Assembly (NCBI GenBank): GCA_020722805.1
Contig: DYKA01000005.1
Span: 1-41,100 of the forward strand
Length of the DNA stretch: 41,100 bases
Source: Vermiphilus sp.
Lineage (GTDB): Bacteria; Ratteibacteria; UBA8468; B48-G9; DTJG01
Reading direction: 5' to 3'
Part shown: one piece after another, positions 1 through 41,100 of the stretch
Position numbering within the stretch: the first letter of the stretch is position 1
Layout of the letters: every line of letters begins with the position of its first letter
Notes under the pieces: model-generated
Databases searched by the model: none
Told to the model about the DNA's origin: nothing
The model's input: the letters and a program-made list of their open reading frames with translations, nothing else
Position numbers and translations under genes: made by a program

Positions 1-1
1 C

Positions 2-553
2 CATTATATCATAAATTTTAGTCATACGCAAATATTTATGACGCTACATCTAGATGTTTTACCATCGTATTTTGACAAAGCAACAGTTTCAAAATATGTC
101 GGTTTTGTAAACTATTACATCCATCAGGTAAATGCTATGCGTTTCCTTTTTGGTGAACCGTATAAACTAACTTTTGCTGATAAAGGAGAGACGATACTGG
201 TGGCTGAAAGTGATAGCGGTGTATGCGGAGTCATAGAAACTGCTCCCTACTCTAATTCCATAGACTGGCAGGAGACTTACTTTGTTAGTTTTGAAAGAGG
301 ATATGTGAAGATTGACTTGCCAGCTCCTCTTGCCCCCCAACAGCCAGGCAGGGTTTTTATAATGCGCGACAAAAATCCTGAAATCCCTCCACTTACTGAA
401 GTTACTCTTCCAAAAGTATCAGCAATGAGAAACCAGGCAAAGAACTTTGTCCTTGCTGTAAAAGGTGAGAAGACCGCTCCCTGTGTTTCCAAGGAAGCGC
501 TGGAAGACTTAAAAATTGCCCGTGATTACATAAATATGCTCAAAAATTCCTGA
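2..553 (+). CDS. Gfo/Idh/MocA-family oxidoreductase, C-terminal part (5' end outside window)
   Basis: Frame is open upstream of the listed ATG at 38 to the window edge (HYIINFSHTQIF-MTLHLD...); C-terminal domain style ...FVLAVKGEKTAPCVSKEALEDLKIARDYI resembles this family. Confidence 0.7.
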   Translation, partial: HYIINFSHTQIFMTLHLDVLPSYFDKATVSKYVGFVNYYIHQVNAMRFLFGEPYKLTFADKGETILVAESDSGVCGVIETAPYSNSIDWQETYFVSFERGYVKIDLPAPLAPQQPGRVFIMRDKNPEIPPLTEVTLPKVSAMRNQAKNFVLAVKGEKTAPCVSKEALEDLKIARDYINMLKNS

Positions 554-617
554 TTGACTGATTTTTCAATTAACAGTACAATAACATAAACAATTTTCTA
601 ACACCAAGGGGGAACAT

Positions 618-1943
618 ATGACCGGTAGAGAGCGAGTGCTGTTGAGTTTGAATCATAAAGAACCTGATAGAGTCCCGATGCAGGATTCTCCATGGGCTGC
701 AACAATTAAAAGATGGAAATCAGAAGGTTTTCCTGATGATGAAGACATAAATGATTATTTTGACTGGGATTTTGCATTCTTTGGTGCTGATCGCACACCA
801 AGATTTCCTGTTAAGACAATTGAAAAAAACGATAGATTTATCATTCAGACAACCCCGCAGGGCGGAGTCATGAAAAATTTCCGCGATTATACATCAACCC
901 CTGAAATTATTGATTATCCCATTAAAACAAAGGATGACTGGAAAGAGATTAAAAAAAGGTTGAACCCTGATTTTACGAGGGTTGACTGGGTATCTGCCCT
1001 TTATCATTTTAACGAAGCGAAAGAAAAAGGGAAGTTTATCTGTTACAGCGGTGGTTATGGATATGATATATTACAAGGTTATGTAAAGTCAGAACAGCTT
1101 TTAATAACAATGATTGAGGACCCTGAATGGATTAAGGAAATGATAATGACCCTTGCTGAATTGAACCTTATAATGCTGGAATTCATGATGAAAAACGGGT
1201 TTTCTTTTGATGGCGCATTTTTCTATAATGACATGGGTTATAGAAACGCGTCTTTGTTTTCTCCTGATACATACCTGAAGACACATTATCAGGCAGATAA
1301 AATGGCATACGGGTTCTGTCATTCCAGAAATCTGAAGGTTTTTCTTCATTCATGCGGAAACGTCAAACAACTGATACCAATGCTTATTGATGCTGGCCTT
1401 GATTGTCTTCAGCCGCTTGAGGTAAAAGCAGGCATGGATATTATTGAACTGAAAGAAAAATATGGGGACAGGTTATCCTTTATGGGTGGTATTGATACAA
1501 GATTGATGAGTGATGCTGACAAAACAAAGATTGAAGAGGAAATAAAAACAAAGTTTGAGATTGCAAAAAAGAACGGCGGATATATTTACCATTCAGACCA
1601 TTCTATCCCGCATATTGTGAGCTTTAAGGACTACTGCCTTGTTATGGAACTTGTGAAAAAATACGGTGTATATGAACACCCTGAACCCGCTTCTGCAATT
1701 CCAGCAGTAGAAGAGAAAAAAGAACAGCCACCCGCAGAACGAAAGAAGAAAAAATTCGGTTTCGGAAGGAAGAAAGAAGAAAAGACAGAGAAACCCCAGC
1801 AGCAGGCACAGGAAAAACCTGCTGAACCGAAAAAGAAGGGATTTTTTGGCAGAAAAGAAAAAGCAGTACCAGAAACAAAACCAGAGCCAAAAACAGGTGA
1901 AAAGAAATCCATGTTTGGTTTTCTCAAAGGTAAAAAGAAATGA
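618..1943 (+). CDS. Uroporphyrinogen decarboxylase (URO-D) superfamily protein with a Lys-rich repetitive C-terminal tail
   Basis: N-terminus MTGRERVLLSLNHKEPDRVPM, LHSCGNVKQLIPMLIDAGLDCLQPLEVKAGMD, FMGGID; RBS AAGGGGG upstream; TGA overlaps the next ATG. Confidence 0.85.
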   Translation: MTGRERVLLSLNHKEPDRVPMQDSPWAATIKRWKSEGFPDDEDINDYFDWDFAFFGADRTPRFPVKTIEKNDRFIIQTTPQGGVMKNFRDYTSTPEIIDYPIKTKDDWKEIKKRLNPDFTRVDWVSALYHFNEAKEKGKFICYSGGYGYDILQGYVKSEQLLITMIEDPEWIKEMIMTLAELNLIMLEFMMKNGFSFDGAFFYNDMGYRNASLFSPDTYLKTHYQADKMAYGFCHSRNLKVFLHSCGNVKQLIPMLIDAGLDCLQPLEVKAGMDIIELKEKYGDRLSFMGGIDTRLMSDADKTKIEEEIKTKFEIAKKNGGYIYHSDHSIPHIVSFKDYCLVMELVKKYGVYEHPEPASAIPAVEEKKEQPPAERKKKKFGFGRKKEEKTEKPQQQAQEKPAEPKKKGFFGRKEKAVPETKPEPKTGEKKSMFGFLKGKKK

Positions 1944-2878
1944 GCATGGCAATCGGCATTGATCTGGGCGGAACATACATCAAGTACGGGCTTGTGGATG
2001 ATGCGGGTAATATCTTGAAAAAAGGGATGATTCCAACAAGAGCTGATTCTGGAAAGCGGGATATTGTAATTGAACAGATAGCCCTGGCTATCAAGGATGT
2101 GTGGGATAATGCAATTGATGGAATCGGGATTGGCACACCGGGCATTGTTGACAACAACGGCGTGGTCTATGAATCCCCGAATCTTCCTGACTGGCATAAT
2201 TTGAACCTCAGAAAAATTTTTGAGAGCAAATTCAACAAAAACGTGGTTGTAGAGAATGACGCAAATAGTATTGTCTGGGGTGAGTATCTTTTCGGCGCAG
2301 GGAAAGGAACACGCACAATAGTATGTCTTACCCTGGGAACAGGACTCGGCGGCGGAGTCGTGATAAATGGAAAACTGCTTCGCGGGGCAATTTATTCAGC
2401 AGCAGAGCTCGGGCATATGCCTGTTGACTACAAAGGAAGAAAGTGCGGCTGTGGAAGCACAGGTTGTATTGAAGCGTATGTTGGAAGGGACTATATTGTC
2501 AAATCTCTTATAAGAAAGGTCAGGAAAGGAAGAAAAACAATCATCAGAAAAATGGTTGACAACGACCTTTCAAGGATTACGCCGAAGATCATATCAGAGG
2601 CATATCAAAAAGGCGATAAACTTGCAGAGGAAATCTGGATTGAAATGGCAACTGCTCTTGGAGCATTTCTTGCCGGTATCGTAAATCTGCTAAACCCTGA
2701 CAGGATAATCCTTGCGGGTGGAATTGCTCAGACAGGTGAAATACTTTTCTCAACAGTAAGAAAAACCATCAGGGAAAGAGCAATGAAGGTCCTGGCAGAA
2801 ACTGTTGAGGTTGTTCCTGCAGGTCTTGGAGTTGACGCTGGAATTGTTTCGGGTGCTTCGCTTGTTTTTCAGAAATAA
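1940..2878 (+). CDS. ROK-family sugar kinase / glucokinase-like
   Basis: GIDLGGTYIKYGLVD, ENDANSIVWGEYLFGAGKG, LGTGLGGGVV, CGCGSTGCIEAY zinc motif. Confidence 0.92.
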   Translation: MSMAIGIDLGGTYIKYGLVDDAGNILKKGMIPTRADSGKRDIVIEQIALAIKDVWDNAIDGIGIGTPGIVDNNGVVYESPNLPDWHNLNLRKIFESKFNKNVVVENDANSIVWGEYLFGAGKGTRTIVCLTLGTGLGGGVVINGKLLRGAIYSAAELGHMPVDYKGRKCGCGSTGCIEAYVGRDYIVKSLIRKVRKGRKTIIRKMVDNDLSRITPKIISEAYQKGDKLAEEIWIEMATALGAFLAGIVNLLNPDRIILAGGIAQTGEILFSTVRKTIRERAMKVLAETVEVVPAGLGVDAGIVSGASLVFQK

Positions 2879-2892
2879 CCTTTCCTAATAAG

Positions 2893-3831
2893 ATGAAGAT
2901 TGTTTACTGGGGCAGTTCTCCTTTCGGGATACCTTGCCTTGAAAGATTGCGCAGGCAGCATTCTGTTATTGCGGTCATCACATCTCCTGACAAACCACGT
3001 GGAAGACATCTCAAAATTATTCCTGGTCCGGTAAAGACGTGGGCACAAAAGTATGGCATAAGAGTTTTTCAACCAGAGAAACTTTCAAAAAATTATGAAT
3101 TGTTTGATAAACTTCAATCACTCAAACCTGATTTTTTTGTTGTTATTTCCTACGGGAAAATCATACCTGAAGATTACCTGAAAATACCCGCTCTTGCACC
3201 GCTCAATGTACACCCTTCTCTTCTTCCAGAATATCGTGGTTGCGCTCCAATGGAATGGACTCTGATAAATGGAGAAAAACAAACCGGAGTGAGTGTTATT
3301 TCAATGATTAATGAGGTTGATGCAGGAAAAATCATAAGCAGTCAGAAAATAAATATTGACAGTGAAGATGATATTTTCACTCTGCGGGAAAAATTATCAA
3401 ATATTGCTTCTGATGTCCTTATGGATGCAATAGAAAAAGTGGTCAGCGGATGCGTGGGTGAGGAACAGGTTGGAAAGGTTTCTTATGCGCCGAAACTTAA
3501 AAAATCCGACGGGCATATAAACTGGCAGGATAGTGCAGAATCCATACACAACAGAATACGTGGGGTTGCTGATTGGCCCGGTGCATATTCATTCCTTGTT
3601 TCAGGCAAAGGGAAAAGAATACTGAAAATAAGAAAATCCCGTGTTGAAGATGCCTCCACATTTTCTCAAACCCCTGGCAGATTCCTTGAAAATAAGAAAA
3701 GATTGCTTGTTTTATGTGGACAGGGAATACTGGAACTTTTACGGGTTCAGGAACAGGGAAAAAAAGAAATCAGCGCAATTGAATATCTCAATGGACATCG
3801 CAAAATTCTCAAGGAATCTATTCTTCAATAG
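2893..3831 (+). CDS. fmt: Methionyl-tRNA formyltransferase
   Basis: YWGSSPFGIPCLERL..., PLNVHPSLLPEYRGCAPMEWTLINGEKQTGVSVISM; stops at TAG. Confidence 0.93.
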   Translation: MKIVYWGSSPFGIPCLERLRRQHSVIAVITSPDKPRGRHLKIIPGPVKTWAQKYGIRVFQPEKLSKNYELFDKLQSLKPDFFVVISYGKIIPEDYLKIPALAPLNVHPSLLPEYRGCAPMEWTLINGEKQTGVSVISMINEVDAGKIISSQKINIDSEDDIFTLREKLSNIASDVLMDAIEKVVSGCVGEEQVGKVSYAPKLKKSDGHINWQDSAESIHNRIRGVADWPGAYSFLVSGKGKRILKIRKSRVEDASTFSQTPGRFLENKKRLLVLCGQGILELLRVQEQGKKEISAIEYLNGHRKILKESILQ

Positions 3832-3893
3832 TGTTGAAAAACAAGGATATTCCTGATAAAATAATATTTATTTTACATGAAGTGGAGATTTAT

Positions 3894-5099
3894 ATGGGAA
3901 TCATTGTACAAAAATATGGCGGAAGTTCTGTTGCAACACCGGAAAAAATAAGGAGGGTTGCGGAAAGGGTTGTAAATACCTATAAAAGTGGGAACAAGGT
4001 TGTTGTTGTGGTTTCGGCAATGGGAAAAACAACTGACACTCTTATAGACCTTGCAAAACAGCTCCACAATTTTCCACCAACACGGGAGATGGACCTTTTA
4101 CTTTCCACAGGCGAAATTGTTTCGGTTGCTCTTCTGTGTATCGCAATTGAAAATTTAGGATGCGAGGCAGAAGGACTTCCCGGTTTTCTCGCCGGTATCA
4201 GAACAGATAGCAGCCACACAAAAGCAAGGATATGTACCATTGATGCAAGAAGAATTCTTGAAGAATTAAAAAATGGAAAAATTGTTGTTGTTGCAGGTTT
4301 TCAGGGAATCAGCCCTGAGGAAAACATTACAACACTTGGCAGAGGCGGTTCGGACCTCACGGCAATAGCAATAGCAGGTGCGGTAAAAGCAGAAAAGTGT
4401 GAAATCTATACAGATGTTCCCGGCGTTTTTACTGCAGATCCGAACATTGTACCTGAGGCCAGAATAATACCCATAATATCTTACAGAGAAATGCTTGAAA
4501 TGGCTTCTGCTGGTGCGAAGGTTATGCAGTCGCGTGCTGTTGAATTTGCCCAGAAGTATCATATCCCGTTTGTTGTTAAATCAACATTTGCCGACAATGG
4601 AGGAACAATGGTGACAGAGGTTAACTTTAAGGAAGGCGCGATTGTTTCATCAGTGACCCTGGATGAAAAACAGTCAAAAATTACATTTTTCCATGTTCCA
4701 GACAGACCCGGAGTTGCAGCAAGAATTTTTGGTGCGCTCGGAAAAGAAAACATCAATGTGGACATAATAGTGCAGAATGTAAGCTTGCAGGGATATACTG
4801 ACCTTTCGTTCACAGTGAACAGCGCTGAACTTGACAAAGCATTCAAGATTGCAAAAGAAACAGGAAACGAATTAAATTGCAAGGAAGTAGCATCAGACAG
4901 CGACATTGCGAAGATTACAGTCATAGGACTTGGAATGATGAACCATCCAGGAGTTGCAGCGAGAATGTTCAAGGCACTTGCTGATGCAGGGATAAACATT
5001 GAAATGATAAGCACTTCTGAAATCAAGATTTCCTGCATCATCAAGAAACAGGACGGACAAAAAGCGCTGAAAGCGGTTCACAAAGAATTTATTGAGTAA
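3894..5099 (+). CDS. lysC: Aspartate kinase
   Basis: MGIIVQKYGGSSVATPEKIRRVA; GRGGSDLTAIAIAGAVKAEKCEIYTDVPGVFTADPNIVP; tandem ACT domains. ATG at 3894 preferred over the ORF-track start at 3831. Confidence 0.93.
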   Translation: MGIIVQKYGGSSVATPEKIRRVAERVVNTYKSGNKVVVVVSAMGKTTDTLIDLAKQLHNFPPTREMDLLLSTGEIVSVALLCIAIENLGCEAEGLPGFLAGIRTDSSHTKARICTIDARRILEELKNGKIVVVAGFQGISPEENITTLGRGGSDLTAIAIAGAVKAEKCEIYTDVPGVFTADPNIVPEARIIPIISYREMLEMASAGAKVMQSRAVEFAQKYHIPFVVKSTFADNGGTMVTEVNFKEGAIVSSVTLDEKQSKITFFHVPDRPGVAARIFGALGKENINVDIIVQNVSLQGYTDLSFTVNSAELDKAFKIAKETGNELNCKEVASDSDIAKITVIGLGMMNHPGVAARMFKALADAGINIEMISTSEIKISCIIKKQDGQKALKAVHKEFIE

Positions 5100-5102
5100 G
5101 AA

Positions 5103-6113
5103 TCAGAAAAGAGCGTCTTCTTCTCCCATCAAGCTGACCTGCGAGGCATCACCGAGGTTTATCTTCTGCAGATTCCCTGAAAGAAGTGCAGAATAACCAA
5201 TTACAGAATCCGTAAGAACAATGTTTCTAACGCTTGCATTGTCATTGATGATACTGTTTTGAACTATTACATTCGTCATTGTGACATTTTTCCCAACAGA
5301 AACAAATGGACCAACAACGCAGTTTCTTATCTGGGCGGACGGGTCTATAAAAACAGGTTGATTGATAACCACCGAAGGAAGTGAAGGAATCACTGGCCTG
5401 TACTTTTCAAGAAGAAATCTGTTGGTCTGAAGAAGTGTCTCTACCTTTCCACAGTCAAGCCACACTTTTGCCGGAATTGCAAGGATTTTTTCACCCTTAC
5501 TTATCATCATTCCAATCGCATCAGTAAGCTGAAACTCATTTCTTGTTTTCTTTTCAGAAACAATCAGGTTTTTCAGACAATCAAAAAGCAGACGGCTGTT
5601 ACTCAGAAAATAAACACCGCAGAGCGCATGATGAGAAATTATCTCAGACGGTTTTTCAACAACTTTTGTAATAAGTCCCTCTCCGTCAGTAAGTGCAACT
5701 CCAAATCTTCTCGGGTCGTCCACTTCCTTCACGGCAATCCAGCTGACTGCATCCTGAACCAGTTGCTTAACATCTGTTTCAACAATAGTATCGCCAAGAT
5801 TGATAAACACGGGACCCTCAACATAATCTGCCGCAAGAGAAATTGCATAACCAAGACCGAGAAATTCTTCCTGTCTCACAAATATCCCATCAATGTCAGG
5901 ATGATTTCCATTCACATAATCAATAATCTTATCTCCGAGATGCCCGATTATAAAAACTACTCTGCGAATCCCGAGCGATTTCACATAATCAAGAAGGTAC
6001 CCGAGTATTGGTTTTCCGGCAACAGGAAGAAGCACCTTGGGAATTGTAAATGTATGTGGCTGAAGTCGCCTGCCGATCCCGGCAACAGGAAGAATACAGG
6101 AAATTTCTTTCAT
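5103..6113 (-). CDS. Sugar-phosphate nucleotidyltransferase with C-terminal hexapeptide-like repeats
   Basis: ILPVAGIGRRLQPHTFTIPKVLLPVAGKPILGYLLDYV nucleotidyltransferase signature; C-terminal left-handed-helix-like repeats. Confidence 0.85.
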   Translation of the reverse strand: MKEISCILPVAGIGRRLQPHTFTIPKVLLPVAGKPILGYLLDYVKSLGIRRVVFIIGHLGDKIIDYVNGNHPDIDGIFVRQEEFLGLGYAISLAADYVEGPVFINLGDTIVETDVKQLVQDAVSWIAVKEVDDPRRFGVALTDGEGLITKVVEKPSEIISHHALCGVYFLSNSRLLFDCLKNLIVSEKKTRNEFQLTDAIGMMISKGEKILAIPAKVWLDCGKVETLLQTNRFLLEKYRPVIPSLPSVVINQPVFIDPSAQIRNCVVGPFVSVGKNVTMTNVIVQNSIINDNASVRNIVLTDSVIGYSALLSGNLQKINLGDASQVSLMGEEDALF

Positions 6114-6452
6114 AAAACTATGTAATGTATTACCTTCAAAAAGTTAAAATTATTTTTATTGAGGACAAATCCAATCACATCAAAGCATAGCATATCTTCC
6201 ATGCAGAGTCAAAAGAATTGCCGAGGCTTCGGAAGCAAGCAATGGCAAAGAAATAAAAAAGCAGGAAAAATAAACCTGACATTTGATTTTTGTATGATAA
6301 CCTAATTATTAAAGGAGTTAGGAATGGGCAAAAGATTAAAAGACAAGCGCGAGAAACTATCAAGGGAACTCCCAACTTAAAGAGTGTTGGTAGTGTCAAA
6401 AAAGGAGAAAAAGATAGGGGTTAACAAGCATTTTCATAGATGGTATAATTGT

Positions 6453-7880
6453 ATGACTGAGTATACAAGAGAATGGAATTTCAAGCAGGAACTTGATGAT
6501 ACGTGGGAAGCAATTTCTGAAAAAGGTTTTGCCATTGAAAGAAAATCAGGTGTTCTTTGTATTGAAAGCTTTGAAAATATTGACGCTCCTGTTTATCTCA
6601 GGCCATGTTCAATCTACGGAGACAGGATTGATATAAAATTTGCCGCCAGCGGTGAGAAATCAGGGATATTTACCTGCGGATTTCTCGCAGGTTTTGAGTA
6701 CATAAATCTGAGGATTGACTTCAGAAAGAAAACATTACATGTTTTTACACATGAATTCCACAAAACCCAGCCACGATTGTCAACCGCTCTCAAATCAACA
6801 AACATCTCAAAAATAAGCATTATACGTCAGAAGGATGAACTTCCCGGTCTTCCATACGAGGGTTCAGCGGTTGACATACTTGTAAATAACAGCAGGGTGG
6901 CTCAGGTTAGAAACATTGATTTTCTTCCTGAATCCCTTTTTATGTTCGGTTTGAAAGGAAAGGGCAAAATAGCAGTGTCTCACTTCAAAATCTCTGGAAA
7001 CACAAGACCAAGGCCAGAATATCTTGATGTTGGGATATGGCAACAGTCCATAAAACCAACCATAGAAGAAAACGTGAACTCTTTGATAAAAGGCGTTAAA
7101 AAAGCAGCAGAAAATAACGTACAGATACTTGTAACACCTGAAACATCCCTGACCGGTTTGAGAATTTCAGATGACCTTATGAACAGAACAAATATTCAGT
7201 CAGAACTTAAAAGATTTCAAAAGGCAGTTGCAAAAATAAAAAATGCACCTTATGTTCTTATTGGATATCCTGAATGGATATCAGGCAAACTTGTTGAGGG
7301 TTCAACACTCAAGCAGGTGAGAGTCAACTGCCATAGGTTTGTAAGGCCTGATGGAAGCCTGGGACCTTTAATGGCAAAGGTTCATTCATGTGAAGAAGGA
7401 TTGTAGCACGGAAGAAACTATAACCTTCAGAGGGTCTGCGGTGCAGAAATAGCAATGGGTGTATGCCATGACGGGCATTACCAGGATGTGTGGGCTGTCG
7501 GAGTAATGGCAGGGGCGCGGCTGTGTCTTCATCCTGCTGCGGGAGGAATATTAAAGGGAAAAATACCTGAAATTATTAATATGTACCGTGGACTCGGAGA
7601 AAACCTTGATTCATTCTGGGTCAGGGTAAATGCTGGCGGTGGCTCTGCAATTATTTATCCGTGCAAAAACAGAAAACATCCTGAAATAATTCTTGCTGTG
7701 CCTGAAGACCTCACAGAAAAGAATCCATCATATCCTGACTACTCCTACATGGGAGACCTTTTTGCAAAAGCGAGAATAAGACTATGGGATGCAACCGGCT
7801 GCTATCCTTTGAGAACATTGAGAAATGGATTGAAGTATACTGTCTGGAAACAATTGATTCCAGAGATTCAAGAAGTATAA
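6453..7880 (+). pseudogene. Carbon-nitrogen hydrolase (nitrilase superfamily) with an N-terminal beta-sandwich-like domain, interrupted by in-frame TAG at 7404-7406
   Basis: ORFs 6384..7406 and 7455..7880 are in the same frame; sequence runs KVHSCEEGL-TAG-HGRNYNLQRVCGAEIAMGVCHDGHYQDVW. Candidate catalytic Glu (TPETS), Lys (AKVHS) and Cys (GVCHD) are on both sides of the stop. Confidence 0.8.
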
Positions 7881-9586
7881 TGGTTACCCACCGACCGATA
7901 GAAATTTTCCCTCATCCTCTGTAATTTTTCAAACGGTAAAGAAGCCATGATATGTTTCCATCTATTACAGATTGATGGCAGGTCCCCGAGATAATCAGCA
8001 AAATCAAGGCATTTCTCCTGCATGGACACAGTCCACCTATCAAAAACAAAACCCTCAGACCAGTTTTCCATTTTTCCGCCTGAGTTCCAGACATGTTCAA
8101 TCACGGCGCCAAGTTTCCTGTTTCCTCTTGAAAGAAGACATTCTATCATGCTCATTTCGTATGGATGGAATTTGATGGAGACAAACCTGTTTCTTGAAAA
8201 ATTCTTTTTCAGCCGTTTTGTTATCTCACAATAATATCCTGATTCCGGAAATTTTTCCCATTGAAAAGGGGTATGTGGTTTTGGAATGAAAGTATTGAAC
8301 GAGCACTTCACAAAAATAATTCTTGAAATTTCATTTATCAGATTTTCAATTTCCGAAATCGTTTTTTCTTCTTCACAGGGCAACCCAATCATGAAATAAA
8401 GTTTCAGCTGTCTCCATCCTGCTTTTTTTGCTTCTTTCGCAAGGTCAAGCAACCTATCATCTGAAATATTTTTTCCAATATATTTTCTCAGAGATTGTCC
8501 TGTTTCCGGCGCAAATGTAAGGCCTGTCCTTTTTACCTGACTTATCCTGTCTGCAAGATGAAAGGAAAAACTGTCAATCCTTAAAGAAGGGAAAGAGATT
8601 GCCACATTAAAACCAGATGTTTTCTCCACAAGTCCCATTACTATTTTTTCAATTTCAGGGTGGTCTGATGCGGAAAAAGAAAGCAGAGAAATTTCTTCGT
8701 ATCCGGTGTTATTATATGTCTCAAGTCCGAGTTCAATAAGTTTTTCCGCACTTTTTTTTCTAACCGGCTTCCAGCAAAATCCGCCCTGGCAGAAAAGACA
8801 ATTCTGAGGACATCCCCGCATAATTTCAAGAGAAATCCTATCGTGTATAATGTCGCAGGATGGAACTATCCACTTTGTAGGAAAGACAGAATTTTCAAAG
8901 TCAGCAACAATGCGCCTTTCAATAATATTAGGAATTCTGGCTGATACCGGTTTAAGGGTGTCATCCGCCTGAACCGAATAAAACATCGGAGCATATACAC
9001 CTTTGATTTCCGCAAGAGATTTTATGATGTCAAATCTTTTCAGCCCTTTAAGATTCTTGTATGCCTCAATAAGTTCAACAACTGCTTCTTCTGCTTCACC
9101 AACAATCCACAAATCAACAAAAGAAGACAATGGTTCAGGATGAAATGAACAATTTCCACCAGCAAGGATAATAGGATCGCTATCACACCTTTCATCAGAA
9201 TGAACGGGAATTTTTGAAAGCGAAAGGAGATTGACAAAATTTGTATAGTTGAGTTCGGAAGAAAGACTGAATCCAACAATATCAAAATCTTTCAACGGCT
9301 TTCTGGATTCAAGTGTGAACAAGGATGCGTCTGCCTTCCTCAGGATATCCTCAAGATCGCTGCCGGGTGCAAAAAATCTTTCACAGGCAACACCCTTGAT
9401 ACCATTAAGAATTTGATAAAGAATTCTTATGCCAAGATTGGACATTCCAATTTCATAGAGGTCTGGGTATCCGAGGGCGAATTTTATCTCTGAGTTTTCC
9501 GTATCGGGATGAAAAGAATTTATCTCCCCATTAAGGTATGTAATGGGTTTTTGAATATTTTTGATTATCTCATTGATATTGAACAT
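7868..9586 (-). CDS. B12-binding-type radical SAM protein (TIGR03960-like)
   Basis: EIMRGCPQNCLFCQGGFCWKPVRKKS (CX3CX2C) and LKLYFMIGLPCEEEKT; located downstream of rodA. Confidence 0.82.
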   Translation of the reverse strand: MFNINEIIKNIQKPITYLNGEINSFHPDTENSEIKFALGYPDLYEIGMSNLGIRILYQILNGIKGVACERFFAPGSDLEDILRKADASLFTLESRKPLKDFDIVGFSLSSELNYTNFVNLLSLSKIPVHSDERCDSDPIILAGGNCSFHPEPLSSFVDLWIVGEAEEAVVELIEAYKNLKGLKRFDIIKSLAEIKGVYAPMFYSVQADDTLKPVSARIPNIIERRIVADFENSVFPTKWIVPSCDIIHDRISLEIMRGCPQNCLFCQGGFCWKPVRKKSAEKLIELGLETYNNTGYEEISLLSFSASDHPEIEKIVMGLVEKTSGFNVAISFPSLRIDSFSFHLADRISQVKRTGLTFAPETGQSLRKYIGKNISDDRLLDLAKEAKKAGWRQLKLYFMIGLPCEEEKTISEIENLINEISRIIFVKCSFNTFIPKPHTPFQWEKFPESGYYCEITKRLKKNFSRNRFVSIKFHPYEMSMIECLLSRGNRKLGAVIEHVWNSGGKMENWSEGFVFDRWTVSMQEKCLDFADYLGDLPSICNRWKHIMASLPFEKLQRMRENFYRSVGNHYTS

Positions 9587-9592
9587 AGCTAT

Positions 9593-10672
9593 TCAGAACA
9601 GGGCTGTGTTCCTGTGAAGATTGTATATTGTTGCCAGAGAAATAAAACAAACAAAAAGAGCAGAACCACCATAACTCAGAAAAGGCAGAGGTATTCCAGC
9701 AACAGGCAAAAGTCCGCAGGCCATTCCTATATTTACAAATATCTGTGTGAGAAACATAACCATCATACCGATTCCAACCAATCTTCCAAAAGGATCCTGA
9801 GTGGTCATACTTATCTTCCATATCTGGGTCAGGAATACATAATAAAGAAACAGAAGGGCAACCACTCCAGCAAGCCCGAATTCTTCAGCAAGCAAACAGA
9901 ATATGAAATCAGTGTGGAACTCAGGCAAAAAAGCAAGTTTCGTCTGAGTGCCGCGCAGGAATCCTTTTCCAACAATACCTCCAGAACCAATCGTAATCTT
10001 TGACTGAAGTATGTTATAACCCTTGCCGAGAGGATCTTTCCATGGATTCAGAAAAACCGTAAGCCGCTGTTTCTGATAGTCCTTAAGTCCCATCCACAAA
10101 AACGGACTTATTAGTATTCCAATGACAATAAGAATCAACAGATGCTTCCGTTTCGCACCTTCAAGATAAGCCATTGCGAAAAATATTACTATGAACAAAA
10201 ACGCTGTGCCAAGATTCGGCTGAAGAAGGACAAGCAAAAACAGGATGCCTGTTATTATCATCCCGCCGAGCAGTGTTGAAAATCTTCCTATATCCCGCAG
10301 TGAGAAATATCTTGCAAGCACAATAATAAGAACAAATTTTGTAAATTCTGATGGTTGAAAATTGAACCAGCCGATTTTTATCCACCTACCTGCCCTTCCT
10401 GTGCCAACCGCCAGCACTACCAGAAGCAGAATGAGACAGACAAAATACAAAATATGAGCAAGTTTGTTCCAGTGTCTGTAATCAAATTCTTTCAACCAGG
10501 AAAAAAGCAGAATCCCGAAAAATGACCATATAATCTGTTTTATATACACTGGAATACCTGTCTGGACAGCCGTGATTCCTTTTGATGCACTGAAAAGAAG
10601 CAAAATCCCGAGTGCCGTAAGTATAAAACTTACAGTCAAAAGAATTCTGCCGGGATTGTTTTTATTTTCCAT
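9593..10672 (-). CDS. rodA: Rod-shape determining peptidoglycan polymerase RodA (FtsW/RodA/SpoVE family)
   Basis: Multi-TM protein, QPNLGTAFLFIVIFFAMAYLEG, PFLSYGGSALF; start set at MENKNNPGR just after the mrdA stop. Confidence 0.9.
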   Translation of the reverse strand: MENKNNPGRILLTVSFILTALGILLLFSASKGITAVQTGIPVYIKQIIWSFFGILLFSWLKEFDYRHWNKLAHILYFVCLILLLVVLAVGTGRAGRWIKIGWFNFQPSEFTKFVLIIVLARYFSLRDIGRFSTLLGGMIITGILFLLVLLQPNLGTAFLFIVIFFAMAYLEGAKRKHLLILIVIGILISPFLWMGLKDYQKQRLTVFLNPWKDPLGKGYNILQSKITIGSGGIVGKGFLRGTQTKLAFLPEFHTDFIFCLLAEEFGLAGVVALLFLYYVFLTQIWKISMTTQDPFGRLVGIGMMVMFLTQIFVNIGMACGLLPVAGIPLPFLSYGGSALFVCFISLATIYNLHRNTALF

Positions 10673-10673
10673 T

Positions 10674-12452
10674 TTATTCAAACCCCTCACTTCCAGACGG
10701 TAGAAACTGGACTTCCTGCGTCTCACTGATGGTGGTTTCGCTCTGTGTTTCTTCTGAGGTATATATCTTCTTTATGATAGAACCCGCAATTCTTGCTGCC
10801 TGTGCGGAGCTTCCTTCATCCAGAAAAACAACCATAGCAATATTCGGACTGTCCGCAGGCGCATAGCACGCAAATGCCCCTCTTGTGGGCAAGCCCAATT
10901 CTCTCTGGGCAATCTGTGCGGTTCCTGTTTTGCCAGCGATCTCAATTCCGGAAACATTGGCTCCTGCTCCTGTACCGAACCTGACAACATTCCTCAGGCC
11001 TCTTTTCAAAACAGTAAGTGTTTCATCCGAGATAAATATTGTTTTTTTGACAAACGGCTGAAATTCTTTAATTACCTTGCCGTCCGGTGCAAGGATTTTC
11101 TTCACAAGATATGGCCTCCATAGATTTCCGCCATTTGCAATAGATGATATCATTACACAGAGTTGAAGCGGTGTTACTGTTAGAGCACCCTGACCTATCG
11201 CAAGATTTATGGCACCTCCTGATTCATCCGGAGATGGCAAATTTCCTGATTTTTCACCCGGCAGATCAATACCGGTCTGCTTGCCAAAATCAAAAAGCTT
11301 CGCATATTCCAGTATCTTTTCAACCCCAATTTTTGCTCCGACTGTACCAAAAAATATATTACATGAAAAGGGCAAAGCCATGTTTATATCCAGCCATCCA
11401 TGTCCCTCTTCCTTCCAGCAGTGGAAAATTTTGTCTCCAACTTCCATGCTTCCTGTGCATTCAATACGGTCATGCTCACCTATTTCGCCTGTTTCAAGTG
11501 CAGCGATTTCAGTAATAATCTTGAAGATAGAGCCAGGAGCATATTGTCCTGCGATTACACGATTGAGAAATGGTGTTCTTTCGCTATATGGCGGCTTCAG
11601 GTATTTTGCCACATTTGAAGGGTCAAAGGATGGATTGCTAACGAGTGCAAGGATTTCTCCGTTTCTCGGATCCATCACAACAATGCTGCCATGCCTGTTT
11701 TCAAGCGCATTTATGCATGCTTCCTGCACACTCTGGTCCAGAGTTAAAACAATGTTGTTACCCGGAATCATGGCTATTTCTCTTAATATTTTTCTTTGAT
11801 GCCCATGAGCATCAACCTCAATCTGGTATCCGCCTGACTTCCCTCTTAAAAAATCATCATACTGTTTTTCTATTCCATATCTACCTATGTAATGTCCTGG
11901 CTTTAGTCCTTCATCTTTCATGGCATCCAGTTCATCCTGGTTTATTTCTCCGATATAACCAAGAACGTGACAGGTCCCTTCTTTAAGTGTATACTGTCTG
12001 TCCAGCCCTGCCTGAACGAAAACCCCTGGCAGTTTGAAGGCATATTCAGAAACAGTAGCAATCTCTGACTGAGTTAGATTACGTTTTAGTATTCTTCTTT
12101 CAAAAGGGTTTGAAGAGGGTTTATCAAACTGTTTGAGAAGTTCGTTGGGGTCAAGTCCGAAGATATCTGAAAGTGTTGTGGCAACCTCCCGTGAATTTTT
12201 GATATCATAGGGAACATATACAAGATTGAAGCAGGTCCTGTCTTCTGCAAGAATTCTGCCGTTTCTATCAAGGATCTTTCCTCTCGGAATTCCAAGATCA
12301 ATTGTTCTTATGCAATTCTGGTTGGACATCCTTCTGTAATAAGAAAAATGAAAAACCTGAAGGTTAACACACTGAAGCAGTATTATCCCCAGCAGAATCT
12401 TTACAAGTTGAAGAAATGTCTTTAATCGTTCTTCCATGTAAGAATCACACAC
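10674..12452 (-). CDS. mrdA: Penicillin-binding protein 2
   Basis: GIPRGKILDRNGRILAE, YAPGSIFKIITEIAALE (SxxK), PFSCNIFF (SxN), AGKTGTAQ (KTG). Confidence 0.93.
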   Translation of the reverse strand: MCDSYMEERLKTFLQLVKILLGIILLQCVNLQVFHFSYYRRMSNQNCIRTIDLGIPRGKILDRNGRILAEDRTCFNLVYVPYDIKNSREVATTLSDIFGLDPNELLKQFDKPSSNPFERRILKRNLTQSEIATVSEYAFKLPGVFVQAGLDRQYTLKEGTCHVLGYIGEINQDELDAMKDEGLKPGHYIGRYGIEKQYDDFLRGKSGGYQIEVDAHGHQRKILREIAMIPGNNIVLTLDQSVQEACINALENRHGSIVVMDPRNGEILALVSNPSFDPSNVAKYLKPPYSERTPFLNRVIAGQYAPGSIFKIITEIAALETGEIGEHDRIECTGSMEVGDKIFHCWKEEGHGWLDINMALPFSCNIFFGTVGAKIGVEKILEYAKLFDFGKQTGIDLPGEKSGNLPSPDESGGAINLAIGQGALTVTPLQLCVMISSIANGGNLWRPYLVKKILAPDGKVIKEFQPFVKKTIFISDETLTVLKRGLRNVVRFGTGAGANVSGIEIAGKTGTAQIAQRELGLPTRGAFACYAPADSPNIAMVVFLDEGSSAQAARIAGSIIKKIYTSEETQSETTISETQEVQFLPSGSEGFE

Positions 12453-12930
12453 CCTGTATCTGTTTTCTTATAAGATTACTCCTTATCACAATCAAAATCA
12501 AACACATCACAACGTTTATAAAAATAAAATAAATGGAGAAAAGTACGATCATTGAAAGGTTCCATACACACCCCATTGGACTGGCGCACAGTTTTACAGC
12601 AAGATAAAGCAAACAACCGAAAACAACAGATACAAGGCCTGTTAACAAACTGCTGCCTGTGCCAAATGAGACAAAAAAATACCACACAAACCCGAGCGCA
12701 ATGATTTCTGTACCTGTATTTTCAAGTGTCAATATTGAATATATTATACCCCAGAGTGGAATCATAAAAAAATAAGAAAACAGTCTATTTGTGAAAGCAA
12801 GATAAAAAACTGTAAGAATGAAAAAATCTGTCCATGCATGAGGAAACAAAAACTGCAGGAAGGATGGAACAATTAAGAATAACAGAATATCTCTCTTATT
12901 CAACAAGGAGTGCTGCTGTAATGTTTTCAT
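12445..12930 (-). CDS. mreD: Rod shape-determining protein MreD
   Basis: Small hydrophobic multi-TM protein between mreC and mrdA. Confidence 0.8.
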   Translation of the reverse strand: MKTLQQHSLLNKRDILLFLIVPSFLQFLFPHAWTDFFILTVFYLAFTNRLFSYFFMIPLWGIIYSILTLENTGTEIIALGFVWYFFVSFGTGSSLLTGLVSVVFGCLLYLAVKLCASPMGCVWNLSMIVLFSIYFIFINVVMCLILIVIRSNLIRKQIQGV

Positions 12931-13579
12931 TTATGAAAAATGGTTTTATAAGTCCATGCGCAACCGGTTCAGTTCCAGAGGAACTGATTTTCAATATTGT
13001 GCCCACTCTTATTGAAGATGGAAATAATTTTGTAAGGCCGCTTGTTTCAACCATGTCTCCTTCTGACGCCCTGCATTGCGGCGGAAGGAATCTTATCCTC
13101 AGGTACGGGTACAGGGATGATAAAGATATGCCTTCAACAATGGCAAGTTCTCCTGTTCTCGGCACAACAACACTCACCTTGTTATCAGGATGATACAGTG
13201 TAATACAGGTTGATGTCTGTTCACTTACAGAGACCACACGACCTATCAATGAACCATCCCCGCTTATCACTGCCATATCTGTCCTGACACCATTTCTTGT
13301 TCCCTTATCAAATATAATCTGTGATGGGAACACCCACGGTGAAACACTTTTCGCACTGGCATATATTACCCTTGAAAAATACCTCCTCTGCTTCAACTTC
13401 ATTAGTTTTCTCAGATTTTCGTTTTCAAGGATAAGCTCATCAATGGATGGTTGAACAGCCTTTTCAACAGACACTCGCTTTGGAGAAAAAATCCTGAAAT
13501 CCGCATTGTGCCTTATAAAAAATATCCCGGCAATGATGAGCATAAAAAAGATAATTTCCCGACGGAATTTCCACAACAT
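12896..13579 (-). CDS. mreC: Rod shape-determining protein MreC
   Basis: N-terminal TM, coiled-coil ENENLRKLMKLK, SPWVFPSQIIFDKGTRNGVRTDMAVISGDGSLIGRV; adjacent to mreB. Confidence 0.9.
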   Translation of the reverse strand: MLWKFRREIIFFMLIIAGIFFIRHNADFRIFSPKRVSVEKAVQPSIDELILENENLRKLMKLKQRRYFSRVIYASAKSVSPWVFPSQIIFDKGTRNGVRTDMAVISGDGSLIGRVVSVSEQTSTCITLYHPDNKVSVVVPRTGELAIVEGISLSSLYPYLRIRFLPPQCRASEGDMVETSGLTKLFPSSIRVGTILKISSSGTEPVAHGLIKPFFINENITAALLVE

Positions 13580-13587
13580 CTAACCAC

Positions 13588-14613
13588 CTATTCGGAAGGA
13601 AACATCTTGAAGTACCGATATTCTTCAAGCATCTTGCCAGTACCTGTTACAACGGCAAGCAAAGGATTTTCTGCAACAACAACAGGGAGCTTTGTCTCCT
13701 GGGATATCAACCTGTCAATATTGCGCAGCAGAGCACCGCCACCTGCAATAACAAGCCCTCTTTCAACAAGGTCGCTTGAAAGTTCGGGCGGAGTTTCTTC
13801 AAGAATATCCCTTACTGCACTGACGATTGCCATCAGTGTATCCTTAAGTGCATCTCGTATCTCTTCTGAACGAATCTTTATCATCTTTGGAAGTCCTTCA
13901 ACAAGGTCGCGGCCGTGAACCTCCATGGTGAGTTCTTCCTCAAGAGGAAATGCTGAACCAATGTGAATCTTTATGTCTTCTGCTGTTTTCTCACCAACAA
14001 GAAGATTGTATTTCTTTTTCAGATAGTTGGAAATCGCCTCATCCATTTCATTGCCGGCAATTCTTAAACTCTTTGTAAGGACAAGTCCTCCCAGTGAGAT
14101 TACTGCCATTTCTGTGGTTCCGCCGCCGATATCAAGTATGAAACTGCCACAAGGTTCTTCAACAGGCAGTCCAACCCCAATCGCAGAAGCCATCGGCTCT
14201 TCAACGAGCCGAACAATTCTTGCACCTGCCTTGAGTGCTGTTTCACGAACTGCCCTTCTCTCAACACTGGTGATACCTGAAGGCACAGCAATGACCATCT
14301 TCGGCGGCATAACAAATCTGTGCCTCGGTGATTTTACCCTGTTTATGAAATATCTTAACATTGCCTCACACGCGTCAAAATCAGCAATAACCCCATCCTT
14401 CATCGGCTTCATTGCAATGATGTTTGCAGGTGTTTTCCCGAGCATTTTCTTTGCTTCTGTGCCGACTGCGAGAACCTGTTTTGTATCACGATTTATTGCC
14501 ACAATTGACGGCTCCATCAGCACAACTCCCTTACCTCTCAGATAAACAGCAGTATTGGCGGTTCCGAGGTCAATACCAAGATCGTTTGACAACAACCTGA
14601 AAATTTTTACCAT
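13588..14613 (-). CDS. mreB: Rod shape-determining protein MreB
   Basis: LGIDLGTANTAVYLRGKGVVLMEPSIVAIN; FILDIGGGTTEMAVISLGG; ends with TAG. Confidence 0.96.
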   Translation of the reverse strand: MVKIFRLLSNDLGIDLGTANTAVYLRGKGVVLMEPSIVAINRDTKQVLAVGTEAKKMLGKTPANIIAMKPMKDGVIADFDACEAMLRYFINRVKSPRHRFVMPPKMVIAVPSGITSVERRAVRETALKAGARIVRLVEEPMASAIGVGLPVEEPCGSFILDIGGGTTEMAVISLGGLVLTKSLRIAGNEMDEAISNYLKKKYNLLVGEKTAEDIKIHIGSAFPLEEELTMEVHGRDLVEGLPKMIKIRSEEIRDALKDTLMAIVSAVRDILEETPPELSSDLVERGLVIAGGGALLRNIDRLISQETKLPVVVAENPLLAVVTGTGKMLEEYRYFKMFPSE

Positions 14614-14637
14614 GAAAAACTCCCTGTCTTTGAGTTG

Positions 14638-16056
14638 TTATGATGATTTTGATTTTTCCAGTACGTTTATCAGCGCCTTCACAACATTTTCATCAAACTG
14701 CTCACCTGCATTTCTTTTCAGTTCTTCAATTGCCTCGTTGATTTCCATTTTTTTGCGATAAGGCCTTTCTGAAATCATCGCACTCAGAGAATCTGCAACA
14801 GCAAGAATCCTTGCCATCAGCGGGATCTTTTCTCCTTCAAGACCATCAGGATATCCATTACCGTTGATTCTTTCGTGGTGATAAAGGCATGCTTCCATTT
14901 CTTCTTTGCGAATCCTAAGCGGCTTAAGAATTTCTCTGGTGATTAGTGGATGTTTCTTGATGATTTCAAACTCCTCCTCGGACAGTGATGACTTTTTCAG
15001 GATGATTTCGTCCTTGATACCGAGTTTTCCGATGTCATGGAGATATGCAGCATTTCGCAAACTCTCAAGCGCACGGTTGTCAAGCCCCAGGGCCTTGCCG
15101 ATGGCAACAGCATAGTATGCAACCTGTTCAGAGTGATTTTTTGTATAGGCATCTTTTGCCTCAAGCGAATTCACAAGCGTCCTTATCGCACTGATATATG
15201 ATTCTTTCAACTGTTGAAGAAGATTTGCATTTTCAATGGCAATACCGATCTGTGTTCCAAGCACAGAAAGAAATCTGAGCTCTCTGTCATCAAAAAATCT
15301 TTCACCTGAATAAAGTCGTAAGATTCCCACGATATCCTTCTTACCGTAGAGGATTATCTCAAAAAATCCTTTGTCCGACCTTCTGGCGATATTCCTGTCT
15401 TCTTGTTTAACCCTCTCAAGATCCCCCAGAGACAAAGCCAGTGGTGGATTGAAACCAGGCATACTGCCTTTTGCCTTGCGAAGAAAAAATCTTTCTGTGT
15501 CATCATCTTTGAAATAGAAAAGTGCCACATCAGGTTTAACAAAACTATACACAAGGTCAATAACGCTTGCGGATAATTCCTCTATGTCTGTAATTGAGAT
15601 TATTATTCTATTGAGTTCAAGAATTGACCGGACCATTTCTATATCAGAAATCTTGTTGGTAATCTGACTGATTTTTATGTTTCTTTCTACGGCAGAAATC
15701 AGCCCATCAACCGTGAACGGCTTTGTTATGAAGTCGCTTGCGCCCTTTTTCATTGCATTAACCGCGTTTTCAAGGGACGCCATGCCAGTACAAACGACAA
15801 CAGGCGGAACACTTTTATCAAACTGACCGAGTTTTTCAAGAAAAGCAACCCCATCTTCATCGGGAAGCTGCAAATCAAGAATCACAAGGTTAAAATCTTC
15901 TTTTTTCAATACATCAAGAGCAGATGAAACATCTGCTCTCATCGTTAACTGATAGCCATTTTTCCCGAGTATCTCCCGGTAAAGATTCTGAACACCTGCA
16001 TTGTCTTCAACAATCAGAATCCTGTTGTTTGTTTTTTCTGATTTCATATTTTTCAA
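14638..16056 (-). CDS. Response regulator: receiver - GAF-like - HD-GYP phosphodiesterase
   Basis: [61 protein letters not shown] (HD-GYP). Confidence 0.92.
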   Translation of the reverse strand: MKNMKSEKTNNRILIVEDNAGVQNLYREILGKNGYQLTMRADVSSALDVLKKEDFNLVILDLQLPDEDGVAFLEKLGQFDKSVPPVVVCTGMASLENAVNAMKKGASDFITKPFTVDGLISAVERNIKISQITNKISDIEMVRSILELNRIIISITDIEELSASVIDLVYSFVKPDVALFYFKDDDTERFFLRKAKGSMPGFNPPLALSLGDLERVKQEDRNIARRSDKGFFEIILYGKKDIVGILRLYSGERFFDDRELRFLSVLGTQIGIAIENANLLQQLKESYISAIRTLVNSLEAKDAYTKNHSEQVAYYAVAIGKALGLDNRALESLRNAAYLHDIGKLGIKDEIILKKSSLSEEEFEIIKKHPLITREILKPLRIRKEEMEACLYHHERINGNGYPDGLEGEKIPLMARILAVADSLSAMISERPYRKKMEINEAIEELKRNAGEQFDENVVKALINVLEKSKSS

Positions 16057-17374
16057 TCTTGTAACTCAATATCCTGCGGCTTATTTTTAGATATTGCGCC
16101 GCCTTTGACTTGTTCCATGCAAATTTTTCCATTGCATCAACAATCAATCTTTTTTCAAATTCCGCAACCTGTTCAACAAAAGACCCCTTTTCAGGTATCC
16201 TGCTCTTCTCAGATCCCCTGATGTCTTCTGGTAGGTCACAGACATCTATTATATCCTTATTCCCTTTCAAAACCAAAATCCGTTCAATAACATTTTTCAA
16301 TTCTCTTACATTTCCAGGCCAGTCATAATCCAATAAACATTTCTCTGCCGCTGATGAAAAGGACTTTGTTCTTGCACCTGTCTGCGCTGCAAAAACAGAA
16401 AGAAAATGATAGGCAACTGGCAGGATATCATCCTTTCTTTCCTTCAAAGGTGGAATTTCAATGGGAATTACACTTAATCTGTAAAAAAGGTCCTCACGAA
16501 ATCTGCCCGATTTTATTTCACTCTTCAAATCTCTTGACGTTGCCGCAAGAACCCTTGCCTCCATTCTTATTGGTTCATTGGAACCAATCCGCGAAAATTC
16601 GTGTTCCTGAAGCACCCGCAGAAGCTTGGTTTGAAGACCAATCGGCATTTCTCCAATCTCGTCAAAGAAAACAGTTCCGTTTCCGGCCATTTCAATCCTG
16701 CCCGGCTTGCTTTTGAATGCACCTGTAAATGCTCCTTTTTCATATCCAAAGATTTCGCTTTCAAAAAGCGTTTCAGGAATCGCCGCACAGTGAATCGGTA
16801 TAAATGATTCTTCCCTTCTTTCGCTCTCTTTATGGATGAACCTTGCCACAAGTTCCTTGCCTGTGCCTGTTTGACCCGTAATAAGAACGGATGAATCGTG
16901 AGGTGCTGCCTTTCGCGCAAGGTCCAGAACATTTCTCATCTGCTGACTTTTGAATATGATTGTTCCACTTGTTTTTTCAATCTCATCAGAAAGAATCTCA
17001 ATATTCTGTCTGATTTTCAAATCCTGATATATTTTTTCAACCAGCACACGAATTTCATCAACCTCAAATGGTTTTGTAATATAGTCGTAAGCGCCGAGTT
17101 TCATTGCCTCAACAGCAGTGGAAAGTTTTGATATGGCAGTCAGCATAACAACGATAACCTTCTGATTATCTTTTCTTATCTCCTGGAGAACCTTTATACC
17201 GTCAATATCTGGCATCAATATGTCAAGAAAGACAATGTCAATATCATTGTTTGATAGTATCTCAAGCCCATCTTTACCTGAGCCAGCCGTGAAAACCTTG
17301 TATTTATCAGAAAGAACCAGTTTCAGTGATTCCTGAACACTTTTCTCGTCGTCAATAACAAGAATTTTTTTCAT
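16007..17374 (-). CDS. NtrC-family sigma-54-dependent response regulator
   Basis: Receiver ([28 protein letters not shown]), AAA+ ([15 protein letters not shown]), GAFTGA loop, Fis-type HTH. Confidence 0.95.
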
Positions 17375-19275
17375 TGCCTATTCAACGGGAATGTGATTGT
17401 AAATCGTTTTTTTCCTTCGGGGAAGACCTCTGCACTTATGTTGCAGGAATGATCTTCTATAATCTTGCGACATATTGCCAGATTAAGTGAAGCCAGCCCG
17501 TTGAGATGGTCTGAAAACGGTACGAATATATCCTGAACAGAATCCAGTTGAATCTGTTTCCTTTTTTCTTCCACAACCATTTCTACACAGGATTCTTTTT
17601 CTGAAACGGACACATTCACAACTCCATTCTCTCCGGTATCATTGCAACAAAAATCAAACAAAAGTTCAAGCGCTTCCTGAATTCTGTTTGCATCAATGTT
17701 TACAATGGTATTGATGCTATTTTTTGAAGCCGCAATTCTGACAGCAGGAAATCTCTGCACTGTTTTCTGCAAAACATCAAAACAGTCAACCTTGCTCAGT
17801 ATCAGGTCTTCCTTCTCTGAAAGGCGGGCAATTTTTTCAACAAGATGTGTCAATCTTTCAATTTCAGCATTGACAATTTTATAAAATTCTGTCCTGAATG
17901 TTTCCTCTCCAAACTTTTCAGGCAAAAGGCAGGCAAAGGTCTTTATTGCAACAAGCGGGTTTTTTATCTCGTGGGAAAGATGACTTGCAATCTTTTCCCA
18001 GTATTGATTCTGTTCAGTTTTCTTTTTCTCCAGCTCCATTTCTTTGGAAAGTGTAATATCCTGAAAAATAATTATTGTCCAGACAATTTCTCCCTGCTGA
18101 CACACAAAATTGCAGCTCATTCCAAACCACTTCTTCAACTGTCTGACAAAAATTTCTTCTCTGAATATTGCCTCTTTCCTGGATTCTGCCTCTCTTATCT
18201 TTGAAGCCATCTCCACTCCAATATTTTCAACAGGGCCATCAACAACATCTGAGGCATTCCTGCCAAGTATAATTTCTGCCTGGTTGTTGAAAATTTTCAC
18301 ATTGAGATTTTTGTCAAGTACAATAATTCCTGTGGGAACATTTTCCAGTATGATTTTCTGGAACTCCTTTTGAAAAATATTTTCCTGAAACAGAAAAGAA
18401 TCCTCAAGAAGCACACTGAAATAACTGCTGATATCGCTCAAAAATCTGATAACATCAGTGGTAAAACTCTCACCTGTTAATCTTTTCCCGAGAGCAAAGA
18501 AACCAAAAACCTCACCATCCCTTTTCATCAAAGGAAGGATAATTTCCGCTTTCAGGAGTTCAAGTTCCGAGATAAGACCTGCTTCATTTATCCTGTTTTT
18601 CTGCAGTATGCTTCTTTCAGATATAAGTTTGACATAAAGAGCGCTTTTTTCAGAAAACTTTATACTTTTCAAAAATGCCCTGTCAACATTTACACCGTCA
18701 TAAAAACTGAATCCGCTTGACTCTTTAAGAAAAAAAGACACTCCGGACAGAAAAAGTTGACTTTTCACCAGCTTAATGATGCCCGGAATGAGTCTGGAGG
18801 GTTCTGAAAAATTCTCAGCCAGAAGTTCACTCAACCTCTGGAAAAAGACGCTTTCAGAAATATCAGACGATATCCTGTCTTCAGAAAGCTGCACCTGAGG
18901 CAGTTTTTTGGTCTTCTCGACTCCAGCATACAGAGATGCACGGTTGAGTGCATACATGAATTTTTCTGGATCAAAGGGCTTCTCAATAAGCTCATAGACA
19001 CCAAGGTTCATAATGCGCCTGGCCACAGGCCCAAAAGAGTCAACCAGTGCAATAATCGGAGCATCAGGCACAAGTTCCTTAATCTGTTCAACCAGAACCT
19101 GCAACGGAATTTTTTTGTATGAAAAGTCAATAATAATGATGTCGGGTTTTCTCTGAATAATGGATTCTCTCATACGGGACGGTTCAACAACCACAGGCAA
19201 AAAATTATCTTTCAGAAGAAAACTGAGGGTCCCTGCAAGCCCTTTTTCCTCAACCACAACCATGACATATTTCAT
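17371..19275 (-). CDS. Histidine-kinase-like protein: receiver-like - GAF - PAS - HisKA - degenerate HATPase
   Basis: H box ASHLSHEIKNPLVAIKTFACLLPEKF intact; N, G1 and G2 boxes not recognisable (LLFDFCCNDTGE; VVEEKRKQIQ; GLASLNLAICRKI). Confidence 0.85.
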   Translation of the reverse strand: MKYVMVVVEEKGLAGTLSFLLKDNFLPVVVEPSRMRESIIQRKPDIIIIDFSYKKIPLQVLVEQIKELVPDAPIIALVDSFGPVARRIMNLGVYELIEKPFDPEKFMYALNRASLYAGVEKTKKLPQVQLSEDRISSDISESVFFQRLSELLAENFSEPSRLIPGIIKLVKSQLFLSGVSFFLKESSGFSFYDGVNVDRAFLKSIKFSEKSALYVKLISERSILQKNRINEAGLISELELLKAEIILPLMKRDGEVFGFFALGKRLTGESFTTDVIRFLSDISSYFSVLLEDSFLFQENIFQKEFQKIILENVPTGIIVLDKNLNVKIFNNQAEIILGRNASDVVDGPVENIGVEMASKIREAESRKEAIFREEIFVRQLKKWFGMSCNFVCQQGEIVWTIIIFQDITLSKEMELEKKKTEQNQYWEKIASHLSHEIKNPLVAIKTFACLLPEKFGEETFRTEFYKIVNAEIERLTHLVEKIARLSEKEDLILSKVDCFDVLQKTVQRFPAVRIAASKNSINTIVNIDANRIQEALELLFDFCCNDTGENGVVNVSVSEKESCVEMVVEEKRKQIQLDSVQDIFVPFSDHLNGLASLNLAICRKIIEDHSCNISAEVFPEGKKRFTITFPLNRQ

Positions 19276-21746
19276 TGGGATACCCCTGTATTGAGTGGAA
19301 GATGTATTGTAACCTTTGTTCCGTTACCCTGCTGGCTTTCAATATATATCCTTCCATCGTGCTGTGCAATAATTTCATTAACTATTGAAAGTCCAAGTCC
19401 TGTTCCATACGGTTTTGTTGTGAACAAGGGGTCAAAAATCTTGTCCATATTTTCAGAAGGAATACCAAAACCATTGTCCTTGATTTCAAGGATAAGATTT
19501 CCTTCGTTTTCAGAAACAGAAATATCTATCGTCCCATTTTTTTCATCTATTGCCTCAGCGGCATTAAACAGCAGATTAAGAAGGGCCTGCTTTATTTTTT
19601 CAGAGTCAGCCTTGATTCTTATGCTTTTGCTGTTGTAGTGAGTTTGAACCTTGATGCCTTCAAACTTTTTCTGAGTGGAAACAAGCAGTATTGTTGACTC
19701 TATCACTGAAATCAGGTCAAACTCTTCCATTCTCGGTGGTCTCGGTCTTGCAAAAACAAGTAGTTGTTCAACAAGACGGTTTATTCTGTCTATTTCAGGT
19801 ATGACAACCTTCAGGTAGTTTGACCTGAAATCTTTGTCAGAGTACTTTTCAGGAAGAAGTTGTGAAAAGGTCTTAAGAGCAACAAGTGGATTCCTGATTT
19901 CATGCGCAATTCCACCTGCAAGTATTCCGAGAGAGGCAAGTCGTTCATTTCTTTCAGCATGATGCTGAAGCATTTTCAATTGAGAAATATCAGAAAAAAT
20001 CACCTGCGCTCCAAGCAGATTTCCATCAATTGAAAAAAATCTTGAACCGCTGATTCTTAATGGAATGGTCTTCCCATTTTCAGACAATGTCAATTCTATA
20101 TCATTGATCTCAATGTTTTCTTTCAAAAGCCTTCTTAATAATTCTCTCAAAGATTCAGGAATTACATTTTCAAAATTTCTGTCAATGACTTCTTTTTTTC
20201 TGATTCCTGATATTCTTTCTGCTGCCCGGTTAAATATGATTATCCTGCCGTCATCATTGACGGCAATAACTCCGTTCGGAAGATTTTCAAGCAAGGATTG
20301 CTGATAAATCTGACTTTCTGTGAGTGTGGCTGAAAGTTGCATGGTTTCAATAAAAACGCCGATATAAAGAGAAAATGCATCAAGTATTCTGCGGTCTCTG
20401 CTTGAAAAGGACTCTCCCTGTTTGCCTCCCAGGAGTAAAATACCTGTGAGTTTATTATGCATTACGATTGGCATTACAACTTCACTCTTGTACATATCCA
20501 TCTCAGAAATTGCATTTCCTATTAATCGCCTGCCTGCAAACCTCAAAAGGTCATCCCTGTAATGAATGTAGGGTTCTAACTCAAGAAGTTTTAAAAGCGG
20601 ACACTCCTGCTTGAATTCAAGATGCCATCTGCTGTTTCTTTTTAGAGCAGAAAAAACTCTTTTTACTGAACTGTCAGATGTCTTGATTACAAACGCCACC
20701 TCGCCCGACAAAGCAATTTCTTTCTGAAGAACTTCAATCATTGCAGTTATCCCTTCCTCAAAACTGGAACAACTGCCTGTAAGCAGCCGCATCTGTAAGG
20801 TAATTTTGTCAGTATCGTACTGCTGCTGGAATATCTTTGCCCTTGCCCATTTTGTAATGAACTCCTTCAAGGGTGAAAAAACCATCGCAATAACAAAGGA
20901 ACTGATGACTATCGGCATGGTTGCTTCAGAAACATTGAAAACCCTGAAAACATTATTTAAGAACAATAGTAAAAATAGATAAACAGTCATCAGTATCACT
21001 GTAAGGCATCCAAGAACAAATAGTTTCTCTGCGACAACAGAAATATTCATAATCTTGTACCGTGCAATTGCATAGGCAATGATTGAAGACATTATTATTG
21101 AAGATAAAGGACCAAATCTTGAATATGTTGTGATTCCAAACAGAGGCGGTATTATCACTGTTCCAATAGCAAAAATTGTTCCCGCAACAATTGCGAGAAA
21201 TAGATATTGAATTTCAAGTTTCTCTGTCCCTGTTTTTCTTCTCATCAATCTGTAAAGATATCTCAGACCGAAAAACATTAAAAGAATAATAATGCCTGAA
21301 AATATACTAAATGGCCAACCATATATAACATCAGGTCCTGGCAGATTATTCAATATTCTTTCGCGTACGATAATGGTCCTTATGAAAGCAGGGTGTAAAA
21401 CAAAAAAAGAGGCAATCACAGCTGCAACAAAAAATGACAGTTGCATTCTTTTAAGGGGTCCTGATTCCCTCCCTTTCAAAGGTATCTCAAAACCCGCAGC
21501 AAAGAATATGAATGAAGCAGGAAGAAAAGCTCCAACAATAGAAACAAGTTTGATGAGACCAAAAGAATACACAACATCTCTGGTTGACATCACAAGAATA
21601 ACCACCACAGACCACAGGATAAGATTAAACGCAAAGACTGAAAATCTTCTGTTTGGTGGTCTAAATTTATTACGGCTGTAAACAATCCACGCAAGCGCGG
21701 CCACAGCAATAACTGTTGCAATAATACTACCAACCCAGTAATTCAT
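19272..21746 (-). CDS. Histidine kinase with N-terminal 7TM-like region, GAF, PAS, HisKA, HATPase
   Basis: N-terminal multi-TM region; GGIAHEIRNPLVALKTFSQLLPEKY; LLNLLFNAAEAI, IKDNGFGIP, GTGLGLSIV intact. Start set at MNYWVG (21746), ATGA overlap with upstream gene. Confidence 0.9.
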   Translation of the reverse strand: MNYWVGSIIATVIAVAALAWIVYSRNKFRPPNRRFSVFAFNLILWSVVVILVMSTRDVVYSFGLIKLVSIVGAFLPASFIFFAAGFEIPLKGRESGPLKRMQLSFFVAAVIASFFVLHPAFIRTIIVRERILNNLPGPDVIYGWPFSIFSGIIILLMFFGLRYLYRLMRRKTGTEKLEIQYLFLAIVAGTIFAIGTVIIPPLFGITTYSRFGPLSSIIMSSIIAYAIARYKIMNISVVAEKLFVLGCLTVILMTVYLFLLLFLNNVFRVFNVSEATMPIVISSFVIAMVFSPLKEFITKWARAKIFQQQYDTDKITLQMRLLTGSCSSFEEGITAMIEVLQKEIALSGEVAFVIKTSDSSVKRVFSALKRNSRWHLEFKQECPLLKLLELEPYIHYRDDLLRFAGRRLIGNAISEMDMYKSEVVMPIVMHNKLTGILLLGGKQGESFSSRDRRILDAFSLYIGVFIETMQLSATLTESQIYQQSLLENLPNGVIAVNDDGRIIIFNRAAERISGIRKKEVIDRNFENVIPESLRELLRRLLKENIEINDIELTLSENGKTIPLRISGSRFFSIDGNLLGAQVIFSDISQLKMLQHHAERNERLASLGILAGGIAHEIRNPLVALKTFSQLLPEKYSDKDFRSNYLKVVIPEIDRINRLVEQLLVFARPRPPRMEEFDLISVIESTILLVSTQKKFEGIKVQTHYNSKSIRIKADSEKIKQALLNLLFNAAEAIDEKNGTIDISVSENEGNLILEIKDNGFGIPSENMDKIFDPLFTTKPYGTGLGLSIVNEIIAQHDGRIYIESQQGNGTKVTIHLPLNTGVSQ

Positions 21747-22972
21747 ATCTCGCACCTCTTGCATAATAGCGCAGAGCAGGTTCCACCCAGTCCTCCACAA
21801 TTAAGTAAAGCAGTATTTATAACCAGTTTATGTGTTTTATTTGGAACATAGTAAAGGTCGCATTCAGGGTCAGGATACTGATAATTGATTGTCGGGGTAA
21901 TGATATTTTCACTGAACCACAACATTGCAGCGATTGTCTGAAAGGCACCTGCGCATCCAAGAGGATTTCCAGTCATTGATTTTATGGAACTGACAGGAAC
22001 CTCATACGCACGGGCGCCAAAAATTTCCTTGATAATAGATGTCTCAATCCTGTCAATAAGTGGGTCCGAAGGAGCATGCGCGCTTATGGCATCAACTGAA
22101 TATGTGGAAACACCTGCATCATCAAATGTCCTTCTTATTGCATTTTTCAGTCCTGACGAAGGGTTTTCTTCGGAAATTTCTCCTGATGTGCCGTATCCAA
22201 TAATCTCCCCGTATATTCTTGCACCACGGCTTACAGCGTGGTTGAGTTCTTCAAGCACAACCATGCCGCAACCCTCTGAAAGGATTCCTCCGCAGCGTAG
22301 ACGATCAAAAGGCCTGCTTGCCTTCTCTGGCACCTCGTTAAATTCAGGCGTCAGTCCAGCAGAAGATAGTCCCGCCATAATCAACGGTGTTATTGCAGCC
22401 TCAGCAGCACCCGAAATAGAAACCCTCACTTCACCACTCCTGATTTTTTGAAAAGCAATTCCAATAGCATCAGTCCCGGATGCACAGGCTGAAGCCAGAA
22501 GAATTGTCTGTGTCTTCCATTGCAGGTGTTCTATCAATTCTCCCATTACACGATGGGGAGTCGCAGCAATAATTCCATAAGGCAAAATTCTTTTTGCACC
22601 ATGCTTCAAAAAAACCTGATGCTGACTTTCTATAAGGTCCATGGCACTTGTGCTGACGCCGAGCGTAATCAAACCATCATCCGGTTTTATCTTCTGCACA
22701 TCAATCCCTGCATCCATAAGAGCCATCTTTGTTCCGCATACGGCAAACTGCGAAAACCTTGCCATTCTTCTTACTGTTTTCCTGTCAATAAATGCATCTG
22801 GCTTGAAATCAGGTATCTCTCCTGCAACCTGGCATGGAAGTCCTGACGGGTCAAATCTTGATATCTTTTTGATTCCGCTTTTTCCATTTTTAAGTGCTTC
22901 CCAGAAATTTTGCTTTCCGATTCCGTTTGGCGCAATTACACCAATACCAGTCAAAACAACCCTGTACCTCAT
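21743..22972 (-). CDS. Beta-ketoacyl-ACP synthase II-like ketosynthase
   Basis: VVLTGIGVIAPNGIGKQNFWEALKNGKSGI; active-site ASACASGTDAI; ISAHAPSDPLIDRIET; SSIKSMTGNPLGCAGA. Confidence 0.9.
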   Translation of the reverse strand: MRYRVVLTGIGVIAPNGIGKQNFWEALKNGKSGIKKISRFDPSGLPCQVAGEIPDFKPDAFIDRKTVRRMARFSQFAVCGTKMALMDAGIDVQKIKPDDGLITLGVSTSAMDLIESQHQVFLKHGAKRILPYGIIAATPHRVMGELIEHLQWKTQTILLASACASGTDAIGIAFQKIRSGEVRVSISGAAEAAITPLIMAGLSSAGLTPEFNEVPEKASRPFDRLRCGGILSEGCGMVVLEELNHAVSRGARIYGEIIGYGTSGEISEENPSSGLKNAIRRTFDDAGVSTYSVDAISAHAPSDPLIDRIETSIIKEIFGARAYEVPVSSIKSMTGNPLGCAGAFQTIAAMLWFSENIITPTINYQYPDPECDLYYVPNKTHKLVINTALLNCGGLGGTCSALLCKRCEI

Positions 22973-24609
22973 TCGGTCCCCCGTGCAATATTCTCATTGA
23001 TAGTTTTTATTTCTTTCCGAATTTCATCTGCAAGTCCTGCAAACAAAAAATACCTGTTGTAATTGACAAAATCAGTCATATCCTTGAATCCTGAAAACCT
23101 GCTCAATAGATATGCCTCATCAGAAACAAAGGTGGTAATACCTGCCTGCTGAAGTTCTCTCTGAAATTTTTCTGTTTCGTCTGTATACTGTTTGAAACTC
23201 ATGCCATTGATCTTATAAGGCAGGGGCTTCCAGTATCTTGGAGGGAAAAGCTGCTTGATTTGATATGTCATCACATCTGCAGCATAGTTGTTTGTTTCAA
23301 CAGTAAAATTGAACATTGACGGATTCTTCCCCCAGATGGTCTGCGGGTATAAACCCGGGAACTGAACAAGGACAGAATCAGGCCTTGTCCTCAAAAGAAA
23401 ATCCATTGTCTCTTTTCTTGTCTACTGTGTTTCAAATGGAGCCGGATATATAACGCTGACGACAGTAAATATTCCTGCATTCTTACAGGATTTTATTACG
23501 AATTCCATCACATCGGGTGAGTTTTTCTTATACATCGCTTTTTCCAGAATTTCAGGACTTGCTGATTCAAGTCCAAAAAATATTGACACGCATCCTGACC
23601 TGCGCACCATGCTGAAATTGACATCCTTCATTGAGTCAAAATGTCCGAAACTTGTATATGAAATATTCATTCCCTTGTTCACAATCTGACTTGCAGTTTC
23701 CTGAAGCAAATCGCCGGGAGTGCTTGAACCAGCATATCTGAAGATTTTTACATTGTATTTTGAAATAGAGTTCTCAAATTCTTCAATAATTCTGAATGGT
23801 GGCTTCCTGCGAAGTTTGCCACTCTTTACAGGATGAATACAGAACGCACAGCAATTCTGACAGCCACGACTTTCATCTATTACAAACATTTTGATCTTGT
23901 CTCTTATTCCAGTATAGACATTCTCATGGTATTCAGCAAAAGGAAGTTCTGCAAGGTTTTCAACAAATCTCCTCTGATTCTTTACGATCTTTCCGTTCTT
24001 TTTGAAAATGATGTTCGGAATTCTGTCCAGTTGCGTTTTTCCTGATACAAAATCAGCCAGATGGTTTATTGTTTCTTCACCTTCGCCAAAACAAAGAGCA
24101 TCAAAACTATCTGTGATTTTGAAAATTTCTTCCTGAAATATGTCAACCTGAGGACCACCGCCAAAAACCTTAATGTTCGGAAATTTCTTTTTTATTTTTT
24201 CAGCAATATTAAGGGAATACCTGAAACCATCCCCTGCCCAGAGTTTCATACCCACAAAATCAATATCATTTTCCTTGATCATCCCGCAGATATCATCTGA
24301 AATACTGTCAAAAACAATGTTTTTCCTTCTTTCAAGATGGCTTGAAATTTTCTTAAGTTTCAGAATATCAATGATTGACGGTTTTCTTTTTTCAATGAAT
24401 ATTTTTTCTGCTATGGCTTTTATGTCTGATAGTCGGGCATCTTCAAAAACGTGTTCAAGGGTTTCTGCTGTGTTTGCATCAAGAATGCACACATTGTGTC
24501 CGTTGTCCTTAAGACAGGCAGCAAGGAGAGCAAGTCCATTATCAGGTATAAAATCAGAAAGAATCTTTGGAACACCTGCAATTGAAAGCAATAACGAATT
24601 TGTGCCCAT
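22969..24609 (-). pseudogene. B12-binding domain radical SAM protein interrupted by in-frame TAG at 23422-23424
   Basis: ORFs 23422..24609 and 22969..23406 are in the same frame; junction PAPFETQ-TAG-TRKETMDFLLRTRPDS; RGCQNCCAFC (CX3CX2C) in the first part. Confidence 0.82.
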
Positions 24610-24661
24610 AAGTGTTCAATTTTGTACAATATGCCCTGGTTTATTTGTTTCCATACATTTT

Positions 24662-24690
24662 ATTACATACCCGAATTGAATTTATGTCAA
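24662..24690 (-). promoter_or_regulatory. Candidate sigma-70 promoter for the leftward radical SAM/ketosynthase/kinase genes
   Basis: Reverse strand: TTGACA (24690-24685), 17-nt spacer, TGTAAT (24667-24662), upstream of the start at 24609. Confidence 0.55.
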
Positions 24691-24790
24691 ATCTGTACAA
24701 AAATGTACAAACAAATTTGTATCAGGATTTCAGGCGCAACGAACCCGGATATCTTATTCAGAGGGTTTAACAGGACCTCTTCCAAAAACA

Positions 24791-24807
24791 TGGCACACTT
24801 TTTGCAT
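24791..24807 (+). promoter_or_regulatory. Sigma-54 (-24/-12) promoter of the fadL-like gene
   Basis: TGGCAC-ACTTT-TTGCAT matches TGGCACN5TTGCA/T; 36 bp upstream of ATG 24843; rpoN and an NtrC-type activator are nearby. Confidence 0.85.
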
Positions 24808-25324
24808 ATACATAATTAGGAAACAAAAAGGGCTGCATAACTATGACGAAAAAAATTATTTTTCTGATGTTTATAATCAGTGTGGCAGCATATTGCCAGG
24901 GATACAGGAATCCGCCTACAAGCATAAGAACTTTAATGGACGCAGGCGTAACGGCTGTAGTGGATGACGCATCTGCCTGTGTACTGAATCCTGCTGGCCT
25001 TGTGCTTATACAACAAAATCAGTTTGACGCGGGTATACTGGGATTGTTCTCTGAAACAAAATACTCTGGATTGTCTGCGTCTTCAAAAAAAGAAAACACA
25101 TCTGCAGTAATTGGTGATTTATATTTTGCTCTTGTCCCTCAGAAATCAAACATTCGTTTTGGTTTTGGCATAACAAGCCCTTATGGACAAAAAACAGAGT
25201 GGAACAAATCCTTTACAGAAACAATCTGGGCATACAGCGTGCCATATTGCGGCGAAATGAAATTTATCACCTTCACACCATCAATAGCGTTTGCTTTGAA
25301 CAAGCACCTAAGCATCGGCTCAGG

Positions 25325-25354
25325 GATAGACATACACAGTAGTACCATTGAAAC
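25325..25354 (+). repeat. Copy 1 of perfect 30-bp direct repeat GATAGACATACACAGTAGTACCATTGAAAC
   Basis: Identical to 25391-25420; the next base (A) is also shared, so duplication is 30 or 31 bp. Confidence 0.98.
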
Positions 25355-25390
25355 ATGAGAAAACTATTCCAACCTTAATCAACCTTTTAA
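25355..25390 (+). other. 36-bp spacer-like segment between the two repeats
   Basis: ATGAGAAAACTATTCCAACCTTAATCAACCTTTTAA, 10/36 G+C; no second copy noticed in the window. Confidence 0.6.
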
Positions 25391-25420
25391 GATAGACATA
25401 CACAGTAGTACCATTGAAAC
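25391..25420 (+). repeat. Copy 2 of perfect 30-bp direct repeat GATAGACATACACAGTAGTACCATTGAAAC
   Basis: Identical to 25325-25354, offset 66 bp. Confidence 0.98.
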
Positions 25421-26064
25421 AAGGCAGTCAGTTCCATGGTCTTTCATAACAGGAACACCTGATGGAATCGCAGTCCTCAAAGGTGATGATGTTTCAGGAT
25501 CATTGAGGTTTGGAATTCACTATCATAAGAAAGCCCACTCAATTGGACTTGTATGGAGCAGCCCGTTTGAAATGAACTACACAGGGAGTTTTTCAATGAC
25601 AAACATGCCTGACCCACCGCCGTTTCCCGGCATAAAGAGCAATGTCAGCAGCAGCTTTACAATAAAGTTTCCAGAGATATACTCTCTGGGTTATAGATGG
25701 AAAGGTAGTAGAATGAGCATTCAACTTGGAACTGAATTTGTTAGATATTCCTGCCTGAAAAGCATCAGGGTTGACGCAGGTCCTGACAGTTTCCTGATTC
25801 CTGAGATTGAAAAGAACTGGAAGGATGTCTGGACACATTCTGCGGGTTTGCAATACTGGATAAACAGCAGGTGCGATATTGCCGCAGGAATAGGTTTTGT
25901 TGAATCACCTGTTCCGGACAACACATTTGACCCGCTGCTTCCTGACGCAAACAGATTCATCTATACAATAGGAACAACAATCAGGACAAAATCAGGCACA
26001 ATTTCATTTTTCTATATGTACAACCAGTTTGAAAAGAGAAATATCCAACAGGGGAGGTTCACAG

Positions 26065-27246
26065 ATGGAATCTACAAATCTTCCGGAAGTTTTATCGGCT
26101 GCGGGTACACAGCGGACATCTGACAAACCTGTGGTTCTTGTAATTGATGATGAACTCGGCCCGAGAGAGTCATTGAGAATCCTTTTGAATGACAGATATT
26201 CGGTTGTAATTGCAACAAGTGGTGATGAAGGAATCAATATGCTCAGGTCATATCCTGTGGAAACAATTATCCTTGATCTGAAGATGCCGGGAAAATCAGG
26301 CATTGAGACACTTGAAGAGATAAGAAAACTGAGCAGCGATGTACCTGTAATTATCCTCACTGGATTCGGTACACTTGAAGCAGCACAGAAAGCAGTTCAT
26401 CTGGATATCTTTGAGTTTGTCAGCAAACCATTTGACATAAATGAAATGAAGAACATTGTAAAACGTTCCATTGAGAGATACAGGGTTAAGGCATCAACAA
26501 GAAATATCCTTGACCAACTGCAGAAACTCAATCTAACTCTTGAAGAAAGAATTCATGAACTGGAAAAGTTTGCGATGGTTGGTGAACTTTCAGCAGAACT
26601 ATTGCACGAAATAAATAACCCTCTTACAATCATACTCGGATATGTCCAGATACTGCTGGCAGAAATAAATAAGAAAAACAAAGCGTCTGTTGATGAAACC
26701 CAGAAATATCTGCAGGTTGTGGAAAACGAGGTCAAAAGGTGCCAACTTCTTGCAAAAAGTTTTCTTGATATTTCTAAGAAAACATTCAAATATGTACCAG
26801 TGAACATCAATTCATTGATTGAGAATATGGTTTACTTCCTGAAGGACAATCCTGTTGCAAAAAACATTAAATTTTTTTGTAATTTTGATCCTGAGCTCCC
26901 CCTGGTTATGGCGTCGCAGGAACAGCTCCAGCAGGTCTTTACCAATCTCTTTATAAATGCTATTGAAGCCATCAAATCCAGCGGCTCAATAACCATTTCA
27001 ACCCAGAAAGACGCAAACAAAGTCATCATAAAGATCGCTGATACAGGCGTCGGAATGCCGCCTGAAGTCGTTTCAAGAATATTCAAACCGTTTTTCACAA
27101 CCAAACAGGACAGAAACACAGGCATTGGTCTGACCATAACAAAAAAAATAATTGAGGCGCATAAGGGCACGATATCTGTTGAAAGCAAAGAAGGCCAAGG
27201 AACCACATTTACAATTTCTTTTTCAGCATATTCACGGAACGTCTGA
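26065..27246 (+). CDS. Receiver - histidine kinase protein (N-terminal REC, HisKA, HATPase)
   Basis: VVLVIDDELGPRES, IILDLKMPGKSG, FVSKPF; LLHEINNPLTIILGY; TNLFINAIEAI, ADTGVGMP, NTGIGLTI. Start MESTNLPEV overlaps the fadL-like 3' end by about 59 nt. Confidence 0.9.
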   Translation: MESTNLPEVLSAAGTQRTSDKPVVLVIDDELGPRESLRILLNDRYSVVIATSGDEGINMLRSYPVETIILDLKMPGKSGIETLEEIRKLSSDVPVIILTGFGTLEAAQKAVHLDIFEFVSKPFDINEMKNIVKRSIERYRVKASTRNILDQLQKLNLTLEERIHELEKFAMVGELSAELLHEINNPLTIILGYVQILLAEINKKNKASVDETQKYLQVVENEVKRCQLLAKSFLDISKKTFKYVPVNINSLIENMVYFLKDNPVAKNIKFFCNFDPELPLVMASQEQLQQVFTNLFINAIEAIKSSGSITISTQKDANKVIIKIADTGVGMPPEVVSRIFKPFFTTKQDRNTGIGLTITKKIIEAHKGTISVESKEGQGTTFTISFSAYSRNV

Positions 27247-28477
27247 GATAAGAGTTTACAATTTCTCTCTTGTGTCTGTATTTATTGACTGTTCTTGGTG
27301 CAATCTGAATACCGATTTCCTTCAATTTTTCAGATATATGCCTGTCAGAAAGGACTTTCTCAGAATTGTCAATAATGTTTTCAATCATGTCAATAACAAA
27401 GTCCTGGCTCTGTCTTGACGATGAATAACTGAACAGTTTTTTTAACTGAAAAATACCTTGATGTGTTGCCACATATTTTCTTGAAACAGCCCTGCTTATA
27501 AGTGATGTGCTGCAGTTAAACCTCGCAGCCAGATCTTTTTCCATAAGCTTCTTCAATGAACCCCTGCCTAAAATGAATTCTCTCTGGTACCAGATAATAT
27601 AATTGATTATTTCTTCCAGAAACTTGCGGCGATTTTCAATGCAGGCAAGAAACTTTCTCGCCTGGTTGAGTTTCTCTTTAAGAAATCCCATTTCTCCAGC
27701 ACTTATTGAACTGGATTTTAACAGTTTAAGGTATTTTTCATTAAGGAAGATTTTGAACAGTTTGTCCTCGGCAAACTCAACAATAAACCCCCTGTCAGAA
27801 TCCTTCACAATTACATCGGGCAGAACCGGCATTGCCTGTTCTGATTCACCACAGGCTCTGCCGGGAAAAGGATTAAGTTTTCTAATATCCTCAATTATGC
27901 AGGAAAGTTCGTGGTCAGTCAGTTTCATTTCTTTTCTGATACGCGTGAACCTTCCTGATAATAGATCGTCTCCATGTTTTGAAAGAACTTCAAAAGCAAG
28001 GCTGTTATCCATCTTTTTTATTTTCATCTGCAGAATAAGACATTCCAGAATATTACGCGCTCCAATACCTGCTGGTTCAAGTGATTGAACAACACTCAAT
28101 GCTTTTTCAACTGTATCTCTATCTGCCTTTGTCATACTACATATCTGTTCAATTGAAAACCTCAGGTATCCATCCCTGTCAAGCAGGTCAACAATAAATG
28201 CTGCCGTCTCAGAAATCACCGGTTCTGCAACAATGTATGCAAGCTGTTTCTTCAGGTTGTCAGAAAGTGTTTCCCTCGTTTTCTGTGGTTTTTCAAAAAA
28301 GGAACTGCTGTGCGGAAAATCTTCTGGATATATCTTTTCAAACTCAAGAAATGGATTACCCAAAGCAGAATCCTCACAGATGTCAGCAAGTTCCTGAACC
28401 GAACATACCAGCACCTTCTGAAATAAAATATTAATCTGAAACTGACGAAGTTCCTGACTGAGAGATTGATTATTCAT
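27209..28477 (-). CDS. rpoN: RNA polymerase sigma-54 factor
   Basis: Core-binding and HTH regions; C-terminal RpoN-box-like APRTVNKYRHKREI. Confidence 0.9.
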   Translation of the reverse strand: MNNQSLSQELRQFQINILFQKVLVCSVQELADICEDSALGNPFLEFEKIYPEDFPHSSSFFEKPQKTRETLSDNLKKQLAYIVAEPVISETAAFIVDLLDRDGYLRFSIEQICSMTKADRDTVEKALSVVQSLEPAGIGARNILECLILQMKIKKMDNSLAFEVLSKHGDDLLSGRFTRIRKEMKLTDHELSCIIEDIRKLNPFPGRACGESEQAMPVLPDVIVKDSDRGFIVEFAEDKLFKIFLNEKYLKLLKSSSISAGEMGFLKEKLNQARKFLACIENRRKFLEEIINYIIWYQREFILGRGSLKKLMEKDLAARFNCSTSLISRAVSRKYVATHQGIFQLKKLFSYSSSRQSQDFVIDMIENIIDNSEKVLSDRHISEKLKEIGIQIAPRTVNKYRHKREIVNSYLRRSVNMLKKKL

Positions 28478-28523
28478 ACTTCTATTTTAAGGACAAAAGA
28501 AAATACTTACAAATGGACATTGT

Positions 28524-28551
28524 TTGACACAACATGAAAAAATGATACATT
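28524..28551 (+). promoter_or_regulatory. Candidate sigma-70 promoter with extended -10 directly abutting the mgtC-like start codon
   Basis: TTGACA (28524-28529), 16 nt, TGA-TACATT (-10 28546-28551), ATG at 28558. Confidence 0.6.
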
Positions 28552-28557
28552 AAAAGT

Positions 28558-29235
28558 ATGATAACCGAACTTGAGTGGCTGTTCAGAATACTTCTAACCG
28601 GAATATTAAGCAGTATTGTCGGATGGGAAAGGGAAACCCATGCCAGAGCAGCCGGATTCAGAACATTAATTCTCGTGGGAATGGGCTGCTGTCTTTCAAT
28701 GATTGTTTCCCTGAGAATAACTGAACTTTTCTCAGGGGTTGACTCCCCTTATTTGAGGATTGACCCTGCAAGGATTGCCTACGGGGTACTCACAGGAATA
28801 GGTTTCATTGGTGCAGGAACAATAATAAAAGATAGAGGCAATGTTCGTGGTCTGACAACTGCATCCTGCCTCTGGGGCGTCAGTGCAATGGGCCTTGCTA
28901 TAGGATGTGGTTATTACTTTCTTGGAATTGGAACAACAGTGCTCATAATGATCACTCTCATGATCCTCAAAAACATTGAACTGAAAATTCCCCGCGATGT
29001 ATATTCAAGAATACAGATAAAATTTTCAGAAGAAAATCCCGGATTTCTTAAAGAGATTTTCAGTCAGATTTCAAGTATGGGATACAGGATACTTGAATTT
29101 TCCATTTCTGAATTGAGAAATGAAAAGACCTATGTTGCAAAAATCCTGTGCATCTCAAGAAATAAAAAGGATGGTATAGCCATTCTACAGGAATTAAAAA
29201 AATTTGACAAAATCATTGAGATTGAATTCAAATGA
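28558..29235 (+). CDS. MgtC/SapB family membrane protein
   Basis: LLTGILSSIVGWERETHARAAGFRTLILVGMGCCLSMIVS; GIGFIGAGTIIKDRGNVRGLTTASCLWGVSAMGLAIG. Confidence 0.93.
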   Translation: MITELEWLFRILLTGILSSIVGWERETHARAAGFRTLILVGMGCCLSMIVSLRITELFSGVDSPYLRIDPARIAYGVLTGIGFIGAGTIIKDRGNVRGLTTASCLWGVSAMGLAIGCGYYFLGIGTTVLIMITLMILKNIELKIPRDVYSRIQIKFSEENPGFLKEIFSQISSMGYRILEFSISELRNEKTYVAKILCISRNKKDGIAILQELKKFDKIIEIEFK

Positions 29236-29259
29236 GATGTTTCCCGTGTACCAAAGAAA

Positions 29260-30633
29260 TTATCCGGCAGTGCAGGCAGCATGTTTTCTTAACAATTCCT
29301 GAAACTGAGAAATAAGCGCCTGTTCTGCTTCGGGAGCAAGTTTGCATGGTATCGGACTTGTCTCATAACTTGCTTCCATTCCGATTGACTCAAAAACGCT
29401 CACATCCGGAAATTCTTCCTTAATCTTCTTATTCTCTTCTGCAACACGGAATGCTTTTTCATCAGGCACATAACCAAGAAATCCATTGCAGTTTTCAACC
29501 ACCCACTTATGCTTGAAGTCAAGCATCTTCTTTATTTTTAAGCCAATGCCTGAAAATATTTCACCTGAAGTGAAAAATACTGCTGCAGTACTGTCAACCG
29601 TCAACAGCGCAACATTATTGTCAAGATAATCTGACCTTATTTCTGCCTGCTTGAGCAAAGATCTTCCAACAATTGATCTGAGGTTGTTTGAAGGATATTT
29701 CTGAACATATTCTTTCGCCTGCTCAATCTGCTGCCGGGTAATTTTTCTTTTCGGCATTCTGAATGTTTCTGCAGAGAAAGCAATACATTCCGCAGGAACG
29801 CATTCAATATTTTCCTGAAGATTCTTGATATTTTCAAAGAGGGTACTAACAATTCTTTCAACAATTTCAGGACTTCTCGTCTGACTGTCATAGGGATTGA
29901 TGTGATTGATATCTCCCGCAGCACCGTTAAAGAAAATTGCACTGCAGCCGAAATGCCTTGAAACCCTGTCAACAAGAATTCCAGGCCAGTCACTTGATAT
30001 CAGTTCGCCTCCAATCGTATCAGGATGAAGTGGAAAGTTTATAGCCAGACAGAGTAATTGACCACTTTTATCCTGAATCTTCATAACATTGAGGGTGTTG
30101 TCAAGTTCTCCAGAAGGCTCAACGATTTGAGATCTGTCAACTGGATTTGTGATTACCATACCATTTTTCATTTTATAACGCCTGATAAAAGAAATTCCTG
30201 AGACATTGACACTGCCAAAACCCAGATAAGCATTCTGACGGCTTTTATAGGACTGTTCAACTGCATCAAAAAACAAAAGAGGCAGTTTTTCTATGTATCC
30301 AGGATTAATGGGGAGCTCTTCAGTATATATGAGGGTCTTGTTGTATCCTGTCAGAGGTCCTGTATGAGTGTGGGTGCCGTGAACAACAATATCAAACCGT
30401 TTTATGCCGAGCTTCTCTGCAATCATTCTTTTGAGTTTTTCACGAATTTCTGGTTCAACCCAGCAAAAATCTGCAGAAACTGCAAAAAAGGTCCCCTGTC
30501 CATCATCAAAACAAATGCATCGTGCATAAAGGTCATCCCTGATACCCTTTGAAACCCTTTTTTCAAAATAACCAACAAGACCGCTTCCCACAGGTGGACT
30601 GACAAGAGAACTACCAAAGCCAATATTAACCAT
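29260..30633 (-). CDS. Neutral/alkaline non-lysosomal ceramidase-like hydrolase
   Basis: IGFGSSLVSPPVGSGLVGYFEKR, VHGTHTHTGPLTG, FNGAAGDINHINPY. Confidence 0.75.
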   Translation of the reverse strand: MVNIGFGSSLVSPPVGSGLVGYFEKRVSKGIRDDLYARCICFDDGQGTFFAVSADFCWVEPEIREKLKRMIAEKLGIKRFDIVVHGTHTHTGPLTGYNKTLIYTEELPINPGYIEKLPLLFFDAVEQSYKSRQNAYLGFGSVNVSGISFIRRYKMKNGMVITNPVDRSQIVEPSGELDNTLNVMKIQDKSGQLLCLAINFPLHPDTIGGELISSDWPGILVDRVSRHFGCSAIFFNGAAGDINHINPYDSQTRSPEIVERIVSTLFENIKNLQENIECVPAECIAFSAETFRMPKRKITRQQIEQAKEYVQKYPSNNLRSIVGRSLLKQAEIRSDYLDNNVALLTVDSTAAVFFTSGEIFSGIGLKIKKMLDFKHKWVVENCNGFLGYVPDEKAFRVAEENKKIKEEFPDVSVFESIGMEASYETSPIPCKLAPEAEQALISQFQELLRKHAACTAG

Positions 30634-31678
30634 CTGTCATCTCCTTTAGTCTTGAAAAGAATACTCTTTCGATATGTTTCAACGAATATGTTCCTATTAT
30701 TCTTCCTTTTACAAAAAGTGCAAATCTGTTTTTCCCACCAGCAATCCCTATATCTGCCTGTTTTGCTTCACCAGGTCCATTTACGCTGCAGCCCATAATG
30801 GCAACCGTAAGATTTTTTATCCCGGGATATTTTCTTGAATACATAAGGATTTTCTTTTTAAATTTTGTGACAATTCTGTCAAGGGGAACCTGACACCTTC
30901 CACAAACAGGACATGATATAATCTCAGGTTGAAACCTTCTAAGTCCAAGTGCTTGAAGAATTGCACATGCGGCCTCCACCTCACGTTCGGGGCTCTCGGT
31001 GAGAGAAACCCTCACTGTGTTTCCGATGCCCTCAGAAAGAAGGATACCGATTCCCAGAGCGTTCTTGGCAAAACCGTAATATCCTGAACCTGCTTCAGTA
31101 ATACCCAGATGCAGTGGATAATTACATCTCTCAAAAATTCTACGGTAGGCAGCAATGGTATCATTTACATATGGTGTTTTCAATGAGATAACAATATCAA
31201 AAAAGCCCATATCCTCACACAACTTTATTGAATCCATGGCAGCATTAACAATGCTGTTTACAACACCTCCCTGTGTGATTTTTATTGAGCCAGAATTCAG
31301 CCCGAGCCGTACAGGAATTTTTCTTTCCATTGCGGCTCTTATGATTATGCGCATCCCATCCTCTGATATGTTTGAAGGATTTACCCTTATCTTATCAACC
31401 CCTGCTTCAATTGCTTCAAGGCCGAGGGTATGATTATAATGAATATCAGCAATAAGAGGAACAGATACACTCTTTTTGATTTTTCTGATAGATTGGACAT
31501 CACTCTTATTCAGTACGGCAAGCCGCACGATTTCACCACCCGCAAGCTGGATTCTTCTTATCTGCTGTATAACTTTTTCAGCATGAGAGGTTTGAACTTT
31601 TGTCATGGTCTGCACAGAAACTGGAGCATCACCGCCAATAAGGATATCTCCGACCTTAACGCAGCGAGTTTTTCTCAT
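30626..31678 (-). CDS. ispG: 4-hydroxy-3-methylbut-2-en-1-yl diphosphate synthase
   Basis: GDAPVSVQTMTKVQTS, ADIHYNHTLGLEAIEAGVDKIRVNPSNI, CPVCGRCQ, MGCSVNGPGEA. Confidence 0.96.
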   Translation of the reverse strand: MRKTRCVKVGDILIGGDAPVSVQTMTKVQTSHAEKVIQQIRRIQLAGGEIVRLAVLNKSDVQSIRKIKKSVSVPLIADIHYNHTLGLEAIEAGVDKIRVNPSNISEDGMRIIIRAAMERKIPVRLGLNSGSIKITQGGVVNSIVNAAMDSIKLCEDMGFFDIVISLKTPYVNDTIAAYRRIFERCNYPLHLGITEAGSGYYGFAKNALGIGILLSEGIGNTVRVSLTESPEREVEAACAILQALGLRRFQPEIISCPVCGRCQVPLDRIVTKFKKKILMYSRKYPGIKNLTVAIMGCSVNGPGEAKQADIGIAGGKNRFALFVKGRIIGTYSLKHIERVFFSRLKEMTDG

Positions 31679-32742
31679 CTGTTTATTTTTTCTGTCAGAA
31701 TTCTGATTATGTCGTTATATGTTACAAGAACAACCATTATCAACAAAAATGCGATTCCAGCCAACTGCCCCACTTCAAGCAGTTTCTTGTTTGGCTTGCG
31801 TCTCAGTATTTTTTCTCCAAGAAGCCCTATAAGATGGCCTCCGTCAAGGACAAAAAACGGGAATAGATTAACAAGCCCGAGGTTTATATTTATGAAAGCA
31901 ATGAAATAAAGAAAACTTGCTATACCTGCCTTTATAATCTCTATCGTCATTTTGCTTATACCAACAGGTCCAGAAAGTTCCTGAAATGAAACCTGTCCTG
32001 TAAACAATAGCCTGAAACTTACAAGAATTACCTTGAACATCCTTGCATATTCTTTCCCCGCTTCAAATACTGCCTGAAAAAAATTATAGTGGACAATTAT
32101 TTCCTTTGGCATGATTCCAATAACATACCTTTTCTTGCCCTTAAACATTGACCTGTCTTTCTCCATCAGTTTTGCGGAAACCGAAATCTTCAGTATTTGA
32201 GAACCCCTCTGAACCTCCATAATAATCGGTTTTTCCGGCGAAATATTCGCTTCCTCTGTAACGTTCCTTACAACATCAAACCATTCCCTGCACTCCTTAC
32301 CATTGACAGAAATAACTCTGTCGCCCTCCTTAAAACCTGCAATCTCAGCTGGAAAATTCTTCTGGAGTCCGCCTATTGTTGTTCCGTCGTATCTTGAAAT
32401 ACCAAGCATAAGTGCCGGTATCAAGAATACATAGGCAATCAGTATATTGTGGATGGCACCTGCAGAAACAATCAATGCCCTTTTCCCGGGAGCAAGGGCT
32501 GCATATTCATCCGGCGATTTGCTTTCTATCATATCCTCGCCTGCCATCTTCACATACCCGCCGAATGGTATGAGAGAAAGGATGTACTCTGTGTTATTTC
32601 TCTTCCAAGAAAAAATCTTCGGACCAAAACCAAATGAAAATTTTTCCACCCTTACTCCAAGTTTTCTTGCAACCCAGAAGTGCCCGAACTCATGAATAAG
32701 TATGACAACCCCAAATACAATCAAAATACCAAGGATGAACAT
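31675..32742 (-). CDS. rseP: Site-2 intramembrane metalloprotease RseP
   Basis: HEFGHFWVARKLGVRVEKFSFGFGPK; PDZ-like GGLQKNFPAEIAGFKEGDRVISVNG; LFPFFVLDGGHL. Confidence 0.93.
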   Translation of the reverse strand: MFILGILIVFGVVILIHEFGHFWVARKLGVRVEKFSFGFGPKIFSWKRNNTEYILSLIPFGGYVKMAGEDMIESKSPDEYAALAPGKRALIVSAGAIHNILIAYVFLIPALMLGISRYDGTTIGGLQKNFPAEIAGFKEGDRVISVNGKECREWFDVVRNVTEEANISPEKPIIMEVQRGSQILKISVSAKLMEKDRSMFKGKKRYVIGIMPKEIIVHYNFFQAVFEAGKEYARMFKVILVSFRLLFTGQVSFQELSGPVGISKMTIEIIKAGIASFLYFIAFININLGLVNLFPFFVLDGGHLIGLLGEKILRRKPNKKLLEVGQLAGIAFLLIMVVLVTYNDIIRILTEKINR

Positions 32743-32768
32743 TTTCTCCTCCGAAAATCGCTGTAATC

Positions 32769-33896
32769 TTACCTGAAAAATAAATCCGCAGTAGCCCTGA
32801 CCTGCTCTCTTATCTGACAGTCAAGAGCTAAAATATCATCAGGCGTATCAACGCAAACTTCTCTATGTTTTCCCAAAACCTTCTCAACCAGCACAGGTAT
32901 CCTATCAAAACTGATGCTGCCTTCAAGAAACATTCTGACGGCCTCATCATCTGCGGCATTCAGCGCTGTGAGATAAGAACCTCCTTTTTTCAGTGCTTCT
33001 TTTGCAAGGTCAAAACACGGAAACATCCCTGACTTAACACTATAAAATGAAAGATCTTTTATCCTTGAGATGTCAAGTTCAGACATACCGCAATCAGTTC
33101 TTTCAGGATAGTTCAGGCAATAATTGATTGAATACCTCATATCAGGGATTGAAAGGACCGCCTTTACAAAGCCGTCGCAGAACCTTACAAATCCGTGCAC
33201 GACTGCCTGCGGATGCAACACAACATTAATATTCTCCTTACTTACACCAAAAAGGTAAAATGCCTCAATAAGCTCCAGACCTTTATTCATCATCGTTGCA
33301 GAATCAACACTTATCCTCTTTCCCATTTTCCACACAGGATGACTTAGAACCTGTTTGGCACTAACCTTTCCAAGATCTCCCTTATAGTTCAAAAACGGAC
33401 CGCCGGACGCAGTAAGGGTGATATCAGAAACCCCTGAATTCTCTCTGTCAAGAATCTGAAATATTGCATTGTGTTCACTGTCAACCGGCAGAATTTTCCC
33501 TTTTTTTCCTGAAAGGAGATGCCCTGCACAAACAACAATTTCTTTTGTGGCAAGTGCGACCGTCTTGCCCTGTTCAAGAGATTTCAGGGTGCATCTCAAA
33601 CCAGCAAGCCCTGAAATTGCCATAACAACAATATCTGTTTCAGGCAGTGTTGCAAGAAATTCAAGACTCTCCTCACCATACAGACATTCGGTCTTTTCTA
33701 TTCTGTTTTTCCCTGTATTTTCTCCAGAAAAAACCACAAAGCGTGGCCTGTATTTCATGACCTGTTTTATAAGAAGATTTTTATGCCTGCTTCCGGCAAT
33801 ACCGTAAACAGAGAGCTTCCCCGGATGCCTGCTGATGACATCCAGCGCTGCTTTCCCTATTGAGCCTGTTGAACCAAGAACCACAACATTTTTCAT
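32769..33896 (-). CDS. dxr: 1-deoxy-D-xylulose-5-phosphate reductoisomerase
   Basis: VLGSTGSIGKAALDVI, ALATKEIVVCAG, LPVDSEHNAIFQ, KMGKRISVDSATMMNKGLELIEA. Confidence 0.96.
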   Translation of the reverse strand: MKNVVVLGSTGSIGKAALDVISRHPGKLSVYGIAGSRHKNLLIKQVMKYRPRFVVFSGENTGKNRIEKTECLYGEESLEFLATLPETDIVVMAISGLAGLRCTLKSLEQGKTVALATKEIVVCAGHLLSGKKGKILPVDSEHNAIFQILDRENSGVSDITLTASGGPFLNYKGDLGKVSAKQVLSHPVWKMGKRISVDSATMMNKGLELIEAFYLFGVSKENINVVLHPQAVVHGFVRFCDGFVKAVLSIPDMRYSINYCLNYPERTDCGMSELDISRIKDLSFYSVKSGMFPCFDLAKEALKKGGSYLTALNAADDEAVRMFLEGSISFDRIPVLVEKVLGKHREVCVDTPDDILALDCQIREQVRATADLFFR

Positions 33897-34579
33897 AAGC
33901 CGCCAAATTTCCTTTTTCTTCTGGCAAAATCGTCAATTGCCCTTTTCAGGTCATCCTCAGAAAAATCAGGCCAGAGAACCTGTGTAAAATAAAACTCTGC
34001 ATATATTGACTGCCATATAAGGAAATTGCTCAACCGCTGTTCTCCCGCTGTTCTTATCACAAGGTCAACATCTGGAAGATCAGAAGAGTAAAGAAATCTT
34101 CCGAATGAGGCTTCATCAAGATCCCTAACAGAAAATTTCATTTTTGACAGAACTTTTATGGCGTCTATTATTTCCTGCCTTCCACCGTAATTAACAGCAA
34201 AGGTCAGATTAAGCCCTGTGTTTTTAAATGTAAGTTTCTCTGTATCACCGATGATTTTTTGCAATTTTTCAGGCAGCTGCCCGATCCTTCCGATAAAACG
34301 AACTCTTATATTTTCCGCATGCAATGTTTTCATTTCAACAACAAGCGTTGACTCCATAAGTGAAAAAAGAAATTCAATTTCCTGTCTCGGTCTTTTCCAG
34401 TTTTCAGTTGAAAACGAATAAAGCGTAAGATATTTCACATTATTATCAACAGATGCCCTCACAACCCTTCTAACAGCGGATATACCTTCTCTGTGCCCTG
34501 CTACCCTTGGCAGACCCTTTTTCTGTGCCCATCTGCCGTTTCCATCCATTATTATTGCAATATGAACTGGAACCATCAT
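33893..34579 (-). CDS. uppS: Isoprenyl transferase (undecaprenyl diphosphate synthase-type)
   Basis: HIAIIMDGNGRWAQKKGLPRVAGHREG; DLVIRTAGEQRLSNFLIWQSIYAEFYF. Confidence 0.96.
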   Translation of the reverse strand: MMVPVHIAIIMDGNGRWAQKKGLPRVAGHREGISAVRRVVRASVDNNVKYLTLYSFSTENWKRPRQEIEFLFSLMESTLVVEMKTLHAENIRVRFIGRIGQLPEKLQKIIGDTEKLTFKNTGLNLTFAVNYGGRQEIIDAIKVLSKMKFSVRDLDEASFGRFLYSSDLPDVDLVIRTAGEQRLSNFLIWQSIYAEFYFTQVLWPDFSEDDLKRAIDDFARRKRKFGGL

Positions 34580-35292
34580 AGCGAAAACTCTTCTCCAAAA
34601 TAAACCTGCCGGCTTTTTCTGTCACTCAATATATGACTGGGTGTGCCTTCAATGAGAATTGAACCGTCATAAATCAGGTATGCCCTATCTGTTATGCTCA
34701 ATGCGTCTCTGACATTGTGGTCGGTAATCAAAATACCAACCCCATTTTTTTTCAGCTGCAGAATCATTGACCTGATTTCAGAAACCGTCTTGGGATCTAT
34801 ACCTGAAAATGGTTCATCAAGAAGTAAAAAACCAGGATTATTGATAAGATTTCTTGCTATCTCAAGTCGCCTTTTTTCTCCGCCAGAAAGAGAACCAGCA
34901 ATATTTTCAGAAAGATGCTCAATACCCATATCAGACAAAAGTTTCCTTGCAGTTTCAATCTGCTTATCTCGTTCACTGATAAAATTTTCTATGACTATCA
35001 AAAGATTTTCAATAACCGAAAGCCTGTTAAAAATGGCTGGCTCCTGAAAAAGATAACCGATTCCGAGCCGCGCCCTCTGATAAACAGGAAGATGTGTCAT
35101 CTCAGTTCCGTTGAGACATACAGAACCATAATCAGGCATAATGAAGCCCATTGCTATATTGAATGTGGTTGTCTTTCCTGCCCCATTGGGTCCAAGCAGT
35201 CCAACTATTTCGCCCCTTCCGAGATTTAAAGATACATCTTTGAGAACCTGTCTTCTTCCAAATCTCTTGCCGATGTTTCTGAGTTCAAACAT
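34576..35292 (-). CDS. lptB: LPS export ABC transporter ATP-binding protein LptB
   Basis: [76 protein letters not shown]. Start set at MFELRN. Confidence 0.9.
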
Positions 35293-36307
35293 CTGAGAAA
35301 AGTCCCGGATGATTCTGGCCACGAATTTTCAGATGGCGGTAAGCGGCTTCGTTAGCCACCCTGCCCTGAGGAGTTCTACTGATAAAACCTTCTTTTACAA
35401 GATATGATTCGTAAACCTCTTCAATTGTGTCGGGTTCTTCACCAACTGCTATTGCCAGGCTTTTTATGCCAACAGGTCCTCCATTAAATTTTTCAATAAT
35501 TGTTTCAAGAATTTTCTTGTCCATATCGTCGAGCCCTTTTTCATCAACAGACATCTGATTGAGTGCATAGGCAGCAATCTCAACATCAATACACTGCTTG
35601 CCTTTTACAAGTGCATAGTCCCTTACCCTCCGCAGCAACCTGTTTGCGACCCTCGGTGTTGCGCGAGACCTTCTTGCAATCTCCTGTGCCCCGGCTTCCT
35701 CCACTCTGAAGTTCAGAAGTTTACATGAACGCATAACTATCTGCGTAAGTTCATCAACAGAATAGTAATCAAGCCGATGGATTATTCCAAAACGGTTTCT
35801 CAGTGGTGATGTAAGAAGCCCTATTCTTGTTGTCGCACCTATTAGTGTAAATGGCTTGAGCGGAATTTTTACTGACTTTGCCTTGGGCCCTTCACCGAGC
35901 ATTATGTCAATTGTAAAATCCTCCATTGCACTGTAAAGATATTCTTCAACCTGCCTTGGCAACCGGTGAATCTCATCAATAAAAATAATATCCCCCTCAT
36001 TAAGATTTGTGAGAATACCCGCAAGGTCTCCTGCCTTTTCAAGGACAGGCCCGGAACTTGCGCGAATATTCACGCCAAGATTATTGGCGATGATATATGC
36101 AAGGGTTGTTTTCCCCAGACCCGGCGGGCCGTAGAGAAGAACATGGTCAAGGGCCTCTTTTCTCATTCTCGCCGACTGTATAAATATTGCAAGGTTTTCC
36201 TTCACCCTTTCCTGACCTATGAATTCATCAAATGTCTGCGGCCTCAGAGAACTTTCATACTTCAAATCATCTATTGTTACATCAGGAGAGGTAATTCTTT
36301 CTTTCAT
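35285..36307 (-). CDS. ruvB: Holliday junction branch migration helicase RuvB
   Basis: [56 protein letters not shown]. Confidence 0.97.
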
Positions 36308-36308
36308 T

Positions 36309-36890
36309 TCATACCCTCTTCAGAATTTCTTTAAGAAACAGTTCAAGGGTTTCCGGCTTTTTTTGAATTTCCTTTGCAGTCTTTCTCACAATCTGCATGG
36401 CATCATTTCTCTTGTACCCGAGTACCGTGAGTGCTTCAACTGCTTCAGATATAAAATCCCCTTTGACTTCTTTTTCAACTGGTTCCATACCTTCAATGCG
36501 GTCTTTCAATTCCACAACAAGCCGTTCTGCTGTCTTTTTCCCGATACCCGGCGTCTTTCTCAAAAACTCAACATCTTGAGAAATCACTGCGTTCAGTATC
36601 TCATCCGGAGTAAGCCGCGAAAGTATTCTCAAAGCAAGTTTTGGTCCGACTCCGGGAAGAAGAATCATTTCCTGAAATATTTTGTGTTCCCTCTCTGTTG
36701 CAAACCCGTAGAGTTCAAGGTTTTCATCTCTGAGTATGAGCGAGGTAAAAAGATGTACATTTGAACCCTCCTCAGGAAGAACACCTGATGTTGATAACGG
36801 CACATGCAGCATATAGCCAACACCACATGTTTCAACAACAACCTCCATCGGCATCTTGCGAGTCAGTTTCCCTTCAATTGAACATATCAT
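36309..36890 (-). CDS. ruvA: Holliday junction protein RuvA
   Basis: [42 protein letters not shown]. Confidence 0.95.
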
Positions 36891-37396
36891 AGTCCACGCA
36901 CCATATCCTGAAATTTGCTTGCTGATATGAAACTTATTGCAGCGGCAAGAGCATCAACCGCATGTTCTCCAGGATTTACATCCAGACAGAGAAGTTTCTG
37001 AACCATATAACATACCTGCTGTTTTAGTGCCTGGCCTCCACCTGTGATGGCTTTTTTTATTTCGGCAGGTGATACAAAACGCACCCTGATACCTCTTTCA
37101 ATGCCTGAATAGACCATGATTCCTGAAACAAGGCCTATTGTAAGTGCAATCTGCGTGTTTTTTGCAACATAAATCTTTTCTATTGCAATGAAATCTGGCT
37201 TTGTTTCTTCAACTATTGAAGTAAATCTTCTGCCGATAAATGCAAGCTTATCTTCAAAGGATATATTCTTTGGAACTGAAAATTGTCCGTATCTGAGTGC
37301 CTGCAGGGTATTCAGATTTTCACGCACCAGGCCATACCCAAAATTATTCAATCCTGGATCTGCGCCAAGAACCGTAATACCTCTTTGTCTCTTCAC
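36887..37396 (-). CDS. ruvC: Crossover junction endodeoxyribonuclease RuvC
   Basis: VLGADPGLNNFGYGLV, IAIEKIYVAKN, GEHAVDALAAAI. Confidence 0.95.
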   Translation of the reverse strand: MKRQRGITVLGADPGLNNFGYGLVRENLNTLQALRYGQFSVPKNISFEDKLAFIGRRFTSIVEETKPDFIAIEKIYVAKNTQIALTIGLVSGIMVYSGIERGIRVRFVSPAEIKKAITGGGQALKQQVCYMVQKLLCLDVNPGEHAVDALAAAISFISASKFQDMVRGL

Positions 37397-38142
37397 CTGG
37401 ACATTGCCTCAATCAATTCATCGGGAATATCAAAGTTTGAATGAACACTCTGAACATCATCATGTTCTTCAAGTTCATCAAGCAATTTCAAAAGTTGTTC
37501 AGCATCCTTTCCTTCAACCCTTACAGTGTTCTTTGGAATAAGATTAACAGAAACATTTTCTATGGAGATATTGTTTTGCTCAAGAATTTTTTTCACTGCC
37601 TCGGTTTTATCAGGTGCACAGATGATTTCAAAAACATCATTGTCAAGACGCAAATCATCCGCACCGGCGTCAAGAACCAGGGAGAGGAGCTTCTCCTCAT
37701 CAACATTTTCTTTCCTGACATTCACAACGCCCTTTCTTTCAAACATCCAGGAAACACATCCACTTTCACCAAGACTTCCGTTGTGGCGGGTAAAGATTGA
37801 ACGAATTTCTGCAGCGGTTCTGCGTTTGTTATCGGTAAGGGTCTCAACAAGGATTGCAATGCCACCTGGTCCATATCCCTCATAGCCCGCACTCTCCAGA
37901 GAAACTGAACCGTCTTCGCCGGTACCCTTCTTGATTGCTCTCTGGATATTGTCATTGGGCATATTTATCCCGCGAGCGCGCTCAATAGCCATACGAAGAT
38001 GCGGATTGTTTTCAGGATTTCCTCCACCCATTTTTGCAGCCATCATAATCTCACGAATAATCTTTGTGAACATCTTTCCTCTTCTTGCGTCCGTCGCCAT
38101 CTTCTTGTGCTTGATACTTGCCCATTTATTATGTCCTGACAT
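37393..38142 (-). CDS. YebC/PmpR family protein
   Basis: MSGHNKWASIKHKKMATDARRGKMFTKIIREI; strong RBS AAGGGGGGA. Confidence 0.96.
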   Translation of the reverse strand: MSGHNKWASIKHKKMATDARRGKMFTKIIREIMMAAKMGGGNPENNPHLRMAIERARGINMPNDNIQRAIKKGTGEDGSVSLESAGYEGYGPGGIAILVETLTDNKRRTAAEIRSIFTRHNGSLGESGCVSWMFERKGVVNVRKENVDEEKLLSLVLDAGADDLRLDNDVFEIICAPDKTEAVKKILEQNNISIENVSVNLIPKNTVRVEGKDAEQLLKLLDELEEHDDVQSVHSNFDIPDELIEAMSR

Positions 38143-38159
38143 ATCAAATCCCCCCTTTC

Positions 38160-38693
38160 TTATGTTTCTTCTTTAAGTTTTTTCCAGAACTCCTGAGCAT
38201 TCAACTGTTCCAGATATTTTCTGAATTCTTCTGCCTCTTTTTGGTTGATGGGTCTATCTGAAGTCCCTGCTTTCATTGACTCTTTGCCCGCATAGTACTT
38301 GATTATATCAGGTTTTACAATCAGGTCCTCTGATGCAAATATTGGAGCAGACGCCCTGAGTGCAAGGGCTATGCCATCACTGGGTCTGCAGTCAACCTTT
38401 ATCTGTCGTGTTCCTGTTTCTATAATAAGATTTGCGTAGTAGGTGTTCTCCTTAAGTGAATGTATCTCAAGTTTGGTTATTTTGCCATTCAAATATTCTA
38501 TCACCAACTTAAGAAGGTCATGCGTCAGGGGCCTGGGAAACTCCTCCTTTTCAAGTATCAGTAAAATTGCCTGGGCTTCAAACAAACCGATAACAATTGG
38601 AAGAATACCCCCACTTTTTGTATCCTTGAGAATAACTATCGGCGTGCTTGTTGTGATGTTCAAAACAATATTTTCAACCTCTACTCTTACCAT
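38160..38693 (-). CDS. Bifunctional nuclease family protein (DUF151-like)
   Basis: PIVILKDTKSGGILPIVIGLFEAQAILLILE; RPSDGIALALRASAPIFASEDLI. Confidence 0.88.
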   Translation of the reverse strand: MVRVEVENIVLNITTSTPIVILKDTKSGGILPIVIGLFEAQAILLILEKEEFPRPLTHDLLKLVIEYLNGKITKLEIHSLKENTYYANLIIETGTRQIKVDCRPSDGIALALRASAPIFASEDLIVKPDIIKYYAGKESMKAGTSDRPINQKEAEEFRKYLEQLNAQEFWKKLKEET

Positions 38694-38694
38694 A

Positions 38695-40716
38695 TTATCC
38701 TTTTTCTGCCTCCTTCGCGGACTTTTTTGCCTGAATTATTTTTTCAGCAAGGTGCGCGGGAATTTCCTCATAGTGGGAAAAACTCATTGAAAACGTTCCC
38801 CTCCCGCTTGTCAATGACCTCAATTCTGTTGCATAGTTTGACATTTCAGCAAGAGGAACAAGTGCCTTAACAACTTGACTGCCTCCGTGCGCCGTCATTT
38901 CAAGAACTCTTCCCCTTTTGGCGTTGATTGTACCCATAACATCTCCGACAAACTCCTGTGGAACAGAAACCTCCACATTCATTATTGGTTCAAGAAGAAC
39001 AGGTTTTGCTCCCTGCACCGCCTTCTGAAATGCAAGGCTTCCGGCAAGCTGAAATGCAATATCAGACGAATCAACGACATGATATGAACCGTCGTACACT
39101 GTGACCTTTATATCAACCACTGGAAAGCCGGCAAGTACACCTTTTGACATTGCTTCCCTCACGCCTTTTTCAACAGATGGCACATACTGCCTTGGAATTG
39201 CCCCGCCAAAAATCTCATCCACGAATTCAAAACCGGTTCCGCGCGGAAGAGGCTCAACCCGCAAGAAACAATGTCCATACTGTCCACGCCCACCTGTCTG
39301 TTTTTTATGCTTACCCTCTGCACTTGAAGTGGTTGTAATTGTCTCCTTATATGCAATCTTGGGAGTTCCTCTCAGAACCTCAACACCAAACTTATCTCTG
39401 AATTTGTTTATTGTAACATCAAGATGAACATCACCCATTCCGGATATTATTGTCTCATTGGTCTCAACATCTCTGAAAACCTTTATCGTAGGGTCTTCAT
39501 CCATAATCTTTGAGATTGCCGCACCAAGTTTGTCTTCTGTACCCTTTACCTTTGGTGCAAGTGAAAACGAAACCGCTGCCTCGGGTGCTGGAAAAACAGG
39601 ATAGAGAACAGGAGATCCCGCATCAGAAAATGAGTCAAATGTCTTGAAACCAGTCAGCTTTGCAACAGCAACAATCTCTCCAGAAAATGCTTCTGCCACA
39701 AGTTCTTGCTTTTTGCCCCTGAGTTTGAATAACTGACCTATTCTTTCTTTTGAATTCTGGCTTGAATTGTAAAAATTTGAATTTGATACAAGGGTACCTG
39801 AACGCACCCGCAGATAGGAAATCCTGCCCATGAACGGGTCACTGTATGTCTTGAAAACAATGCCTGACAATTTTGAAGAGTCAGACCTTGAAACCTCAAT
39901 CTCTTCTCCATTTTGATTTTTTGCCTTCAAGGGCGGCATTTCTGATGAAGGAGGTAGGTAGTTTACAATAAAATCAAGCAGTTCTTCAACACCCGCCTGA
40001 TTTATTCCAGAACCGCAGAAAACAGGAATTATTGTTCCATTCACAACCCCCCTGGACAGGAAAGAAACAATTTCTTCGTGTGTAAGATTGTCTCCGCCAA
40101 GATATTTTTCCATAAGGGTATCATCCATTTCTGCGATTGAATCAAAGAGATTCTGAACAAAACCCTGAACTTCTACCTTTACCTGATTTTCTGGCTCAAG
40201 CAAATTAACAAGACACTGAAGTTTGCTTCCAGAAAAAACAGGAGCCACCACGCACACAGCTTTTTTCCCGAGCCATTCTGTTATCTGCTTCATCATTGAT
40301 TGAAAATCAACCTGTTCAGAATCAAGCTTGTTTATAAAAATGATGACAGGCAGCCCCTTTGCCTTCAAGAGATGCCATGCCTTTTCAGTGCCGACCTCAA
40401 TTCCACTGTCAGCTGCAATGTTCAGAACTCCGATATCAATTGCTTCAACTGCTGAAATCTGTTCTCCAACAAAATCCATATATCCCGGGCAGTCAACAAT
40501 ATGACAGGTGGCCTTTTTCCACTGAAAATATGCAACAGACAGATTTGTGCTCATAAGCCGCCGTTTTTCTTCTTCTTCATAATCCATTGTGGTATTACCC
40601 TGGTTGATGTCTCCCATTCTGTCAATTGCTCCTGCCTTAAAAAGTATCGCCTCAGCAAGGATTGTCTTGCCTGAACGGCTGTGTCCAAAAAGTCCAAAGT
40701 TATAAATAGAACCCAT
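38695..40716 (-). CDS. Elongation factor G-like GTPase
   Basis: GLFGHSRSGKTILAEAILFKAG, IVDCPGYMDFVGE, FINKLD, TGGRGQYGHCFLRVEPLPRGTGFEF. Confidence 0.92.
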   Translation of the reverse strand: MGSIYNFGLFGHSRSGKTILAEAILFKAGAIDRMGDINQGNTTMDYEEEEKRRLMSTNLSVAYFQWKKATCHIVDCPGYMDFVGEQISAVEAIDIGVLNIAADSGIEVGTEKAWHLLKAKGLPVIIFINKLDSEQVDFQSMMKQITEWLGKKAVCVVAPVFSGSKLQCLVNLLEPENQVKVEVQGFVQNLFDSIAEMDDTLMEKYLGGDNLTHEEIVSFLSRGVVNGTIIPVFCGSGINQAGVEELLDFIVNYLPPSSEMPPLKAKNQNGEEIEVSRSDSSKLSGIVFKTYSDPFMGRISYLRVRSGTLVSNSNFYNSSQNSKERIGQLFKLRGKKQELVAEAFSGEIVAVAKLTGFKTFDSFSDAGSPVLYPVFPAPEAAVSFSLAPKVKGTEDKLGAAISKIMDEDPTIKVFRDVETNETIISGMGDVHLDVTINKFRDKFGVEVLRGTPKIAYKETITTTSSAEGKHKKQTGGRGQYGHCFLRVEPLPRGTGFEFVDEIFGGAIPRQYVPSVEKGVREAMSKGVLAGFPVVDIKVTVYDGSYHVVDSSDIAFQLAGSLAFQKAVQGAKPVLLEPIMNVEVSVPQEFVGDVMGTINAKRGRVLEMTAHGGSQVVKALVPLAEMSNYATELRSLTSGRGTFSMSFSHYEEIPAHLAEKIIQAKKSAKEAEKG

Positions 40717-40879
40717 GCATCATCCTCCATAAGTTTGAAAATTTACTGTTATAATATTATACCACAAAAAATGGTTTCAAAGGTAAAATTGACAGATGTT
40801 TTTCAAACAAGCACAATATCTGCAGAAGATGAGATACATATAACACCACTGCAGTTGTGGATAGTTTAATCAAACCTTT

Positions 40880-40946
40880 CCTTCCCCCTTTCATAAATCC
40901 CTCCATCCTCCCCCTTTAATAAAGGGGGACTGAGGGGAATTTACAA
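40880..40946. repeat. Imperfect palindromic (REP/MITE-like) element with perfect core CCCCCTTTA-A-TAAAGGGGG
   Basis: Core 40910-40928 is a perfect 9+1+9 inverted repeat; flanks (ATAAATCCCTC / GAGGGGAATTTAC) extend it imperfectly. Confidence 0.7.
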
Positions 40947-41100
40947 AAGGAAGGAGTAAGAAGGAGAATCAATGGGAAGGAGTAAAAAACTGCTATCTAC
41001 GACCCATCTTATCAATAATTTGACAAAAATTTCACAGACGTTAAAATTATAGGGTTTCAGAAAACTAATGGTTTTTGAAAAAGCAGGAAATGCTCATTGA

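Follow-up and report, generated by a model that had tools for sequence, protein, structure and literature searches.

A spacer-sized insertion interrupts a FadL-family outer-membrane transporter gene in the genome of an uncultured bacterium, Vermiphilus sp., and off-target integration by the host type I-B Cas4-Cas1b-Cas2 complex is very probably its best explanation. The unit, in which two copies of a native gene segment flank a single-copy insert, was analysed in a window of 41,100 nucleotides (positions 1 to 41,100 of contig DYKA01000005.1), as well as in the context of the 182-contig assembly to which this belongs. The original prediction had already read the unit as an off-target spacer integration, and this reading is now supported by the cas genes of the genome, by the size of its array, by the empty site in related genomes and by a second unit lying beside a tRNA gene.

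Structure of the unit and the empty site in relatives

The features of the unit are collected in Table 1. An exact duplication of 31 nt, GATAGACATACACAGTAGTACCATTGAAACA, recurs with a period of 66, its two copies being separated by the 35-mer TGAGAAAACTATTCCAACCTTAATCAACCTTTTAA. The perfect 30-bp duplication around a 36-bp insert, as originally described, was confirmed as regards the duplication itself, the 30-mer core GATAGACATACACAGTAGTACCATTGAAAC being exact at 25325-25354 and 25391-25420, while the lengths had to be revised, since identity runs one base further and the insert is thus one base shorter. The true length of the duplication is ambiguous within 29-31 nt, and a duplication of 30 nt would correspond to an insert of 36 nt starting at 25355. 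When up to 3 mismatches were allowed, no further copy of the 30-mer was found in the genome, and the 35-nt insert was single-copy. A plain tandem duplication, which had been considered unfit from the beginning, was also rejected here, since it would have copied the 35-mer too, and this occurs once; no tandem repeat is formed at the unit.

Table 1. Features of the interrupted FadL-family gene (positions in the window)
Feature	Position	Strand	Basis
5' part of FadL/OMPP1/TodX-family outer-membrane transporter gene, 171 aa	24843..25358	+	Pfam PF03349, E 8e-15; ORF list; translation
First copy of the native target segment, identical over 31 nt; minus strand (T)GTTTCAATGGTACTACTGTGTATGTCTATC	25325..25355	-	14/29 identical to native repeat
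Unique insert, spacer-like, 35 nt	25356..25390	-	TGA at 25356-25358 in the gene frame; single-copy
Second target copy; leader-like side probably at higher coordinates	25391..25421	-	Exact repeat; orientation from target likeness to the repeat
Rest of the FadL-family gene, open for 254 codons past the TGA	25359..26123	+	PF03349, E 1.7e-22; uninterrupted homologues in seven congeners

The transporter is matched by the same Pfam family on both sides of the insert, and the frame stays open across the two target copies apart from the TGA. In fact, the gain of 66 bp amounts to 22 codons and keeps the frame, the stop codon that opens the insert being what ends the protein at 171 residues. The function of the gene would thereby have been lost. 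In seven genomes of the same genus, the gene, 62-79% identical to the 3' part, has an open frame with no stops, and the corresponding site (for example, SIGSGIDIHKSFIETRQSIPWSFI) is free of the insertion and holds a single copy of the segment in all seven, nucleotides having been compared in six of them. Therefore, this lineage has acquired the 66 bp, and the segment that was duplicated belongs to the original gene, in accordance with the original proposal of one ancestral copy and a gain of this length, for which the alignment to close relatives had been suggested as a check.

Adaptation machinery and array of the host

The genome encodes a single Cas1, located on a contig of 3.7 kb (C49) with the gene order cas4, cas1, cas2, leader and array. 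This protein is a type I-B Cas1b according to the NCBIfam model TIGR03641 (462.6 bits, with a cut-off of 304), and Cas2 and Cas4 likewise exceed their curated cut-offs. The array next to these genes has a 29-nt repeat, GTTTTATCTGAACCATGTGGGATATAAAG in leader orientation, with spacers of 36 and 37 nt and a period of 65-66; in the rest of the assembly this repeat was not found again. The search for cas1, cas2 and arrays, which the original prediction had called for, was thus answered positively as regards the genes and the dimensions of the array. The same contig carries, at its edge, the terminal part of a gene that is Cas3-like by eye; a search for Cas7 homologues in this assembly gave none, so that activity of the system as a whole is putative. 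Between the cas3-like fragment and cas4 (C49 2126-3419) there is an ERCC4-domain gene (PF02732) together with a small gene which looks SEC-C-like by eye; in the congener G007, cas4 follows cas3 directly, without these two genes.

The size of the repeat is shared by related systems. One congener has the same repeat, with a period of 65, beside a I-B operon with cas8b, cas7, cas5 and cas3. The related Cas1b loci with a recognisable array have mostly 29-nt repeats and a period of 64-68, and more distant Cas1b relatives from other phyla show 29-nt repeats of similar pattern, again with a period of 64-68. The unit in the fadL gene, with 29-31 nt and a period of 66, is of the size written by this Cas1b. 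A second type of Cas1 was rejected as the culprit, the 37-nt repeats with a period of 72-81 found in congeners adjoining a different Cas1, while here there is a single Cas1 and a unit of 29-31 nt. On the other hand, the original expectation of a repeat with the 3' end ATTGAAAC did not hold, since no array ending in this way was found in this genome and the native repeat starts with GTTTTA in leader orientation. Such an ending does occur in the congeners G005 and G002, where a diverged Cas1b (about 50% identity) is accompanied by the 30-nt repeat GTTGTGAGCCTACCTACGAGGAATTGAAAC.

The insert would be of foreign origin. The search for a protospacer, also proposed originally, gave nothing: for the inserts of both the fadL and the tRNA units, no source was found in the genome, in 290 genomes (up to 3 mismatches), among the 22-mers of IMG/VR, or in phage and plasmid collections, and neither protospacer nor PAM was found for the fadL insert in these collections. 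The phage and plasmid matches obtained for both inserts had E values of 0.02 or worse and less than 80% query cover, and were treated as chance. An insert derived from the genome itself was discarded as well, no match being found there at up to 3 mismatches.

A second unit beside tRNA-Arg(CCG)

Exact repeats of at least 18 nt lying within 300 nt of each other were searched for in 1,090,285 bases of the genome (61%). Apart from the array itself, the scan yielded exactly two units with the geometry considered here, the other hits being about a dozen repeats that are short, tandem or dispersed and unrelated to it. Chance is excluded as their origin, because there are only two such repeat pairs outside the array in 1.09 Mb. 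The second unit is located on a contig of 1.3 kb (C167), at 1125-1153 and 1190-1218, and consists of a 29-nt duplication and a 36-nt insert with a period of 65. It starts within the T-arm of a tRNA-Arg(CCG) that is itself intact, at the 3' end of this tRNA. In four congeners with similar downstream sequence the unit is absent, and the tRNA continues straight into what follows the second copy. That this geometry recurs beside a tRNA strengthens the off-target reading of the fadL unit. Moreover, the two target copies are identical to each other both in the fadL unit and in the tRNA unit, which fits recent events. The inserts of the two units are unrelated in sequence, with no shared ends and no inverted repeats.

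Likeness of the targets to the native repeat

The minus strand of the fadL target, GTTTCAATGGTACTACTGTGTATGTCTATC, begins with GTTT like the native repeat and agrees with it at 14 of 29 positions, a modest similarity. By sequence comparison, this strand of the gene (GTTTCAATGG...) appears to be a better match to the native repeat than the ATTGAAAC 3' end, its GTTTC end being the counterpart of the repeat end next to the leader. For the tRNA target, GTTCAACTCCCACCAAGCGCGTACTACCC, the number of positions agreeing with the native repeat is 13 in the forward direction and 14 in reverse; the forward target is preceded directly by TGTGG, and the native leader ends in CTTGG. When all registers and both strands are allowed, the p-values are 0.056 for the fadL target, 0.020 for the tRNA target and 0.0028 for both jointly. 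In addition, both targets present a 5' G on each strand, if the duplications are taken as 30 nt for fadL and 29 nt for the tRNA. It has been reported that in vitro off-target sites of another Cas1-Cas2 favour guanine and sequences resembling the leader-repeat junction, the preference for guanine apparently being shared by Cas1 proteins from various systems (PMC6895254). Nevertheless, target likeness by itself is not convincing, and it is the size, the empty sites and the recurrence that carry the argument.

The fadL unit was rejected as a functional CRISPR array, having neither a local Cas6 handle nor a leader. The eight bases at the 3' end of the native repeat are ATATAAAG and those of the target are TGTCTATC, and given this difference a working crRNA from the unit seems unlikely. 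Upstream of the target there is coding sequence that does not resemble the native leader.

Proposed mechanism and rival explanations

A prespacer of about 36 bp would have been loaded on Cas4-Cas1b-Cas2, the first attack taking place at the leader-like end of a fadL site which partly mimics the leader-repeat junction, that is, probably on the side of the higher coordinates. The opposite strand would then have been attacked about 30 bp away, as in a CRISPR array, and gap filling or repair would have copied the target on both sides, giving a repeat-spacer-repeat structure. It would be the normal array reaction, carried out at the wrong place. What speaks against this reading is that the searched collections yielded neither protospacer nor PAM, that the fadL site is only modestly similar to the repeat, that the duplication length is ambiguous, that the assembly is fragmented, with the second unit on a short contig, and that a Cas7 homologue is missing from it.

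A similar structure could in principle be produced without Cas proteins by template-switch or break repair, where a break with ends staggered by about 30 nt is repaired by fill-in and takes up a 35-nt fragment, since repair with filler can duplicate directly around unrelated DNA; the lack of a protospacer in the collections searched is also compatible with it. Such a process, however, predicts scattered lengths, while the two off-array units, the only ones in 1.09 Mb, measure 31/66 and 29/65 (duplication/period), in agreement with 29/65-66 in the array, and neither a local nor a genomic template for the insert was found at up to 3 mismatches, which makes this origin very unlikely. That strain variants or misjoined reads had generated a false repeat-insert-repeat would fit the fragmentation of the 182-contig assembly and a 31-nt overlap which is of k-mer size. 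The 35-nt insert must nevertheless stem from real reads, and there is no other copy from which it could have been misjoined; moreover, an artefact would have no reason to match the period of the array, as the second unit does at an unrelated place, so that this explanation is regarded as extremely unlikely.

Other integrases duplicate their targets too, and the 3' end of a tRNA, where the second unit sits, is a classic integrase site, which would suit a transposon- or casposon-like footprint left as a long target duplication after the insertion and excision of another element. Target duplications are about 2-14 bp for insertion sequences and about 14-15 bp for casposons, against 29-31 bp here, and inserts which are mutually unrelated and have neither shared ends nor inverted repeats do not fit either. 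The probability of such a footprint is next to negligible.

Comparison with known systems and significance

Natural off-target integration has reportedly been proposed already (Nivala et al. 2018), and what is new here is a type I-B case, with empty sites, a match to the ruler of the local array and a genome that holds two units. The natural events that Nivala et al. reportedly put forward were in Yersinia pestis and Sulfolobus islandicus, and to our knowledge convincing wild cases of integration outside the array are few. In cells, overexpressed Cas1-Cas2 integrates spacers into genome regions other than the array (PMC11788318, citing Nivala et al. 2018), and the work of Nivala, Shipman and Church (2018, Nat Microbiol 3:310), as cited in PMC11788318 and PMC9456107, described 'non-canonical' off-target integration giving rise to neo-CRISPR loci. 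As that work is presented in these citing papers, both cases have in common a spacer-sized insert at a chromosomal site outside the array, attributed to Cas1-Cas2 working elsewhere than at its array. That work reportedly used overexpressed E. coli Cas1-Cas2, while here the system is type I-B and belongs to an uncultured bacterium; the present case adds empty sites in seven congeners, the ruler match, and one event breaking a coding gene together with another beside a tRNA.

The off-target sites of the type II-A Cas1-Cas2 of S. thermophilus (PMC6895254) favour guanine at the attacked base and are similar to the leader-repeat junction, features that the units may share. That system was studied in vitro, with mostly half-site products, whereas complete two-sided products are fixed in the genome described here. 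The 'ectopic' acquisition of Streptococcus, in the passages of PMC7999890 and PMC5338259 that deal with it, means integration at the wrong place inside the array; a new spacer is likewise gained away from the leader end, but the events so described stay within the array, while the fadL and tRNA units lie outside it.

Integration outside the array could seed new CRISPR loci and also imply a cost for the host through mutation, CRISPR adaptation appearing as a natural source of insertion mutations. The combination of a unit matching the local array in size with an empty site in relatives provides a sequence-only recipe applicable to all genomes, which could be used to measure how often adaptation goes astray, as well as the rule governing the targets. 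A wider and rather doubtful extension is that the Cas4-Cas1b-Cas2 of this lineage might act as a recurrent natural insertional mutagen, planting neo-CRISPR units at sites resembling the leader-repeat junction, including tRNA T-arms (GG|GTTCAA...CCCACC), possibly by way of a missing or uncoupled interference module, and leaving a readable chromosomal record of failed targeting.

Dispersed repeats

Among the other repeats observed, a 28-nt pair with a period of 75 on contig C56 was rejected as a further unit, its size being unfit and its position lying in an apparent dispersed palindromic repeat. After the tRNA of the second unit (C167 1222-1298) there is a dispersed element, GGAGTTGAATGGAGCG..., which is present several times in this genome and many times in the congener G004, and looks like a REP-like or small mobile element. 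Related GC-rich dispersed repeats, GCGGCCTCGTCTCCCACTAC...CGCATAGGTCTTCGCTTGCTC, are present in several contigs of this genome (L112:2643, L138:5697, L152:243).
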